From Vicinamibacterales bacterium (GTDB lineage: Bacteria > Acidobacteriota > Vicinamibacteria > Vicinamibacterales > Fen-181): a stretch of DNA of 64,000 nt. The position numbers and the translations under genes were made by a program. Below the pieces are notes generated by a model. It was not told the DNA's origin. It worked only from the letters and a program-made list of their open reading frames with translations, and did not search any database. The DNA is taken from NCBI GenBank assembly GCA_036504215.1, contig DASXVO010000059.1, positions 124,001 through 188,000 on the forward strand. Reading direction: 5' to 3'. Shown piece after piece: positions 1-64,000 of this stretch (the first letter of the stretch is position 1; every line of letters starts with the position of its first letter).

Positions 1-2
1 GC

Positions 3-554
3 ACGGTGCGCAAGGCGCTCGGCCCCGACATCGACATCCTCGTGGACGCCAACAACAGGTGGCTGGCCTACGAGGCCATCCGCTTCGGCCGCGCCATCGA
101 GCCGTACAACATCTACTGGTTCGAAGAACCGGTGTACCCGGACGACTTCGCCGGCTCCGCCGAGGTGCGGCGCGCGCTCGACATCCCCATCTCGACCGGC
201 GAGAACGAGTTCACGCGCTGGGGCTGCCGCGAGCTGCTCACCGCGCAGGCGGCGGACATCCTGAACTTCAACACGGTCATCGCGGGTGGCTACACCGAGT
301 ACCGCAAGATCATGGCGCTGGCCTCCGCGTTCCACACGCCGGTCGCGCCCCACGGCAACCCGTTCATGGCCGTCCACCTCCACGCCTCGACACCGAACAC
401 GCTGCTCATGGAAACCTACCCGGGCGTCGAGAGCCAGTACAACCCGGCGTTGCCACTCTTCCCGGTGAAGGACGGCTACATCACCGTACCGGACACACCG
501 GGTATCGGCCTCGACATCGACCCCGGGATTGTGCGGAAATATCGAGTGGCGTGA
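3..554 (+). CDS. enolase-superfamily (mandelate racemase/sugar-acid dehydratase) enzyme, C-terminal part
   Basis: The gene enters from the left edge, so only the last 184 or so residues are present and the true start is not visible. The visible part is the barrel domain of the mandelate racemase/muconate lactonizing group. It has LVDANN, WFEEP and STGENE, which carry the three expected acidic metal ligands, and VAPHGNP with the usual catalytic His. Such enzymes abstract a proton alpha to a carboxylate, commonly dehydrating sugar acids such as galactonate. The substrate cannot be read from this fragment. The stop is followed by a strong hairpin, so transcription probably ends here. The family call is secure; the dehydratase role is inferred. 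Confidence 0.85.
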   Translation, partial: TVRKALGPDIDILVDANNRWLAYEAIRFGRAIEPYNIYWFEEPVYPDDFAGSAEVRRALDIPISTGENEFTRWGCRELLTAQAADILNFNTVIAGGYTEYRKIMALASAFHTPVAPHGNPFMAVHLHASTPNTLLMETYPGVESQYNPALPLFPVKDGYITVPDTPGIGLDIDPGIVRKYRVA

Positions 555-569
555 ACGTCGTGAGCTTGC

Positions 570-598
570 TCGGCGCCCCTCCGGTCGAGGGGCGCCGA
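570..598. terminator. perfect 12-bp hairpin after the first gene
   Basis: TCGGCGCCCCTC and its exact reverse complement are separated by CGGTC, 16 bases after the stop at 554. No T-run follows, so this may be a hairpin-only terminator or an mRNA 3'-end stabiliser. Confidence 0.6.
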
Positions 599-659
599 AC
601 TGTTCGAGCCACCCGATGGGGCCGCGCCACCCGCCAGTGACCGCCCGGGAGGTGAGTGA

Positions 660-1778
660 ATGACGACGATCGCCGTGCCCCGCCCGGTGTCCGCCCGGCC
701 GGACCGTCTGCTCTCGCTCGACGTGTTTCGCGGCCTGACGATGTTCCTGCTCATTGGGGAGAGCACCCGGATCTACGACTTGCTCGTGGCTCCTCCCCTC
801 CAGGGCACCATCCTCGCGGCAATCGGCACCCAGTTCCACCACCATCCCTGGAACGGGACGCACGTGTGGGACCTGGTCCAGCCGTTCTTCATGTTCATCG
901 TCGGAGCCGCGCTGCCGTTCTCCGTGGCTGCCCGGAACCAGCGCGGAGACAGCCGATCCGCCATCGCGCGCCACGCCGTGCAGCGGGCGTTCGTGCTGCT
1001 GGTGCTCGGATGGGCGCTCTACTGCATCCGGCCGGGGTACATCACGTTTCGATTCCAGAACGTGCTGGCCCAGCTCTCGGTGGCCTATCTCATCGCGTTC
1101 CTGATGATGCGTCGATCTGCCCGAGCGCAGGTGGCGTTCAGCTTCGCGCTCCTGATCGGCACAGAGTTGCTCTTCCGGTTGTTTCCAGCCGCGGGTTTCG
1201 ACCAGCCGTTCGTGCCCGATCACAACTTCGGTGCATGGTTCGATCTCCGGCTGTGTGGCGAATTGTCGGCCGGCCACTGGGTGTCGTTCAACGCCATCCC
1301 GACCACGGCGCACACGATCTGGGGCGTGCTGGCCGGGCAATGGCTGATGGGCGGTCGCCGCCCGAACAAGAAGGTCTGGACACTGGTGGCGCTGGGACTG
1401 CTGGGCGTCGCCACTGGATACGCACTCGACCCGGTCACACCAGTCATCAAACGGATTTCCACAACCTCGTTTGTCGTCCTGAGCGGCGGCTGGTGCCTCG
1501 TCGCCCTGGCATTCTGTTACTGGCTCGTCGACGTTTGGCAGGTTCGACGCTGGGCGGTCTTCTTCACCATCGTCGGGATGAACCCGTTGTTCATCTACCT
1601 GTTCACCGAGAGCTACGGCACGGCATGGCTGGCCTCCCTCGCAAAGCCGTTCACGATGGCCGGCAGCCCATGGATGGGAGAGCTGTCCGCCGAGATCCTC
1701 ACGAGCCTGGTCGCGTGGGCGCTACTGTGGGGGATGTGCTATTGGCTGTACCGGCGGAAGATCGTCATCAGGATCTGA
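660..1778 (+). CDS. NagX-like multi-pass membrane acyltransferase (DUF5009/HGSNAT type)
   Basis: The 372-residue protein opens with SLDVFRGLTM, the hallmark N-terminus of the DUF5009/COG4299 family related to heparan-alpha-glucosaminide N-acetyltransferase. About nine or ten hydrophobic segments follow, and the region around GMNPLFIYLF is typical of the family. Characterised relatives transfer acetyl groups onto amino sugars across a membrane; here the role is inferred. The ATG at 660 is preceded by GGGAGGTGA at 648-656, which fixes the start. The last third of the gene and its 3' flank (about 1366-1859) have a damaged second copy at 4021-4520. Confidence 0.88.
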   Translation: MTTIAVPRPVSARPDRLLSLDVFRGLTMFLLIGESTRIYDLLVAPPLQGTILAAIGTQFHHHPWNGTHVWDLVQPFFMFIVGAALPFSVAARNQRGDSRSAIARHAVQRAFVLLVLGWALYCIRPGYITFRFQNVLAQLSVAYLIAFLMMRRSARAQVAFSFALLIGTELLFRLFPAAGFDQPFVPDHNFGAWFDLRLCGELSAGHWVSFNAIPTTAHTIWGVLAGQWLMGGRRPNKKVWTLVALGLLGVATGYALDPVTPVIKRISTTSFVVLSGGWCLVALAFCYWLVDVWQVRRWAVFFTIVGMNPLFIYLFTESYGTAWLASLAKPFTMAGSPWMGELSAEILTSLVAWALLWGMCYWLYRRKIVIRI

Positions 1779-2021
1779 ACCCGATCGAGGGCCGGCCGCC
1801 GTCGGCCTGTTCGATTCCACACGCAACCCTGCTCGGTCCGACGGATGCAGGCAGCCGATCCCGGGCCGGTTGGCGAAGTGCTGCCGACCCGTGGCGAGCG
1901 CGAACGGCAGCACGCCCGCGGACCTGATGGGCCACGTCTTCGGCGACCCGACTTGTACGCCAGCTTCGTCCACCGACGGTTGCGGGCATGGACCGCCGAA
2001 GACGACCAGACCCGGCGCGCT

Positions 2022-3062
2022 CTATTTCCGGTACACCATCCCCATGGCACCCGTCCCTCCGTTGGCGAAGCGCACGATCTCGAGGGTCAACACGTCGATG
2101 ATCGTGATGGTCTTGGACGGCTCCGCGGCGCCGCAGGTCACGTAGAGGAATGCGCCATCGGCGCTGACAACGACCTTGCTGGCCATCGGCTCGACCAGGA
2201 TGTCCTTGACCTTGCGCCAGTAGTTCCCGCGCAGATCCATCACGGACACGGTCGAAACGACGCCTCCAACGCCTCCAGCGCGGACCTCCCGCGTCACGCT
2301 GAACGCGAGCCGCCCATCCGGGGTCACCGCAACCGACTGTGGCGAACGCCCGACCCCGACCGTTGTGAGCACCTCGTTGGTGGCCGTGCTCACGTAGTGC
2401 ATCACGTCGTGCGCGATGCAAGTGACGAGGAGCGTCTTGCCGTCGTTCGTGAATGCGAGTCCGTGCGGCTGGCGGCTGGTCTTGATCGTCGCGACCTGGG
2501 TATCGGTGGCGGTGTCGAACACGAGCACCGACTGCGTGCTGTCGCTGGCTGCATAGACCCGGCGTCCGTCGGGCGACACAGCCACCATGGTCGGGTCCTT
2601 CATCGGCACCTGCTTGAGGATCTGTCCCGTCGGCGACAGCACGAACAGCGCCTGTGTGCCACGGGCGGCGACGTACAGCTTCTTGCCGTCCGGTGTGAAC
2701 GCGGCTCCGGCCGGACCCTTGACGCCCGCGTCGGCCACGGTGCCGGTGACCGTCAGCGTCGCGAGGTCGATGACGGTCAGCCCATCGCCGCCCGTATTGC
2801 TCACGTACGCCTTCGAGCCATCCGGGGTGAGGCACACCTCTTGGGGGCCCTTGCCCACCTTGATGGACTTCAACAGGGCGAGCCGGTCGTTGTTCACCAG
2901 CAGGACATTGGCGGTGTCGTCTCTGGGGCTGACCGCGACGACCAGTTTGTCGGCCGGCGAGGGAAGTGTGGCCGTGGGTGCGGTCTGATCTGCGAGCGCC
3001 ATCGACGCGAGCGCGAAGACGGCGACGAGAGTTGCCCAAGCGAGGCGCGGGACGGATTTCAT
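2022..3062 (-). CDS. secreted YVTN-type beta-propeller protein
   Basis: The 346-residue protein has a signal peptide (MKSVPRLAWA..., cleavage after about residue 24). Repeated blades follow, with signatures such as VSPDGRRVYAAS, FTPDGKKLYVAA and VTPDGRLAFSV, spaced about 40 residues apart. This is the seven-bladed YVTN/40-residue-repeat propeller found in many exported bacterial proteins. No catalytic residues are evident, so a binding or surface role is the most that can be said. The ATG at 3062 is preceded on the minus strand by GGAGAA. A promoter candidate lies about 60 bases upstream. Confidence 0.85.
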   Translation of the reverse strand: MKSVPRLAWATLVAVFALASMALADQTAPTATLPSPADKLVVAVSPRDDTANVLLVNNDRLALLKSIKVGKGPQEVCLTPDGSKAYVSNTGGDGLTVIDLATLTVTGTVADAGVKGPAGAAFTPDGKKLYVAARGTQALFVLSPTGQILKQVPMKDPTMVAVSPDGRRVYAASDSTQSVLVFDTATDTQVATIKTSRQPHGLAFTNDGKTLLVTCIAHDVMHYVSTATNEVLTTVGVGRSPQSVAVTPDGRLAFSVTREVRAGGVGGVVSTVSVMDLRGNYWRKVKDILVEPMASKVVVSADGAFLYVTCGAAEPSKTITIIDVLTLEIVRFANGGTGAMGMVYRK

Positions 3063-3122
3063 ACTGGTTCTCCATGCGTGGCGGGTTCATGGCACCCGGG
3101 GTGTCGCTCCGATGTATTGCAT

Positions 3123-3150
3123 ACGATATACACTCTGGGCGATCCGTCAA
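3123..3150 (-). promoter_or_regulatory. sigma-70-like promoter for the YVTN propeller gene
   Basis: On the minus strand TTGACG (3150-3145) and TATCGT (3128-3123) are 16 bases apart, leaving a leader of about 55 bases before the ATG at 3062. The match is good for GC-rich DNA but is untested. Confidence 0.45.
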
Positions 3151-3234
3151 GCGCCGTCTTCCGCCGATGACCCGGTGCGGCTCCGAGCGACGCGGCGGCG
3201 GCCGGGCCACACGGGGGGCGCGGCAGGAGCAGCG

Positions 3235-3651
3235 CAGCAGGTGCTGAGGGTGCTGAAGGTGCCGGAGGTGCTACAGGTGCGGTGCTGAGGGTGCTGAAGG
3301 TGCTGGAGGTGCTACAGGTGCGGTGCTGCAGGTGCCAGGGGTGCTGAAGGTGCGGCACCTGCTGCACGGCACCTCCAGCACCATCAGCACCTGTGGCACG
3401 TATGGCACCGCACCGTCAGCACCATCAGCACCCCCGGCACCCCTGGCACCTTCCCCCCTGCCGCCTCTTCCCCCCCCCAGCCCCCGCCCTGTCGAGGGGG
3501 TCGCCCAATCATCGGACCTTCAAGAGGTCGTCGGCGGTCACGACCTTCGCGTAGGTGCCCTTCAGTGCGGCCAGCGTGGCCGCGTGGACGTGAGCAGCCG
3601 GCACCGTCAACCCGCCGTACTCGAGCGGACGCGTCGCGCACGCGTCGGCCA
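3235..3651. repeat. 417-bp duplicate (copy A) of the 8211-8636 segment
   Basis: This block is almost identical to 8211-8636, differing mainly by lacking one 9-base unit. It starts with a run of GGTGCTGAA-like 9-mers (about 3240-3360) and continues with their complement (GCACC-rich, about 3357-3450), forming a long imperfect inverted repeat. It ends with a piece of the isochorismatase coding sequence. Both edges are sharp: at 3652 the sequence leaves the copy abruptly. Confidence 0.9.
3509..3651 (-). pseudogene. 3' end of the isochorismatase gene, duplicated fragment
   Basis: These 143 bases match the last 47 or so codons of the gene at 8494-9147, including its stop. The catalytic Asp, Lys and Cys all lie in the missing part, so the fragment cannot be functional. 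It was carried here with the repeat block. Confidence 0.9.
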
Positions 3652-4020
3652 TTCGTACGCCGTTTCATCGTCGTCGCGGTTGCGCTCGGCGCGTGTATGG
3701 CCGGCGGCTTCTTCCTCTGGTCGTCGTGGCTGAGCCCGAAGGCGAATTTGCGGATCGACTACTCGCGCGTGGCTGCCGAGCGTGCGAAGGAACTGGGCAG
3801 CGGGCAGTCGGTCGCCGGTGCGGCGCCGGTCTCGGACGCCGTCCAGAAAGAGACGCAGGTCCTGACCGACCGCCTCCGCGGTCACCCGGGCATCGAAGGC
3901 CTCCGCCTGCTCGTCGAGTCTTACCACCCGCCCTCCGGGACGTCGCCCGCCGAGGTTGCCGCCAACAGGGAGCTGGTGACATCGCTGGCCGACGGGGTCT
4001 TCTCTCACCTGATCGCCGCC
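3652..4020 (+). pseudogene. orphan N-terminal piece of a membrane-anchored protein
   Basis: An open frame reads FVRRFIVVAVALGACMAGG and continues into a soluble stretch rich in charged residues (near AAERAKELGSGQ and ANRELVTSLADGVF). It looks like the cytoplasmic start, single membrane helix and first 90 residues of an anchored protein. No family is recognised. The frame begins inside the isochorismatase fragment on its left and runs into the NagX fragment on its right, in the wrong frame for NagX. It is therefore a transplanted gene start rather than a complete gene. Confidence 0.5.
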
Positions 4021-4441
4021 CGACCCAGAAGCTCTGGACGCTGGCGGGGTTGGGACTGCTGGGCATCGCGGCTGGATACGCACTCGACCCCGTCACGCCG
4101 GTCATCAAACGGATCGCGACGACCTCGTTTGTCGTCCTGAGCGGCGGTTGGTGCCTCTTCGCCCTGGCATTCTCTTACTGGCTCGTCGACGTTTGGCGCG
4201 TTCGACGCTGGGCGGTCTTCTTCACCATCGTCGGGATGAACCCGTTGTTCATCGTTCATCTACCTGTTCACCGAGAGCTACGGCACGGCATGGCTGGCCT
4301 CCCTCGCGAAGCCGTTCACGATGGCCGGCAGCCCATGGATTGGAGAACTGCCCGCCGAGATCCTCACGAGCCTCGTCGCGTGGGCGCCGCGGTGGGGGAT
4401 GTGCTATTGGCTGTACTGGCGGAAGATCGTCATCAGGATCT
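4021..4441 (+). pseudogene. damaged second copy of the NagX-like gene 3' end
   Basis: These bases align with 1366-1778 at roughly 94 percent identity by eye, and the similarity continues past the stop to about 4520. The reading frame, including ALDPVTPVIKRI and FTIVGMNPLFI, is broken by a 7-base direct duplication (TTCATCG repeated) near 4250. The copy lacks the N-terminal two thirds. Confidence 0.9.
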
Positions 4442-4507
4442 GAACCCGATCGAGGGCCGGCCGCCGTCGGCCCGTTCGATTCCGCACGCAATCCTGCTCG
4501 GTCCGAC

Positions 4508-4984
4508 GGATGCAGTCAGCAGGTGCTGAAGGTGAGATGCTGAAGGTGCATGGTCAGTGCCCGCAGTTCGCCTGATTCAGAACATCACTTTCACCCGATC
4601 GCCGCGTAGGGGATCATCGCGCACGGGCAGGTCCCACGATTCTTGGCTCCGCCTTCCAAGAAGCGGTACCCCGCATTCACCGAAGAGGAACAGACGTCTC
4701 CCCTCCAATGGCGCGAGCGACCGCCATCCGCAATTGGCGTTTAGCGGAGTACGGCGCGCTGCAGGTCGTCGCGCGTCAGCGACTTCGGTGGGCGCGGGCG
4801 CGTGATTGGACGAGAGGGAAGTGGGCTCGTGGTCACGTCTTGCGCGCGTTCGACGCCGCGCGTTGGGGGGCCGCCCTGACGATGCTATGGAGATCCACGC
4901 GCACCTCAGCCACCGGCTCAGGCTCGCTCGAGACCGAGAGCGTGACCTTCGGCTGGCCGGGCTTGTCCGGGGGCGGGAAGAGGA
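4508..4984. other. intergenic stretch with short repeat remnants
   Basis: Bases 4515-4550 contain a short run of the same GGTGCTGAAGGTG units seen at 3240 and 8216. Bases 4708-4814 hold one copy of a dispersed repeat listed separately. No credible gene is seen in the rest. Confidence 0.6.
4708..4814. repeat. dispersed repeat, copy 1 (about 105 bp)
   Basis: It shares GCGCGAGCGACC, CTGCAGGTCGTCGC and GGTGGGCGCGGGCGCG with 5988-6120 and, in part, with 7897-7956. This copy lacks the promoter-like end present in the other two. Confidence 0.75.
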
Positions 4985-5443
4985 TCAGTCTGGGCATTTC
5001 ACGGCCTTCGCCAGCAACTGTTCGGTGTTGGCCTTGGCCCACTTCTCGATCTGTTTAACAACCTTGCCGGCTGCCGCGGCGTAGCCGGTGAAGATGCCCG
5101 AGGACCCGCCGTCGCCGGAGAACTCGGTCGAGTACTCGCCGACCGTGAGACGGACGGTCAACACGGACTTGTTCTGCCGTCCCCAGACGTTCACCTCTCG
5201 GTTCGTCTCTCTCCCCAGTACATCCAGCACAATCACGGCGTCCGCCTCTGATTCAGCCAGGAACAGCACCTTTGAGTTTTCGATTTTGCTCTCCATGTCC
5301 CTGATCGAATCTGCCCGATCCTTGCTCGGGTCCGTGAATCCGGCCGTCGCCGCTGGGCTCTTTACGAACACGGCGAACCGAACCGGAGCCTGGGCACCGG
5401 CACCGAGTGAGGACAACGCGAGTGCGAGAATCAGTGCGTGCAT
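4985..5443 (-). CDS. small secreted protein, paralogue 1 of a four-member array
   Basis: The 152-residue protein begins MHALILALALSSLGAGAQA, a clear signal peptide. The ATG at 5443 follows AAGGAGAA on the minus strand, which is why the longer upstream frame was not used. The mature part shares with its three neighbours a DRADSIRDME motif, a hydrophobic strand ending VLDVLGRETN, a short strand before a Gly-rich turn, and a C-terminal amphipathic helix (AAGKVVKQIEKWAKAN). No known domain is recognised. Its start overlaps the end of the next paralogue by 13 bases, so the two are translated from one message. Confidence 0.8.
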   Translation of the reverse strand: MHALILALALSSLGAGAQAPVRFAVFVKSPAATAGFTDPSKDRADSIRDMESKIENSKVLFLAESEADAVIVLDVLGRETNREVNVWGRQNKSVLTVRLTVGEYSTEFSGDGGSSGIFTGYAAAAGKVVKQIEKWAKANTEQLLAKAVKCPD

Positions 5444-5895
5444 GGCGAGTATTTCTCCTTCATCTTCTTTAGCGGTCGGCGCGCCACGATTTCCGCCTTG
5501 TGCGACTTCGCCCATCTGCGGATTTGACCCGCCGCATCTTGGGCCGCCGCAAGCCAGCGTTCTTCCAGGCCATCGACGATCATCACATCGCCACCCGACG
5601 TGACTCGGCAATGGACTACCATCCGGTCTGCGTTGCGCGGGTCAATCTCGCGGCCGAGAATTTCGACCATGATCTCGGCCTCGCCCCGATCGTTGACGAC
5701 GTCGAACTCAAACCATCGGTTGATCTCCCAGATCATGTCTTTCACGGAGTCCCGCCTATCGCGGTCATCTGGCGTTGGAAAGGCCGGGCGCGCCGGAGGG
5801 GTGGTGAAGACGTAGACGCGAATGGGGGATTCAGAGGCGACGATCGCGCTGCTGGCCGCAATGAACAGGCAGGCAAAGAGAAGGGCGTATTTCAT
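5431..5895 (-). CDS. small secreted protein, paralogue 2
   Basis: The 154-residue protein starts MKYALLFACLFIAASSAIVA (signal peptide). The family pattern follows: DRRDSVKDMIWEI, VEILGREIDPRN, a strand VVHCRVTSGG, and the helix AAQDAAGQIRRWAKSHKAEI. It precedes and overlaps paralogue 1. A copy of the dispersed repeat with a TTGACG element lies just upstream and may supply the promoter. Function is unknown. The likely exported, compact alpha/beta build is inferred from the sequence alone. Confidence 0.8.
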   Translation of the reverse strand: MKYALLFACLFIAASSAIVASESPIRVYVFTTPPARPAFPTPDDRDRRDSVKDMIWEINRWFEFDVVNDRGEAEIMVEILGREIDPRNADRMVVHCRVTSGGDVMIVDGLEERWLAAAQDAAGQIRRWAKSHKAEIVARRPLKKMKEKYSPCTH

Positions 5896-5978
5896 GGTGG
5901 TCTCAACGTAGGCGCGCGGGCGTTCCCGCGCCACCACTCAACGACGCGATCCCCCAAGACTGACCGGCTGACCGACTA

Positions 5979-6007
5979 CTAGCCTTCGTGGTCCGAATCA
6001 CCGTCAA
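5979..6007 (-). promoter_or_regulatory. weak promoter candidate before paralogue 2
   Basis: TTGACG (6007-6002, minus strand) sits in the dispersed repeat at the same place as TTGACA upstream of the 7129-7815 gene. The -10 region (around GGCTAGTAG) is poor. The conserved position in two repeat copies is the main support. Confidence 0.3.
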
Positions 6008-6120
6008 GCCAAGGGCGCGAGCGACCTCGATCCGCGCTTGGTGTTTAGCGGAGTCCGGCGCGCTGCAGATCGTCGCACGTCAGCGGCTCCGGTGGGCGCG
6101 GGCGCGCGGATGGACGAAAG
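5988..6120. repeat. dispersed repeat, copy 2 (about 130 bp)
   Basis: This is the longest copy. It spans the conserved GTCAAGCCA element (the -35 side on the minus strand) and the GCGCGAGCGACC and GGTGGGCGCGGGCGCG blocks shared with 4708-4814. It lies between two paralogues. Confidence 0.75.
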
Positions 6121-6133
6121 AGGAGCAGGGACT

Positions 6134-6580
6134 TCACTCGCCGTCTCCCAAGATGAGGTGCCGGTTAAACCGCGCCCATGCGTGGATCTGTTTGGCCGCA
6201 TCCTCCGCCGCGCCGCGCCAACCATCCTCAGCCCCGTCGACGGTCCACGACTTGCCACGCGCCGAGATCTTGAGATGCACCAGGCACCAGCCCTCGCGCC
6301 GGGGGTCGAGTTCGCGACCCAGCACCTCAACGAAGACGTGGGCGTTCTCACGCCGGCCCGCCGGCTCGAACTTGACGTCCATGACGGTACGGCAGATCGC
6401 CATCCCGACATCCTGCACCGAGTCGGCCCGTGCCTTCAGGTCTGGCGGGGCAAATTCGCCCGGCCTGGGCCGAGCGGTGAAGATGAAGACCCTCACCGTC
6501 GGCTTCGGCTTGGGTGTTGGTGCTGCCAAAGTGGCGACCGCCAGGGTGTGGAGGGCGAGTGCAAGGATCAGTGCGTGCAT
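6134..6580 (-). CDS. small secreted protein, paralogue 3
   Basis: The 148-residue protein begins MHALILALALHTLAVATLA, nearly the same signal peptide as paralogue 1. It carries KARADSVQDVGMAI, VEVLGRELDPRREG, VHLKISARG and a C-terminal helix with AAEDAAKQIHAWARFN. It follows paralogue 4 after only four bases, so these two are probably cotranslated. The shared start MHALILALAL in copies 1 and 3 points to recent duplication. No function can be assigned. Confidence 0.8.
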   Translation of the reverse strand: MHALILALALHTLAVATLAAPTPKPKPTVRVFIFTARPRPGEFAPPDLKARADSVQDVGMAICRTVMDVKFEPAGRRENAHVFVEVLGRELDPRREGWCLVHLKISARGKSWTVDGAEDGWRGAAEDAAKQIHAWARFNRHLILGDGE

Positions 6581-6584
6581 GGCG

Positions 6585-7037
6585 CTACGTCTTTCGCTGC
6601 CCGACGAGTTGGTCGCAGTTGGCTGCGGCCCACTCGCGAATTTGCCGACACGCAGTCTTCGCAACACCGATCCAATCGTCCTCGTCTTGCGCGTCGATCG
6701 TCGTAACGTGCTCGCCCGCCACCAGGCGCAGGTGAATGATGTGCCAATCCGAATCTTGGGCGCCGCGTTGTCGCCCCGTGATATCGATCGCTACGTCCGC
6801 GCGCTCGAGTTCATTGACGAACCGAGACCCGCTTGCTTTGGCGGTGATGTGGTTCACGACGTCGATCGCGGAGCTATCACGGTCCTTGTAGTTCTGAGTC
6901 ACGAAGCCGGTCTGCGGGTCGCGTTCTTGCGTCCAGACGTAGACGAGGACTTCTTTGCGCGAAGCGCTTGCGTCCACCGCCGGCGAAGCGGGGAGAGTCG
7001 TCAAGGCGCAGACGAGATACGGCGCGAAGGGGACCGT
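6585..7037 (-). CDS. small secreted protein, paralogue 4, with an apparent ACG start
   Basis: The frame shares the family features DRDSSAIDVVNHIT, IDITGRQRGAQ, IIHLRLVAGEH and a terminal helix with KTACRQIREWAAAN. No ATG, GTG or well-placed TTG begins it. The TTG at 7004 would cut off the signal peptide. Six bases after a perfect AGGAGG (7049-7044) lies ACG at 7037-7035. Reading from there gives (T/M)VPFAPYLVCALTTLPASPAVDA, a convincing short signal peptide. Either ACG is used as a rare start or the ATG has mutated and the gene is dying. The product would be 150 residues. Confidence 0.65.
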   Translation of the reverse strand, partial: TVPFAPYLVCALTTLPASPAVDASASRKEVLVYVWTQERDPQTGFVTQNYKDRDSSAIDVVNHITAKASGSRFVNELERADVAIDITGRQRGAQDSDWHIIHLRLVAGEHVTTIDAQDEDDWIGVAKTACRQIREWAAANCDQLVGQRKT

Positions 7038-7082
7038 GAACGACCTCCTGACTAGTTCCGTTTGGCTTTCGTGCCGCCGCCT

Positions 7083-7115
7083 GCAACTGCACGGTGCAAC
7101 AGATAGGCGCCTATC
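7083..7115. terminator. two adjacent palindromes between convergently placed repeats
   Basis: TGCACGGTGCA and GATAGGCGCCTATC lie back to back, 14 bases beyond the stop of the leftward gene 7129-7815 and upstream of paralogue 4. They may terminate the first or regulate the second. Confidence 0.4.
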
Positions 7116-7128
7116 CCCTCACTCGCCA

Positions 7129-7815
7129 TTACCGTAACAGGCCCATCACGCCAGCGGAAAGGGACCAAGGGACATTGGAGCCGTCTTCTGCGATGAGGAC
7201 AATCATGGCTGACCGGCTCACGTCGATCTTGGTGACATCGAAACAGACCTGCCCGAACCGTCGCTGAAACTTCACTCCAAATCCGTTCGTCAACTCGTTC
7301 ACCCGCAGCTCGTCTGACAATGAGTCGAGGGACTTGTCGCCTTGGCTCAGCACGATCTTGAGGATCGACGGCGCAGTGAGCGTCTTGGGTTTCACCGACA
7401 CGACAATGCCGTTTTGGGCTGGAACACCGGAAAGGTCCGCGGCTTTCATGAGTGCATCGGTCAACTGAGTGATGTACCAGCCCGTGGGGCTATACAGTTC
7501 CACCGCGAAGAACTCAGCAACCCGTGGCTCCGTCCAGACGATCGGGTCCGGGCGGGGATAGCGCAGCTCAAGCATGATTCGGAATAGTCGAGCGGCCTGA
7601 AATGGCAACCCGCCCGAGGCGGCGCGGGCCTGGCCGGCGATGTCTAGAATCCCGCGTGCGACCGTCGGCGTCAGGAAGACGAGCGAGGCCGGTTCCGTAA
7701 CCTGCGGCTGCATGGCCTGATGATTGTGTAGCGGTTGAGCACCAGCAGCCGAGCCACTTATCATCGCTGCGCCGGTCAGAAATAACGTAGCCGCGAATGA
7801 CGCCCTTCTATTCAC
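7129..7815 (-). CDS. secreted protein of unknown function
   Basis: The 228-residue protein has a signal peptide ending near GSAAGAQ (residue 26) and no membrane segment after it. A GTG start at 7815 is set by AGGAGAAA just upstream on the minus strand. The mature protein has VFLTPTVARGILDIAGQAR and a C-terminal part rich in beta structure (VSVKPKTLTAPSILKIVL, VCFDVTKIDVSRSAMIVLI). It is not recognisably one of the four paralogues downstream. It probably heads the same leftward cluster. No family is recognised. Confidence 0.75.
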   Translation of the reverse strand: MNRRASFAATLFLTGAAMISGSAAGAQPLHNHQAMQPQVTEPASLVFLTPTVARGILDIAGQARAASGGLPFQAARLFRIMLELRYPRPDPIVWTEPRVAEFFAVELYSPTGWYITQLTDALMKAADLSGVPAQNGIVVSVKPKTLTAPSILKIVLSQGDKSLDSLSDELRVNELTNGFGVKFQRRFGQVCFDVTKIDVSRSAMIVLIAEDGSNVPWSLSAGVMGLLR

Positions 7816-7885
7816 AGGGTTTCTCCTGTTTGACGTCCATCCGAACGCCGCTGCTCAACGGCACGATTCTCAAGACTGGCTGACC

Positions 7886-7915
7886 ATTAAGGTTCATGGT
7901 CCGAGTGATTGTCAA
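7886..7915 (-). promoter_or_regulatory. promoter for the 7129-7815 gene
   Basis: On the minus strand TTGACA (7915-7910) is followed after 18 bases by CTTAAT (7891-7886), leaving a leader of about 70 bases. The -35 lies in the third, shortest copy of the dispersed repeat (7897-7956). Confidence 0.5.
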
Positions 7916-7956
7916 GCCAGGGGCGCGAGCGACCGCGATCCGCTGTTGGCGTCTAT
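7897..7956. repeat. dispersed repeat, copy 3 (about 60 bp)
   Basis: It matches the promoter-side part of copy 2 (GTCAAGCCAggGGCGCGAGCG) and then diverges. Bases 7957-8210 contain no gene that can be supported. Confidence 0.7.
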
Positions 7957-8210
7957 TGGTCTCCCTCCGTGGTCGTCTCCCTTCGTCCATGCCGGGTGTG
8001 CCACCGATGCAGCCACGCTACCGCCTCCCGTGACGCTTCTTCAAGCCCGTCCTCCGCAATCAGGTTGCGCGGCGACAATTGAATCTGGCGCCACAAGTAG
8101 TTGACGCCGCTAGCAAGAAACAGAAGCCTGCGGGAGGCAGCGCAGCGATCGCGGGCGATATGGACAAGACGAGGGTGATCGCGAGGACACGCGCGGGGGG
8201 GACGCAACAA

Positions 8211-8636
8211 CAGCAGGTGCTGAGGGTGCTGAAGGTGCCGGAGGTGCTACAGGTGCGGTGCTGAGGGTGCTGAAGGTGCTGAAGGTGCTGGAGGTGCTAC
8301 AGGTGCGGTGCTGCAGGTGCCAGGGGCGCTGAAGGTGCGGCGCCTGCTGCACGGCACCTCCAGCACCATCAGCACCTGTGGCACGTATGGCACGGCACCG
8401 TCAGCACCATCAGCACCCCCGGCACCCCTGGCACCTTCCCCCCTGCCGCCTCTTCCCCCCCCCAGCCCCCGCCCTGTCGAGGGGGTCGCCCAATCATCGG
8501 ACCTTCAAGAGGTCGTCGGCGGTCACGATCTTCGCGTAGGTGCCCTTCAGTGCGGCCAGCGTGGCCGCGTGGACGTGAGCAGCCGGCACCGTCAACCCGC
8601 CGTACTCGAGCGGACGCGTCGCGCACGCGTCGGCCA
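8211..8636. repeat. 426-bp duplicate (copy B) with a 9-mer tandem and inverted repeat
   Basis: Units such as GGTGCTGAA and GGTGCTACA recur from 8216 to about 8335. Their complements (GCACCTCCA, GCACCATCA) recur from about 8347 to 8430, so the two halves can fold on each other. It has one more 9-base unit than copy A at 3235-3651. Bases 8494-8636 are the genuine 3' end of the isochorismatase gene, so this is probably the parent copy. Confidence 0.9.
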
Positions 8637-9147
8637 CGACGGTGACGTCGAACCCGAGGTCGGCAGCCGCTCTGGCGGCGGCCTCCACGCACATGTGCGT
8701 CTGCATGCCGGCGATCACCAGACGCTTGATGCCGTGCTGCCGGAGGTAGTCGAGCAGTTCCGTCTCGCGAAAACTGTTCGCGTAGTGCTTGACGATCACC
8801 GTTTCCGACGGCAGCGGCGTCACGGCGGCGTGAATCTTGTACTGATCCGTTTCCTTGGCGTTCGCCGGCACGTGCCGCACGTGGATGACGGGCCACTGCT
8901 TCTCGCGGAAGCGATCGAGCACGCGCCTCGCCTGCTTCGCGGCTTCCACGGGTCCGGAGAGCGGCAACAGGCCGCCCTCGAAGTAGAAGTTCTGGATGTC
9001 GACGATGATCAGCGCTTCATCAGCACGGGCCTGCACGATTGCGCCTCCCTGTGTCACGCCGCCAGGCGGCGCTTGACGGCCGATGTGACTGTCCAATGTC
9101 GTGCCGAACGCCAGCAGACTCGCACAGAAGATGACCAGTCTCGTCAT
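8494..9147 (-). CDS. isochorismatase-family cysteine hydrolase, probably exported
   Basis: The 217-residue protein has the full catalytic triad of the family: Asp50 in IIVDIQNFY, Lys120 in VIVKHYANSF and Cys153 in AGMQTHMCVEAA. Members hydrolyse isochorismate, nicotinamide or other amides and ureido acids; the substrate is not evident here. Unusually for this family it has about 40 extra N-terminal residues that look like a signal peptide (MTRLVIFCASLLAFGTTLDS), suggesting action outside the cytoplasm. It ends against the inverted 9-mer repeat, and its last 143 bases were copied to 3509-3651. The start lies just downstream of the GH2 gene on the minus strand. Confidence 0.9.
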   Translation of the reverse strand: MTRLVIFCASLLAFGTTLDSHIGRQAPPGGVTQGGAIVQARADEALIIVDIQNFYFEGGLLPLSGPVEAAKQARRVLDRFREKQWPVIHVRHVPANAKETDQYKIHAAVTPLPSETVIVKHYANSFRETELLDYLRQHGIKRLVIAGMQTHMCVEAAARAAADLGFDVTVVADACATRPLEYGGLTVPAAHVHAATLAALKGTYAKIVTADDLLKVR

Positions 9148-9177
9148 GGTGGTCCTCCCGACCCCTGACCCGCGCGC

Positions 9178-11025
9178 TCACTTCTCCCGATAGAACTCCT
9201 TCAGCACGGTGAACGCCTTCTTCTTCTCGCCGCGGTCGGAAATCAGCCCCTTGCGGTTGTAGTTGTCCTGGACGCCGGGAAGCACGCGGCGCGGCGATCG
9301 GAAGTCGGTCAGGATCCACGGGCTCGTGCCGCGCAGGAAGTCGATCTTCTTCAGCATCGTGATCTGGTGACGGTACAGGTTCTCCTGATACTCCTCGGTC
9401 CAACGCTCGTCGGTGCCGCCGTGCAGGCCGGCACGCGCATCGCCGCCGAATTCACTCATGACCAGCGGCTTGTCGTAAACCGTCTTCCACGTGATGAGGT
9501 CCGCGTCTTCGGGTGTCCGCTCGTACCAGCCCACGTACTCGTTGCAGCCGAGGACGTCGAGCTCCTTCCCGAGCGGGTCGTCGATGACCTTCACGTTCGG
9601 CTCGGCGTAGTGCGTTTCGAGCGCCGCCGTCACCGGCCGGCTCGGATCGAGTTCGTGCGCGGTTCTCACCAGTTCGCGCATGAACGTCAGCCGCGGCGGG
9701 ATGACGGGCGTCTCGTTCCCGACCGACCAGAGGACCACCGACGCACGGTTCTTGTCACGCCGGATCATCTCGGCGAGCTGCCGGCGCGCGTTCGCCAGCG
9801 TGGCCGGGTTCTCCCAGTCGATCGTCCAGTAGACGGGTATCTCCGACCAGATGAAGACCCCCGTCCGATCGGCCACGCGGGCCATGTTCCTGTTGTGCGG
9901 ATAGTGCGCCAGGCGGGCGAAGTTGCCGTTCAGCTCCTTCACCCACCCGAGCAGCGTCGTCGCATCCGCCTCGCTCGAGGCACGTCCCGGCCGCAGCGGC
10001 GCTTCCTCGTGGACCGAGACGCCGCGCAGGAACACCGGCTTGCCGTTGACGAGAATGTCGCGGCCGCGCACCTCAACCGTGCGGAATCCGAGCCGATCGC
10101 GAACGACCTCGCCGCCAGCCTCCAACTCCACGTCGTACAGCTTCGGCTGCTCGGGCGACCACGGCTGCAGCCCCTTGGCCTGCAGGCGAATCTCGCCGCG
10201 GCCCGACGCATCGGTCGTCACCTTCTGCTCGACGTGCAGCTCAGGGATGCGGACAATCACCGGCTGCGATCCGCCGTTCAGCTGCACCCACCCCGACAGC
10301 AGGTCCGTCGTGCCCCGCGCGAGCTGCAGCAGGAAGTCCTCGAGGAATATCGCGGGAACCTCGACGAGTTCCACGTCGCGCGTCAGCCCGCCGTAGTTCC
10401 ACCAGTCAGTGGTGTCGGTCGGAACCGCGTCGCGCCGCCGCTGGTTGTTCACCGAGAAGACGACGAAGTTGTCGCCGTCTTTCAGCGCGTCGGTCACCTC
10501 GCAGTTGAACGACGTGAAGCCGCCTTCGTGCTCGCACACGGCGGTGCCGTTCACATACAGGCGCGAGAAGTAGTTCGCGGCACCGACGTAGAGGAACGTG
10601 CGCGCGCCGGCGGCCTTCTTGTACGAGAACGTCCGCTCGTACCAGATGGTGCCTTCGTAGTAGAACAGCTCCTTCTTCTGGCTGTTCCAGTCGCCCGGCA
10701 CGACGAGCGTGTCGGACTTGTCGAAGTCGTACTCGATCAGATCGCGCTTGGACTTCGGTTGTGCCTTCTGGAAGTAACCGTCCTTGCGCGGCTGGTGGCG
10801 GTAATCGTAGTACCCCTGTTCGTACGGATCGACGATGAAGTGCCAGGATCCGTTGAGGCTGACGGTATGCCGCGTCTCGACGGACGCGATGAGGCCGGCG
10901 GGCGGCGGCAACGCGCCGGCCTGCGAACGGGGCGCGCTCGACGCGCGATCGGCCCGGCTTCCGGCGAGCGACGCCGGCAGCAGAAGCGGGAAGGTCAGAC
11001 ACGCCAGGAGCACGGTTCGACGCAT
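9178..11025 (-). CDS. glycoside hydrolase family 2 enzyme (beta-glucuronidase/galactosidase type), secreted
   Basis: The 615-residue enzyme starts at MRRTVLLACLTFPLLLPASLAG (signal peptide), with GAGGA upstream of the ATG at 11025. Domains in order are a GH2 sugar-binding beta-sandwich (about 45-220), an immunoglobulin-like domain (230-320) and a TIM barrel (325-end). The acid/base Glu is near residue 438 in WSVGNET and the nucleophile near 525 in MSEFGG. The size and SEFGG signature resemble beta-glucuronidases, but substrate choice is not certain. It is followed 30 bases on by the isochorismatase gene. The C-terminal LISDRGEKKKAF is typical of the group. Confidence 0.9.
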   Translation of the reverse strand: MRRTVLLACLTFPLLLPASLAGSRADRASSAPRSQAGALPPPAGLIASVETRHTVSLNGSWHFIVDPYEQGYYDYRHQPRKDGYFQKAQPKSKRDLIEYDFDKSDTLVVPGDWNSQKKELFYYEGTIWYERTFSYKKAAGARTFLYVGAANYFSRLYVNGTAVCEHEGGFTSFNCEVTDALKDGDNFVVFSVNNQRRRDAVPTDTTDWWNYGGLTRDVELVEVPAIFLEDFLLQLARGTTDLLSGWVQLNGGSQPVIVRIPELHVEQKVTTDASGRGEIRLQAKGLQPWSPEQPKLYDVELEAGGEVVRDRLGFRTVEVRGRDILVNGKPVFLRGVSVHEEAPLRPGRASSEADATTLLGWVKELNGNFARLAHYPHNRNMARVADRTGVFIWSEIPVYWTIDWENPATLANARRQLAEMIRRDKNRASVVLWSVGNETPVIPPRLTFMRELVRTAHELDPSRPVTAALETHYAEPNVKVIDDPLGKELDVLGCNEYVGWYERTPEDADLITWKTVYDKPLVMSEFGGDARAGLHGGTDERWTEEYQENLYRHQITMLKKIDFLRGTSPWILTDFRSPRRVLPGVQDNYNRKGLISDRGEKKKAFTVLKEFYREK

Positions 11026-11304
11026 GGGCGTCCTCACAGTCTGCAGGCCGGGCGGCCTGCGCCAACGATTTCGAATCGCCATCAGAAAGAAGGTTCCGCC
11101 GTCTCTGCGATCGCGGGCTGCCAGCAAAGCTTCGCCTCAAGCCGCCAAGGCTCGCTTCGCCAGCTCACGGCACCGCGTACTGCAGGTCGATATGCCGCCT
11201 GTGCGCCTCCCACTTGCCGGCGGAAGGCAACTTGCTCGAGCACTCGCTCACGAGCAACCCGCGGCCTCCCTGCCTCCCTTCGGTGCGACGGCAGGGTGGC
11301 CAGC
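11026..11304. other. intergenic spacer
   Basis: The 279 bases between the tricorn stop and the GH2 start hold no supportable gene. A promoter for the GH2 gene is expected here, but no convincing -35/-10 pair is seen. Confidence 0.5.
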
Positions 11305-14300
11305 CTACTTCCGTTTGCCCCATGTCGGAGAGGCCGGCTCCTTCATGAGCCGATCGACCGGCTTCTCCTTCAGCATCCGAAGGGCCTCCTGGACCGCCCG
11401 CTCGAGCTGCGAATCGTGGCCGCCAATCACGTCCTTTGGCAGATTCTCGACGTCGATGTCGGGCCCGACCCCTTCGTTCTCGACCGCCCACTTGTTGTCG
11501 CGGGCAAAGAAGCCTCCGCGCGGCGCGATCATCGATCCGCCGTCGACGAACGGCGGCGTGTCGGCCGTGTGCACGAGGCCACCCCACGTCCGTTTGCCGA
11601 CGAGCGGGCCAATCTTCCGGTAGCGGAACATGTACGGCATGAGGTCGCCGCCCGACCCCGCCATCTCGTTGATGATCATCACCTTGGGGCCCCAGATCCC
11701 GGCCGCCGGACTCGTGAACGGGACGCGGTCTCCCGCGACGTTGTTGAAGTAGCCGTCGAAGGTCCGCTGCATGACGTCGATGATGTAGTCAGCCGCAGAG
11801 CCACCGCCGTTGAAGCGCTCGTCGATCACCACGCCCTTCTTGTCCTGCTGCGCGAAGTAGTACCGGTTGAAGCTGGTGTAGCCGGGCTGGCCGGTGTTCG
11901 GCAGGTGGACGTAGGCGAGTTGACCGTTCGACAGCTTGTCCACGAGGCGCCGGTTCGACTCGACCCACGCCCGCGTCCGCAGCCCCTGCTCGTTGGCGAC
12001 CGGAACCACCGTGACCTGTCGCGCTCCCTCGAGCGTCGGCTTGCTGTTGAGCGTGAGCGCGGTCTGGCGGTTCGCGGTCCCATCGAGCAGACGGTAGATG
12101 TTGTCCGGCGCTTTCAACTCGACGCCGTTGACCTTCAGGATGTAGTCGCCTGCCGACGCGTCGATGCCGGGTCCGGCCAGCGGTGCGCGCAGATCGGGGT
12201 TCCAGCTTTCGCCGTCGTAGATCCTGGCGATCTTGTAGCGGCCGCCGTCGACCGTGAAGTCCGCCCCCAGCAATCCACCCGGCGACAAAGGGACCTCGGG
12301 CATGTCGCCGCCGCGCACGTACGAATGACCGATCGCGATTTCGGCGCCCATCATGTCGAGCAGGTAATTGAGGTCCGCACGATGCATCACGTACGGCAGC
12401 AGTTGCCCGTACATCGTCTTCATCTTCGGCCAGTCGGCGCCGTGCATGTTCGGGACGTAGAGATAGTCGCGCTCGTTGCGCCAGCCCTCGTTGAAGATCT
12501 GCCTGAACTCTTCGCGAGGATCGAGATACATCCGGAGCGAGACGCCGAGGCGTCCCTGTCCCGCCTGCGGAGGCGTCTTGTCGGCGTCGACGAGGAACAG
12601 GTTCGGGGAGCTGTCGCCACCAGGCTGTCGCGCGCCTGCCGCAGCACCGCCGCCCCCGGCCGCCCGGTAGAGGAGTTTCTTGCCGTCGGCGCTGACCGCG
12701 AACGCCGCCACGCCGCCGACGAACTGCGCCGTCTTGCGGTCGCTCAGGCGATAGCGATGGAGCGTGCTGCCGCTGCCACCACCCGGCCCGGCGGCCCGCG
12801 TCGCGGGAGCCTCCAGGTAGAACAGCGTACCTGCCGCCCCCGCGCGCAACTGTGAATACGGACGTTCCGGGATGCCCGGCACGGCGAGGACGCGCTGCTG
12901 CAGTCTGTCGAAGTCGATCTGCACGGTCACCGGCGGGTGTGCCGCGCGATCGTCGGCGCCTTCTGCAGCCTTCGCGCGCCCGGCCGGTGCGGCGCCGAGG
13001 CCGGCGTCCTCGTCGCTCTCGGGCATCAGCGGGCTCGCCTCGCCCTTCTTGAGCACCGCGCAATACAACGCGAAGGTCTCGGTGTGGTCGTACGACGTCA
13101 TGTCGAGCCACTGCGAGCTCAGGCCGTAGTCGGTGGACGCGAAGAACCACAGGTACTTGCCGCTCGCATCCCACACGGGCCATGTCGCATCGGACAGGCC
13201 GTCGGTCACCTGCCTGGTCTCACCCGTGTCCACGTTGCTCACGAAGATGGCGCGATACAACGAGTTGAGGTGCGCCGAGTAGGCCACCCACTTCGAGTCC
13301 GGGCTCCACGTCGGGTTCACCGTCCGGGCCGGCACCATCCACGGATCCTGCCCGACGGTCTTCGCCTTGCCGGCGTCCACGTCCATCACCCACACGTGCA
13401 GGCTGGTGTCGGTGTAGAGCAGTTTCTTCGAATCTGGAGACCACGACGCGGTGTAGTAGTGCGTCGGGCCTGGCAGCGCGATCTCGCGCGGCGCCTCGAG
13501 GCCGTCCTGCCCCGCGACGAGCAGCGTGTATTCCCCGGACCTGTCGCTGAACCACGACACGTACTTGCCGTCGGGCGACCAGGCCGGATCGCGTTCGGCC
13601 GACGCGCTCGAATTCGTCAGGTTCCGCACGTCGCCCTTCTCCGCGGGGATGGTGAAGATCTCCCCGCGCGATTCGACGAGGGCGCGCTTGCCGGTGGGGG
13701 AGAGCGCCATGTTCGTGATGCGGCTGGCGACGTCTTCCCATCGCGGCATCATCCACGGGAAGTCGCCGGCGGCGGTGATGGTGACGATGTGTTCCCTGCC
13801 GGTCTTCGGGTCGAGTTCGTGGACGTAACCGGCCTGCTCGAACACCACGGCGCCCGCATTCGCATCCATCGTCTTGACGTCGAAGTCAGCGAACTTCGTG
13901 ACCTGTGCGAGTCTCTTGGCCTTGGTGTCGTAGGACCACACGTTGGCCACGCCGTCGCGATCGGAGATGAAGTAGACCGAGTCGCCGGCCCACACCGGGT
14001 CCATGTCCTTCGAGTCGGTCCACGGCGGCGTCGTGAGGTCGTACGTCTTCAGATCGACGATCCAGACCGGGCGGTTCTGGCCGCCCCGGTAGTTGCGGCG
14101 TTCCTCGTCCCACGAGTTGTTCATCCGATACGCGACACGACTGCCGTCGGGCGAGATCTTCCCCTGGTACGCCCGGGGCAACGCCATCGGCTGTTCGACA
14201 CCGCCCTCGATGGGAACGGTCCAGAAGCGGGGCGCGGCGCTCGGGGCCGCCGTGGCGCGAGCGGACGCAAACACGATCGTCCTGCCGTCCGGCGTCCACC

Positions 14301-14664
14301 CCTGGACGGTGTCGGCGCCCGGATGCCACGTGAGGCGCTTCGGCCCGCCGCCCTCGGCGGGGACGAGGTAGACATCCGCGTTGCCGGCGTATTCACCGGT
14401 GAAGGCGATCCACTTGCCGTCGGGCGAGAAGTGCGGGTTGGACGTCTGGCCCTGGAAGCTCGTGAGACGACGTGCCCGGCCGCCGGCCCGCTCGACGGTC
14501 CAGATGTTGTTGGCATAGGCGAAGGCGATCTCGGTCGCGCTCACCGATGGGGATCGGAGCATTCGTGTGCCCGAGGTGTCCGGTGCGGCCGCGAGGCCGC
14601 CGACCAGGAGCGGGAGCGCCAGACAGGGCAGGGCAAGAAGCATCGCGCGAGCCGTGGATGTCAT
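11305..14664 (-). CDS. secreted tricorn-type S41 protease
   Basis: The 1119-residue protein has a signal peptide (MTSTARAMLLALPCLALPLL). Domains in order are a six-bladed propeller (SFQGQTSNPHFSPDG, about 40-330), a second, seven-bladed propeller (330-690), a mixed core, a PDZ domain (about 790-880, near GDYILKVNGVELKAPDN) and the S41 catalytic domain. The nucleophile Ser lies in NEMAGSGGDLMPYMF, followed by the conserved GKRTWGGLV. Tricorn proteases trim peptides to short products. Here the leader suggests a periplasmic or extracellular role in peptide use. A low-complexity Gly/Ala stretch (AAGGGGAAAGARQPGG) lies between the second propeller and the core. Confidence 0.93.
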   Translation of the reverse strand: MTSTARAMLLALPCLALPLLVGGLAAAPDTSGTRMLRSPSVSATEIAFAYANNIWTVERAGGRARRLTSFQGQTSNPHFSPDGKWIAFTGEYAGNADVYLVPAEGGGPKRLTWHPGADTVQGWTPDGRTIVFASARATAAPSAAPRFWTVPIEGGVEQPMALPRAYQGKISPDGSRVAYRMNNSWDEERRNYRGGQNRPVWIVDLKTYDLTTPPWTDSKDMDPVWAGDSVYFISDRDGVANVWSYDTKAKRLAQVTKFADFDVKTMDANAGAVVFEQAGYVHELDPKTGREHIVTITAAGDFPWMMPRWEDVASRITNMALSPTGKRALVESRGEIFTIPAEKGDVRNLTNSSASAERDPAWSPDGKYVSWFSDRSGEYTLLVAGQDGLEAPREIALPGPTHYYTASWSPDSKKLLYTDTSLHVWVMDVDAGKAKTVGQDPWMVPARTVNPTWSPDSKWVAYSAHLNSLYRAIFVSNVDTGETRQVTDGLSDATWPVWDASGKYLWFFASTDYGLSSQWLDMTSYDHTETFALYCAVLKKGEASPLMPESDEDAGLGAAPAGRAKAAEGADDRAAHPPVTVQIDFDRLQQRVLAVPGIPERPYSQLRAGAAGTLFYLEAPATRAAGPGGGSGSTLHRYRLSDRKTAQFVGGVAAFAVSADGKKLLYRAAGGGGAAAGARQPGGDSSPNLFLVDADKTPPQAGQGRLGVSLRMYLDPREEFRQIFNEGWRNERDYLYVPNMHGADWPKMKTMYGQLLPYVMHRADLNYLLDMMGAEIAIGHSYVRGGDMPEVPLSPGGLLGADFTVDGGRYKIARIYDGESWNPDLRAPLAGPGIDASAGDYILKVNGVELKAPDNIYRLLDGTANRQTALTLNSKPTLEGARQVTVVPVANEQGLRTRAWVESNRRLVDKLSNGQLAYVHLPNTGQPGYTSFNRYYFAQQDKKGVVIDERFNGGGSAADYIIDVMQRTFDGYFNNVAGDRVPFTSPAAGIWGPKVMIINEMAGSGGDLMPYMFRYRKIGPLVGKRTWGGLVHTADTPPFVDGGSMIAPRGGFFARDNKWAVENEGVGPDIDVENLPKDVIGGHDSQLERAVQEALRMLKEKPVDRLMKEPASPTWGKRK

Positions 14665-14739
14665 GGTGATGGATTCTACAACTTCTCCCGAACCTTTGAG
14701 TTTCGCAATGCGTTACAGTCTGTGGGAGCGGACGTGCCG

Positions 14740-15303
14740 ATGGACCTGGCCAGCCTCATCGAGCGGTGTCGCGAGGGTGATGACCTCGCCTGGGAGGCGT
14801 TTGTCCGCCATTTCCAGCGGCGGGTCTATTCCATTGCCTCGGGCTACGCCGCCAACCCGGACGAGGCGCAGGACCTCGCGCAGGATATCTTCATCCGCGT
14901 GTACGAAACGCGCGGCCGGTGGGCCGCCACCGACATCTTCCTTCCCTGGCTCGTCCGCGTCGCCCGCAACGTGTGCATTGACGCCCTCCGCCGCAAGAAG
15001 GCCCGTCCGCCGGCCGAGGACGTGCTGGCGGACGAGATGCTGGACCTGTCGGCGCCGGGCGGGACGCCGGAGTCGGAACTCGCCGCGACGAACGAGCGCC
15101 GGCTCATCTGGAAGGCGATGCGGTCCCTCGGCGAACTGAGCCGGGAGATGATCCTGCTGAAGGAGATCCAGGGGCAGTCGTTGCAGGAGATCGCTGCCGC
15201 GCTGCACGTGCCGGTTGGCACGGTGAAGTCGCGGTCCAACCGCGCCCGGCTGGAACTGGCCGCGCGCGTTCTGGAGTTGCAGGGTTCAGGGGTGGGGCGA
15301 TGA
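14740..15303 (+). CDS. ECF-type RNA polymerase sigma factor
   Basis: The 187-residue protein has region 2 (DEAQDLAQDIFIRVYETRGRW and FLPWLVRVARNVCIDALRRKK) and region 4 (ILLKEIQGQSLQEIAAALHV then PVGTVKSRSNRAR), with no region 1 or 3. A GTG two codons upstream at 14734 is nearer to the GGGAG ribosome site (14724-14728), so the start could be there instead. The gene is divergent from the tricorn gene. It overlaps the next gene by ATGA, the classical sigma/anti-sigma pairing. Confidence 0.92.
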   Translation: MDLASLIERCREGDDLAWEAFVRHFQRRVYSIASGYAANPDEAQDLAQDIFIRVYETRGRWAATDIFLPWLVRVARNVCIDALRRKKARPPAEDVLADEMLDLSAPGGTPESELAATNERRLIWKAMRSLGELSREMILLKEIQGQSLQEIAAALHVPVGTVKSRSNRARLELAARVLELQGSGVGR

Positions 15304-16220
15304 ACTGCGAAGGCTTCGATCGGGCGCTGGACGCGTTGCTCGACGGCGCCTGCGATCCGGCCGACTGGCAGCGGGCCGAGGCGCACGCGACCGCGTGCCC
15401 CCGGTGCGCGCGCCTGTTCGAGGGCCTGTCGGGCCGCGGCGACGGGCTGGACGAAGACGCCGAGGCGTCCCTCGTCGATGCGGTCATGGCACGCACCAGC
15501 GGCAGCGCCTGCGAGAGCGCCCGCGAACGGCTCTGCGACTACGTGGACGGCAGCCTCGAGGCTTTCGATCGGGAACTCGTGGCCGGCCACGTCGCCCGGT
15601 GCGCCCCGTGTGCGGAGTTGGCCGAAGTGCTCGCCCGGACCGCACAGGTGCTGCCCAGCCTCGCCGAGTTGACGCCACCGGCCTCGTTGATGCGGGACGT
15701 CCTGTCCAACACGAGCAGGCACCGGGTCGAGCCGTCGTTCGGCGAGCGGCTGATGGCGTGGCTGATGCGGGCGGCGCAGCGTCCCCGATTCCCGTACGAG
15801 GTCGCCTACGTCTGCACGCTTCTGCTCATCCTGATCGTCGGCGATCCGATGCGGGCGATTCAGAACATGTCCGCGCGGGGCGCCTTCTACCTCGAGCCGC
15901 GCGCCGAAGCGGCGGTACGGACGATTGGCGGGCCGCTCGCGGCCGCTCGTTCTGCGGGCGCACGAACGGTGGCGGCAGTGGCGCAGGCGCCGGCGGCCGG
16001 TGTCGAGATCCGGCGTAATCTGTCCACCGCGCTCGCCGCGTGGTGGGACACCCGCATCCAGGCGCCATTCAGGACGATGGCAGGCCAGGTGACCGCGTGG
16101 GCGCAGGCGATGATCGACGCGTTCGGCCAGTTCGTCGAACGCATCCGGAAGCCGTCCGCGCCAAAGACGACACCCGCGGCCGGCGCGGCACCGAACCTCC
16201 GGGAAGCCCGGCACGTTTGA
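15300..16220 (+). CDS. membrane anti-sigma factor with two zinc-finger motifs
   Basis: The 306-residue protein carries two zf-HC2-like sets, Cys3/His29/Cys33/Cys36 and Cys71/His97/Cys101/Cys104, where most anti-sigma factors have one. A single membrane helix (about 167-181, VCTLLLILIV) separates the cytoplasmic part from a C-terminal region rich in Ala and Arg with no known domain. It is translationally coupled to the sigma factor (ATGA) and so should hold it inactive at the membrane. The signal it responds to is unknown. Confidence 0.87.
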   Translation: MNCEGFDRALDALLDGACDPADWQRAEAHATACPRCARLFEGLSGRGDGLDEDAEASLVDAVMARTSGSACESARERLCDYVDGSLEAFDRELVAGHVARCAPCAELAEVLARTAQVLPSLAELTPPASLMRDVLSNTSRHRVEPSFGERLMAWLMRAAQRPRFPYEVAYVCTLLLILIVGDPMRAIQNMSARGAFYLEPRAEAAVRTIGGPLAAARSAGARTVAAVAQAPAAGVEIRRNLSTALAAWWDTRIQAPFRTMAGQVTAWAQAMIDAFGQFVERIRKPSAPKTTPAAGAAPNLREARHV

Positions 16221-16276
16221 CTGATCAGGAGACAAAGAGGCGAGGCGGTTTCAAGGCTCGACGAGGAGAGACGGTC

Positions 16277-16861
16277 ATGCAGAACCAAGACATGTCGGAA
16301 CAGGTGGCGTCCACCTACGAACAAACTCACGAGCCGAGCGGGCAGCAGGCGGCCGCCCGCCCCGGCCCGGCCACCAACCGTCGGGACTTCTTCGACGACC
16401 CGCGGCGCAAGTCGCCGGTGCTCGCGCTGGTGTTGTCGCTGATGCCGGGGCTCGGGCAGGTCTACGTGGGCTACTACCAGCAGGGCTTCGCCAACGCGCT
16501 CATCATCGCCTCGCTGATCGCGCTGCTGGCATCGAACAGACTCCACCACATGGAGCCACTGTTCGCGCTCTTCATGTCGTTCTACTGGCTCTTCAACGTC
16601 GTGGACGCCTGGCGCCGCGCCGTCTTCTACAACAACGCCCTGGCCGGCATCGGGCCGGCGACGCTGCCCGATGACTTCCCGCTGAGTATGGGCCGAGGGT
16701 CGCTCGGCGGCGGCATCGCCCTCATCGTGGTTGGTGCGGTGATGCTGTCGAACACCCTGTTTGGCGTCTCGCTCGACTGGCTGGAGCAGTGGTGGCCGGT
16801 TGCCTTCATCGCTGTCGGCGCCTGGCTGCTCTACCCGAACATCGTGAAGCGCGCGAAGTAG
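16277..16861 (+). CDS. small multi-pass membrane protein, third gene of the sigma operon
   Basis: The 194-residue protein starts at an ATG preceded by GAGGAGAG. Residues 1-45 are hydrophilic. The next part has LSLMPGLGQVYVGYYQQGF, the TM2/DUF5683-like pattern, and a helix pair. The C-terminal pair (GGGIALIVVGAVMLSNTLF and WPVAFIAVGAWLLYPN) resembles the LiaI/LiaF membrane domain. It lies 56 bases after the anti-sigma gene in the same direction, so it may modulate or be a target of the same envelope response. The domain names are by resemblance. Confidence 0.75.
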   Translation: MQNQDMSEQVASTYEQTHEPSGQQAAARPGPATNRRDFFDDPRRKSPVLALVLSLMPGLGQVYVGYYQQGFANALIIASLIALLASNRLHHMEPLFALFMSFYWLFNVVDAWRRAVFYNNALAGIGPATLPDDFPLSMGRGSLGGGIALIVVGAVMLSNTLFGVSLDWLEQWWPVAFIAVGAWLLYPNIVKRAK

Positions 16862-16867
16862 GATCAT

Positions 16868-16930
16868 CAACCGGCACTGTCACTGGAGCGCCGGTTGGGG
16901 TCAGCGAATCAGACGTGGTTCGCTGACCCC
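16868..16930. terminator. double hairpin ending the sigma operon
   Basis: CAACCGGC pairs with CCGGTTG (16868-16897). It is followed at once by GGGGTCAGCGAA and its perfect complement TTCGCTGACCCC (16897-16930). There is no T-run. The second hairpin may be a REP-like unit. Confidence 0.6.
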
Positions 16931-16990
16931 CCGGTCCCCGATTCCCACCTCCTGGCCCCCGCCGCCTTGGCTCCGCGATAGAATGCGAGC

Positions 16991-18880
16991 ATGGGATTCC
17001 GCCCGGTCCAAATGGTGCGACCGCTCCTTTGCACTGTCGCCGTCGCGATCGCATGTCTCACGCCCGGGGCACGAGCGCAGCAGCCACAATCCGAACAACA
17101 ACAACCACCGCCACCACAGCAGCAGCCACCGGTCTTCCGCGCGGGGGTGAAACTGGTCCGGGTGGACGTGTCGGTGACCGGCAGGGGCGACCAACCCGTG
17201 ACCGACCTGCAGGCTGCCGATTTCGAGGTGACGGAAGACGGGGCCACGCAGCGCGTCGAGACGATGAAGTTCGTGCTGGCCAACGGTCAGCCGGCGCCGG
17301 GCGACGATCGTTCGCTCGAGATCCGTTCGCCCGAGAACGCGGAAGCCGAGGCCGCGCGAGACGATGTTCGCCTGTTTGCGATCTTCCTGGACGACTACCA
17401 CATCGATCGCCTCCCGAGCATCACCATCCCGCTCCGCCGCGGTCTGTCAACGTTCATCAACCGGCTGGAGCCCACCGACCTCGTGTCGATCAGCGATCCC
17501 CTCACGCCGCTGAGCGCGATCAGGCTCACGCGGTCCAAGCCGGATCTGCTCGACGTCATCCACCGTTTCGAGGGGCGTCAGGGTCAGATCTTCCCGGTCA
17601 GGAGCGTCGTCGAGGAAGCGCAGTTGCAGGAGGGACGGGACATCGCACGGATTCGCGCGGAAGTGACGATTTCGGCGCTCGAGGCGCTGGTGACGTGGCT
17701 CGGAGGCCTGCGGGAGGGACGCAAGACCGTCATCTTCGTGAGTCAGGGGCCGCAGCATCGGTTCGAGAGCGCCGACCTGCAGCAGGACCTGCAGGCGGTG
17801 ATCACCGCGGCCAACCGCGGCAACGTGACGATCGACAGCGTCGACCCGCGCGGCCTGGGCGGCGGCGGCTTCGGGTCGACCGACACGCTCTATCAGTTCG
17901 CGGACAACACCGGTGGCCGGGCGATCATCAACTCGAATGCCATCGAAGAGGGGCTTGCGAAGGCGGTCATCGATGCCACCGCGTACTACCTGATCGGCTA
18001 CACGCCCACGCGGTCGCAGGATGACGGGAAGTTCCACAAGATCTCGGTGAAGGTGAAGCGTCCGGGCGTCCACGTGCTCCACCGTGCCGGCTACTGGGCT
18101 CCGAGCCGAGCCGAACTCGATGCCGCGGCGGCGATTGCCAACCAGCCGAAAGTCCCGGGTGTCACCGGCGCGATGCAGACACTGGCGCGCGTGCAGCCGA
18201 GGGGCCCGGTGCGCACCTGGATTGGCCTGTCACGGCGCGCCGACGGACAGACGACCGCGACGCTGACCATCGAGCCGGCATCCGCACAAGCTCAGAAGCA
18301 GATCGCGAAGGTGGATGTCGAGGTCGTGCGGGATCACGCCGCCGCGGAGCCGGCCAGGACCCTCACGATGCCCGGGCCGGCCGGCACGACCCACTCCCGC
18401 GAGGACTTCGCGCTCGCACCGGGCGAGGTCACGTTCAGGTTCACGGCGCGTGACGCCGACGGAGCGGCCCTCGACCGGTGGGAGCAGGCCGTGACGCTGC
18501 CGGACTACTCCAAGCCCACTGTCAGCCTCGCGACTCCGAGGTTCTACACCGTTAGATCGGCGAACGAGTACCGCACCTTGCAGGCGACGCCAGATCCGCT
18601 TCCGCGTGCCTCGCGGCTGTTCCATCAATCGGAGCGGGTGTTCGTGGATGTCGAGTGCTACAACGTCCGCAAGGACACGACGCCGGAATTGAGCGGCCAA
18701 CTGCTGAGCGGCGACGGGAAGGAACTCGCGCCTCTAGCGCTGCCGGAGGCGAGCGCCGGGAAGCTGCGCTTCGAACTGCCGACCCGCAACCTGGGACGCG
18801 GCACCTACATCCTCCGCATTCGCGCGAAGGTTGCCAACGCGGAGACGGAACAACTGGTCGCGTTCCAGGTGACGCAGTAG
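16991..18880 (+). CDS. secreted VWFA-related Acidobacterial protein
   Basis: The 629-residue protein has a signal peptide ending at GARAQ (residue 30). A Gln/Pro-rich linker follows, then an N-terminal strand set (VKLVRVDVSVTGRGDQPVTDL, DFEVTEDGATQRVE) and a von Willebrand A-like domain (FAIFLDDYHID to GYTPTRSQDDGKFH). This matches the VWFA-related family that is expanded in Acidobacteria. The metal site is DDY rather than the classical DxSxS, as is common in the family. The C-terminal 250 residues form beta-rich domains. The role is unknown, probably binding at the cell surface. Confidence 0.9.
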   Translation: MGFRPVQMVRPLLCTVAVAIACLTPGARAQQPQSEQQQPPPPQQQPPVFRAGVKLVRVDVSVTGRGDQPVTDLQAADFEVTEDGATQRVETMKFVLANGQPAPGDDRSLEIRSPENAEAEAARDDVRLFAIFLDDYHIDRLPSITIPLRRGLSTFINRLEPTDLVSISDPLTPLSAIRLTRSKPDLLDVIHRFEGRQGQIFPVRSVVEEAQLQEGRDIARIRAEVTISALEALVTWLGGLREGRKTVIFVSQGPQHRFESADLQQDLQAVITAANRGNVTIDSVDPRGLGGGGFGSTDTLYQFADNTGGRAIINSNAIEEGLAKAVIDATAYYLIGYTPTRSQDDGKFHKISVKVKRPGVHVLHRAGYWAPSRAELDAAAAIANQPKVPGVTGAMQTLARVQPRGPVRTWIGLSRRADGQTTATLTIEPASAQAQKQIAKVDVEVVRDHAAAEPARTLTMPGPAGTTHSREDFALAPGEVTFRFTARDADGAALDRWEQAVTLPDYSKPTVSLATPRFYTVRSANEYRTLQATPDPLPRASRLFHQSERVFVDVECYNVRKDTTPELSGQLLSGDGKELAPLALPEASAGKLRFELPTRNLGRGTYILRIRAKVANAETEQLVAFQVTQ

Positions 18881-18887
18881 GACCGAC

Positions 18888-19231
18888 TCACTTCTGCTGG
18901 TAGACCCGCACGTATTCCGGCCTTCGATCACCAGGTTGCCGCCCTCGACGCGGACGTTCTCCGCCCGCGACGTGTAGGACTGTGCTTCGTTGTTGCGGAT
19001 GTAGCCGATCTCGTAGCTCCACTTCGCAGGGTCGAGAGCGCCGGGCGTGCCGAACTCGTCGGAGAAGACCAGTGTCCAGCCGGCGGGAACCGCTGGCGTC
19101 GGCGTGGCCTGCGCCGGCGAGGGGCGGTCTGCGCCGCAGGTCACCGATGCCGCGAGAAGGAGGAACGTGAGAGGCAGGCTGGGTAGGTGCGGCACGAGCG
19201 GGATGATGGGCCGCTGCGTCAGGGGCGTCAA
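18888..19231 (-). pseudogene. GH16 beta-glucanase remnant with an internal deletion
   Basis: Reading left from about 19231 there is a signal peptide or lipoprotein-like start. Then comes WTLVFSDEFGTPGALDPAKW and YIRNNEAQSYTSRAENVRV, the unmistakable first 60 residues of a GH16 domain. After NLVIEG the frame jumps, one base out, to PEYVRVYQQK and a stop at 18888-18890, which is the usual last strand of GH16 enzymes. The roughly 150-200 residues between, including the ExDxxE active site, are gone. The start codon (TTG at 19231) is uncertain. Confidence 0.85.
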
Positions 19232-19279
19232 CCGCGCCGCCCCTCCAGCATCGCGGCCCGACTCCGCCTTCGACGCCGG

Positions 19280-22200
19280 CTATCTGGCCGCCACCCCGAC
19301 GGCCGTCCAGGCCTGGGCGACCGCGCGCTCGGCGGCGCTGCCTGCGCCGTAGAGGTCACGAGCAGACTGCTCGGTGGCCGCCCGCGCGAGGCCAAAATCC
19401 GCAGCCGACGGCAGCAGGTACACCATCGCGCGGTAGAAGGCGCGCTCGATCTCGTCCCGCCGCTCCCGCCCGACACCCGCGACCGACAGACCGGATGTCC
19501 GGTTCGTGCCGCCTTCGACTGCCAGGTAGAACGCGTGGCTGACAATCGTCGAATTGGCGTGGACGCGCCCGTTGTCCTCGGCGCCCGTCGCCAGCGTGCG
19601 AGCGTGATCCGGGTGGCCAAACATCGAAGGATCCGCCATCGATCGGAAACCGCCAGGTACGGCATCTTCGCCAATCAGGTAGTCTGCCCGCCCCGTGCCG
19701 AACCCGGGTTCCTGTCGCGAGAACTCCACGCCCGTCGCGAGGATGTCGGCAAAGGCCTCGCTCAGTGCGCCAGACTCGCCCCGGTAGATCAGCCCCGACG
19801 TCGAGTCGATGACACCATGCGTCAGTTCGTGGGCCACCACATCGAGCGCAAATGCAGCGTTCTCCCACCGAGGCCCATCGAAGTCCGCAACGGCCGGCGC
19901 GCCCTCGCCGAGCACCACCACGCGGCCGTCCCAGAAGGCGCCGCCATAGAAGTTCGGATAGGTCGCGCTGACGGCCGCCCAGTCCTCGCGACGCGCTGGA
20001 TTCACGATGGCCGTGATGGTCGAGTCGCGGTTGTCGAGGCCGTGGCGCCCGAATCGCTGCAGGTAGTAGTCGTAGGTCGCACTCATGCTCGCGTGCGCGG
20101 CCGCCGCAGCCGAGGCTGCGTCGCCCGCCGTTATGTCGGACAGGGCAGGAGCGGCCGCACCCTCGAGAATGGCCGCCGTCCGACGCGCGTCGCCGCGAAG
20201 GTCGAGGGCCACGATCGGACGCAATCGCGCCCGATCCGTTGCGCTCGACTGCGCGCCGGCCACCGTCTTGACGTTGCGATAGTTCAACAGCAGCGCACCG
20301 GTTCTCGCGTCGATGAAGCACAGGCGCACGTCCGAGCCACTCCGGGCTTCCGCCTGCCACGCGAGAGCGAAGCTTCCGGCGCGGTTGCGATCCTCCGTGC
20401 CCACGGACCCCAGTGGCAGCACCACCAGTGTCGGCGGACGGCCCGCCCCGACGCGGCCACCCGTTTGCGCCTCCACGATGGCGGCGGCGTCATCCGCACC
20501 GACGTTCGGCGTGGTGTCGAGATCGATCCCCTCGTGCACGACGCCGAAGATCGACACGGGCAGCCCGTTCGCGACCTGTCGCGTGAACTCGGCGCCGAAC
20601 ACCGGCACGCCGCGATACATCTGGCGCATCCGTTCGTGGACGCGGCCCGGCCGCACGGTGTCCGCTTCCTGCCGCGTCAGCACGAGCTGCCGTTCGCGCA
20701 GGAGACGGTTGAGCCTGGAATCCCAGTCGCGCACCTCATCCACGCTCGTGGCCGCCACCCGGGTGCCGGCCGGACCGTTGGGCGACGCCGCCGAATCGGC
20801 CGCCGGCTGATTCCGCAACGTCTCTGCGGACGCGACACCGCGGCCGGCGCCCACGCTGTCCGCCGTGGCGCCCGGCAGCAGCGGTACAGCAGACGTTGGG
20901 AGCGGCGCGCGGGACGCCACGAGCGTCGTGCCGCGAAGGATGACCCGCGCCGTGTCGTAGAACGTTCCTCCCGGCCCGCCCTCCTGGGAGAAGAAGGTCA
21001 AATGGATGACGCGGCCGATCTGCGGCGCACCGGTCGTGATGTTCGTGATGTCGTAGAGCGGGACCCGCGCATGAACGGCAGCCGGGCTGAAGGCGTACTG
21101 GAACTTGCCGTTCTTCACGGCGAGATCGCCCTGTTCGATGACCGCGCCCGGCGTGATGAGCGTGTAGTGGACCGTCGACGCGGTGCTGCTGCCGGTGATG
21201 GTCGTCCCTGCCGCCGCCGAGAAGACGCGCGTCGTGGCCCCGTCGATTCGAAGGCCGGTGGCGCCACTCGGCCGCGTCTTGGAATACACGAAGAACTCGC
21301 CGCCGCTGTCTGGCAGGCCAGGCATGCGGCCCACCAATCCGTTCCACGACGCGGTGACCTGGTAGCGGTAGATGCCAGGCACGTCGAGCGGCCACGCCGC
21401 GGCCCCGGCAAACGATCCGAACCGGTCGCCCACGCCGTCGGCCACCTGCTGCCGCCCGTCCGGATACGTCAGCACGAAATGGATCGACACCGGCAGGATG
21501 GGATCGATCTGCATCGCGGCTCGGAAGCTGCTGCCGACTTCGTACGACGTGCCCGGGCGCAGGCCGACCAGGAAGAACCTCGCCTTGTCGCCGAGCGGGC
21601 CGTGAAGGTCCTCCGCGCCGGCGGCCACGATGCGGTTGTTGTTCGTGCCCTTGGGCAGGAGAAACGCGCTCGAGATGTAGCCGGAGTACATCGGCGCCTG
21701 GCGTGCTCGCCTCATCACCACCCCGCCCAGCAGCCGGTAGATGTCTCCCGGCGCATCGCCGTTCGCCGACGCGCCGATCTGTCCGCCGAAACTGTTCGGG
21801 CTCACGGGCCAGTACGGCGCCCGAACGGTGCTCTCCCCGACGATGAAACGGCCCATGAAGCCGGGCCGGGGCGCGGCGCCGTAGTAGTACTCGATGTCGG
21901 TGATGTATTCGGGGTAGAGGTGCGGCGAGTAGCCGTTCGACGTCTTGATGGCCAGGTTCGACGTGCCCACCCCGTTGAGCCTGGTGTCCCACGGCGAGGT
22001 GTCGCCCGCCAACTGGTACGTGAGCACCGGCTCGATCTTGTTCGCCCCCTGGCCTTCCGCGCCGATCAGCAGCACGTCGCCGGCCTGGTAGGGAAAGGTG
22101 ATGTGAGCGAGGTGCTGCGTTCCGTCCGGTTCGACGTACCCTTCGAAGCGGGTCTCGCCGCGCTCGACGTACTTCCCGCCAATCTGGATCTTCTTGCCGC

Positions 22201-23758
22201 GTGCGACGACCGGCGACGACTCCGGGTAGACGATCCCCGCGTGGCGCATCGTGGACACCCAGAGGTGACCTTCCGAGTCCGTGTACTTGGCCAGCACCTT
22301 CGCGTGGTACTCGCCGGGAGCGTCGAGCGGAAACGACTTCATGCCCTGCGCGGCGCCGAAGATTCCGGCTGCCGAAGCCCGGCCGGAGTAAGACAGGGTC
22401 CGCATCGTTGCGGGATCGGAGCCGACAGAGAGGCTGACTGTCACCTGCACGTCGGCCGGGAACGCCGGATTGAACTGAATGTCACGGCCGTACGTGGCAC
22501 CGACCGGGTACGGCATGCCCTGGAAGGTCGCCGTGGCCAGCGTCATCCGCCGGGCGATCCAGAAACGAAAGGTGCCGCCACCCTCGTATCGCTGCCCCTG
22601 TTGGTCGGCAATCCAGCCGGTGGCGGTCACCGTGTATTGTCCGTAGGCGGCCGGCTTCCACGTCGTGAAGGCGGCGTTCTTCGTCGTCGGGCCGTTGCCC
22701 GTCCGGGCCACGATCTTCGCGACGCCCAGGTCGGTCGTGCGCCCGTCGGGCCCCTGGACCTTCACCGTCAGTTCGCCCGTCGTCCAGTCCCACTTGATGT
22801 TCTGCAACGGGTCGATGCTATCGGCTGGGAACTGCGGTTCGAGTGAATAGGACACACGGTTCCCGTAGTCGTCGTACATCGGCAGAATGACATCGTCCGG
22901 AATCAGGCTGCGGTCCGAGGTGGCGAAACGCTGGCGATCCTCGTCGGCGACGACGCCCCGGTAGCCGTTGGAGTTGTAGTTCGAGAGCAGCAGCCAGGCG
23001 AATCGAGGCTGGATGCTGGAGCCGTTGACGACGCGGCCGGACACGTGGTGCCCGCTGGCCGGGATGACGGGAGAATAGAAATACGTGCTGGTGCCGATTT
23101 CTGGCGAAAACGGCCGCGCGGCAAAGGTGTAGCCGTTGAAGTTGTAGAGTCGCGTGCCGACCAGTACGCCGAAATCGAAGCGGAGGCGGTAGAGGCCAGG
23201 CGGCAGTTCGGCCGGCAACGGCGCCCGGACGGCGAAGGTCACCTGCCGGGTGCCGGCCGTGCGCCCCTGCTGGGCGTCGCCCACCGGCAGGGACAGGAAC
23301 TGATCGAACGGCGATTTGAAGGCATAGCCGTAGCGAGTGGTGCCTGCCCCCTGCACGCCCCCTTCGATGGCGAGGCCAGTGGGCGTGAGCAGCGTGGACA
23401 TCCGCTCGTCGCTCGGGAGCCGCATCCATCCGTCCGCGTCGAACGTCCGTTCGGCGGTGACCAGCATGCAGACCTTGTCTGCCCTGATGCCCGCCGCTGA
23501 CAGGCCGGCCAGGTGGGTCTCGCTGAAGACCAGCGTGGCGGCGATCTCGAGGCCGAGGCCCTGCCTCCAGGCGGATTCGGACAGCGACACGTCGGCGTGC
23601 CAGTCGCCGTAGACCGTGTGCCCGTCCCCCGAGAAGGACATCGGGCCCGCCGGTTCCCGCCCCGGATCTCGTGGTTGCGCCCCGGACATGCCCGGAAGGG
23701 CCAGAAGGAGCGTCAGGAACCCGATCGCCGTGCCGCGCCGCCAGATCGTCCGTGTCAT
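19280..23758 (-). CDS. giant secreted protein with a C-terminal thermolysin-like M4 metallopeptidase
   Basis: The 1492-residue protein starts at MTRTIWRRGTAIGFLTLLLALPG (signal peptide), with GAGGACGAG upstream. Residues 30-930 form a long beta-rich region with no family I recognise. A Ser/Ala/Pro linker follows (about 935-1000), then an FTP/PepSY-type propeptide (about 1005-1180, with VPVFGAEFTRQV). The M4 catalytic domain has VAHELTHGV (His1310, Glu1311, His1314), the third zinc ligand in GALSEAFADILA and the proton-donor His in RVHANSTIVSHAFYLA. All catalytic residues are present, so activity is expected. The large N-terminal region makes it far longer than usual M4 enzymes (500-600). Confidence 0.88.
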   Translation of the reverse strand: MTRTIWRRGTAIGFLTLLLALPGMSGAQPRDPGREPAGPMSFSGDGHTVYGDWHADVSLSESAWRQGLGLEIAATLVFSETHLAGLSAAGIRADKVCMLVTAERTFDADGWMRLPSDERMSTLLTPTGLAIEGGVQGAGTTRYGYAFKSPFDQFLSLPVGDAQQGRTAGTRQVTFAVRAPLPAELPPGLYRLRFDFGVLVGTRLYNFNGYTFAARPFSPEIGTSTYFYSPVIPASGHHVSGRVVNGSSIQPRFAWLLLSNYNSNGYRGVVADEDRQRFATSDRSLIPDDVILPMYDDYGNRVSYSLEPQFPADSIDPLQNIKWDWTTGELTVKVQGPDGRTTDLGVAKIVARTGNGPTTKNAAFTTWKPAAYGQYTVTATGWIADQQGQRYEGGGTFRFWIARRMTLATATFQGMPYPVGATYGRDIQFNPAFPADVQVTVSLSVGSDPATMRTLSYSGRASAAGIFGAAQGMKSFPLDAPGEYHAKVLAKYTDSEGHLWVSTMRHAGIVYPESSPVVARGKKIQIGGKYVERGETRFEGYVEPDGTQHLAHITFPYQAGDVLLIGAEGQGANKIEPVLTYQLAGDTSPWDTRLNGVGTSNLAIKTSNGYSPHLYPEYITDIEYYYGAAPRPGFMGRFIVGESTVRAPYWPVSPNSFGGQIGASANGDAPGDIYRLLGGVVMRRARQAPMYSGYISSAFLLPKGTNNNRIVAAGAEDLHGPLGDKARFFLVGLRPGTSYEVGSSFRAAMQIDPILPVSIHFVLTYPDGRQQVADGVGDRFGSFAGAAAWPLDVPGIYRYQVTASWNGLVGRMPGLPDSGGEFFVYSKTRPSGATGLRIDGATTRVFSAAAGTTITGSSTASTVHYTLITPGAVIEQGDLAVKNGKFQYAFSPAAVHARVPLYDITNITTGAPQIGRVIHLTFFSQEGGPGGTFYDTARVILRGTTLVASRAPLPTSAVPLLPGATADSVGAGRGVASAETLRNQPAADSAASPNGPAGTRVAATSVDEVRDWDSRLNRLLRERQLVLTRQEADTVRPGRVHERMRQMYRGVPVFGAEFTRQVANGLPVSIFGVVHEGIDLDTTPNVGADDAAAIVEAQTGGRVGAGRPPTLVVLPLGSVGTEDRNRAGSFALAWQAEARSGSDVRLCFIDARTGALLLNYRNVKTVAGAQSSATDRARLRPIVALDLRGDARRTAAILEGAAAPALSDITAGDAASAAAAAHASMSATYDYYLQRFGRHGLDNRDSTITAIVNPARREDWAAVSATYPNFYGGAFWDGRVVVLGEGAPAVADFDGPRWENAAFALDVVAHELTHGVIDSTSGLIYRGESGALSEAFADILATGVEFSRQEPGFGTGRADYLIGEDAVPGGFRSMADPSMFGHPDHARTLATGAEDNGRVHANSTIVSHAFYLAVEGGTNRTSGLSVAGVGRERRDEIERAFYRAMVYLLPSAADFGLARAATEQSARDLYGAGSAAERAVAQAWTAVGVAAR

Positions 23759-23920
23759 CTCGTCCTCGTGTGCAGGTGTGAGAGCCGCGGGAACACTTCC
23801 AGTGAGCGGGGACAATCCACGACAGTTGGACCACGCCCACCACCCAGAGGTTGAAAAGGCGCTACAATCCCCGCGCCCGGCGGTACGCCTCCCACCCGTC
23901 TCTTCCCATCACCAAGGAGT

Positions 23921-24316
23921 ATCTACCTGGACTTTTTCAAGGTCGCGGTGTCATCGTCCGGCAACCACGAGAACAACGTGTACAACCGCTGGTGGAGCGA
24001 GAAGCACCACGGCGTGAAGGAAACGACCGACAAGGACGGCAAGGTGAAGTTCGAGTATACGATCGACCGGAACTCGGACATTGCGAAGAACCTGAAGGGC
24101 CACCTGCTGCTCGTGACCGGAGACATCGACGACAACGTGCACCCGGCGAACACCATCCGCCTGGCCGACGCCATCATCAAGGCGAACAAGCGGTTCGACA
24201 TGTTCATCCTGCTGGGTCAATCGGCCGAGAGCGTCGATCTGATCGAACTGGCGCGCGAGACGCCGCAGGTGGGCACCAAACGGACGGGGACGACGGGTCA
24301 GAGGCAGCGGCAGTAG
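23921..24316 (+). pseudogene. C-terminal fragment of a DPP-IV-type S9 peptidase
   Basis: YLDFFKVAVSSSGNHENNVYN, then SDIAKNLKGHLLLVTGDIDDNVHPANT, match the region just after the catalytic Ser through the catalytic Asp of the S9B enzyme encoded at 30397-32772. The fragment lacks the propeller, the Ser motif and the final His segment. After FDMFILLGQ it runs into unrelated sequence. It has no proper start or ribosome site. Confidence 0.88.
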
Positions 24317-24336
24317 CGCACCCACGGGCGGGACGC
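24312..24336. repeat. REP-like palindrome
   Basis: CACGGGCG-GGA-CGCCCGTG is a perfect short palindrome. A close relative, GACGGGCG-TCT-CGCCCGTC, occurs at about 28116-28134 inside the heparinase-like gene, so this is a dispersed family. Confidence 0.7.
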
Positions 24337-24364
24337 CCGTGCCACTCGGTGGGTTGGCAGCGCC

Positions 24365-24663
24365 GAACAGGTGGCAGGGCGACAGGGCGGCAAGGCGCCA
24401 GGGCGCCAGGGCGGCAGGGCGGCAAGGCGACAAGGCGGCAAGGCGCCAGGGCGGCCAGGCGGAAGGAACGGTCAGGCGCCAGGGCGGCCAGGCGGCCAGG
24501 CGGCAGGGCGCCAGGGCGGCCAGGCGGAAGGAACGGTCAGGCGGTCAGGCGGCCAGGCGCCAGGGCGGCAGGGCGGCAAGGCGCCAAGGCGGCAGGGCGG
24601 CAGGGCGGCAGGGCGGCAAGGCGGCCAGGCGGAAGGAACGGTCAGGCGCCAGGGCGGCAAGGC
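24365..24663. repeat. GC-rich VNTR of 8-9 base units
   Basis: Near-continuous GGCGGCAAG, GGCGCCAGG and GGCGGCCAG units are interrupted three times by GCGGAAGGAACGGTCAGGCG, giving a higher-order period. The run is open in all forward frames but is biased repeat DNA, not a gene. Bases 24664-24823 between it and the next stop show no gene. Confidence 0.9.
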
Positions 24664-24823
24664 GGCGGCACAGCAGAGAGGGGGCGGGCCTCCAGGCGAT
24701 CGTCGAATGGCTTCGGCGATGCTGGCAGTGCCCGCCGCCCCTTCTCTCTTCTCGATTCTGTCCACAGCCGTTTCGCCCAGGCGTCATGGCGCAGCCAGTT
24801 GCGCCCCTGCCAGGTTCGATTCC

Positions 24824-25996
24824 CTATCTCTCCCTGATCGGCGCCGGCGGCTTCGAGCGGTCCTCATACGGGCGCAGGTTCCAGTCGAAGAACGTCCACG
24901 TCCGGTTCCACGAGTCGATTTGCTCGGGCGAGTCGACGCGCTGCAGCGTCTGCCGATCCACCCGTCGGCTGAACGAATGGCCCTTGCTGTCACCCCAGGG
25001 TGCCGGGTTGACGTAGACCTTCGTTTCGGCCAGGTCCGACTTGCGCGAACGGAGCGCATCCACGATCTGCTGGTCCTCGACGAAGTTCACGTCCAGGTCG
25101 TTGGTGGAGACGTGCACGAGCAGCGGCACTTGCAGTTTGTCCACCTGATAGAGCGGCGAGCGCTGGATGTAGATGTCGGGCTTCTCGTACGGCAGGCCCT
25201 GGATGGCCTCCTGCGTCGAGAAGTCCCACTGATAGCCCGGGCCCTTGTACGACAGCCTGAAGACCAGGTTTGTCACGGGGACGATCGCAGCGCCCGCCAC
25301 GAAGGGATGCTTCTCGCGGAAGAGCGAGAGCAGCGTGATGTAGCCGCCGTGGCTCCAGCCCATGATGCCGACGCGGGCGGGGTCGACGTGCGGCAGTGTC
25401 GCGAGGAAGTCGAAGGCCGAGATCACGTCCTCCACTTCCTTGCCGCCGTAGTCGATCGCGCGGTGGAACGCTTCGCCGTAGCCGGTGCTGCCGCGATATT
25501 CGGGCGCGATCACCACGTAGCCTCGCGCGACGGCTTCCTTCACGAAGGGGAACAACGAGATGCCCCAATTGCTGTGGACACCGCCGTGCACCCAGACGAG
25601 CGCCGCGTGGCCCTTCGTCCCGCGCTTCTCGATCGGCTGGAAGAGGTACGCGGGAATGTCGAGATCATTCACCCTGCTGCGATAGGTGACCTTCTTGTAG
25701 TCGATGATGCCCTTGCAGACTTCGAGGTAGCGCGCGTCCACCTTCGTGCGCGCGTCGATGTCCGCCTGGTAGTTCGTCCCGGGCGAATGATCCTTCGGAT
25801 CCTTCGACACATACTGCTCACGCGCCCGATCCTGATCCATCGGGACGCTCAAGCGCGGAGCCCGGCGGGGTTGGCGCTGAGGCGTCTGGGTCGGGGCGGC
25901 TGCCTGAGCCTGGGTTTGCGCGGATGCGGGGAGGCCTGGCCAGAGCACCAACAGGGCGGCGGCCATGGCGGTCATCAGACGTGTTCTGTGATTCAC
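24824..25996 (-). CDS. secreted S9-family (prolyl oligopeptidase-like) serine peptidase
   Basis: The 390-residue protein begins with GTG at 25996, which has GGAGGA seven bases upstream and opens a signal peptide (RLMTAMAAALLVLWPGLPASAQ). It has the alpha/beta-hydrolase catalytic domain but no propeller. HGGVHSNWG forms the oxyanion region, GWSHGGY carries the nucleophile, STNDLDVNF the Asp and KGHSFSRR the His. It is therefore a short, acylaminoacyl-peptidase-like hydrolase that may cleave oligopeptides or esters. It is divergent from the heparinase-like gene, with 79 bases between starts. Confidence 0.88.
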   Translation of the reverse strand: MNHRTRLMTAMAAALLVLWPGLPASAQTQAQAAAPTQTPQRQPRRAPRLSVPMDQDRAREQYVSKDPKDHSPGTNYQADIDARTKVDARYLEVCKGIIDYKKVTYRSRVNDLDIPAYLFQPIEKRGTKGHAALVWVHGGVHSNWGISLFPFVKEAVARGYVVIAPEYRGSTGYGEAFHRAIDYGGKEVEDVISAFDFLATLPHVDPARVGIMGWSHGGYITLLSLFREKHPFVAGAAIVPVTNLVFRLSYKGPGYQWDFSTQEAIQGLPYEKPDIYIQRSPLYQVDKLQVPLLVHVSTNDLDVNFVEDQQIVDALRSRKSDLAETKVYVNPAPWGDSKGHSFSRRVDRQTLQRVDSPEQIDSWNRTWTFFDWNLRPYEDRSKPPAPIRER

Positions 25997-26075
25997 GATT
26001 GCGTCCTCCGATGTATTGGGGGCAGTGGGGCTGGGCGCCGCGATGATATCACCGACCCTGCCAGCGTCCTGTATC

Positions 26076-28346
26076 ATGGCGCGCATGCTCCCTCGATTTC
26101 GCGCAGTCATCGTCTTTTTCGCCCTCACGGCGTCTGCCGCGCAGACCCGGGCGGATGCACCCCATCCCCGGCTGTTCTTCGATGCGGCGGGGCTGGCGGC
26201 GATTCGTGTGGAGGCGGCGAAACCCGCGCTCGCACCCGTCGCAAGACGACTCATGGCGCGCGCGAACGCGCTGCTGACGGCGCCGCCTTTGATGTCGTCG
26301 AAGACAGGGCGAGGAGAGCCCGATCCGCCCGGACAGCTCAAGGGGATCGAGTCGGCGCGCCGGCTGCAGGGCCGGACGGCCACACTGGCGATGGCGTTTC
26401 TGCTCTCGGGCGAACGTCGCTACCGCGACGCCGTCGTCAGCCAGTTGACGCAGGCGATCGACGACTGGCCGATCTGGGTGGACACGGCCCACCAGCCGCC
26501 GTACGACCTGATGAGCGGCGAGCTCTCGCTGACCTTCGGCCTGGCGTACGACTGGCTCTACGACGCGCTGACGCCCGCCGAGCGCGGCCGGCTGCGCGAG
26601 GGTGTCGAGCGACGGGCGCTCCGCGGTTACCTCGACGCCACGACGAGGGCGAAGCCGATGTTCTGGTTCACGGCCGAGCACAACTGGAACCCGGTCTGCA
26701 ACGGTGGCGCCACGGTGCTCGCGCTCGCGCTCGGGCCGGACAGCATCCTCAGTGATCAGGTGCTGACGCTTGCCGTGCCGGCCATGGCTCGCTACTGGGA
26801 ACACCTCGGCGACGACGGCGCGTGGGATGAGGGAACGGGCTACTGGGCGTACGGCCATCGCTACGCGTTCATGGCGGCCGACGCGTTGCGCCGCGCCGGA
26901 CGCCCGGAAGGCGCGCGGTATCTGGCGCGGGCCGGCGCGCGCGTCACCGGGTACTTCCCCATCGTCTTCAACCCGGGCCGGAGACTGACCGCGAGCTTCG
27001 GCGACAGCGCCAGCCGCGCCGCCGATCCGATCTTCTACTTCCTGGCGCGTGAGTACGGGAACACGGATTTCTCGTGGTATCAGGACCGCACGCCGCCGCG
27101 AGGCCCGGGCAGGGAAGGCTGGCCGGAAGAAGCATTGGAGATCGTCTGGAAGGCGGATACCGTCCCGGGCGGTCCGGGCGGTCGGGACGCTGCGCCCACG
27201 TTGCAGCCGGTGACGGCCTTCTCGTCCATCGGCTGGGCGATGCTCGCCCCGTCGCAGCCCGATCCGCCGTTCTTCCTCGCGTTCAAGAACGGATCCCTGG
27301 CGGCCAATCACACGCATCTCGATCTCAACCATGTGAGCGTTGGCGTCGGCGACACCATGGTCCTCGTCGACCTGGGCAGCCGGCCGTATCCGGCCGACTA
27401 CTTCAATTCTGCGCGGCGCTTTCAGTACTACGAGATCACGACGGCGGGACACAACACGGTCGTCGTGGACGGCAAGGGGCAGATCCCCGGCCGCAAGGGA
27501 ACATTACGTGGACCGGCCGTGGGGCCAGGCTACGTGGCGTTCATCGGGATCGCCGACGGCGCCTACCAGGCAGACACGCCGCGCGCGCGGCGCCACGTGG
27601 TCTTCGTCGACCGGCGCTACTACGTGCTGCTCGACGAGGTCGAGGTGACGGCACCGGCGCCGATCGAGCTGCGCTTTCACACCCACGGCAGAGCGAGCGA
27701 GCGGCCGGGTGGGGGATGGACAGTGTCCGACGGAGGGAGCGCGATCGACGTCGTCCCGGCCGATGCGAACAAAATCGAGGGACGAATCGAGGCGGTGACC
27801 GGCTGGATCGAGCCGGTGAGCGTGCTGCGGATCAGGTCGCGCGAGAACACGGGCCGGCTGCTGCTGGCGACGGCGCTCCTGCCGGCGCTCGAGGGAGCAA
27901 GCCGGGCCGACGGTGTGGACCGGGCGGCAGGAGTGCGCCGGGCCGACGGAGCGGACGGGGCGGCAGGAGTGGGACGGGCCGACGGAGCGGATCGGGCGGC
28001 AGGAGCAAGCCGGGCCGACGGTGTGGACCGGGCGGCAGGAGTGGGACGGGCCGACGGTGTGGACGGGGCGGCAGGAGTGGGACGGGCCGACGGTGTGGAC
28101 CGGGCGGCAGGAGTGGGACGGGCGTCTCGCCCGTCCTCTGCGCTGGCCGGGGTCACGGTGACGCAGACTCTTCTCGGCGACGAGTTGGTCGTGACCGTGG
28201 GTGCAGACCGCCTCGTCTTCCGCCGCGAGGCCGACGGCTTCGCGATGAGCAGTGTCCGGCTGGGGCCATCCCCAGCCAACCTTTCGCCCCCGGGCTCCGT
28301 CCATACAGTGGAACCTGACAGCGCCGGCGGACGTATTCTTCGATAG
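26076..28346 (+). CDS. secreted heparinase II/III-like polysaccharide lyase with an in-frame VNTR
   Basis: The 756-residue protein starts MARMLPRFRAVIVFFALTASAAQ (signal peptide; the second Met at 26085 is an alternative, and no clear ribosome site decides). The alpha/alpha-toroid spans about 40-380, with WFTAEHNWNPVCNGG. The heparinase II/III beta-sandwich has NHTHLDLNHVSVGVGD and EITTAGHNTVVVDG. Such lyases cleave uronic-acid polymers by beta-elimination; the substrate is unknown. About 72 residues (roughly 607-680) are twelve-residue repeats of the type VGRADGVDRAAG, inserted near the C-terminus. If these are tolerated, they form a flexible loop. Confidence 0.85.
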   Translation: MARMLPRFRAVIVFFALTASAAQTRADAPHPRLFFDAAGLAAIRVEAAKPALAPVARRLMARANALLTAPPLMSSKTGRGEPDPPGQLKGIESARRLQGRTATLAMAFLLSGERRYRDAVVSQLTQAIDDWPIWVDTAHQPPYDLMSGELSLTFGLAYDWLYDALTPAERGRLREGVERRALRGYLDATTRAKPMFWFTAEHNWNPVCNGGATVLALALGPDSILSDQVLTLAVPAMARYWEHLGDDGAWDEGTGYWAYGHRYAFMAADALRRAGRPEGARYLARAGARVTGYFPIVFNPGRRLTASFGDSASRAADPIFYFLAREYGNTDFSWYQDRTPPRGPGREGWPEEALEIVWKADTVPGGPGGRDAAPTLQPVTAFSSIGWAMLAPSQPDPPFFLAFKNGSLAANHTHLDLNHVSVGVGDTMVLVDLGSRPYPADYFNSARRFQYYEITTAGHNTVVVDGKGQIPGRKGTLRGPAVGPGYVAFIGIADGAYQADTPRARRHVVFVDRRYYVLLDEVEVTAPAPIELRFHTHGRASERPGGGWTVSDGGSAIDVVPADANKIEGRIEAVTGWIEPVSVLRIRSRENTGRLLLATALLPALEGASRADGVDRAAGVRRADGADGAAGVGRADGADRAAGASRADGVDRAAGVGRADGVDGAAGVGRADGVDRAAGVGRASRPSSALAGVTVTQTLLGDELVVTVGADRLVFRREADGFAMSSVRLGPSPANLSPPGSVHTVEPDSAGGRILR
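27896..28134 (+). repeat. 36-bp in-frame tandem repeat ending in a REP-like palindrome
   Basis: Six units with the pattern GGGACGGGCCGACGGTGTGG plus CCGGGCGGCAGGAGT follow one another with few changes. Each adds exactly 12 codons. The last unit runs into GACGGGCGTCTCGCCCGTCC, the REP-like palindrome. Confidence 0.92.
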
Positions 28347-28390
28347 CGAGGTGGAACCGTCTGGCGGTTCGCAGCGCGACGGAGGCCCAG

Positions 28391-28564
28391 ATGACGTTTC
28401 TCAAGAGAATCCTCGGGATCGGGACGGCTCAGCCGCCCGCCCGTGTGCGAATTTGCCCGGAATGCGGGATGGCCATCGCGGAGCACAAGGATTGGTGTTC
28501 GATCTTTCGCGCCCTCCAGGCACGTGAACAACAGGGATTGACGCCCAAGACCGCACAAAACTGA
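28391..28564 (+). CDS. 57-residue zinc-ribbon-like protein
   Basis: An ATG at 28391, five bases after GGAGG, opens a 57-residue frame. The protein is basic at its start (MTFLKRILGIG) and has CPECG at 22-26 followed by His32 and Cys36, a plausible single zinc site. The C-terminus is hydrophilic. It sits between the heparinase-like gene and the ABC transporter in the same direction. No family is recognised. The strong ribosome site and the Cys pattern make it a likely real gene. Confidence 0.65.
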   Translation: MTFLKRILGIGTAQPPARVRICPECGMAIAEHKDWCSIFRALQAREQQGLTPKTAQN

Positions 28565-28598
28565 GACGGCTCGGCCGTTTTGCGGTATAAACACCCGC

Positions 28599-29494
<896 letters not shown>

Positions 29495-29498
<4 letters not shown>

Positions 29499-30316
29499 TG
29501 CGGACTGCCCCGTTCCGCGCGCTCGTCGGCCGGTCGTTTGCACGCACGGCCGCCGTCTTTGCGGTCGTGGCGTGGATTCTCGCCGGCTTCCAGGTGCTGC
29601 TCGTGCTGGTCGCGCGATCGTTCGTCGAGACGCGATCGTTCGACGTGTTGTCGTCGCTGATGCCGATGAACCTGCAGCAGTCCCTCGGGCCAGGCGCCCT
29701 CGTACTGGCGTCGTTTCCCGGGCTGGTCACCTTCGGCTACTTCCACCCGATTGTCGTCCTGGCGGTGCTGCAGACGGGGGCGTTCATCGCCACCGAGCCT
29801 GCGGGCGAGATCGAGTGGGGGCTGTTCGACCTCGAGCTGTCGCGGCCCCTCGCGCGCCACTGGATCGTCACCCGGAGCCTGTTGCTCGCACTCGGGCTCT
29901 CGAGCGCGCTGGTCGCGGCGATGGCGCTCGGCACCTGGCTCGGCCTCGTTGGGTTCGCGCCGGCCGGGGCGACGTGGCCGGCTGCGGCGAACGTCGCGAG
30001 CCTGGCCGCGCACCTGGTCTTCCTCGCGTGGACGTTTGCCGCGCTGGGTCTCGCGGTTGCCACGTTCGTGCGACGGCGAGGCACGGCGTTCGCGCTGGTC
30101 GGCATGGCCGTCGTCGTGCTGTACCTGCTGAACTTCCTCAGCGACGTGTGGGCGCCGGCCCGCCGCATTCGGTGGCTCTCGCCGTTCCACTACTTCCCGG
30201 GCTTCGCGGTGGCGAACGGCACCGCGCCGACCTTTCACGACCTCTCGATTCTCGCGATTCCGACGCTGGTCCTTTCCGCCCTCGCATACTGGCGATTTGC
30301 CCGCCGCGACCTGTGA
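29495..30316 (+). CDS. ABC-2 type permease
   Basis: The 273-residue protein has six hydrophobic helices and no signal peptide. It starts at the first of two adjacent ATGs, overlapping the ATPase stop. The ABC-2 architecture (helix pairs separated by short loops, TEPAGEIEWGLFDLELSRPL after the second helix) indicates the membrane half of the exporter. It is followed 80 bases on by the peptidase gene. Confidence 0.85.
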
Positions 30317-30396
30317 GCCACCACGTGCTAGACTTTGCCGCGCCACGGTTCGAGGTGGACTCTCTGCAACCGATTTCCGACAACACGGAGGCTAGG

Positions 30397-32772
30397 ATGG
30401 ACGTGTCAGCGATCCGGCGCGTTTCTCGCACGCTGGTGGGTCTCGCTGTCTTCACCGGGCTCGCCGTCCAGTCGCTGGCGCAGGCGCCGGCCGCGAACGC
30501 TCCGCGCGCACTGAACGCGTCCGACTATGCACGCGCGGAGAAGTTCCTCGGCTACAGCGTGAACCCGCTGGTGCTGCACGGCGCAGTGCGCGCGACGTGG
30601 CTGCCGGGTGACCGCTTCTGGTATCGCGACACGGTCGAGAACGGCGCGGAGTTCGTCCTCGTGGATCCGGCGAAGGGCACGAAGGCTCCGGCCTTCGACC
30701 ACGCGAAGCTGGCCGCCACGCTCGCGGTCGCCTCGAAAGCGACCTGTGACGCGACGCACCTGCCGTTCTCGCAGTTCGAGTTCACGCCGGACGGGCAATC
30801 GATCACGTTCACCGTGCAATCGGTCAAGTGGTCGTGTGACGTGCAAGGGAGGTCGTGCTCGTCGAGCCGGACAGCGGCCGACACCTCCGGCGCTGCCGCC
30901 TCCCGGCGAGAGGAGAGGAAGTCACCCGACGGGAAATGGGCGGTGTTCATCCGCAACGACAACCTCTGGGTACGTGACACCGCGACGGGCGCCGAGAAGG
31001 CGTTGACGACCGATGGCGTCAGGGACTTCGGATACGCGACCGACAACGCCGGGTGGGCGCGCAGTGATGCCCCGGTGGTCCTCTGGTCGCCCGACTCGAC
31101 GAAGATCGCGACGTACCAGCAAGACCAGCGCGGCGTCGGCGAGATGTACGTCGTCGAAACGAAGGTCGGCCATCCGACGCTTCAGGCGTGGAAATACCCC
31201 CTTCCGGGCGACGAGAAGGTCACGACGATTCAGCGGGTGATCATCCACCTGGACGGGCCGAAGGTCGTGCGCCTGAAGATGCCGCCCGATCAGCACCGAT
31301 CCACGGTGACCGATGACATCAAGTCGGCGTCAGGGGAACTGGAGGACGCGCAGTGGAGCGGCGACTCGTCGCGGTTGGCGTTCGTGTCGACCTCGCGCGA
31401 CCACAAGCGCGAGCAGGTGCGGATCGCGAACGCGGTGACAGGCGATGTACGGGACGTCTTCGAAGAGAGCGTGAGCACGTACTACGAATCCGGCCTCGAC
31501 AAGGCGAACTGGCGCGTCCTGTTCGACACGAACGAAGTGATCTGGTTCTCGGAACGTGACAACTGGGGCCATCTCTATCTCTACGACCTACAGACCGGAC
31601 GAGTGAAGCACGCCATCACGTCGGGTGAGGGGAATGTCGCCCAGGTGCTGCGCGTGGACGAGAAGGCCCGCGTCATCCACTTCGTCGGCGTGGGACGCGA
31701 GAAGGGGCGCGATCCGTACTTCCGTCACTACTACCGCATCGGTTTCGACGGCAAGAACCTGGCGCTGCTGACGCCGGAGGATGCCGATCACGACATCTCG
31801 GTGTCGCCATCCGGCGCGCTCTTCATCGACAACTACTCCCGGCCCGACGTCCCGCCGGTCAGCGTTCTGAAGGCGGCCGACGGGAAGCTGGCGCTCGCCC
31901 TCCAGAAGGCCGACATCTCGCGGCTCGTGGCCGCCGGCTGGAAACCGCCGATCCCGATCACGGTGAAGGGGCGCGACGGCGTAACGGACCTCTACGGGCT
32001 CCTGTTCAAACCGACGAACTTCGATCCCGACAGGAAGTACCCGATCATCAACAGCATCTACCCGGGACCGCAGACCGGCAGCGTCGGCGGTCGCAGTTTC
32101 TCCGCCGCGCGTGGCGACGCACAGGCCCTCACCGAGCTCGGCTTCCTCGTCGTGCAAATCGACGGGATGGGCACGCCCTGGCGCTCGAAGAAGTTCCACG
32201 ACGCCTACTACGGCGACATGGGCGACAACACGCTGCCCGACCAGGTGGCGGGGATGAACGACCTCGCCAGGCGTTATCCGTGGATCGACATCGATCGGGC
32301 CGGGATCTACGGCCACTCAGGTGGCGGATTCGCCACCGCGGACGCGATGTTCCGGTACCCGGACTTCTTCAAGGTTGGAGTGTCACAGGCCGGCAACCAC
32401 GACAACCGCGGGTACGAGGACGACTGGGGCGAGAAGTGGCAGGGGTTGCTCGAACGAAGGTCGGAGGGCACCGACAGCTACGACAGCCAGGCAAACCAGA
32501 ACTTCGCCAAGAACCTGAAGGGAAAGCTCCTGATCGCGCACGGCACGATGGACGACAACGTGCCGCCCTACAACACGCTGCTCGTCGTGAACGAGCTCGT
32601 CAAGGCCAACAAGGACTTCGATCTGCTCCTGTTTCCGAACCGGAAACACGGTTTCGGCAGTGAACCCTACATGATGAGGCGTCGGTGGGACTACTTCGTC
32701 CGGCACCTGATGGGCGCGGAGCCGCCGAAGGAGTTCGAGTTCCACCCGCCGGCGCAGGGACAACGCAGGTAG
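30397..32772 (+). CDS. DPP-IV-type S9B dipeptidyl peptidase, secreted
   Basis: The 791-residue enzyme has a signal peptide ending near LAVQSLAQA and GGAGG before the ATG at 30397. An eight-bladed propeller (about 40-510, SPDGKWAVFIRNDNLWV, WSPDSTKIATYQQDQRG) precedes the alpha/beta-hydrolase domain. The catalytic residues are Ser641 in GHSGGG, the Asp of TMDDN (719-720) and His751 in KHGFG. A Ser/Arg-rich insert (RSCSSSRTAADTSGAAASRR) interrupts an early blade. The usual Glu pair for the peptide N-terminus is not obvious. The orphan fragment at 23921 is a relative. Confidence 0.9.
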   Translation: MDVSAIRRVSRTLVGLAVFTGLAVQSLAQAPAANAPRALNASDYARAEKFLGYSVNPLVLHGAVRATWLPGDRFWYRDTVENGAEFVLVDPAKGTKAPAFDHAKLAATLAVASKATCDATHLPFSQFEFTPDGQSITFTVQSVKWSCDVQGRSCSSSRTAADTSGAAASRREERKSPDGKWAVFIRNDNLWVRDTATGAEKALTTDGVRDFGYATDNAGWARSDAPVVLWSPDSTKIATYQQDQRGVGEMYVVETKVGHPTLQAWKYPLPGDEKVTTIQRVIIHLDGPKVVRLKMPPDQHRSTVTDDIKSASGELEDAQWSGDSSRLAFVSTSRDHKREQVRIANAVTGDVRDVFEESVSTYYESGLDKANWRVLFDTNEVIWFSERDNWGHLYLYDLQTGRVKHAITSGEGNVAQVLRVDEKARVIHFVGVGREKGRDPYFRHYYRIGFDGKNLALLTPEDADHDISVSPSGALFIDNYSRPDVPPVSVLKAADGKLALALQKADISRLVAAGWKPPIPITVKGRDGVTDLYGLLFKPTNFDPDRKYPIINSIYPGPQTGSVGGRSFSAARGDAQALTELGFLVVQIDGMGTPWRSKKFHDAYYGDMGDNTLPDQVAGMNDLARRYPWIDIDRAGIYGHSGGGFATADAMFRYPDFFKVGVSQAGNHDNRGYEDDWGEKWQGLLERRSEGTDSYDSQANQNFAKNLKGKLLIAHGTMDDNVPPYNTLLVVNELVKANKDFDLLLFPNRKHGFGSEPYMMRRRWDYFVRHLMGAEPPKEFEFHPPAQGQRR

Positions 32773-32781
32773 GCGCGGCTC

Positions 32782-33363
32782 CTACTCCAGCGTGATGTTC
32801 CCTGCGGTGAGCCGCACGTCCAGGGAGTAGCGCCCCGGGCCCTTCCAGGAGAACGATCGGAACAGGCCGTTCTTCGACGCGTCGAACGTGCGGGCGGACA
32901 ACTCACCGGCGGTGACCCTGGCTGACGCCGACTTGTAGTCGTCGCGCCGGCCGACTTCGATGTCCACGTTGCCGGCCCAGCTGCTCACGTCCTTGTTGCC
33001 CACGATTCCGCGCATCCGCAGTTCGCCCGCGGTCAGACGCGTCGTCACGTCGCTCTGCGCGGGCAACTCGATCACCAGCCTGCACTCGTTGGTGTCACCC
33101 CTGGTGACGATCGTGGCCTCTCTTCCGCGGACCGCGATCTCCACCCGCACGTTGTGAGCGTCGGGATCCCGTGCGGTCCAGCGGACGACGATCCGCTCGT
33201 CGCTGCCCGCCTTGATCGTATAGTCGCCGGCCGACAGATCCATCCAGACGCGCCCGCCGGGCGCAAACGGCTGCTCCTTCGAACCCTCGACCGAGGCCAT
33301 GGCGGGAAACGCGGACGCCACCGTCAGCAGGAGAACGAGCGCCGCCGAACGTAAGCGCTTCAT
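32782..33363 (-). CDS. secreted adhesin-like beta-helix protein (DUF4097 type)
   Basis: The 193-residue protein starts MKRLRSAALVLLLTVASAF, with GGGAGG seven bases upstream; an ATG two codons earlier sits too close to it. The mature protein has the alternating strand pattern of the DUF4097/head-GIN adhesin family, with three repeats of LTAGELRMRG, VTAGELSART and LTAGNITLE. It is convergent with the DPP-IV gene, nine bases away. A role in envelope sensing or adhesion is inferred only. Confidence 0.75.
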   Translation of the reverse strand: MKRLRSAALVLLLTVASAFPAMASVEGSKEQPFAPGGRVWMDLSAGDYTIKAGSDERIVVRWTARDPDAHNVRVEIAVRGREATIVTRGDTNECRLVIELPAQSDVTTRLTAGELRMRGIVGNKDVSSWAGNVDIEVGRRDDYKSASARVTAGELSARTFDASKNGLFRSFSWKGPGRYSLDVRLTAGNITLE

Positions 33364-33431
33364 CGACATCCCTCCCATCGAACTACTACGGCGTGTGTCC
33401 GGAAAAGGTTCGCCAGCCCCACCTTCGGCGC

Positions 33432-35732
33432 CTATCGCGACAACCAGCACGTCAGCTTCACCGACAGCGACCGATTCCGCGCCTGCATGAAGTGCGGGCC
33501 CAGCAGGTTCGTGTCCCACCCCTGGTTGTAGACGACGTAGAAGTCGCTGCCAGGGCGATAGATGTACCACAGCAACAGGTTCAGGCTCGCCTGCTTCTTG
33601 GTGTCGTTGTACTGGGCGAACCCCTTGGCGAACAGCGACGGCGAGAATGAGTAACTGACGCGCGCGCTCACGGTGTTGGTCGTGTACGGCACGACGGCCG
33701 GCAGCGTGATGCGGTTGCGGTTGTAGCTGGTCTCCACGAGCAGCGTGGTCAGCGGCAGCACGTTGAACCCGAGGCTGTACGTCGTCTTGTCGCCGTTGTA
33801 GTAGCTCCCGGTCTCGATGCCGGCGTTGCCTGCGACGTGGAGGCTCGAGTTCGACGCGTACGCGGCCTTGAACGTGTTCCAGCGATGACTCCCGACCGGG
33901 ACGACTCCGTTGCCGAGCCGCCACGGCGCGGTCAGCACGTCGTAATCGTGGAGGGCCTCGACGGTGAGCGTGGACGTGTCGTTGAACGCCACCGCGAACT
34001 GACCGTCCCCGGTGCGCGACACGATGTGGCCCGCGTGATTGGCGTAGGTGTCGATCACGCCGCCCAGGGTGAACTGGCGGACCCACGGCCAGTTCGGCCG
34101 CGGTGTCCACGCGCCGCGCAGGCGCGGGTTGCGAATGTCGGTCCGCTTGATGTAGCCCATCTCGGCATTGAAACCGGCGCCGACATCCAGATACGTCACC
34201 CCGTAGTTGTAGCGGTCCTTCTGATAGGCGAAATCGAAGCCGCCCGCGTAGTCGTCGCCCTTCGATCCGGGGGAGAAGGTCTTGGCTGCCAGCGCGGTCA
34301 GCGTGGTCGTCCGTCCCAGGACGAGGTTGAGATCGACGCCGGCCGTTCTGTTGAACTCCGCGCCCGAGCCGCCCTGACGGTTCAGGAAGATCGCCCCCAT
34401 CGACGAGTGCGCGAGCACGTTCCGCTTCACTCGCACGACGGAGTAGTTCGCGCGTGGCACGAGGACCTGGTGGGTGCCGTTCGCGTAGGCCATCTCGTCG
34501 GTTTCGATGTTCATCAGGCCCAGCGTGTAGGGGCCGACGCGTCCTGTCACACGCCCGCCGCCGAGCAGTGGCACCTCCTGGCCGTCGTACAGACCGACCC
34601 GGCGCGAATAGAAGAGCGGCAGGAGGCCGGGGCCCTGATCGCCGTTCTCGGTGCCGGGTTTGCCGTAGTTGAACAGGCCGGCGCTCTCGGTGAAGAACTG
34701 CCGTTTCTCCGGGAAGAAGAGGCTGAAGCGCGTGACGTTCACCACCTCCTGGTCGGCCTCGACCTGGGCGAAATCGGTCCGGTATGTCAGGTCGGCCATC
34801 AACGTCTCGGTGACGCCGACACGCGCGTCGAATCCATAGCGGTCGAGCTTGGTGGTGGACGCGTCCGCACTGTAGTCACGGCCCACCTGCGGCGCGACGA
34901 ACGGGATGAACTCCAGCCGCCGCCGCGCCGTCAGATCGCGCAACCCGTCGAGCACGCCGGCGTTCGAGAGCCGCGCAAAGCCGAACGCACCCTGCGCGCG
35001 CGGATACGAAACCCAGTACGACTCTTCATTCTTGCGAACGATGCGGCGTCCGACGTTGAGGCCCCAGGTCGTCTCGCCGATGCTCGTCTTGAACCGCAGC
35101 TGGCTGAAGGGAATCGCAATCTCGGCGTACCAGCCCTTGTCGTCGATGCTCGTCCTGCACTCCCACACGGCATTCCAGTCATTGTTGGTCACGCGCGCGT
35201 TGTCGGTGTACTGCGCGTCCTTCTGTGCCCCCAGCGGATTGGTGGCGAAGTAGAAGCCGTTACGCCGATCGTGGAACGTGTCGATGACGATGCGCGCCTG
35301 GTCGCCCTTCGCCAGGCCAGAGTCGCGCTTCATCTCGCTCGCGCGGATGGCCGTCGGGTCGGAGTCGAACGCCCAGATCGCGAAGTAGATCTTCCGGTCG
35401 TCGTAGAGGACGCGAAACTCGGTGCGCTCGGAGATCGGCGCACCAGGATTCGGTTCCCGCTGGATGAAGTTGCCCTGCGCCGGGGCCAACTGCCACACCG
35501 CGTCGTCCAGGTGGCCGTCCATCTTCGGCGCCTGCCCCTTCGGCAGCCGCGCGGCGATCGCGTGGAAAGTCGAAGGATCAATCCTGTTGAGATCGACTGC
35601 GGGAGCCGACACGTCGGGCGCCTGGCCCCGGTGGGCCGGGTCGAGGGGCTTCTGGCCCTGTTGCGCCTCGGAAATGGGCGAGACGCCAAGCAGCAGGAGC
35701 AGGCAGATGAGAGAGGCGAGCGGACGGCTCAT
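33432..35732 (-). CDS. DUF5916 outer-membrane protein with a family-9 carbohydrate-binding domain
   Basis: The 766-residue protein begins MSRPLASLICLLLLLGVSPI. Residues 60-230 form the CBM9-like domain (KMDGHLDDAVWQLAPAQGNF). The rest is a DUF5916 region (FSLFFPEKRQFFTESAGLFNYG) that continues into a long series of alternating strands ending with an aromatic-rich last strand and a terminal Arg, as expected of an outer-membrane barrel. Such proteins are common in Acidobacteria and Bacteroidetes and are thought to bind or import glycans; the function is unproven. Confidence 0.85.
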   Translation of the reverse strand: MSRPLASLICLLLLLGVSPISEAQQGQKPLDPAHRGQAPDVSAPAVDLNRIDPSTFHAIAARLPKGQAPKMDGHLDDAVWQLAPAQGNFIQREPNPGAPISERTEFRVLYDDRKIYFAIWAFDSDPTAIRASEMKRDSGLAKGDQARIVIDTFHDRRNGFYFATNPLGAQKDAQYTDNARVTNNDWNAVWECRTSIDDKGWYAEIAIPFSQLRFKTSIGETTWGLNVGRRIVRKNEESYWVSYPRAQGAFGFARLSNAGVLDGLRDLTARRRLEFIPFVAPQVGRDYSADASTTKLDRYGFDARVGVTETLMADLTYRTDFAQVEADQEVVNVTRFSLFFPEKRQFFTESAGLFNYGKPGTENGDQGPGLLPLFYSRRVGLYDGQEVPLLGGGRVTGRVGPYTLGLMNIETDEMAYANGTHQVLVPRANYSVVRVKRNVLAHSSMGAIFLNRQGGSGAEFNRTAGVDLNLVLGRTTTLTALAAKTFSPGSKGDDYAGGFDFAYQKDRYNYGVTYLDVGAGFNAEMGYIKRTDIRNPRLRGAWTPRPNWPWVRQFTLGGVIDTYANHAGHIVSRTGDGQFAVAFNDTSTLTVEALHDYDVLTAPWRLGNGVVPVGSHRWNTFKAAYASNSSLHVAGNAGIETGSYYNGDKTTYSLGFNVLPLTTLLVETSYNRNRITLPAVVPYTTNTVSARVSYSFSPSLFAKGFAQYNDTKKQASLNLLLWYIYRPGSDFYVVYNQGWDTNLLGPHFMQARNRSLSVKLTCWLSR

Positions 35733-35764
35733 CGATGAGAACCCAACCGGGAGCAGGATCAATT

Positions 35765-36379
35765 CTACAGTTCTTCCCAGTTTGCGACCTCGGGTTGCCG
35801 CGTCTGGGCGGCCGCGGCTTGTCGGTGGGGGCGAACGACGACGGCGGGCCGGCTGATCGTGGAATCGGCCATCGGAAACACGCTGTCCGTGGTGCCGTAC
35901 TTCCGCCGGATATCGTCGAGCTCACCGAAGTCGAGCGCGCGGTTGGGGCAGGCGGCGACGCACACCGGCGCCGCTCCGGCATCGACGTAGTCCACGCAGA
36001 AGTCGCACTTGCCGACGGTGTTCGTCGCCGCATCGTAGCGGATCGCCTCGTACGGGCAATCGGCGACGCACTTGTTGCACTTCACACAGCGGCTCTGGTC
36101 GATGAGGACGATGCCGTCCGGGCGCTTCCAGATGGCCTCGGTCGAGCAGGACTTGCCACAGACCGTGTCTCGGCAGTGATGGCACGCGACCGAGAGGTTG
36201 TACGCGACGACCGTCGAGGCCCAGATCCCTTCCCGTTTCTGCCAGTCGCCGGCGGTGACTTCGTACACCCGCCGCCAGTGCAAGCCCGCGCGCAGATCGT
36301 TCTTGTCCTGGCACGCCATCTGGCAGGTCTTGCATCCCGAGCAGGCATCCGAGTTCACGAAGAACGCGTACTGATTCAT
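35765..36379 (-). CDS. DmsB-like electron-transfer subunit with four 4Fe-4S clusters
   Basis: The 204-residue protein starts MNQYAFFVNSDACSGC. It has sixteen Cys in four sets: CSGCKTCQMAC, CHHCRDTVCGKSC, CVKCNKCVADC and CDFCVDYVDAGAAPVCVAAC. The fourth Cys spacing matches DmsB. The protein would pass electrons from the quinone pool to the molybdenum subunit encoded 98 bases upstream. No membrane anchor gene (DmsC/NrfD) or maturation chaperone (DmsD) follows, since the next gene is the unrelated DUF5916 protein. Confidence 0.9.
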   Translation of the reverse strand: MNQYAFFVNSDACSGCKTCQMACQDKNDLRAGLHWRRVYEVTAGDWQKREGIWASTVVAYNLSVACHHCRDTVCGKSCSTEAIWKRPDGIVLIDQSRCVKCNKCVADCPYEAIRYDAATNTVGKCDFCVDYVDAGAAPVCVAACPNRALDFGELDDIRRKYGTTDSVFPMADSTISRPAVVVRPHRQAAAAQTRQPEVANWEEL

Positions 36380-36477
36380 CGTCCTGTTCAACACCGAGCC
36401 CGCAGAGTCCGTCGAGGTGCCACTCTTCCGCCCGGCCCCGACTGCACCAGACAACACGGCCAGTCGGTCTCCGTTCG

Positions 36478-38862
36478 TCACGCCTTCGCGATGTCCACCA
36501 TGGCCGTGTGCTGGGCGTTGCCGAAGGCCAGCGGCGTCCAGCGTTCGGAGGTCAGCACGTTGACCGAGCCGCCCCGATCCACGCCCTTGTCGGTTGGAGC
36601 CCACCACGCACCCTGCGGAATCGCGACAACGCCCGGGAGGATGCGGCGCGTGATCCGGCAGCGGATCGTCAACTCTCCGCGATCGTTGAACACGCGCACC
36701 TCGTCACCATTGGAGAGCTTGCGCGCGGCCGCATCGACCGGATTCACGAACACACGCTGAGGAAACGCATCCTCCAACCAGTCCACCCCGCTCATTGTCG
36801 AGTGCACCCGCGAGAGCGAATGATGGCCGATGATCTGGAGCGGGAACTTGCGCGCGCCCGCGTCGAACGGGCTCTCCCACTCCTGCACGTACTTCGGTAC
36901 GGCGGGAATCTCGCCCGGCTTGCCGATCGCGTGCAGCGCGCTCGAGAAGATCTCGATCCGGCCGGACGGCGTCGGCAGGGGTGATTTCTCCGGGTCCTTG
37001 CGGAAGTCCGCGAACGCGACAGCCGGGGACTTCACGGGCAACTGGTACACGCCGGCATTTCCCGCTTCGAATTCGGCCAGCGCCGGAAGTCCGGGATAGC
37101 GAGCCTGGCGGTAGGCGTCGAGCGCGGCATCCACCCACTCGCGTTCGCCGCGCCCCTCGGTGAACGCCTCGTGGAGGTGCAGCCGCTCGGCGATCTCCGC
37201 GCAGATCCGGTAGTCGCTCCTGGTCTCCGCCAGCGGCTCGACGACTTTCGGCATCAACAGCACTTCGTCGCCGTACTTCCAGCCGTCCTCGACGCCCCAC
37301 GTCTCGAGTTGCGTGCACGCGGGCAGGACGATGTCCGCGAACCGGGCGGTGGGCGTGAGGAAGTTGTCCTGGACGACGAGGAACTCGACGAGGCGCTCGT
37401 CCTGCAGGATCTTCGCCGTCCGATTGATGTTGGCGTGCTGGTTGATCAACGCGTTCGAGGCAACCGCGTAGATGAGCTTGATGTCGCTCTCGAGACGCCC
37501 GGCTCCGCGGACACCGTGCTCGGCGCCCAGTTCCCTTCCGTGCAGAACGGCCTCGGTCCACAGGAACGTCGGGATGCTGGCCTTGACCGGATTCGTGCCG
37601 GTGGGGAAGACGTTCCAGAGCGGTCCGCCGTCGGGCGCCTGGAAACCCATGCCGCCCGCCCATCCGCCCGCGACGCCGACGTTGCCGGTGAGGGCGGCGA
37701 GGACGCAGCCGGCCCGCACGACCTGCTCGCCGTACGCTCGGCGCTGCATGCCGTAGCCCTGGTACAGCACGCCGGGGCGTTTCGTCGCGTACTCCCGGGC
37801 GATCCGCTCGATCGTGTCGCGAGGCACGCCGGTGATCGCCTCGGCCCACGCCGGCGTCTTCGGGATCTTGTCGCGCGTGCCCAGGATGTACTCCCTGTAG
37901 CTCTCCGCGTTCTTCGCCTCCGCCGGCATCTGCGTCTCGTCGAAGCCGATGCAGTGCGTCCGGACGAACTCGGCGTCGTAGATTCGCGACGCGATCATCA
38001 CGAATGCCATCGCCGACATCATCGCGGCGTCCGTGCCGGGCCGGATTGGAATCCACTCGTCGGCGAGCGAGACGGCGCTGAGCGTCATGCGCGGATCGAT
38101 GCAGACGATCCGCGCGCCCCGCTCGCGGGCCTGGCGGAGAAAGTACTCGGTGTTCGTGCCGTCGCGTGTCTCGCCCGGATTCCACCCCCACATCAGGATG
38201 AGCCTCGCGTTGACCCAGTCCTGCCGTTGGTTCCCGGTGACACCGGTGCCGTAGACCGACTCTGTGGCCTTCGCCATCGCCGGCCAGGAATAGTTGTTGT
38301 ACTGCCCGAGCGAACCGCCGAACAGGTTCAACAAGCGCTGCGCGACCTGGCGGCCGTTGGTCTGGCTGTAGCTGCCGGTGCCGTATGGCACGTACAAAGC
38401 CGCATTGCCGTACGTCTTCTTCACCCGCGCCAGTTCCGCGGCCACCCGGTCGAGCGCCTCGTCCCAGTTGATCGGCTGGAACCTGCCCTCGCCACGCCGG
38501 CCCAGGCGTTTCAGCGGCCGTGTCAGGCGGCTGGGATGGTACTGGCGCCGGCGATACGCGCGGCCTCGAACGCAGGCACGAAGCTGAGGCGCTTCAAGCG
38601 TGTCGCCGGGGCGATCATCGGTCTCGATGCGTACGATGATGCCGTCGCGGACGTGGAGCGCGAGGAGACAACGCCCGCCGCAGTTGTGCGAGGGACAACC
38701 GGCGCGTACGATGCGGTCGCCGGGCAGAGGGGCGCCGGCCCCGAGTCCGGCGGCCCCAGGATCCGTGTTCGGCCAGCCTGCTGGCTCGCTCCCGCCCGCC
38801 GCGATTGACGACCCGAGGATCAGGCTCCACTTGAGAAAGCAGCGCCGGGAGAGATCTTCCAT
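36478..38862 (-). CDS. molybdopterin oxidoreductase, DmsA-like catalytic subunit
   Basis: The 794-residue protein has a Tat leader (SRRCFLK). Its cluster-binding motif is Cys56-x4-Cys61-x3-Cys65-x31-Cys97. The family signatures HPSRLTRPLKR, INWDEALDRVA, DPRMTLSAVSLADEWIPIRPGTDAA and a C-terminal cofactor-binding domain follow. The best resemblance is to DMSO/TMAO or related S/N-oxide reductases. The substrate is not determinable from sequence. It is coupled with the DmsB-like gene and follows the M14 gene after three bases. Confidence 0.9.
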   Translation of the reverse strand: MEDLSRRCFLKWSLILGSSIAAGGSEPAGWPNTDPGAAGLGAGAPLPGDRIVRAGCPSHNCGGRCLLALHVRDGIIVRIETDDRPGDTLEAPQLRACVRGRAYRRRQYHPSRLTRPLKRLGRRGEGRFQPINWDEALDRVAAELARVKKTYGNAALYVPYGTGSYSQTNGRQVAQRLLNLFGGSLGQYNNYSWPAMAKATESVYGTGVTGNQRQDWVNARLILMWGWNPGETRDGTNTEYFLRQARERGARIVCIDPRMTLSAVSLADEWIPIRPGTDAAMMSAMAFVMIASRIYDAEFVRTHCIGFDETQMPAEAKNAESYREYILGTRDKIPKTPAWAEAITGVPRDTIERIAREYATKRPGVLYQGYGMQRRAYGEQVVRAGCVLAALTGNVGVAGGWAGGMGFQAPDGGPLWNVFPTGTNPVKASIPTFLWTEAVLHGRELGAEHGVRGAGRLESDIKLIYAVASNALINQHANINRTAKILQDERLVEFLVVQDNFLTPTARFADIVLPACTQLETWGVEDGWKYGDEVLLMPKVVEPLAETRSDYRICAEIAERLHLHEAFTEGRGEREWVDAALDAYRQARYPGLPALAEFEAGNAGVYQLPVKSPAVAFADFRKDPEKSPLPTPSGRIEIFSSALHAIGKPGEIPAVPKYVQEWESPFDAGARKFPLQIIGHHSLSRVHSTMSGVDWLEDAFPQRVFVNPVDAAARKLSNGDEVRVFNDRGELTIRCRITRRILPGVVAIPQGAWWAPTDKGVDRGGSVNVLTSERWTPLAFGNAQHTAMVDIAKA

Positions 38863-38865
38863 CCG

Positions 38866-41538
38866 CTACTTCATCAAGGCGTTGAACAACAGCTTGTACG
38901 TGCCGTGCGTTTGGGCGCGGTGCTGGGTCCGGTGACCGATCAGGACCACCCGGCCCTGGCCGTACCTGGCCGCCACCATGGTCGCCTTCTTCGCCAGGCC
39001 CTTCTCGCCGACCAGCCAGCCGCTCTGCAGGAGGTCGCTCTCAGGGTAGACACCGATGGTCTCGTAGCGCTCGTTGAAGTCGTTCGGCGCGATTTCGAAC
39101 GCGGCGCTGCCGCCCAGGAACGCCACGAGCCCTTCGGCCGGCATCCCGTATGCGAGAGGGTTGGCCGGATCGAAGTGAACGTGCAGCGTCGAGCCAGGGC
39201 AGAAGAACTCCTTCGCCGGCCTGTTGGCCACCACGTTCCGGATCGGCAAGCTGAACTTGTCGATGGCGAAGGCGCTGGCCCCGCCAAACGTGACGAGCAC
39301 GCCGCCCTTCTGAACGAACGCCTTCAGCGCCTGAACGCCCTCGCTGCCGATACCGCTGCGATATTCCGGCGGGTACGACTCTTCCGGACGGCCCCGGCGC
39401 CGCTCCCCGCCGGCCCCCGCTGGCGCCGCCTCGCCCGTGATCATCTGCGTCGAGTCCTCGGGCAGGATGATGACGTCGTACTTCGCCTCGAGTCCGCCCT
39501 TCTTGATCTCGGCGTCCATCAGGGTGGTATAGGGGAACGAGAACTGCTCGAGGAGGAACCGGGTCCATCCCTCGTCCGCGTTCCCGCCCCAGTACCGCTG
39601 GTACATCCCGACGCGGAGCCGCTTCACCTCGTGCACGCCCTGCTTCGGATCGACCTTCAACGCCGCGAAATCAACGCCGGTGTCGGTGCCGATGCTCGTG
39701 AGCAGGGCTGCCGGCGCATTGGCCGCCACCAGGAAGTCGCCGGGCTGCAGGCCGTCGCCTGTCTTGTCCACCCGCCTGACCGCGACGCCCTTGTCGAGCA
39801 GCAGGTTCACGGCCTTGAAACTGTCGTTCAGCCGTCCGTCGATGACGTAGCCGGTCGTGCTCTTCTCGACCTTCCCGACCGAGCGGACGGAGTCGAACTT
39901 CCGGAACTCTCCGGCCGGCACCGCGTCGAGCGGGTCCGCGCGCACGCCCATGAACTCGGCCATGGTGTCGGTGGCCATGTCGTAGGGACGGATGGGTGTG
40001 CCGTCGCGATCGCGCGTGTAGGAGTTGTCCGGGTAGAACGTGCGGCCCAAGAGGTACCGGATCAGCCCCATCTTCGGCTGCGCCATCGAGACGAGGTACG
40101 AACCCTGAGCGTAGGCGACGCCGTTCGAGGCCGTGAAGGGCTTGTCCGCCACCTTCATGTCCACGCCCTGCACGAGCAGCTTGCCGACCAGCTTGGCCGC
40201 GGTGAGCGGGTCGTGCTGGCCGGCCGGGATGACGAACGCCGCCGGTTTGCCCGCGGCGCCGCGCTCGGTTTGTCGCTTCGCCTTCAGGTAGGCGTCCCAG
40301 AGCACGGTCTCCTTGTGGCGCGCCGCGAGATCGAGCGCCGCCCACGCCGACACCTTCTGGCGTTCCACGATGTCGCGCAGCCGCCACCAGCCGCCCGGCC
40401 AGGGATTCGGAAACGTCGTCTGCGCCTCGTACACCGGCAGGTTCCGCGCGCCGCCCTCGAGTTGATCCGGGTGGATGAACATGGGCGTGGCGAGCTTCGC
40501 ACTTGCCGACTCGGTCAGCATGCCCGCGATGTTGTGGAACGGCGTGATCCAGTGGAAGCCGAAATGTCCCCACCCTGAGTACTGCGCCATGTTGAGGATG
40601 CCCGAGAGATTGGCCTCCTCTTCCTTGTCCGCGATGTAGGCGCCGTACCAGCTGTGCTCGCGCCAAATCAGCGGGTCGGCGTCCGGGCGAATCGGATCGG
40701 CGTACGGCGGCACGTAGATGCGCGCGCCGTAGCTCCCCATGTGGTGATGGTCGATGTACGCCTGCGGGATCCACTCGGTGAACAGGATCTTCGCCATGTA
40801 CTGCGACTCGACCATGTTGGTCTGGAACGCGTCGCGGTTGTTGTCGTGGCCCGTGTACTTCTGATAGAGCGTCGGCGGCGCGGAGCCCTCGTACTCGGTT
40901 CCGAGCGTCTTCTGGTACCAGTCGGTCACCATGATCTGGCCGTCCGGGTTGAAGCACGGGACCATCAGGAAGACGACGTTGTCGAGGATGCGCTGCGTCT
41001 CTTCGTCCTGCCGCGAGAGCAGGTCGTACGCCAGCTCAGGGCTCATCTGTGTCCCGCCGATCTCGGTTGCGTGCAGGCTCATCGACTGGCAGATCACCGC
41101 CTTGCCTTCGCCCACGAGCTTCCTCGCGTCTGCTTCTCCGATGCCGCGCGGGTCGCTCAGCTTCAGGTTCACCTGGCGCAGTCGCTCGAGCCTCGCGAGA
41201 TTCGCGGGCGAAGAGATGATGACGAGCAGGAACGGGTTCTTCTCCGTGGACGGCCCCAGGTCCACGACCTTGATCTTCTGGCTCTCCTTCGCCAGCAGCC
41301 GGTAGTACTCGACCATCTTGTCCCAGCGGGCAATCTTGCGGTCGGCGCCCATCTGGAACCCGAAGAACGTGTCCGGTGACGTCACCTGCGCCGCCACCGC
41401 GCGCGCAGGCGCCGCCGTCGCTCGAGCCGTCTGGGCCTGTCGCAGCGCGGACGCGCCGGCGTCCTGGGCGGCTGCGTTGAAGAGAACGACGACACCGAGG
41501 GCGAGGATCGATCGAACCGTCCAAGCGGCCTTGCTCAT
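38866..41538 (-). CDS. secreted M14 zinc carboxypeptidase
   Basis: The 890-residue protein has a signal peptide and the M14 HxxE pair (His156, Glu159 in SLHATEIGG). The third ligand is probably in the IDHHHMGS segment, and the Glu in a TESAS-like motif. After the catalytic domain come about 500 residues of a type seen in large Acidobacterial M14 homologues, including a ThuA/glutamine-amidotransferase-like region (VILPEDSTQMITGEAA, GSEGVQALKAFVQKGGVLVTFGG). It ends three bases before the DmsA-like start. The catalytic family is clear; the role of the C-terminal part is inferred. Confidence 0.88.
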   Translation of the reverse strand: MSKAAWTVRSILALGVVVLFNAAAQDAGASALRQAQTARATAAPARAVAAQVTSPDTFFGFQMGADRKIARWDKMVEYYRLLAKESQKIKVVDLGPSTEKNPFLLVIISSPANLARLERLRQVNLKLSDPRGIGEADARKLVGEGKAVICQSMSLHATEIGGTQMSPELAYDLLSRQDEETQRILDNVVFLMVPCFNPDGQIMVTDWYQKTLGTEYEGSAPPTLYQKYTGHDNNRDAFQTNMVESQYMAKILFTEWIPQAYIDHHHMGSYGARIYVPPYADPIRPDADPLIWREHSWYGAYIADKEEEANLSGILNMAQYSGWGHFGFHWITPFHNIAGMLTESASAKLATPMFIHPDQLEGGARNLPVYEAQTTFPNPWPGGWWRLRDIVERQKVSAWAALDLAARHKETVLWDAYLKAKRQTERGAAGKPAAFVIPAGQHDPLTAAKLVGKLLVQGVDMKVADKPFTASNGVAYAQGSYLVSMAQPKMGLIRYLLGRTFYPDNSYTRDRDGTPIRPYDMATDTMAEFMGVRADPLDAVPAGEFRKFDSVRSVGKVEKSTTGYVIDGRLNDSFKAVNLLLDKGVAVRRVDKTGDGLQPGDFLVAANAPAALLTSIGTDTGVDFAALKVDPKQGVHEVKRLRVGMYQRYWGGNADEGWTRFLLEQFSFPYTTLMDAEIKKGGLEAKYDVIILPEDSTQMITGEAAPAGAGGERRRGRPEESYPPEYRSGIGSEGVQALKAFVQKGGVLVTFGGASAFAIDKFSLPIRNVVANRPAKEFFCPGSTLHVHFDPANPLAYGMPAEGLVAFLGGSAAFEIAPNDFNERYETIGVYPESDLLQSGWLVGEKGLAKKATMVAARYGQGRVVLIGHRTQHRAQTHGTYKLLFNALMK

Positions 41539-41601
41539 CGAGTGACTCCCGCGGCAGGGGCGCGACCCGTTGCGTCCCTGCGGAAAGACCGACGATTGTT
41601 C

Positions 41602-43164
41602 CTACACCGACTCTTTTTCGTGGCCGCGGCGTCTTCGGCCCTGGGACCCGGACTGGACGATGTCGCGCACCATGACCGTGAGCGCGCGGTAGTCCACCTT
41701 GCCGCTCGGCATCTTGGGGAGGAAGGTCAGCACGACGAACTGCTTGGGGACGGCGATGCGTGCGACGCGCTCGGCGATCCGGCCGAGGATCGCCTTCTCA
41801 TCCACCGGCGATGTGACCGCCGCCACGATGCGGGCGCCACGCACCGAGTCGGGCACCTCGACCACGGCGCATTCGGCTGCATCCCCGACGAGGCGCTGCA
41901 GCACGTCCTCGACCTGGACGAGCGACACCATCTCGCCGCCGATCTTCAGGAAGCGCCCGAGACGGCCCACGTGCCACAGGTAGCCGTCCTCGTCCATGTA
42001 GCCCATGTCGCCCGTGTCGTACCAGCCGCGCCGCATGTGCAACGTGGTCGCTTCGAAATCATCGAAGTAGCCGGGCATGACGCTGTCGCCCTTGACGAGA
42101 ATCTTCCCGATCTCGTTGACCGCGCAGACCTCCCCCGTCTCGTAGTGCTCCATTCGCACCTCGACGTTGGGCAGCGCCTTGCCGACCGTGCCGGGCCGAT
42201 TGTGCCCGGGGGTGTTCACCGAGATGACCGGGCTGGTCTCGGTGGTGCCGTACCCTTCGAGCAGCACGCAACCGTGTCGTTCGAGGTATCCCTGGCGCAG
42301 CGCCTCCGGGCACTTGTCGGCGCCGGTGATCAGCAGCCGGACGGTCGCAAAATCGCCGGGCTCGGACTTCTGCAGGTAGCCGGCCAGGAACGTCGGCGTG
42401 CCGACCATCATCGTCACGCCCTCTTCGCGGACGGCCGCACAGATCGCGCGGAACTCCAGCGGGTTCGGGTACGTCACCACGGTGAGGCCGTTGGTGAGCG
42501 GAAGCCACAGCGTCACCGTCAGGCCGAACACGTGGAAGAGCGGCAGGTTGCCAAGAATGGTGTCCTTCGGCCCGAACTCGAGCACCTGGTGCATGCCCTC
42601 GACGTTGGCCCGGATGTTCCGGTGCGTGAGCGGAACCGCCTTCGGATCCTGTTCGCTGCCGCTCGTGAAGAGCACCACCGCCTGTTCATCGTCCGATCCG
42701 GCGTGGATGCCGCGGCAGATCCGCTCCGCCGACATCGACGCGCGCAGGAACGCGCCCAGCTTGTTGAACGTGGAGACGCCCGCGGCCAGATCCTCGATGA
42801 ACACCATGCCGTCGACGGTCGGGCACTTGATCTTCTCGAGCAGCGCCCGTGACGTGATGATCGTGCGGAAGGCCAGCCGCTGCTGCGCCATCTGGCAATT
42901 CTGCGCCGCGCCGGTGGAGTAGTTGATCATCACCGGCGTCCGGCCGCTCATCAGCGCGGCAAGGACCGTGTAGATCGCGCCACCCGAGGTGGGGACCATG
43001 ACGCCGATCATGCCCGGCTTGTACTGCTTGAACTTGCCCGACAGGATGAGCGCGCGGATTAGCGTGTCACGGTAGGTCACCCGCTGGCCGGTCGCCCGGT
43101 CGATCACGGCCAGCCGGCTCTCGTGGGCTTTCGCTGTTTGGACGAACTGTTCGACGAGGGACAC
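41602..43164 (-). CDS. acyl-CoA/acyl-ACP synthetase (AMP-forming), Aas-like
   Basis: The 520-residue protein begins at a GTG five bases after GGAGGAG. Core motifs are VLFTSGSEQDPKAVPLTH (A3), LPLFHVFGL, GYGTTETSPV (A5), YDTGDMGYMDEDGYL (A7) and the C-terminal PKMPSGKVDYRAL (A10). The A3 loop has Gln-Asp where the family usually has Gly residues. The closest resemblance is to the acyl-ACP synthetase half of Aas, acting on fatty acids for lipid recycling. The lack of an acyltransferase half here supports a stand-alone synthetase. Assignment is moderate as to substrate. Confidence 0.83.
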   Translation of the reverse strand: MSLVEQFVQTAKAHESRLAVIDRATGQRVTYRDTLIRALILSGKFKQYKPGMIGVMVPTSGGAIYTVLAALMSGRTPVMINYSTGAAQNCQMAQQRLAFRTIITSRALLEKIKCPTVDGMVFIEDLAAGVSTFNKLGAFLRASMSAERICRGIHAGSDDEQAVVLFTSGSEQDPKAVPLTHRNIRANVEGMHQVLEFGPKDTILGNLPLFHVFGLTVTLWLPLTNGLTVVTYPNPLEFRAICAAVREEGVTMMVGTPTFLAGYLQKSEPGDFATVRLLITGADKCPEALRQGYLERHGCVLLEGYGTTETSPVISVNTPGHNRPGTVGKALPNVEVRMEHYETGEVCAVNEIGKILVKGDSVMPGYFDDFEATTLHMRRGWYDTGDMGYMDEDGYLWHVGRLGRFLKIGGEMVSLVQVEDVLQRLVGDAAECAVVEVPDSVRGARIVAAVTSPVDEKAILGRIAERVARIAVPKQFVVLTFLPKMPSGKVDYRALTVMVRDIVQSGSQGRRRRGHEKESV

Positions 43165-43212
43165 CAGCACTCCTCCACAGAGGGCCGGATTGTACATCAA
43201 CAGCCTTCATCC

Positions 43213-45942
43213 TCACTCCTTCCCGATCGTGATGTTCGACACGACCGCTTCGCCGGCGGTCGGCACGAAGACCAGTTCGAGCCGGCCGTGGGTGACGGTG
43301 ACCGTGAAGCTCCGGGTCACCGCCGTTCGATACGCGCCCGCCTCGCCCAGAATGTCCAGGTTGGCGATCCGCCGCTCGCCGTTGGCCTCCACGCTGAAGA
43401 CCCGGCCGCCGGCTGTCGTGGCCTTGCCCGGCTCGAGGAAGCCGAGCGTCACGCGGTAACTGCCGTTTGCCAGGGGGATGTCGTAGCGGAACGTTCCGCT
43501 GCGGTAGGCGGCATACAGCCCCGCGTCTTTCGCGTCTGCCACGCCGCGAACCGGTGTCGCGTCGGACGGGGCGCGAAGGCCCGCCGTGGCGATCATGTGG
43601 CCCGTGCCGCCCCTGAAGAAGTTGTCCGAGCCGTAGAGCGCACCCGCCGAGGACGTGAAGCCGGTGGTCAACTGGCCTGCGGCGATGTTCACATCGTTCG
43701 CGTTGACCAGCGTCCATTCCACCCGATCGGTGACGACGACCCGGCCGTGCGTTCCCCGGGCCACGACGCGATTGGCTCCCGGCTGGAGCGCCACGTTCCC
43801 GAAGACGCACGTCTTCAGCGGGCACTGAGCCGGCGTCATCGTCGCAACGTCCTTGTCGTTCACCGACAGCCGGACGGACTCGGCGTTGGAATAGACCTTG
43901 ACGTCGGCGACCGCATACGCGCGATTGGTGTAGCGGCGGCCGACGATGTAGGTGACCGGGGTCCCGCTCCAGTTGGCCTGGTAGAAGAAGAACGGGTCCT
44001 TCTTCGTCAGGCGATCGAACGTCACGAGCCCCTTCGTGTTGACCCCGCGAAGATCACCTTCGTTGCGGATGCCGGAACCGAAGTCGAACATGTTCCAGAG
44101 GTAGGTCCCCCACACGTATTTCCGGCTGGCGAGCACGCCGTAGTTCTGCTCGTGCACGTAGGCGGCGTATTCCTCGGGCTGATAGACCCGCGGCACGCCC
44201 ATGTTGAAGCTGCCCACCGGGCCGCCCAGCGGGTTGTCGGTGTGGTCGGACAGCGCGGCGCCGGCGCCGTACTCGCTGACGCCGATCGGCTGGCGGGGGT
44301 ACTTGGCGTGCAGTTCGTCCAGGTTCCGGCCGAGCTCGTCGGCGGACGCCCCGTAGTACCACATGAAGTACCGGTTCAACGCCCATGTATCGGAAATGCC
44401 CCCAACCGGAATGAAGCCGCCAAGGTTCAACATGCCTTCGTTGAGGTCTGCCATCGTCGTTGCGCGGCTGCTGTCTTCGGCCCGCGCCACCGCCTGCAGT
44501 TCGCGCAACACCGGCGTGACGTTGTCCTTGCCGGTTTTCCCGCCGCAGCCCATCGTCTGGCTCATCGTCGTCTCGTTGCCGATGGACCAGACAGCGATCG
44601 ATGCGTGGTTGTACTGCTGGCGGATCAGTTCCTGGAGTTGTTGCTTCAGGTTGCCCATGAACGCACTGGTCGCGTCGGCGGTGGAGCAGCCCAACGTGCT
44701 GCCATTGACGAAGGGTACCTCGGCCCACACCACCAGGCCCAGCTTGTCCGCCTGCCGGAGGGTGTACTGGCTGTGGGGGTAGTGAGCCAGGCGAACGGTG
44801 TTGGCGCCCAGTTCCTTGATGAGCGCCAGGGATGCGTCGGTGTCACGCTCCGAGATCGCCCAGCCTTTTCCGACATGGTCCTGGTGCATGGCGACGCCGT
44901 GCAGCGGTGTGGACGTACCGTTCAGGAAGAAGCCGTCGTTCGGGTCGAATGACATCTGACGGATGCCGAAATCCTGCACCACCCTGTCCATCACCGCGCC
45001 GCCCCCGTCCGCGAGTTCGACGACGAGTTTGTAGAGGTAAGGGTCCGAGATCCCCTGCCACAGACGGGCGTGCGGCACGACGATGTCCTGCGCAACATCC
45101 GAGTTGGTCCCGGCATCGATCGACACGCCCTTCTGCGCCAGTCCGGCGAGGCGGCCGCCGGCGTCGACCAGCGCGGCGCGAACGACGTAGGCGCCGTCCC
45201 GATTGGAGTCGTTCGTCAACCTGGCGCGAACATTGACGGTGGCAATGCCGCTGGTGACAGACGCCGTGCGTCCGAAGACGCCGGAGCTTGCGAAGTCATC
45301 GAGCCCGAGATGGGCATCGCCGATCGTGGACACGAGAGAGACATCCCGGTACAGTCCGCCCGACATGTTGAAATCGCCCCCAAGCGGGGCAATCGCGGTC
45401 GGGTCCATGTCCGTCTTCGGTGCGCTGTTGTCGGTTCTGACGAGCAGCGCGTTTTCGCCGGCGCGCAGCATGTTGGTCACATCGAAACGGAATGCGGTGA
45501 ACGCTCCCTTGTGCTGGCCGAGTTTCTTTCCGTTCAGCCACACGTCGGCCACGATGCTCGCCCCGTCGAATTGGAGCCAGTGGCGAACGCCGCGTAGGGG
45601 CCCCTTGAACGCGAGTCGATACCAGCCAGGTCCCCGCTTGTAGGGTGTGGTCGCCGTGGTGCTTGCGGCGTCGATCGCATTCCAGGTGTGGGGCAGGCTG
45701 ACCTCCTGCCAACTGGCACCCGTGGCGACCAGCGCCGCGTCCTCGGTCAGGGAGTCGTCCCGGAGGAATCGCCAGCCGCGCGCGAGAGCGACGGTCATGC
45801 GCACCTCGGCCGTGCTGATGACCCGGTCGTTGGTCGGTGACTGGAGGCCCTTGCTCCCATCGCCGCTCGCAGCGACCGCCTGACCGGCGCCGGCCAGACA
45901 CAGAAGCAGACACGCCGTGCACCACGGAACAGATCGATTCAC
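43213..45942 (-). CDS. secreted GH2 beta-galactosidase-like enzyme with a malectin domain
   Basis: The 909-residue protein starts at GTG 45942, after GGAGGAGAG, with a signal peptide (MNRSVPWCTACLLLCLAGAG). It has the GH2 sandwich, immunoglobulin and barrel domains. The acid/base is Glu457 in WSIGNET and the nucleophile Glu557 in VSEYGAG. A DUF4982-like strand region follows. The last 150 residues form a malectin/CBM57 domain (FSVEANGERRIANLDILGEAG). Such enzymes act on plant polysaccharide side chains; specificity is not visible. It is divergently placed from the TetR gene. Confidence 0.9.
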   Translation of the reverse strand: MNRSVPWCTACLLLCLAGAGQAVAASGDGSKGLQSPTNDRVISTAEVRMTVALARGWRFLRDDSLTEDAALVATGASWQEVSLPHTWNAIDAASTTATTPYKRGPGWYRLAFKGPLRGVRHWLQFDGASIVADVWLNGKKLGQHKGAFTAFRFDVTNMLRAGENALLVRTDNSAPKTDMDPTAIAPLGGDFNMSGGLYRDVSLVSTIGDAHLGLDDFASSGVFGRTASVTSGIATVNVRARLTNDSNRDGAYVVRAALVDAGGRLAGLAQKGVSIDAGTNSDVAQDIVVPHARLWQGISDPYLYKLVVELADGGGAVMDRVVQDFGIRQMSFDPNDGFFLNGTSTPLHGVAMHQDHVGKGWAISERDTDASLALIKELGANTVRLAHYPHSQYTLRQADKLGLVVWAEVPFVNGSTLGCSTADATSAFMGNLKQQLQELIRQQYNHASIAVWSIGNETTMSQTMGCGGKTGKDNVTPVLRELQAVARAEDSSRATTMADLNEGMLNLGGFIPVGGISDTWALNRYFMWYYGASADELGRNLDELHAKYPRQPIGVSEYGAGAALSDHTDNPLGGPVGSFNMGVPRVYQPEEYAAYVHEQNYGVLASRKYVWGTYLWNMFDFGSGIRNEGDLRGVNTKGLVTFDRLTKKDPFFFYQANWSGTPVTYIVGRRYTNRAYAVADVKVYSNAESVRLSVNDKDVATMTPAQCPLKTCVFGNVALQPGANRVVARGTHGRVVVTDRVEWTLVNANDVNIAAGQLTTGFTSSAGALYGSDNFFRGGTGHMIATAGLRAPSDATPVRGVADAKDAGLYAAYRSGTFRYDIPLANGSYRVTLGFLEPGKATTAGGRVFSVEANGERRIANLDILGEAGAYRTAVTRSFTVTVTHGRLELVFVPTAGEAVVSNITIGKE

Positions 45943-46090
45943 GCCTCTCCTCCGTCTGGTTGCCGCGGTCACCGGAAGCCAGCGGTCGCGAGCGAACCGC
46001 CACCACGATACTCCGATCGCCCGCAGCGCGGAAGGCACGCCGAACCACCCGCACCTGTCCCGGCGGCAGGCCCAGAGACCACGCCCCTGG

Positions 46091-46137
46091 TTGACCCGGG
46101 CGAGGCGATCCTGTTATAAATGAATCTACTGTTCATT
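46091..46137 (+). promoter_or_regulatory. TetR promoter with an overlapping operator
   Basis: TTGACC (46091-46096) and TTATAA (46114-46119) are 17 bases apart, a near-ideal sigma-70 promoter. Starting on the last base of the -10 box is AATGAA-TCTACTG-TTCATT (46119-46137), a perfect inverted repeat of the size TetR dimers bind. Bound repressor would block its own promoter. Confidence 0.75.
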
Positions 46138-46154
46138 ATTAAAGGCGTCGCATC

Positions 46155-46793
46155 ATGACCCAGTATCTCAAGTCGGACGTTCGGGCGCGCATCGACGACG
46201 CGGCGCTGGAGGTGTTCGCTCGCGAGGGCGTCGAACGGGCGACGATGGCCGCGATCGCGCGGGCGGCGGGTATCTCGACCGGCAACGTGTACCACTACTA
46301 CCGCAACAAGAACGACCTGTTCCAGGCGGTGGTGGGCGACACGTTCGTGCGACAGTTCCAGCGCCTCCTTCGGCGCCGGATCAAGACGCTCGACGGAGTC
46401 CCCGACGTGCGGACACTCGGCGCCGGCTCGCCATTCCACGTCGCCGCGGAAGAACTCCTCGCCTTCGGCATCGAGCATCGTCTGCGGGTCGTCATTCTGC
46501 TCGGCCGCGCGGCCGGCACCCGGCATGCCGGCTTCGGCAGTGAACTCGTCCGAACGCTCCAGCGGCTGGCCGTCGCCCACTTTCGAGGCCTCGAGCCGGC
46601 GCTCGCGGTCACTCCGGCGCTCCGCTCTGCGCTCGAGCGCATCTATCGGCATTGGGTCGACACGCTCGTCGAGATTCTCGTGACACATCAATCTTCGGCC
46701 GCCATTCGCGAGGCGGTCGGGCTCTTCTCGGCCTACCACCTCGCCGGACTCGAAGCGCTCTTCGGCGCGCGGGCCGGGGCTCACCAGGCGTAG
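46155..46793 (+). CDS. TetR/AcrR-family transcriptional repressor
   Basis: The 212-residue protein has the N-terminal helix-turn-helix of the family (EVFAREGVERATMAAIARAAGISTGNVYHYYRNKNDLF, about 15-55) and a helical ligand-binding domain. It is seven bases upstream of the oxidoreductase gene, so the two share a transcript and the regulator likely controls both. A palindrome at its promoter supports autoregulation. The inducer is unknown. Confidence 0.9.
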   Translation: MTQYLKSDVRARIDDAALEVFAREGVERATMAAIARAAGISTGNVYHYYRNKNDLFQAVVGDTFVRQFQRLLRRRIKTLDGVPDVRTLGAGSPFHVAAEELLAFGIEHRLRVVILLGRAAGTRHAGFGSELVRTLQRLAVAHFRGLEPALAVTPALRSALERIYRHWVDTLVEILVTHQSSAAIREAVGLFSAYHLAGLEALFGARAGAHQA

Positions 46794-46800
46794 GAGACGC

Positions 46801-47664
46801 ATGTCGAACCAAATACTCGTGCTCGGGGCGAGCGGACGAGTCGGCGGATTCCTGGCCCGTGAACTGCGGAGGAGGGGTGAACGGCCGGTTGCAGCCGTCC
46901 GGCATCCCGAGCGGTTGCCGCACGGTGCGGCGCTCGAGACCATCCGCTTCGATTTCGATGACGAGGCGACGTTCCGGCCGGCGCTCGAGGGTATCGAGCG
47001 GGTGTTCTTGATCGCCCGGCCAGGCGACGAGCACGCAGACCGCACAGCGCTGCCATTCATCGATGAGATGCGCCGGGCGGGTGTGCGCGCGGTGGTCAAC
47101 CTGACGGCCATGGGCGTGGATCGGCTCCCCGGGAACGCCCTGAACACCGTCGAGCGCAGCCTCGAAGCGTCCGGCATGGCCTTCACCCATCTGCGCCCGA
47201 ACTTCTTCATGCAGATCTTCGCCGCAGAGCCGTTGCTCGGCGGCCTGCGACAAACGGGCCTGCTGCAGATTCCCGCAGGGGACGCCACACTCTCGTTCAT
47301 CGACGCCCGGGACATTGCCGATGTTGCCGCGGAAGCACTGCTGAATCCGGTCCACGAGGGCCAGGCGTACACCTTGACCGGCGGCGAGGCACTCGACCAC
47401 GGCCAGGTTGCCGCGGCCATCTCGAGCGCGACCGGCCGTCCATGCCGCTACGTGGCCATCGACGAAGAAGCCGCCCGCGCGGCCATGGCCGCAGGCGGCT
47501 TTCCGCCGGACCGGGTCGAACGATTGATCGGGTTCTACCGGTTGGTCCGCTCCGGCGCATGCAGCCCGGTCTCGAACGCGGTCGAGCAGATCCTGGGTCG
47601 CCCGCCGCGGGGCTTCGACCAGTTCGCGAGGGACAATGGACACATCTGGAAGGATGAAGGATGA
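46801..47664 (+). CDS. NmrA-type NAD(P)-binding oxidoreductase
   Basis: The 287-residue protein has the GASGRVGGFLARELRRRG nucleotide motif at 10-27. NMRa-like segments follow, including RFDFDDEATFRPALEGIERVF and LRPNFFMQIF. This is the atypical SDR branch that includes quinone reductase QorB and redox sensors. It follows the TetR gene in an operon. Its last residues (KDEG) are encoded by the first units of the GAAGGAT tandem repeat, so the C-terminus may have been altered by it. Confidence 0.87.
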   Translation: MSNQILVLGASGRVGGFLARELRRRGERPVAAVRHPERLPHGAALETIRFDFDDEATFRPALEGIERVFLIARPGDEHADRTALPFIDEMRRAGVRAVVNLTAMGVDRLPGNALNTVERSLEASGMAFTHLRPNFFMQIFAAEPLLGGLRQTGLLQIPAGDATLSFIDARDIADVAAEALLNPVHEGQAYTLTGGEALDHGQVAAAISSATGRPCRYVAIDEEAARAAMAAGGFPPDRVERLIGFYRLVRSGACSPVSNAVEQILGRPPRGFDQFARDNGHIWKDEG

Positions 47665-47738
47665 AGGATGAAGGAGGAAGGAGGAAGGATGAGGAAGGAT
47701 GAAGGAGGAAGGAGGAAGGATGAAGGAGGAAGGAGGAA
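47651..47738. repeat. GAAGGAT/GAAGGAG simple-sequence repeat
   Basis: About twelve 6-7 base units (GAAGGAT, GAAGGAG and variants) run from inside the NmrA-type gene to the terminator hairpin. The complementary motif (CATCCTT) forms a second such tract at 54846-54912. Confidence 0.9.
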
Positions 47739-47760
47739 AGGCGGGACCGCGTCCCGCCTT
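47738..47760. terminator. bidirectional terminator hairpin between convergent genes
   Basis: AAGGCGGGAC and GTCCCGCCTT form a perfect 10-bp stem with loop CGC. It lies between the rightward gene ending at 47664 and the leftward gene ending at 47774. It has a short T-run only on the minus side. Confidence 0.65.
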
Positions 47761-47773
47761 CCCTCCTCATCGG

Positions 47774-50506
47774 CTAGAACCCCTTGTCGAACCAGACGTC
47801 GTCGAGGATTACCGCGGTCTTGCTCACGGTCTTTCCGCCGACGGTCACGACGATCGTGTACTCGCCCGGATCGGCCGCAACCGTGCCGCCGAACGTCGGA
47901 ATCGTCGGCTCGGCCTGCTCGCGACGGAAGCCGCCTCCGGGGCGCCCGGTCTGCGCAGGCTGTCCCGCGATCGTGACCGGTGTCACCCGTGCGTTCCACA
48001 CGAGCCTGTTCACGCCTGCCGCGTTCGGCGCCTTCTTGTTCTCCGCCACGACGCGTGCACCCTTCATGACCTGCACGGTGATGTCACCCGTTGCCGCCGC
48101 CTTCTGGTAGTAGTTGATCAGGACGCCGGCCGGATTGCTGGGCGCATTGAAGTTGATGGTCGCCGACACGTGCTCGTTGCGCGTCACCCACTTCACCGCG
48201 GGCTTGATGTCGAACACATGGAGATCCTGCGCGGCCACCTTGTCGTTCATCTCCTCGAGCGGAGAGATGTCCGTGATGAACACTCCGCGGCCGTGCGTCG
48301 CCACGATCAGTTCGCCGTCGCGCGGGTGGATCTGCAGGTCCCATACCGGCTGCGTCGGCATGTTGCCGTGGAAGTCGTTCCACGTCTTGCCGCCGTCAAT
48401 CGACACGTACAATCCGAACTCCGCTCCCACGAACAGCAGATTCGGGTTCGTAGCATCCTCGCGGACGACGTTGATCGGCTTGTTCGGCAGATTGCCGGCG
48501 ATCGACGTCCACGTCTGGCCGAAGTCGGTCGTCTTGTAGAGGAACGGCCGGAAGTCGTCGTTGCGGTATCCGGTGTAGCTCAGATAGGCCGTGCCCGGGA
48601 AGTGGTGCGACGGCTCGATGCGGCTCACCCAGAGGCCGGGATTGCCCTTGATGTTGTCGTTGAGTTTCGTCCAGTTCTTCCCACCGTCCTTCGACACCCA
48701 CACGTTGCCGTCGTCGGTGCCCGCCCAGAGCAGGTCCTTCACGATCGGCGACTCGTCGAATGCGCTGATCGTGCAGAACTGGATGTTCCCGTCGCCGCCC
48801 TTACCCGTCGTCAGCTTCGCCTTGTCGTTCGTCGTCAGGTCGGGGCTGATGACCTCCCATGAATCCCCGCGCGCCACCGACTTCAGCACCTTGTTCGCCG
48901 CGTGGTAGATGACGGTCGGGTCGTGCGGCGAGACGAGAATCGGCGCCGTCCAGTTGTAGCGGAGCGTGTCGTCGCGGTGGCGGATGTTCTTGGTCTCGCC
49001 GGTGTAGAGGTCCAACCGGGAAATCGAGCCGAACTGCGACTCGTTGTAGAGGTAGCGGTTCGTGACCGTGTCAACGACGTTGAATTGTCCGTCACCGCCG
49101 CCGACGGTCTGCCAGTCCTCGAACGCGATCGGCCGGCCGCCGCGCTTGCTGCTGGGTCCCCGCACCGACCCGTTGTCCTGGAGGCCGCCGTAGACGTTGT
49201 ACGGCACCTGGTTGTCGTAGCCGACCGCGTAGAGTTGCGCGAGCGGCAATTCGTCCGGGTGATACCAGTTCTTGCCGCCGTCGTAGGTGATCCCCATGCC
49301 ATGGTCGTAGCCCAGGATCATGTGGAGGGAGTTCGCAGGGTCGATCCACATCGCGTGATTGTCGCCGCCGAAGCGGAACGCCGGGTTCCAGGTCTTGCCG
49401 CCGTCCTTCGATTCGAGCACGCCCACGCTCAGCACGTAGACGTGATTCGCGTCGTTCGGGTCGACGCGGATGTCCATGTAGTAGTAGCCGGGGCCGCCGC
49501 CAATCTTCTGCTTGTCGGGGCTCACCTTCTTCCACGTCTTCCCGCCGTCGTCGGTGCGCCATACTTCCTCGCCGATCATCCCGTCGCTCGACTTGCCCTC
49601 GCGAAGCTCTTTCTCCCGGTCGGCGTCCGACATGCCGGGCTTGTTGGCGTTCTCGATGTTCGCGTAGAGGATGAGCGGGTTCTTCGCGTAGATGTCGAGG
49701 CCGATGCGGCCAACCATGCCGCCCGGGAGGCCGCCGGTGAGCTTCGTCCAGGTCTTGCCGGCATCGATCGTCTTGTAGATGGCGCTGCCTGGCCCCGCGA
49801 GATTGAACGTCCACGGCTTGCGTTCCTTGTCGTAGGTCGCGGCGTAGAGCGTCTCGGGTTTCTTCGAGTCCATCACGATGTCAACCGCGCCAATCGCCCG
49901 GTCGCCGATCTTCACGTCGAGTGACTTCGTCCAGGTCTTGCCCCCGTCGATGGTCTTGAACACGCCGCGTTCGGCGTTCTCGCTGTAGAGGTGGCCCAGC
50001 GCCGCCACGTAGACGATGTCCGGGTTCTTCGGATGAATGACAATCCGTCCGATGTGGTGCGTGTCCTTGAGGCCCATGTTGGTCCACGTCTTGCCGGCAT
50101 CGGTGGACTTGTACATGCCGTCGCCCCAGTAGGTGCTCCGAGAGGAGTTGGCCTCGCCCGTGCCCACCCAGACGATGCTGGGGTTCGACGCGGCGACCGC
50201 GACGTCACCAATGGAGATGACGGGCTGGTTGTCGAAGATCGACGCCCAGCTCACGCCGTTGTTCACCGACTTCCACAAGCCGCCTGAGCCGGTGGCCATG
50301 TAGATCGTCCACGGCTCGAGCGCCGGGACCGCCCCGTCCACGAATCGGCCGCTCTGCCTGGTCGGCCCGATGGCCCGGAAGCTGAACGCCTTCAGAATCT
50401 CAGGTGAAAGGGTCTGCGCCGCGATGTCGTTGGCGCACAGCGTGAGAGCCAGGATGATGGCGGACACCAGACCGAGAGTCCGAACCGCCGCACGTGCCTT
50501 CCTCAT
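47774..50506 (-). CDS. secreted BNR/sortilin-like beta-propeller protein
   Basis: The 910-residue protein starts MRKARAAVRTLGLVSAIILAL, with AAGGAG seven bases upstream. The mature part carries many Asp-box (S/T-x-D-x-G-x-T-W) repeats, such as STDAGKTWTNM, TIDGGKTWTKS, TDDGGKTWKKV and SIDGGKTWNDF. They form one or two propellers, followed by C-terminal beta domains. The group includes sialidase-like and VPS10/sortilin-type propellers. The sialidase RIP/Arg triad is not apparent, so a binding role is likelier than hydrolysis. Confidence 0.88.
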   Translation of the reverse strand: MRKARAAVRTLGLVSAIILALTLCANDIAAQTLSPEILKAFSFRAIGPTRQSGRFVDGAVPALEPWTIYMATGSGGLWKSVNNGVSWASIFDNQPVISIGDVAVAASNPSIVWVGTGEANSSRSTYWGDGMYKSTDAGKTWTNMGLKDTHHIGRIVIHPKNPDIVYVAALGHLYSENAERGVFKTIDGGKTWTKSLDVKIGDRAIGAVDIVMDSKKPETLYAATYDKERKPWTFNLAGPGSAIYKTIDAGKTWTKLTGGLPGGMVGRIGLDIYAKNPLILYANIENANKPGMSDADREKELREGKSSDGMIGEEVWRTDDGGKTWKKVSPDKQKIGGGPGYYYMDIRVDPNDANHVYVLSVGVLESKDGGKTWNPAFRFGGDNHAMWIDPANSLHMILGYDHGMGITYDGGKNWYHPDELPLAQLYAVGYDNQVPYNVYGGLQDNGSVRGPSSKRGGRPIAFEDWQTVGGGDGQFNVVDTVTNRYLYNESQFGSISRLDLYTGETKNIRHRDDTLRYNWTAPILVSPHDPTVIYHAANKVLKSVARGDSWEVISPDLTTNDKAKLTTGKGGDGNIQFCTISAFDESPIVKDLLWAGTDDGNVWVSKDGGKNWTKLNDNIKGNPGLWVSRIEPSHHFPGTAYLSYTGYRNDDFRPFLYKTTDFGQTWTSIAGNLPNKPINVVREDATNPNLLFVGAEFGLYVSIDGGKTWNDFHGNMPTQPVWDLQIHPRDGELIVATHGRGVFITDISPLEEMNDKVAAQDLHVFDIKPAVKWVTRNEHVSATINFNAPSNPAGVLINYYQKAAATGDITVQVMKGARVVAENKKAPNAAGVNRLVWNARVTPVTIAGQPAQTGRPGGGFRREQAEPTIPTFGGTVAADPGEYTIVVTVGGKTVSKTAVILDDVWFDKGF

Positions 50507-50908
50507 AGAACGCTCCTTGAACGGGAACTCCGAGCCGCGAGTGTACTTCCGGAAGCCAGGGGGAGGGAGCCGCACCGGCCGACACCGATGCTGACGGCAC
50601 ACAGTATCGTCGGGCCGGTCCGGCGTCAAGCCGCTGTCTTGTCGGCCTACACTTCGGTCGCATGCCGCGTCAGAACCTCATGCACTACAGTGCCAATTAC
50701 GAGGGCCGCCGGGCGATCACGGGCCATTCCCGGCTGGTGCCGCTTTTGCTTACGCAAGGATGGACCTTTCGGAGTCGGCCCGCATCGGAATCGCCCCTCG
50801 GCGGCGGCGACTTGCCACGGGCGCTGGACCGACCGCCAGCCCGACAGGAGCGGCCGAAACCCTGTTGTCGGTGTTGGTCGAACGCCCCTTCGTGCGGGTC
50901 TGAACGCC
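50507..50908. other. 402-bp intergenic region
   Basis: No gene with codon structure, no RNA motif and no clear promoter were found. It should contain promoters for the divergent propeller and response-regulator genes. Confidence 0.5.
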
Positions 50909-51289
50909 ATGGCCCATACCGTCTTGATCGTGGACGACTACCCGGACACGTTGGAGCTGTTGGAGCTGACGCTCAGGCTCGAAGGCTACGGGACCATCCT
51001 GGCCTCGACCGGGTTCGACGCCGTGCGGCTCGCCCAGGCCGACCACCCCGACATCGTCATCATGGACATCTTCCTGCCGCAGATGGACGGCATCGCGGCC
51101 TCCCTGGCGATCAAGGCGACCGTAGGGCTGGAACACGTACCCATCATCGGCTACACGGCGCGCACCGGACTCCCTGGCAACGACACAGCCGTGTTCGACG
51201 CGGTTCTTCCAAAACCATGCTCGCCCGACGTCCTCCTTGGCACACTCTCGAAGTTGCTCGCGGGTAGACGACCGGTTGCGGCTTCCTGA
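50909..51289 (+). CDS. single-domain response regulator (CheY-like)
   Basis: The 126-residue protein has the receiver fold with Asp9/Asp10 (VLIVDDYPD), phospho-acceptor Asp53 (IVIMDIFLPQMDG), a Thr in IIGYTAR and Lys in AVLPKPCSP. There is no output domain, so it should act by protein contact or phosphotransfer. No kinase gene adjoins it. The ATG is preceded by no strong ribosome site. Confidence 0.88.
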   Translation: MAHTVLIVDDYPDTLELLELTLRLEGYGTILASTGFDAVRLAQADHPDIVIMDIFLPQMDGIAASLAIKATVGLEHVPIIGYTARTGLPGNDTAVFDAVLPKPCSPDVLLGTLSKLLAGRRPVAAS

Positions 51290-51463
51290 GGCCGGACGCG
51301 CCTGCGCGGCTCCACGCGTCGCGCTCCTGCGAGGTTGCGCCGAAGTCCGCCGTGAGATGGCGGCGGGCGCAGGCAGGACGAGAGCCGACCGAAGGTTCTC
51401 GCCCTCCGCGCGAGCGTGGCTCCCCTGGTTGTCGGAGCGGCAGGACCGGTCTATGCTTCGACG

Positions 51464-52498
51464 ATGATCGCCGTCGGCCTGGCGCTCGTGTTCCTGCTTG
51501 CCGGTGCGGTCGGGCCTGGTTCACTCTCGGTCCACGACCAGCAGCCGCCGCGGCACGCCGAGCGTGTCGATGTGGCACGGGTGCTCATCGACGCTCGCGT
51601 GGTAGACGATGCGGGTCGGGTGGTGCACGGCCTGGTGGCGTCGGACTTCCGCGTGCGCATCGACGGGAGGCCGGCCAGAATCGAGTCGGCCGAATGGGTG
51701 GGCGAGCAGACCCGAGCCGCCGAATCGGTCGCCCCGGCGCCCGGGGCCAGCGCCGTCGATCCCGTGCGCGGCCGCCTCATCGTGTTCCTGTTCCAGAAGG
51801 ATCTCGAAGCGTCGCGAATCGTCGGCCTGATGAGGATGCTGATCGAGACGCGCACGTTCCTCGACTCTCTGGGACCTCGCGACCGGGTGGCCGTCCTGTC
51901 GTTCGACTCGCACCTGAAGATCTGGCTCGACTTCACGAACCGAATCGACAGGGTCCGCGACGTGTTCGCCCACGGGATCCTGTTCGAGAATCCTCCGCCG
52001 ATCGAACCCGTGCTGCCGCCCTCGTTGATGGCGACGCTCGACGTCGTCCGCGCGCACCGGGCGTATTCGATGGAGGATGCGCTGGCACTGCTCGGGCGGG
52101 CGCTCGAGCCGCTGCCGGGGTCCAAGTCTGTGGTGCTGGTCGGGTACGGATTCGGACGCCTCACCGGGAATACGCTGTTCTTCGACCGCTCGTACGGCGA
52201 GGCGCGGCGCGCGCTCCAGGCCGCGCGGGCGTCGGTCTTCTGTCTCGACGTCACCGATGCCGACCGCCACACGCTCGAAGCGGGCCTCGAGATGACGGCA
52301 GAGGACACCGGCGGGTTCTTCGCGCGGACCCACCTGTTCTCGACGCAGGCCCTCGACCGCCTCGCGGCGGCCCTGTCCGGTCACTACGTGCTGTTTGTCG
52401 AGGCGCCCGCGCCGGGAAAGCGGGGGCGCCACGAGATCGAGGTCGATCTGCCCGTGAAGAAGGGAACCGTCCTCGCGAAGCGGGCCTACGCGGACTGA
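51464..52498 (+). CDS. short VWFA-related secreted protein
   Basis: The 344-residue protein starts MIAVGLALVFLLAGAVGPG (signal peptide). It shares the N-terminal strand motif (VARVLIDARVVDDAGRVVHGL, DFRVRIDGRPARIE) and the A-like domain of the gene at 16991-18880, including LGPRDRVAVLSFDS. It lacks that protein's C-terminal domains. A GTG upstream at 51416 would lengthen the leader and is less likely. The role is unknown. Confidence 0.8.
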   Translation: MIAVGLALVFLLAGAVGPGSLSVHDQQPPRHAERVDVARVLIDARVVDDAGRVVHGLVASDFRVRIDGRPARIESAEWVGEQTRAAESVAPAPGASAVDPVRGRLIVFLFQKDLEASRIVGLMRMLIETRTFLDSLGPRDRVAVLSFDSHLKIWLDFTNRIDRVRDVFAHGILFENPPPIEPVLPPSLMATLDVVRAHRAYSMEDALALLGRALEPLPGSKSVVLVGYGFGRLTGNTLFFDRSYGEARRALQAARASVFCLDVTDADRHTLEAGLEMTAEDTGGFFARTHLFSTQALDRLAAALSGHYVLFVEAPAPGKRGRHEIEVDLPVKKGTVLAKRAYAD

Positions 52499-52628
52499 CC
52501 GAACCCGCCCCTCTGTGGCCACCGTGGCTTCGGTCGTGGTAGATTCGCCAGTTGCAATGGGCTCCTGAAGGGCGCCCCATCCAAGCCCGGTCCACTTCCT
52601 ATTTCGTTCCAGCCGAAAGGCGAGTGAT

Positions 52629-54764
52629 ATGTCGAGACGGATTGCATTGTTCCTGATCGTGCTGATGGCGTTCGTCGCGCCCGTGTGGGCGCAGGCGGCG
52701 GCGCCAGCGCCAGCGCCGGCCCAGGCGGCCGTGCCGGCCGACAACCCGTTGCTCGAGGAATGGAAGACGCCGTTCCAGGTGCCGCCGTTCCAGGAGATCA
52801 AGCCGGAGCACTTCCTGCCGGCGTTCAAGGCAGCCGTGGCGCAGAGCCGCAAGGAGCTTGCGGTCATCGTCGACAACCCGCAGCCTCCGACCTTCGTGAA
52901 CACCATCGAGGCGCTCGAGAACGCCGGCGAGCTGCTCTCGAAGGTGCAGGGAGTCTTCGGCGCGCTGCAGGGAGCCGAGACCAACCCGCAGCTCCAGGCG
53001 GTGAACCGCGAGGTGACGCCGATTCTGTCGGCGCTCCGTGACGAGACGCGCCTCAACCCGAAGCTGTTCGAGCGCGTGAAGGCGATCTACGACCAGCGGG
53101 CGAGCCTGAAGCTGACGCCCATCCAGAAGAAGCTGGTGGAGGACACCTTCAAGGGCTACGTCCGAAGCGGAGCCAACCTCGACCCGGCCAAGAAGGAGCA
53201 GCTCAAGAAGATCAACGGTGAGCTGTCGATGCTGAGCGTGAAGTTCGGCGACAACCTGCTCCGCGACACGAACGCCTACCGGCTCGTGATCGACAAGCAG
53301 GAAGACCTGAAGGGCCTGCCGCCGTCGGTCGTGGCCTCGGGAGCCGACGCGGCCAAGGCCGCCGGCATGGCCGGCAAGTGGGTCTATACGCTCCAGGCGC
53401 CGAGCATCTGGCCGTTCCTGCAGTATGCCGACAACCGCGAGCTGCGGCGGCAGATCATCGAGGCCTACACCACGCGTTGCGACCACAACGACCAGTGGGA
53501 CAACAAGAAGACGCTCACGCGGCTCGCGACGCTGCGCGCCGAGCGGGCGCAGTTGATGGGCTACAAGACGTTCGCGGACTACGTCCTCGAAGAGAACATG
53601 GCGAAGACGCCGGCCGGCGTGTACGGCCTGCTGAACCAGCTCTGGACGCCGGCGCGCGCCGTGGCGCTCAAGGAAGCGGCCGACCTGCAGGGGGCCATCG
53701 ACAAGGAAGGCGGCAAGTTCAAGCTCGAGGCGGGCGACTGGCGCTACTACACCGAGAAGGTGCGGAAGGCGCGCTTCGACCTCGACGAGCAGGCGCTGCG
53801 GCCCTACTTCAAGCTCGACAACGTCGTGCAGGGCGCGTTCGCCGTGGCGAACAAGCTCTATGGCATCACCTTCACGCCGCGAACGGACCTCCCGGTCTAC
53901 AACCCCGAGGTGAAGACGTACGAAGTGAAGGATGCGGACGGCTCGCTGCTGGCCGTGTTCTACACCGACTATCATCCGCGGCCCGGCAAGCGCGTCGGCG
54001 CGTGGACTGGCGGCATGCGCGGCGGCTACGTGCGAAGCGGCAAGGTCGTGCGCCCGATCGTCACCAACGTCTGCAACTTCTCGCGGCCGTCCGGCGACGA
54101 GCCCGCGCTGCTGACGCTCGAGGAAGTGAACACGCTCTTCCACGAGTTCGGCCACGCGCTCGCGTCGTTCCTGGGCAAGGTGCCGTACTCGTCGATCTCG
54201 CGGTTCCCGCGCGACTTCGTCGAGGTGCCGTCGCAGATCATGGAGAACTGGTGCCTCGAGCCCGAGGTGCTGAAGATGTACGCGAAACACTACAAGACGG
54301 GCGAGGTCATCCCGCTGGCGCTCGTCGAGAAGATCGAGAAGTCGGCGCAGTTCAACCAGGGCTTCATCACCGTGGAGTACCTCGCGGCGTCGATGCTCGA
54401 CATGGACTGGCACACGCTGACGACGACGCAGGAGCCGGACGCGACAGCGTTCGAGAAGGCGTCGATGGAGAAGATCAAGAACCTGCCGGAGATCCCGCCG
54501 CGCTACCGCAGCCCGTACTACAGCCACATCTTCTCGGGCGGCTATTCGGCCGGGTACTACGCCTACATCTGGAGCGAGGTGCTGGACAAGGACGCGTTCC
54601 AGGCGTTCAAGGAGGCCGGCAACCTGTTCGACCAGAAGACGGCCAGGGCGTTCCGGATGCTCCTCGAGCAGGGCGGCACCGAGGAGGCGATGACGGCCTA
54701 CAAGAAGTTCCGCGGCCGTGAGCCGAGTGTCGAGCCGTTGCTCAAGGCGAGGGGACTGAAGTAG
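52629..54764 (+). CDS. dcp: secreted M3-family peptidyl-dipeptidase (Dcp-like)
   Basis: The 711-residue protein has a signal peptide ending at VWAQA. The alpha-helical M3 fold follows, with the zinc motif His505-Glu506-x-x-His509 (LFHEFGHAL), the third ligand in SQIMENWCLEP and the downstream YYSHIFSGGYSAGYYAY that contains the substrate-binding Tyr/His. It ends with GREPSVEPLLKARGL, typical of Dcp. Dcp removes dipeptides from C-termini. The leader suggests a periplasmic form in the peptide-scavenging set. GAAAGGCGAG upstream sets the start. Confidence 0.92.
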   Translation: MSRRIALFLIVLMAFVAPVWAQAAAPAPAPAQAAVPADNPLLEEWKTPFQVPPFQEIKPEHFLPAFKAAVAQSRKELAVIVDNPQPPTFVNTIEALENAGELLSKVQGVFGALQGAETNPQLQAVNREVTPILSALRDETRLNPKLFERVKAIYDQRASLKLTPIQKKLVEDTFKGYVRSGANLDPAKKEQLKKINGELSMLSVKFGDNLLRDTNAYRLVIDKQEDLKGLPPSVVASGADAAKAAGMAGKWVYTLQAPSIWPFLQYADNRELRRQIIEAYTTRCDHNDQWDNKKTLTRLATLRAERAQLMGYKTFADYVLEENMAKTPAGVYGLLNQLWTPARAVALKEAADLQGAIDKEGGKFKLEAGDWRYYTEKVRKARFDLDEQALRPYFKLDNVVQGAFAVANKLYGITFTPRTDLPVYNPEVKTYEVKDADGSLLAVFYTDYHPRPGKRVGAWTGGMRGGYVRSGKVVRPIVTNVCNFSRPSGDEPALLTLEEVNTLFHEFGHALASFLGKVPYSSISRFPRDFVEVPSQIMENWCLEPEVLKMYAKHYKTGEVIPLALVEKIEKSAQFNQGFITVEYLAASMLDMDWHTLTTTQEPDATAFEKASMEKIKNLPEIPPRYRSPYYSHIFSGGYSAGYYAYIWSEVLDKDAFQAFKEAGNLFDQKTARAFRMLLEQGGTEEAMTAYKKFRGREPSVEPLLKARGLK

Positions 54765-54845
54765 GTCCTGGATTGCCGGTGGCCAGTGTTCGGTGCGATC
54801 CCGAGATCCACCGAGGGCTGGCCACCTCCCGCCTTCCGCTTCATC

Positions 54846-54912
54846 CGTTCATTTTTCATCCTTCATCCTTCAGCTTTTGTTCTTCATCCTTCATCCTTCA
54901 TCCTTTATCTTC
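54846..54912. repeat. CATCCTT tandem repeat just upstream of a start codon
   Basis: CATCCTT and CTTCATC units recur with a few interruptions from 54846 to within a few bases of the ATG at 54916. This is the complement of the tract at 47651-47738. Confidence 0.88.
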
Positions 54913-54915
54913 TAT

Positions 54916-55443
54916 ATGTCCGTCTACCAGGCGACCCGCCTCGCATCCGCGTATGACGGCATCGACCGGCTGCCCGTGGTCGTGCTGCTCGACAACGTTC
55001 GCAGTCTCTACAACGTCGGGTCGTTCTTCCGCACGTGCGACGCGGTGCGGGTGCAGAAGCTGTTGCTCGCCGGCATCACCGCGACGCCGCCGAACGCGCA
55101 GATCGGCAAGACCGCGCTCGGCGCGGAGCAGTCGGTCGCGTGGGAGGCCTGTGCCGACCCGGCCGCGGCGCTCGAGGATCTCCGCGAACGAGGCGTCCAG
55201 CTTGCCGCGATCGAAACCAGCCTTCACGCCGTCGATCTGTTCGACTGGCAGCCCGCCTTTCCCGTCTGCGTCGTCTTCGGCCATGAGGTGGACGGCGTGC
55301 AGCCGGCCCTGCTCGACCGCTGCGACACGCACGTGCGAATTCCGACGCTGGGCCTGAAGCAGTCGCTGAACGTGGCGACCGCAGGCGGCGTGGTGCTGTA
55401 CGAGCTGCTGAGGAAGTACCGGCAGTTGGGGGCCGGGCGGTGA
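54916..55443 (+). CDS. SpoU/TrmH-family RNA 2'-O-methyltransferase
   Basis: The 175-residue protein has the SPOUT motifs VVLLDNVRSLYNVGSFFRTCDA, VVFGHEVDGV and LGLKQSLNVATAGGVVLYELL, forming the trefoil knot and S-adenosylmethionine site. It lacks an N-terminal RNA-binding extension, like the minimal TrmL/TrmH members. No Shine-Dalgarno sequence precedes the ATG: the upstream bases are a CATCCTT repeat. It ends overlapping the start of a Calx-beta fragment at the island edge. Confidence 0.9.
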   Translation: MSVYQATRLASAYDGIDRLPVVVLLDNVRSLYNVGSFFRTCDAVRVQKLLLAGITATPPNAQIGKTALGAEQSVAWEACADPAAALEDLRERGVQLAAIETSLHAVDLFDWQPAFPVCVVFGHEVDGVQPALLDRCDTHVRIPTLGLKQSLNVATAGGVVLYELLRKYRQLGAGR

Positions 55444-55625
55444 CCTATGCGACGGCCAACGAGACGGCGCTGGCCGGCCAGGATTACACGGCGACGGCAG
55501 GCACGCTGACGATTCCGCCCAACAGCGCGTCGGCGACGATCCCGGTCCCGATCCTGATCAATCTCACCACCGAACTCGCCGAGACCTTCTCCGTGACCCT
55601 GAGCCTTGCGATGCCCCATGACGGT
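55440..55625 (+). pseudogene. Calx-beta domain fragment
   Basis: TYATANETALAGQDYTATAG, the TLTIPPNSASATIPVPILIN strand and AETFSVTLS match the second half of a Calx-beta domain. The fragment has no own start region, because its GTG overlaps the methyltransferase stop. It ends where a palindromic repeat begins. It is a relic of a large surface protein. Confidence 0.85.
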
Positions 55626-55639
55626 GCCGTCGGGATGCC

Positions 55640-55760
55640 CTCAGGGCTCAGGGTGAGCGAGCGTGACGAGTGCAGGCGCGAGTCGAAGCCCGCACTTCGG
55701 CGAGCTCTCGCGGTGCGGTGAGCGAAGCCGAGCCTCGAAGGGCGAATGGCAACGCCATTC
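55640..55760. repeat. REP-like element joining the Calx-beta relic to the Rhs tip
   Basis: It ends with CCTCGAAGGGCGAATGGC then AACGCCATTCGGC, the same end found at 62537-62569. The inner part (CAGGGTGAGCGAGCG...) is a diverged version of 62490-62530. Confidence 0.75.
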
Positions 55761-55901
55761 GGCTCGGTGCGCCTCGTCTTCGATGCGCAGGGGAACGTGA
55801 AAGGCCGCTCGGACTACCTGCCGTTCGGCGAGACGTTCAACCAGTCCGGCGGACTGCCCAGGCAACGGTTCACGGGACAGCCGCCTTCGCCTCCATCTTG
55901 A
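55761..55901 (+). pseudogene. Rhs core, upstream part, cut by an in-frame stop
   Basis: GSVRLVFDAQGNVKGRSDY, LPFGETFNQSGG and RQRFTGQ are the conserved Rhs-repeat-associated core. At RFTGQ the frame enters a 54-base insert and stops at TGA 55899-55901, with a second TGA at 55908-55910. Beyond the insert the same frame resumes at ERDGEAGMDYFNAR. There is no start codon or leader on the left. Confidence 0.85.
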
Positions 55902-55934
55902 CCGTGTTGACCCGTCGGCTTCGGCGGGCCAAGG
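55881..55934. repeat. 54-base insert in the Rhs core, copy 1
   Basis: It is identical to 62690-62743. It begins CCGCCTTCGCC and ends GCGGGCCAAGG, contains a CCCGTCG/CGGCGGG hairpin with loop GCTT, and holds two in-frame TGA codons. It lies exactly between the codons for Gln and Glu of the conserved GQE(R)D motif. Confidence 0.85.
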
Positions 55935-55955
55935 GAGCGCGACGGCGAAGCGGGC

Positions 55956-56819
55956 ATGGACTACTTCAACGCGCGGTCGCTGCAACTGCGCACCGGGCGA
56001 TTCAACCGGCCGGACCCGCTGGCCGCGGGGGCGATGGGGAACCCGCAGGGGTGGAATCGATATACGTACGTCGGGAACAGTCCGTTGGTGTTCACCGATC
56101 CCACGGGTCTGACAAACGAAGATCCGGTCAGACAGAGTCCACTGCCGGCCTATCACACTCACACCATCGCCAGTGGTCTTCTCGGCTACACCCACATGTC
56201 GGGCTTGAACGGCTCAGACGATTCAGGTGATCACAACGCTTGGGCTGTCGCCCTAGCCCTGGGCATAGGCTCTGCTGTCGGGCGGGCGGGCGCTGCCGGG
56301 GTCCACGCCTTCGCGCGTGCCGGGCGGCCTTCAAGCAATACCACAGATGGCGGTGATACGGATGACCCCGGCGAGTCGGGAGGTGGCGACGACCGCGGCG
56401 ACGATGGACAACAGAAGAAGAAGGAAGACCCGTGTGCAAAGCCACCCTATCCCGCCGGAACGAGCTTGGATCGCAACATTCGAGTGAGTTCAATCGCCAT
56501 TCTGCCGGGGCAGCGGCTGTCGAACTTCGCCAGTTGGTTGGTGGCCGTCGCCCCACACAGCAGTTCGGACTACAAGAACCAATGTAAGACTCCGACAGGT
56601 ACCTACGAAGCAGCCGGAAACCACAACTTCGGAGCGACGGGGGCTGCCATGGGCTTCTCCGCTGCTACCTTGCATGCCGCAGCTGGAATGGTGGCTCTGA
56701 TGAGCGACTGGACAAGGGTGTTCACACAGTCGCCTCATTACTTCTGGGACAGTCCAGAGGACTGGGGCCAAATCCAGCGCGGCATTGACTACTACTCGAA
56801 AGGATGCAGTGCAAAATGA
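55956..56819 (+). CDS. Rhs tip with Ntox44-like toxin domain
   Basis: The 287-residue frame starts at the Met of MDYFNARSLQLRTGRFNRPD. It has the end of the Rhs core (WNRYTYVGNSPLVFTDPTG, the usual cleavage and toxin junction), a Gly/Asp-rich linker, then a C-terminal domain. The pattern SDYKNQC, NHNFGATGAAMGF and AAGMVALMSDW with a final Cys resembles the Ntox44 predicted nuclease domain. No signal peptide or Rhs shell is present, so it could reach a target only if the lost upstream parts are supplied. It overlaps the next gene by ATGA. Confidence 0.75.
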   Translation: MDYFNARSLQLRTGRFNRPDPLAAGAMGNPQGWNRYTYVGNSPLVFTDPTGLTNEDPVRQSPLPAYHTHTIASGLLGYTHMSGLNGSDDSGDHNAWAVALALGIGSAVGRAGAAGVHAFARAGRPSSNTTDGGDTDDPGESGGGDDRGDDGQQKKKEDPCAKPPYPAGTSLDRNIRVSSIAILPGQRLSNFASWLVAVAPHSSSDYKNQCKTPTGTYEAAGNHNFGATGAAMGFSAATLHAAAGMVALMSDWTRVFTQSPHYFWDSPEDWGQIQRGIDYYSKGCSAK

Positions 56820-57214
56820 AACTGCTCCACCGCACGATGCTCCTTCCGCTCCTTTTGGTAACGGCCGTCGTGGCCTGTGTCGAGCTGAAGAGTCGGAGAG
56901 AGGTAGTTTCCCCCGACGGTAGCTACGTTGCGACGTGGTCCACTGCAGATGGGGGAGCGATGACGTCAACACAGACGTTCGTGAACATTCGCACGGTCGG
57001 GTCTCTGCACAGTCGGTACCTTGGACGCGTGTTTGCGGTTCATCGAGGCTGCGAAATCGGCCTGCAATGGCGCGGAACGACGTTGCAGATAGTCTGTGAG
57101 TACTGTGGTCCGGACGAGGCAAGCGTCAGGGAGACGCGGTGGCGGGATGTTGAGATCGTGTATCCCCGCTACGGCGCGAGATACGAACCCGTTGTGTACT
57201 CCCGCGTTCCGTAG
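56816..57214 (+). CDS. small lipoprotein, candidate immunity protein
   Basis: The 132-residue protein begins MKLLHRTMLLPLLLVTAVVAC, a lipoprotein signal with the modifiable Cys at about 21. The mature part has SPDGSYVATWSTADGGAMTS followed by beta strands and resembles DUF5412. Its ATG overlaps the toxin stop. In polymorphic toxin loci this is the usual place for the immunity gene. A lipoprotein would protect against a toxin entering from outside. The immunity role is inferred from position. Confidence 0.7.
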   Translation: MKLLHRTMLLPLLLVTAVVACVELKSRREVVSPDGSYVATWSTADGGAMTSTQTFVNIRTVGSLHSRYLGRVFAVHRGCEIGLQWRGTTLQIVCEYCGPDEASVRETRWRDVEIVYPRYGARYEPVVYSRVP

Positions 57215-57895
57215 AACGGAACACTCCAGTGCTCATTTTGACAGCAGGGTGCCTCGTACGTGGCGTCCGCGTGGGTACGCGGCGCGCCGAGGCGAGATCC
57301 CACTCGCGCTGGTGCGCGGATAGCGCCCTGTCGGAAGGGCGAATTGATGTCGATAGGATTCTCTCGTCCAGCCAGGGTCAGCGCGGGTGGTTGAAGATTC
57401 CGCCCCCGGTTGGAGACGCAAATGTTGTTCGCCGTCTTGCGCGCATGCACCCCCTTCGGCTTCCCAAGCCGACAGGCAGCAGTTGAGAATTCGATGGCAC
57501 GATAAACTCGAACGGTAACCTCACGCTGGCGGCGTGGCGCTGCTCCGGCGAGTGATGCCGCACGTCGAACGCGGGCGCGTCGCCGGGTTTCTTGTTTCGG
57601 CTCGGCCAACCGCGAGCAAATACTCGTGCGCCTGGGATAATTGACCCAGACATCCAGAGCAGCAGCCCCTCGCGGGCGGCTCGCAACCTGGGACGGACAA
57701 CCCGAGGTGCCAGGCGCAATCCAGCGCCGATGTGGCCGTCACGGACGGCAAGTAAGTGCCCAACCGGGCCGACCCCGATCCTCTGGATGTCCTCCGACGG
57801 GAGGGCACTGTGTCCGACGTATTCCGCGACCACAGACAATCTCTCGAAACAGGATTCGGTGGTCAGTTCATCTCGCCAGCGTAGAGGCGGAACAG
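57215..57895. other. 681-bp stretch without a supportable gene
   Basis: Base composition is less GC-rich than the surroundings and the short frames have no family features. It is probably decayed DNA of the island. Confidence 0.5.
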
Positions 57896-58213
57896 ATGCG
57901 CGCAGGAATCAATGCGCGTGTGAGCACTCTCGACCAGTAGCCCGAGAACCAGTTACGTGGGCTTCGGCGTTACGCTGAAGCCCGGGCCTGGAAGGCGATC
58001 GACTACGTTGATCGGGGCGTCTCTGGTACGAAGGACTCCCGGCCGACGCTCGACGCGATGATCAAGGACGCGCGACAGCGCGGGTTCGACGTCGTGGCCG
58101 TCTGCCGGCTCGATCGCCTCGGCCAGGATCTGCGCCGCCTCGCGGACAACGAGGAGGCGCTCGCGCTGTCGGTCGCGGATCTGGGCGTCCACGAGACGGA
58201 CGGCATGGCGTCA
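57896..58213 (+). pseudogene. serine recombinase (resolvase) relic with an amber stop
   Basis: RAGINARVSTLDQ (the catalytic Ser is in ARVST) is followed by TAG at 57938-57940. In the same frame it continues PENQLRGLRRYAEARAWKAI, YVDRGVSGTKDSRPTLDAM and VCRLDRLGQDLRRL, the resolvase N-terminal domain. It then loses similarity and the DNA-binding part is missing. Confidence 0.9.
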
Positions 58214-58457
58214 TTCGTCGTGTCGGTGTCACCGCAGAGCGAGCATGACGAATCGTGTCCGGAGTGCGCTCCATTCCCCTCGGGTGACGGCCCTCCGGGC
58301 CTTGAAGGGACCGGATCACAAACGGCTGCCTCGCGCCGCACGGATCGGAGACGAGGGATCATAATTCGGTGCGTGGTGTTCGTGACGTCGGGTCTCGTTA
58401 CGCCGTACCCAACCACGACAGGCCTGTGACGGAACGGCCGATCAGGCGTGCGATGCT

Positions 58458-58479
58458 CGCTTGCAAGAAATTGCAAGCG
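58458..58479. other. 9-bp hairpin with a GAAA tetraloop
   Basis: CGCTTGCAA-GAAA-TTGCAAGCG is a perfect stem with a GNRA loop. No RNA family is recognised. Confidence 0.5.
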
Positions 58480-58528
58480 GTTCCACAACAGGCGTCCACG
58501 ACTGGCTGCGGACCACCGACAGGCGGGA

Positions 58529-58558
58529 CAGCCGACCCCGATATTCCGGGGTCGGCTG
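58529..58558. terminator. perfect 12-bp hairpin
   Basis: CAGCCGACCCCG and CGGGGTCGGCTG flank ATATTC. It lies in a gene-free area just before the tRNA fragment. It may be a REP unit rather than a terminator. Confidence 0.45.
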
Positions 58559-58577
58559 CGTTCGACTATCTCTTCGT

Positions 58578-58635
58578 CGAGCCTCAGGAGCTAGTGGGCG
58601 CAAGCTCATCGGGGTTCAAATCCCCGCTTCCACCA
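58578..58635 (+). tRNA. 3' fragment of a tRNA-Leu(CAG) gene, probable attachment site relic
   Basis: CGAGC-CTCAGGA-GCTAG is an anticodon stem-loop with CAG at the anticodon. It is followed by a class II variable arm (GGGC-GCAA-GCTC), a full T-arm (CGGGG-TTCAAAT-CCCCG) and CTTCCACCA with the encoded CCA. The D-arm and 5' acceptor strand are missing, so it is not a functional tRNA. Integrases often recombine at the 3' end of tRNA genes and leave such a fragment. Confidence 0.75.
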
Positions 58636-58660
58636 TTCGACTCGCTCCCCTGCAATCCTG

Positions 58661-58717
58661 CTCGCTCATGGCAGGCTCATTCGACGCGGTCGCTCACTTC
58701 GCCAACTCCCTCGCCAG
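58661..58717. repeat. direct repeat (copy 1) of 60784-60846
   Basis: CTCGCTCATGGCAGGCTCAT, then TCGAC(G/T)CGGTCGCTCACTTC and GCCAACTCCCTCGC, recur at 60784-60846. In copy 2 the unit begins to repeat a second time. Confidence 0.85.
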
Positions 58718-58974
58718 ACCCCCAGTTCGAGGAACTGTCTCAGTACGGCGAGCGGCTGTTCAGCGAGAATCCGCCGACGCCTGAGGGCGAGGCCGACATG
58801 GAAGCGGGGATCGACCGGAAACTGGCGCCCGTCCAGTTCAGCAGCGCCCACCCAGGATCCGCAGTCGACTCGCTGATCGTGTCCGTCCACACGAAGTCGC
58901 TGGCGCTGCCGGCCGGGCAGGTGCTGTGTCACGGCTGGCTAATGCCGCGGGCTGGTCCGTACGCGCCTGTCTGA
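58718..58974 (+). pseudogene. unrecognised coding remnant
   Basis: A frame reads PQFEELSQYGERLFSENPPT, EADMEAGIDRKLAPVQFSS and SLIVSVHTKSLALPAGQ with normal codon use and a stop at 58974. It has no start: it emerges from the direct repeat. No family is recognised. Confidence 0.35.
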
Positions 58975-59026
58975 TAACGGGTCTTCTGCTGCCGCCCCGC
59001 GGGCCGATCACTCTAATGCGTCCTCA

Positions 59027-59230
59027 ATGCGTCCTTGCTATCGTCTGCGAGAGTGCAAGCCGTGCGTGAAAGGCACTCGGCTGAGCGTTGAGTTCCTGCT
59101 GGAACTGGCGGCCGGCGGCGCAACGCAGCCTGACATTCTGGCGCGCTGCCCCCAACTGACGGCCGAGGGCTTGGCGGCCGCTTTTCGATTCGCCGCTCAG
59201 CGGGCAGGCGGCGAGCGCTCTTGCCGATGA
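59027..59230 (+). CDS. DUF433-type antitoxin-like protein, possibly decayed
   Basis: The 67-residue frame has KPCVKGTRLSVEFLLELAAG, then PDILARCPQLTAEGLAAAFRFA, the core of the DUF433/VapB45-like family. The usual N-terminal strand (RI...P.I.GG) is shortened or missing. The usual partner, a DUF5615 PIN-like toxin, does not follow, so this is an orphan and may be a remnant. Confidence 0.65.
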   Translation: MRPCYRLRECKPCVKGTRLSVEFLLELAAGGATQPDILARCPQLTAEGLAAAFRFAAQRAGGERSCR

Positions 59231-59339
59231 CCGTTTCGAGAGGACCGGGGTCAGCTGCGGCTGGACCACCGCGCTTCCTGGGCATCCCGAGCCGCACTCC
59301 ACAGGCGCGTGAGCTATCACGGGCCCCAGAGGTCGAGCG

Positions 59340-59642
59340 ATGAGTCACAACCTGCCGATCGATCCGGAGGCGGTGTCGGCGTTCTGCAGACGGCATCACA
59401 TCGCGCGCCTCGCGCTGTTCGGATCGGTGTTGAGGGACGACTTCCGACCCGATAGCGACGTGGATGTCCTCGTGGAGTTCCTGCCCGGCCATGTCCCCGG
59501 ACTGCGTTTCGTCACGAACGAGCGCGAATTTTCGGCACTTCTGCACGGCCGACGGGTCGACCTGGTCACACCGAAGTTCCTGAACGCGCGAATTCGGGAG
59601 CACGTCCTGAGCACCGCCGAGTCGCTGTATGTCGCCGCGTGA
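59340..59642 (+). CDS. MntA-type nucleotidyltransferase antitoxin
   Basis: The 100-residue protein has the minimal nucleotidyltransferase signature Gly28-Ser29-x10-Asp40-x-Asp42 (LFGSVLRDDFRPDSDVDVLVEF) and a third acidic residue in RRVDLVT. In this family the enzyme adds AMP to the Tyr of its HEPN partner and so neutralises it. Its stop overlaps the HepT-like start by GTGA. Confidence 0.88.
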   Translation: MSHNLPIDPEAVSAFCRRHHIARLALFGSVLRDDFRPDSDVDVLVEFLPGHVPGLRFVTNEREFSALLHGRRVDLVTPKFLNARIREHVLSTAESLYVAA

Positions 59643-59980
59643 TCTCGTCTTCGTCGGACATACTCGACACGGCGAGGAAGGCCGTTGGCAAGACGTCCGG
59701 CCTTTCGCACGACGCCTTCGACGCCGACGAGAACGTGCGCCTCGCGCTGACCCATCTGGTTCAAGTCGTTGGCGAGGCGGGACGTCGCGTTTCCCCTGAG
59801 TTCAGCGCGCGGCATCCGGAGATCCCGTGGCAGGAAATCGTCGGCATGCGCCACAAGGTGGTCCTCGACTACCTGCGTGTCGACGAAGACATCGTCTGGC
59901 AGGTGGTCACCGAGGATCTGCCGCCTCTCGTCGTCCTGCTCGAGAAAATCCTCGCGACTGCTCCCGGCAGCAACAGGTAG
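59639..59980 (+). CDS. HepT-like HEPN protein with an altered active site
   Basis: The 113-residue protein matches the HepT/DUF86 family (NVRLALTHLVQVVGEAGRRVS, then MRHKVVLDYLRVDEDIVW). The catalytic pattern is R-x4-H-x-Y. Here Arg71 and Tyr78 are present, but the His position is Leu76 (codon CTC, one change from CAC). RNase activity is therefore probably lost, though the Tyr that MntA would modify remains. A GTG start overlaps the MntA stop. Confidence 0.85.
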   Translation: MISSSSDILDTARKAVGKTSGLSHDAFDADENVRLALTHLVQVVGEAGRRVSPEFSARHPEIPWQEIVGMRHKVVLDYLRVDEDIVWQVVTEDLPPLVVLLEKILATAPGSNR

Positions 59981-60087
59981 GCGTCCGCACCACACCACCT
60001 TGAGCAGCGTGGCGGGGTTCTGTGCCGCCACCAGGTTCGGCGTCGTGTAGCACGAGCCTGCCGAGCGCGGCCCGTCGGAACGCACCG

Positions 60088-60117
60088 TTGAACGTGGTGC
60101 ACAGTTGTGCATATAAT
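60088..60117 (+). promoter_or_regulatory. brnTA promoter with an internal palindromic operator
   Basis: TTGAAC (60088-60093) and TATAAT (60112-60117) are 18 bases apart. Between them TGCACA-GT-TGTGCA (60098-60111) is a perfect palindrome. A BrnA ribbon-helix-helix dimer bound there would cover the promoter. The expected start of transcription (about 60124) is only a few bases before the ATG at 60128. Confidence 0.75.
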
Positions 60118-60127
60118 GTCCAAACCG

Positions 60128-60400
60128 ATGTCCATCGAGTGGGATGGCCGAAAGGCCGCCTTGAATCTGCAGAAGCACGGCGTCGACTTCGCCGATGCGG
60201 TGACCGCGCTCGATGACGACCATGCGATCACGGTTCAGGACACGCTGAGCGGCGGTGAGATTCGCTACATCACCGTTGGCATGGATGCCATGGGCCGGGT
60301 TCTGACGGTGGTTTACACCTGGCGCGGCCAGAGCGTCCGGTTGATCTCCGCGCGTCCGGCGACGCCGGGAGAACGCCGCCAGTACGGAGACAGATCATGA
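60128..60400 (+). CDS. brnT: BrnT toxin (type II RNase)
   Basis: The 90-residue protein matches BrnT throughout: IEWDGRKAALNLQKHGVDFADA, GEIRYITVGM, VLTVVYTWRG and ISARPATPGERRQY. The first ATG at 60116 lies in the -10 box, so translation should begin at 60128, close to the transcript start, possibly leaderless. It is coupled to brnA by ATGA. BrnT cleaves RNA and is held by BrnA. Confidence 0.92.
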   Translation: MSIEWDGRKAALNLQKHGVDFADAVTALDDDHAITVQDTLSGGEIRYITVGMDAMGRVLTVVYTWRGQSVRLISARPATPGERRQYGDRS

Positions 60401-60669
60401 AGCGAGAATACGACTTCAGTCATGGGAAGCGGGGCTCGGTCCTGAAGCCGGCGCCCGGCAAGACCCGGATCACGATTCGCCTCGACAACGAAGTGCTCGA
60501 CTGGTTCAAGGCGCAGGTCCACCAGGCCGGCGGCGGCAACTACCAGTCCCTCGTCAATGCGGCGCTCCTGGAGCACATTCGCGCCAGCCGCGAGCCGCTC
60601 GAACAGACGATTCGACGCGTCCTGCGGGAGGAACTGCCGACTCGGCTGAAGCGCGCTGCGAACGAGTAA
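60397..60669 (+). CDS. brnA: BrnA antitoxin
   Basis: The 90-residue protein has the C-terminal ribbon-helix-helix (RITIRLDNEVLDWFKAQV, GGGNYQSLVNAALLEHI). It overlaps BrnT by ATGA in the usual toxin-first order. It should neutralise BrnT and repress the operon through the palindrome upstream. The final 20 residues (QTIRRVLREELPTRLKRAANE region) are basic. Confidence 0.9.
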   Translation: MKREYDFSHGKRGSVLKPAPGKTRITIRLDNEVLDWFKAQVHQAGGGNYQSLVNAALLEHIRASREPLEQTIRRVLREELPTRLKRAANE

Positions 60670-60696
60670 CAGCGAACCTCCTCCTGGCGGTTGTGT

Positions 60697-60731
60697 GCGC
60701 CCTGAGCGAGTCTTCGAGTCGAAGGGCCCTC
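60697..60731. repeat. REP-like palindrome after brnA
   Basis: GCCCTGAGCGAG, then CTTCGAGTCGAAGGGC, is an imperfect palindrome of the type CCCTGAGCGAG...CGAAGGGC also seen inside the Rhs relics at 55640 and 62490. Confidence 0.7.
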
Positions 60732-60783
60732 ACCGCACGCGTCGACTGGGCAGGCCAGACTCGGTCGCCTGCGACCCAACTCC

Positions 60784-60846
60784 CTCGCTCATGGCAGGCT
60801 CATTCGACTCGGTCGCTCACTTCGCCAACTCCCTCGCTCATGGCAG
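60784..60846. repeat. direct repeat (copy 2) of 58661-58717
   Basis: The same CTCGCTCATGGCAGG unit occurs at both ends of this copy. It brackets the DUF433/MntA/BrnTA block together with copy 1. Confidence 0.85.
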
Positions 60847-61138
60847 GCCGGGCGGAGGGCGAATTCAGGTCGCCGCCCGACATCACCGCACCGCATCGGC
60901 AAATGCCGGTGCCCGGGATGTGGTTCGTGATTCGAAGGGCCGTGGACGACCCCACCAGGCTGGCGGCCGTCATCCGAATGGAGATCGCTGCCATCGAACC
61001 CACCCTGCCGCTCACCGACGTCACGACGGTGGACGAGATGGTGCCGGGTTCGATGGCGTAGCCGAAGTTCGTGTCGGCGTTGATTTCGCTGTTCGCGGTC
61101 CTTGCAGCCGCGCTGGCCCTCGTCGGAGTCGACGGTCT
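60847..61138 (+). pseudogene. fragment of a MacB-like (ADOP) ABC permease
   Basis: WFVIRRAVDDPTRLAAVIRM, IEPTLPLTDVTTVDEMV, then GSMA-stop-PKFVSALISLFAVLAAALALVGVDGL match the C-terminal half of the Acidobacterial MacB-type permease family. A TAG at 61059-61061 replaces the usual Gln codon (CAG). The rest of the gene is missing on both sides. Confidence 0.85.
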
Positions 61139-61269
61139 GACGACCTGCACAACGAGCCGGCAGCGGTGCGAACTCGGCATCCGGCTGCCGCCTGCGCGGC
61201 GATCCTGTTGGCGGCGTGGGCCGCCTGCTTCGCACCGGCCTCCCACCGCCTCGCGCGTGAACCCGATCG

Positions 61270-62208
61270 ACACGCTGCCTCGTCTCGCCGAGCAATCGCT
61301 ACCAGCTCTGCTACCAGACCGACTGCAACCTGGTGCTGAAGCGCGTCAGCGACCAGGTCGTGACGTGGCAGACGGGTACGGTGTGTACGCCGGGCTTCGC
61401 ACAACTGGCGCCAGTGCCCACGGGGCGTTTCAACATCATGGACCGCTCGTCGAACTTCATCTGGTATGCCGGCTGGGCCACGCCCAACCAGACGCTGACC
61501 GTGGCGGACGATGGGCTCGTCCGGCTGGTCCACGCCAGCGGATTCACGATGTGGTCAGCCGGTCAGCAGGTGACGCCGCCGCCGCCAGTGACCGACCTCC
61601 CGGTGCCCGCGGACTACGACGGGGACGGCAAGCTCGATCTGGCCGTCTACCGGCCGACGACGGGGACGTGGTACGTGCTGACCTCCCGCTCGAACTACGC
61701 CCCTGGGTCGGCGCTGATGTGGACGTGGGGCACGTCGGGCGATGTGCCGGTGCCGGCGGACTACGACGGGGATGGGCGGGCGGATCCGACGGTGTGGCGG
61801 CCGGGCACGCCGGCGACCTGGTACGTGCGGCTGTCGAGCACGGACTACTGGGAGTCGGGGACGATCACGCACGGCCAGACGAGCGACGTGCCGGTGCCGG
61901 GCGACTACGACGGGGACGGCAAGGCGGACCTGGTCGACTGGCGCCCCGCGAACGGGACGTGGTACGGGCTGACGGCGAGCAGTGGGTTCGCGCCGGGGTC
62001 GCTGTGGTCGACGCCGTGGGGCGGGGAGGTGCCGGGGGATGTGGTGGTGCCCGGCGAGTACGACGGGGACGGGAAGATGGACCCGACGATCTGGCGATCG
62101 GCGAACGGGTACTACTACGTCCGGCCGTCGAGTACGGGCTATGTCGGGTGGATCACGTGGCCGCTCGGCAACAGCACCCAGGGCTGGGTGCCGGTGAGGG
62201 TGCGATGA
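61270..62208 (+). CDS. bulb-lectin plus VCBS/FG-GAP repeat protein, N-terminally truncated
   Basis: The frame opens in RYQLCYQTDCNLVLKRVSDQ (a bulb-type lectin motif), then WYAGWATPNQTLTVADDG (second lectin repeat). Four beta-propeller-like repeats follow, with DYDGDGKLDLAVYRP, DYDGDGRADPTVWRP, DYDGDGKADLVDWRP and EYDGDGKMDPTIWR. Each loop has the calcium-binding DxDGDG. No start codon or signal peptide lies before the lectin part; a GTG at 61333 is internal. It is probably the tail of a larger secreted protein cut at about 61270. Confidence 0.75.
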   Translation, partial: TRCLVSPSNRYQLCYQTDCNLVLKRVSDQVVTWQTGTVCTPGFAQLAPVPTGRFNIMDRSSNFIWYAGWATPNQTLTVADDGLVRLVHASGFTMWSAGQQVTPPPPVTDLPVPADYDGDGKLDLAVYRPTTGTWYVLTSRSNYAPGSALMWTWGTSGDVPVPADYDGDGRADPTVWRPGTPATWYVRLSSTDYWESGTITHGQTSDVPVPGDYDGDGKADLVDWRPANGTWYGLTASSGFAPGSLWSTPWGGEVPGDVVVPGEYDGDGKMDPTIWRSANGYYYVRPSSTGYVGWITWPLGNSTQGWVPVRVR

Positions 62209-62279
62209 GGGCGCGGGGCTGGACGGCACAGGAGCAAGCGTCGGTCCGTCAACCACTGCGCATCCCGATGGGGCACCCG

Positions 62280-62450
62280 ATGAACAGGCACGACACCCGG
62301 ACGGCGGGAGAGACGGATCAGAGGCGCGGCGACGGGCGGCGGGGGCTGTCTTGGCTGGTGTGCATGGTCGCGCTGACCGCCCTGCTCTGCCCTGCGATCG
62401 TGCAGGCGCAGACGAGTGAGGAGATCGAGTACTATGCGACCGATGCGCTG
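62280..62450 (+). pseudogene. signal-peptide start of the second Rhs-tip protein
   Basis: MNRHDTRTAGETDQ leads into SWLVCMVALTALLCPAIVQA (a signal peptide) and then TSEEIEYYATDALG. In Rhs proteins YYATDALG is followed by SVRLVFD. Here the frame enters a 119-base repeat and is shifted. This shows that the protein was a short, secreted Rhs tip, not a full Rhs shell. Confidence 0.7.
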
Positions 62451-62569
62451 GCCCATTCGCCACGGCTCCATGAAACAGACCGGAGCCGGCTCAGGGCCAC
62501 CCTGAGCGAGCGCCGCGATCGCCCGCGCGAGCCGAAGCCCGAAGGGCGAATGGCAACGCCATTCGGGTC
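62451..62569. repeat. 119-bp insert with inverted ends inside the Rhs-tip gene
   Basis: It begins GCCCATTCGCC and ends near GGGCGAATGGCAACGCC; CCATTCGCC and GGCGAATGG are exact complements. The inner part contains CCACCCTGAGCGAGCG. It lies exactly between the codons for ALG and SVRLVFD and shifts the frame. Confidence 0.75.
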
Positions 62570-62710
62570 GGGTCGGTGCGCCTCGTCTTCGATGCACAGG
62601 GCAACGTGAAAGGGCGCTCCGACTACCTGCCGTTCGGCGAGACCTTCAACCAGACCGGCGCGCTGCCCCGCCAGCGGTTCACGGGACAGCCGCCTTCGCC
62701 TCCATCTTGA
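62570..62710 (+). pseudogene. second Rhs core, upstream part, stopped
   Basis: GSVRLVFDAQGNVKGRSDY and LPFGETFNQTGALPRQRFTGQ match the first core nearly codon for codon. The same 54-base insert follows, ending in TGA at 62708-62710 (and again at 62717-62719). Confidence 0.88.
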
Positions 62711-62743
62711 CCGTGTTGACCCGTCGGCTTCGGCGGGCCAAGG
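62690..62743. repeat. 54-base insert in the Rhs core, copy 2
   Basis: Identical to 55881-55934 in sequence and in position relative to the RFTGQ/ERDGEAG codons. Confidence 0.85.
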
Positions 62744-62764
62744 GAACGCGACGGCGAAGCGGGG

Positions 62765-63292
62765 ATGGACTACTTCAACGCGCGGTCGCTCCAACTGCGG
62801 ACAGGCCGCTTCAATCGGCCGGATCCGCTCTTCGCGGGGGCGATGGGGAACCCGCAGGGGTGGAATCGGTACGCGTATGTCGGGAACAATCCACTGAAGT
62901 ACGTTGATCCGACCGGCAACAACCTTGAAATCGTCGTCAATGTTGTGGGGAGGATGCCGCCACCGGATCCCACGGCTACCCTGGACCCCACGAATCAGTG
63001 GGCAAGCTGGGCCGGGTACAAGGCGTGTGGGACGGACTGCGACTTGGCTGGCGGATCCTACGACGCGACACCAATTGAGGAATCTGCCGGAAGCAGTGGC
63101 GGCGGTGTCCTGCCGTCAAAGCCAGTCATCCCGCTGGTGACCCCGCCGGTGATGCCGCCGACGCTGCCGGGCGGTGACACTGTTCAGAAGAACGTGGAGT
63201 TGACGATGGCGAGAGTCCGCGAAGTCGGCCAGGTGAAGGCATTCCTATGGTGGAAGAGCATGGTGCAGTCCGGAGGGAGATGGGACTGGTAG
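62765..63292 (+). CDS. second Rhs tip, end of core plus a short variable tail
   Basis: The 175-residue frame starts with MDYFNARSLQLRTGRFNRPD and WNRYAYVGNNPLKYVDPTGN, as in the first tip. It then has a Pro/Gly-rich variable region and ends VREVGQVKAFLWWKSMVQ plus SGGRWDW. That last part resembles the first strands of an Ntox44-like domain but stops before its NFGATG core, so the toxin is truncated or a different short one. It overlaps the next gene by 13 bases. Confidence 0.7.
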   Translation: MDYFNARSLQLRTGRFNRPDPLFAGAMGNPQGWNRYAYVGNNPLKYVDPTGNNLEIVVNVVGRMPPPDPTATLDPTNQWASWAGYKACGTDCDLAGGSYDATPIEESAGSSGGGVLPSKPVIPLVTPPVMPPTLPGGDTVQKNVELTMARVREVGQVKAFLWWKSMVQSGGRWDW

Positions 63293-63588
63293 TGGACATC
63301 CATCCTCCGAGTGCCAGACCGACACTGTGGGAGAGAGCGCTTCAGCTCAGAAAGGCTGATGAAGTGTGTCTGCGTTGGCGGTCGCCGCGTCACCTGGAGA
63401 TTACGTATCCGTCGAGCGCCTCCCTCATGCAGTCGAGCACGAAGGTGTCGGTTGGGGATGAGATCAAGATCACGGTCAAGACAGCGCCAGGTCGAAATGG
63501 GGTGTTCATTAGCGATCAGTGTCAAGGTTGCCGAGCCACGATGGACGGGCTCCAGTCCCCATGGCGTTGGTGCGACTCGACTAAGTAG
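63280..63588 (+). CDS. 102-residue protein overlapping the second Rhs tip
   Basis: The ATG at 63280 lies directly after GGAGGG, a strong ribosome site placed inside the toxin frame. The protein starts MGLVVDIHPPSARPTLWERA and has ITYPSSASLMQSS, VSVGDEIKITVKTAPG and two Cys in DQCQGC. No signal peptide is visible. By position it is a candidate immunity or associated gene. No family is recognised. Confidence 0.55.
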   Translation: MGLVVDIHPPSARPTLWERALQLRKADEVCLRWRSPRHLEITYPSSASLMQSSTKVSVGDEIKITVKTAPGRNGVFISDQCQGCRATMDGLQSPWRWCDSTK

Positions 63589-63591
63589 CCT

Positions 63592-63948
63592 GTGCACCGG
63601 CTGACAGAGATGAGTGCCTGTCAGCTGAAGGTGACTCAGACGACGTGGAGTCTGGCCACGCTCATCATGCACGCCACCACGGTGGTGGCGTCGTCTCCTG
63701 GCGCCCAGCCCCTCGCACCAAGCATGGACCCGGCACGGCCAGCCGAGGTGCTCTCCGCGCGATTGACGCTCGCAACGCTTGGTGGATTTCCTTTGATTGT
63801 GGTCGTGCTGCTGTTTGCGGCTCTCAATCTGCTCGCCGCCAGATTTGGCAAGCGGTCGCCTGTACTCGACAGATTCTCGCGGGCCGTGGTCGCGATGGTC
63901 GGCATTCTCGGCGTTTCGGCCATGGTCGCGATCGCGCTCAGCACGTGA
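63592..63948 (+). CDS. small membrane protein
   Basis: The 118-residue frame has a moderately hydrophobic N-terminal stretch (TWSLATLIMHATTVVAS), possibly a signal. Two strong helices follow (LGGFPLIVVVLLFAALNLLA and AVVAMVGILGVSAMVAIAL), separated by a short basic loop (RFGKRSPVLDR). The start is uncertain: GTG at 63592 or ATG at 63610. It lies four bases after the previous gene. Function is unknown. Bases 63949-64000 show no further start. Confidence 0.55.
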   Translation: MHRLTEMSACQLKVTQTTWSLATLIMHATTVVASSPGAQPLAPSMDPARPAEVLSARLTLATLGGFPLIVVVLLFAALNLLAARFGKRSPVLDRFSRAVVAMVGILGVSAMVAIALST

Positions 63949-64000
63949 ATCTGGACGCGTTCGATTCCCATCTGCAGGACGCTGTCTGGATTCGAGAGAT

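Follow-up and report, generated by a model that had tools for sequence, protein, structure and literature searches.

A new sequence family of small exported proteins in Acidobacteriota, found in tandem arrays and predicted to share the fold of CsgG, TolB-N and LptE

Organisation of the locus

The window analysed here is a stretch of 64,000 nucleotides from the genome of a soil acidobacterium, a member of the Vicinamibacterales (assembly GCA_036504215.1, contig DASXVO010000059.1, positions 124,001 to 188,000). Between positions 4985 and 7037 of this window, on the minus strand, lie four adjacent paralogous genes, which the initial annotation had recognised correctly in essence. These are W1 (4985-5443, 152 residues), W2 (5431-5895, 154 residues, with a reading frame that stays open to a GTG at 5937), W3 (6134-6580, 148 residues) and W4 (6585-7037, about 150 residues from an ACG codon). 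The first three were defined by reading frame and alignment, and W4 by its sequence and a profile match along its length. Transcription runs in the order W4, W3, W2, W1. The genes had been described as overlapping or nearly touching within a single leftward operon; this holds for W4 and W3, which are separated by 4 nt, and for W2 and W1, which overlap by 13 nt, but not for W3 and W2, which stand 238 nt apart across a repeat. Given this gap, the natural reading of the array is as two bicistrons, W4-W3 and W2-W1, rather than one operon of touching genes.

All four frames have a coding composition (GC3 0.74-0.80 against GC2 0.45-0.50), with GC3 values below those of the neighbouring genes (0.85-0.88). 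At the start of W4, a strong Shine-Dalgarno sequence AGGAGG is followed at 6-nt spacing by ACG, in the place where an ATG, GTG or TTG would be expected. The protein reaches 150 residues only with this ACG start, and 139 residues from a TTG at 7004. Either the ACG is used, or a single transition has removed an original ATG, or this codon is an assembly error.

Hydrophobic N-termini, called with a hydropathy criterion rather than a trained predictor, are present in all four proteins (in W4 only if the ACG start is used) and in 32 of the 35 members of the family alignment described below, while a lipobox was found in none of the 35, W1-W4 included. The leader MHALILALAL, which had been noted as duplicated, is indeed identical in W1 and W3, whereas W2 and W4 carry other leaders. 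In the DNA, the W1 copy (5418-5447) and the W3 copy (6555-6584), both on the minus strand, agree at 28 of 30 nt (93%). Since the two genes are near-identical over these 30 nt and diverge afterwards, the leader is best understood as a later, separate copy. Adjoining the array, a minus-strand gene at 7129-7815 encodes a 228-residue protein of exported type; it had no match in Pfam or PHROGs, and its relatives were almost absent from 193 genomes of the class, with two weak, partial matches.

Relationship of the four proteins

In pairs, the mature proteins share 29-40% identity, W2 and W3 being the closest (40%), and their pairwise alignment z-scores range from 12.9 to 33.5 when compared with 200 shuffles. 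Whole-genome searches recovered W1-W4 as the only significant family members in their own 5.9-Mb genome. Two motifs that had been attributed to all four proved less uniform. Only W1 and W2 carry DSxxDM exactly, the corresponding residues being DSVQDV in W3 and SSAIDV in W4; the ExLGRE strand appears in three paralogues as DVLGRE, EILGRE and EVLGRE, while W4 deviates with DITGRQ.

In a tree of the 35 family members the branches are long (terminal branches have a median of 0.68 changes per site, and those of W1-W4 reach 0.8-1.1), and W1-W4 are not resolved as one clade, so that a recent duplication of the protein bodies is unsupported. The idea of ongoing duplication in the initial annotation is therefore not supported: some one substitution per site separates the W1-W4 bodies from each other, and the paralogue types of another genus, described below, are stable across species. 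Recent copies are confined to the 30-nt leader of W1 and W3 and to non-coding repeats and flanks.

Repeats and locus history

A repeat, here called D, occurs in three minus-strand copies: copy a downstream of W1 (4705-4816), copy b behind W3, in the gap between W3 and W2 (5929-6120), and copy c upstream of the 7129-7815 gene (7846-7955). Copy b matches both of the others, with 87% identity over 112 nt between copy a and 6009-6120, and 74% (E 7e-13) between copy c and 5929-6047. Within its own genome the repeat is found only at the array locus. No convincing copy was detected elsewhere in the class, short matches in other genomes falling in unrelated genes. By a hand count, only one of the eight changes between copies a and b would be synonymous in an ORF, and D is thus probably non-coding; on the same count, a small coupled ORF of about 30 residues was rejected as a conserved gene. 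Integron-like cassettes, with the repeats as recombination sites, were set aside because there are only three copies, of unequal length, at one locus. The sequence around 7956-8246 (EDGLEEASREAVAWLHRW) is not claimed as a fifth, decayed paralogue, its profile score being 1.0 (E 27).

The wider surroundings contain longer duplications. The 3' end of an isochorismatase-family gene, together with a minisatellite, forms a direct repeat at 3235-3651 and, to the right of the array, 8211-8636 (97% over 426 columns), in which the isochorismatase fragment comprises 47 residues at 96% identity. A direct copy of 1355-1855, the 3' end of a membrane-protein gene at 660-1778, lies at 4013-4520 (92%). These repeats place the array inside a segmental duplication. 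On the map, their order fits the recent tandem duplication of one block, whose limits would be the ends of the 660-1778 gene and of the isochorismatase gene. Through unequal later losses the two block copies would then have come to differ in their middle parts, the left one retaining a yncE-like propeller gene and the right one the array. In both copies the minisatellite (3235-3460 and 8211-8440) is GC-rich, built on a 9-mer of the GGTGCTGAAGGTGCTGGA type, and followed by its inverted counterpart.

Distribution of the family

A profile built from W1-W4 recovers independent members in which the leader and the pattern of strands and helices recur, and the resulting family alignment (A7) holds 35 sequences. 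The family is widespread in Acidobacteriota. Of 193 genomes of the class, 33 were positive in whole-genome profile searches, as were 19 of 396 genomes sampled across the phylum, some of them outside the class. The named relatives are two 'Acidobacteria bacterium isolate gp6' MAGs; direct contig scans gave none with W1 as the query, and just two when a closer alignment was used instead. Presence within the genus itself is patchy. Two genomes lack the family (G001, G002), two carry other subtypes (G003, G004), and no comparable array was found in the congeners. Relatives were absent from viral contigs and from plasmids, and a viral or plasmid origin of the array was rejected for this reason.

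Searches of Pfam and NCBIfam with the 35 members gave no consistent match, each of the hits listed concerning one member at E 0.001 or worse and all being different. PADLOC matched none of the 35, PHROGs none of the window proteins, and a family profile search of PDB sequences returned chance matches only. With no convincing match from any of these searches, the original description of small, secreted-type paralogues outside any described sequence family stands. Conserved columns of the alignment are small, aromatic or basic: A73 and A118, joined in most cases by W128 and an Arg. The alignment contains no near-invariant catalytic residue or catalytic set, and no conserved polar pocket.

The same clustering, sought elsewhere in Acidobacteriota, was found. 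Translated loci of three genomes contain four adjacent members (G059, G064, G066), three array members were recovered from each of G061, G062 and G065, and adjacent pairs occur in G006, G163 and G037. The four-gene arrays, which belong to another genus, are independent of the present one and conserved: the four paralogue types keep their order, all in the same orientation, flanked by a ThiI gene on one side and an alkaline phosphatase gene on the other, and orthologues are 61-92% identical between species, paralogues 23-59%. Their dN/dS values of 0.13-0.37 show that these genes are under purifying selection. At other loci the members stand singly and in unrelated surroundings. Neighbourhoods differ between lineages, and no conserved neighbour that would name a partner was seen among the loci examined. 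Some relatives are fused to further domains: one to PDZ_2 (G197, L102 5852-6835; E 4e-10, above the gathering score), one to a C-terminal BamE-like tail (G458, L097 7574-8317; E 3.3e-4, a little short of the gathering score) and one to a weaker BamE-like tail (G395, L098 6878-7627). Between the two family members of G006, a 76-residue frame (L059 526-753) abuts the end of the first; it has no Pfam match.

Predicted fold

AlphaFold models of W2 and W1, each computed from a six-sequence alignment, reached pLDDT values of 85.7 and 78.8 and pTM values of 0.79 and 0.75, respectively. Both models contain, in the same order, a strand, a helix, a short strand, three long strands, a long helix and a short helix, giving a b-a-b-b-b-b-a topology. 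Among solved structures, W2 was matched by CsgG (Z 9.5, 106 residues, 3.1 A), CT253 (9.2), TolB-N (9.0), DUF330 (8.9), CC_3750 (8.5), LptE (8.3) and PelC (8.0), and W1 by CsgG (10.6), the LptE-type 3bf2 (10.4), CT253 (10.2), LptE (9.8), DUF330 (9.5), FlgT (9.3) and PelC (9.1). These matches are mostly cell-envelope proteins, with Z values of 8-10.6, a margin that is only moderate over the 7-8 regarded by the tool as typical. For W2, Z is also near 8 with HPF/RaiA and with ProRS anticodon-binding domains, and HPF/RaiA is its first-ranked Foldseek match (E 5e-4).

CsgG, TolB-N and DUF330 belong to one Pfam clan (PMC3173608). PqiC, PelC and LptE are neighbours in structure, and rings are formed by two of the three (PMC10897342). 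Comparison by hhalign with the CsgG and TolB_N members of related genomes gave probabilities of 0.1-0.2%, no better than reversed controls, and sequence homology to either was rejected accordingly. As there is no profile-profile relation, we claim a shared fold and not membership, and the match could reflect a common arrangement. From these models, the W1-W4 domain is predicted to have the fold common to CsgG, the TolB N-domain, LptE, PelC, DUF330/PqiC and FlgT. At the sequence level no described domain family accounts for all four proteins; the predicted fold is nonetheless a known one. We conclude that this is a new sequence family with a known fold.

Discussion

The combination of fold, export and fusions is best read as that of periplasmic docking or scaffold domains. 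We therefore propose that W1-W4 belong to a family of small, exported, non-lipidated single-domain proteins that would most likely serve an outer-membrane or peptidoglycan-associated complex as its docking or scaffold subunits, a reading to which we give an even chance. The purifying selection seen in relatives favours it. Against it stand the missing profile relation to CsgG and TolB-N, the moderate Z values and the scores near 8 of HPF/RaiA and ProRS domains for W2, the lipidation of most known outer-membrane proteins of this fold, the monomeric state of soluble PqiC, and the want of a conserved neighbour. The four proteins would be exported to the periplasm, a location suggested by leader and fold together, through a non-lipidated leader, and there may play a soluble docking or scaffold role resembling that of LptE, PelC, PqiC or TolB-N. 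The presence of several paralogues in a row suggests several partners or unlike subunits, so that each paralogue might have its own partner or the paralogues might be unlike subunits of one assembly. By analogy with the lipoproteins of this fold, they might bind partners, oligomerise and handle a cargo. A binding or interaction role had been put forward in the initial annotation, and it agrees both with the predicted fold and with an alignment in which no catalytic residues are conserved.

Other explanations can be weighed against the same evidence. The proteins might be ligand-binding or sensing domains, in which an anticodon-binding-like fold for small molecules or peptides would feed substrates or signals to envelope enzymes. 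Their character as small stand-alone exported domains free of a lipid anchor is compatible with this, as is the position of one genus's array between ThiI and alkaline phosphatase genes on the same strand; however, the alignment lacks a conserved polar pocket and the neighbourhood is not conserved between lineages, and we consider this role unlikely. It is improbable that the locus is a decaying remnant, a by-product of segmental duplication in which certain copies, such as W4 with its ACG and those of repeat D, no longer function. The ACG in place of the W4 start, the truncated copies of two neighbouring genes that flank the array and the want of a comparable array in congeners would all suit such decay, but none of the four frames has closed or lost its coding composition even though roughly one substitution per site has accumulated, and they must therefore have been maintained until recently.

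Quite improbable, in our view, is a role in exclusion, immunity or decoy, in the periplasm or at the surface, with tandem diversification as the response to varied attackers (phages, bacteriocins or contact-delivered toxins) that exploit outer-membrane complexes. The strong divergence of the tandem paralogues, their patchy presence within the genus, the reduced GC3 of the array and a weak structural match of W1 to the surface-exclusion lipoprotein TraT (Z 7.7) point in this direction. Yet neither PADLOC nor PHROGs gave a match, viral contigs and plasmids hold no relatives, no toxin, secretion or phage gene was recognised beside the loci examined, and the stability of the paralogue types between species of the other genus, at the dN/dS values given above, is the opposite of an arms race. 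A ribosome- or tRNA-binding function of the HPF/RaiA or ProRS anticodon-binding kind, which the top Foldseek rank of HPF/RaiA for W2 and a VIA Z of about 8 might suggest, is extremely improbable. HPF/RaiA is cytosolic and has one strand fewer, while hydrophobic export leaders are found in all four array proteins and in 32 of 35 members; the HPF/RaiA profile (PF02482) hits one of the 35 at E 0.093, which is not significant. CsgG-type Z scores are also higher, and W1 is clearer still, with CsgG at 10.6 and no HPF among the 50 matches listed.

Acidobacteriota are among the most abundant soil phyla, and their envelope biology has been little studied. A group of proteins annotated there as hypothetical now has a name, a fold and a proposed location in the periplasm that can be put to the test. 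The invisibility of the family to current profile libraries suggests that the CsgG/TolB-N/LptE fold has more sequence families than recorded, and the conserved four-gene arrays of the second lineage make redundancy versus division of labour directly testable. A bolder and decidedly unlikely extension is that Acidobacteriota possess a large, so far unrecognised family of soluble, tandem-arrayed CsgG/LptE-fold proteins. Its unlike paralogues would together build a single hetero-oligomeric ring in the periplasm, or else serve outer-membrane machines as adaptors that are interchangeable and partner-specific.

Comparison with known systems places the array proteins near several envelope components and within none of them. 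The predicted models resemble the periplasmic domain of CsgG (PF03783; 6lqh, 4uv2) in fold along almost their entire length (106-115 residues, rmsd 2.9-3.1, Z 9.5-10.6). However, none of the 35 members matches PF03783 at E<=1, the array proteins have no lipobox cysteine and about 130 mature residues against the 206 resolved in 6lqh, and a true CsgG is encoded elsewhere in the same genome. The TolB N-domain (PF04052) is likewise exported and alike in fold (Z 7.7-9.0), but the array proteins end after their single domain, lack the C-terminal beta-propeller and do not match the PF04052 profile; the genome encodes a separate TolB_N protein. LptE/RlpB agrees in fold, size and export (Z 8.3 for W2 to 9.8 for W1, and 10.4 for 3bf2), and differs in that the array proteins have no lipoprotein signal, no sequence match and no recognised LptD gene beside them. 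DUF330/PqiC and PelC are small, periplasmic single-domain proteins, as the array proteins would be from their inferred location, and have a similar fold (Z 7.7-9.5); no MCE/PqiB or Pel genes were recognised among the neighbours listed, of which the profile scan covered a minority. PqiC and PelC carry a lipid and assemble into rings of 8 or 12 members (PMC10897342, PMC12141448), whereas the array proteins have no lipobox, and soluble PqiC deprived of its lipid is monomeric (PMC10897342). Known outer-membrane proteins of the CsgG/LptE fold are mostly lipidated, and it is in their non-lipidated leaders that the array proteins stand apart from them.
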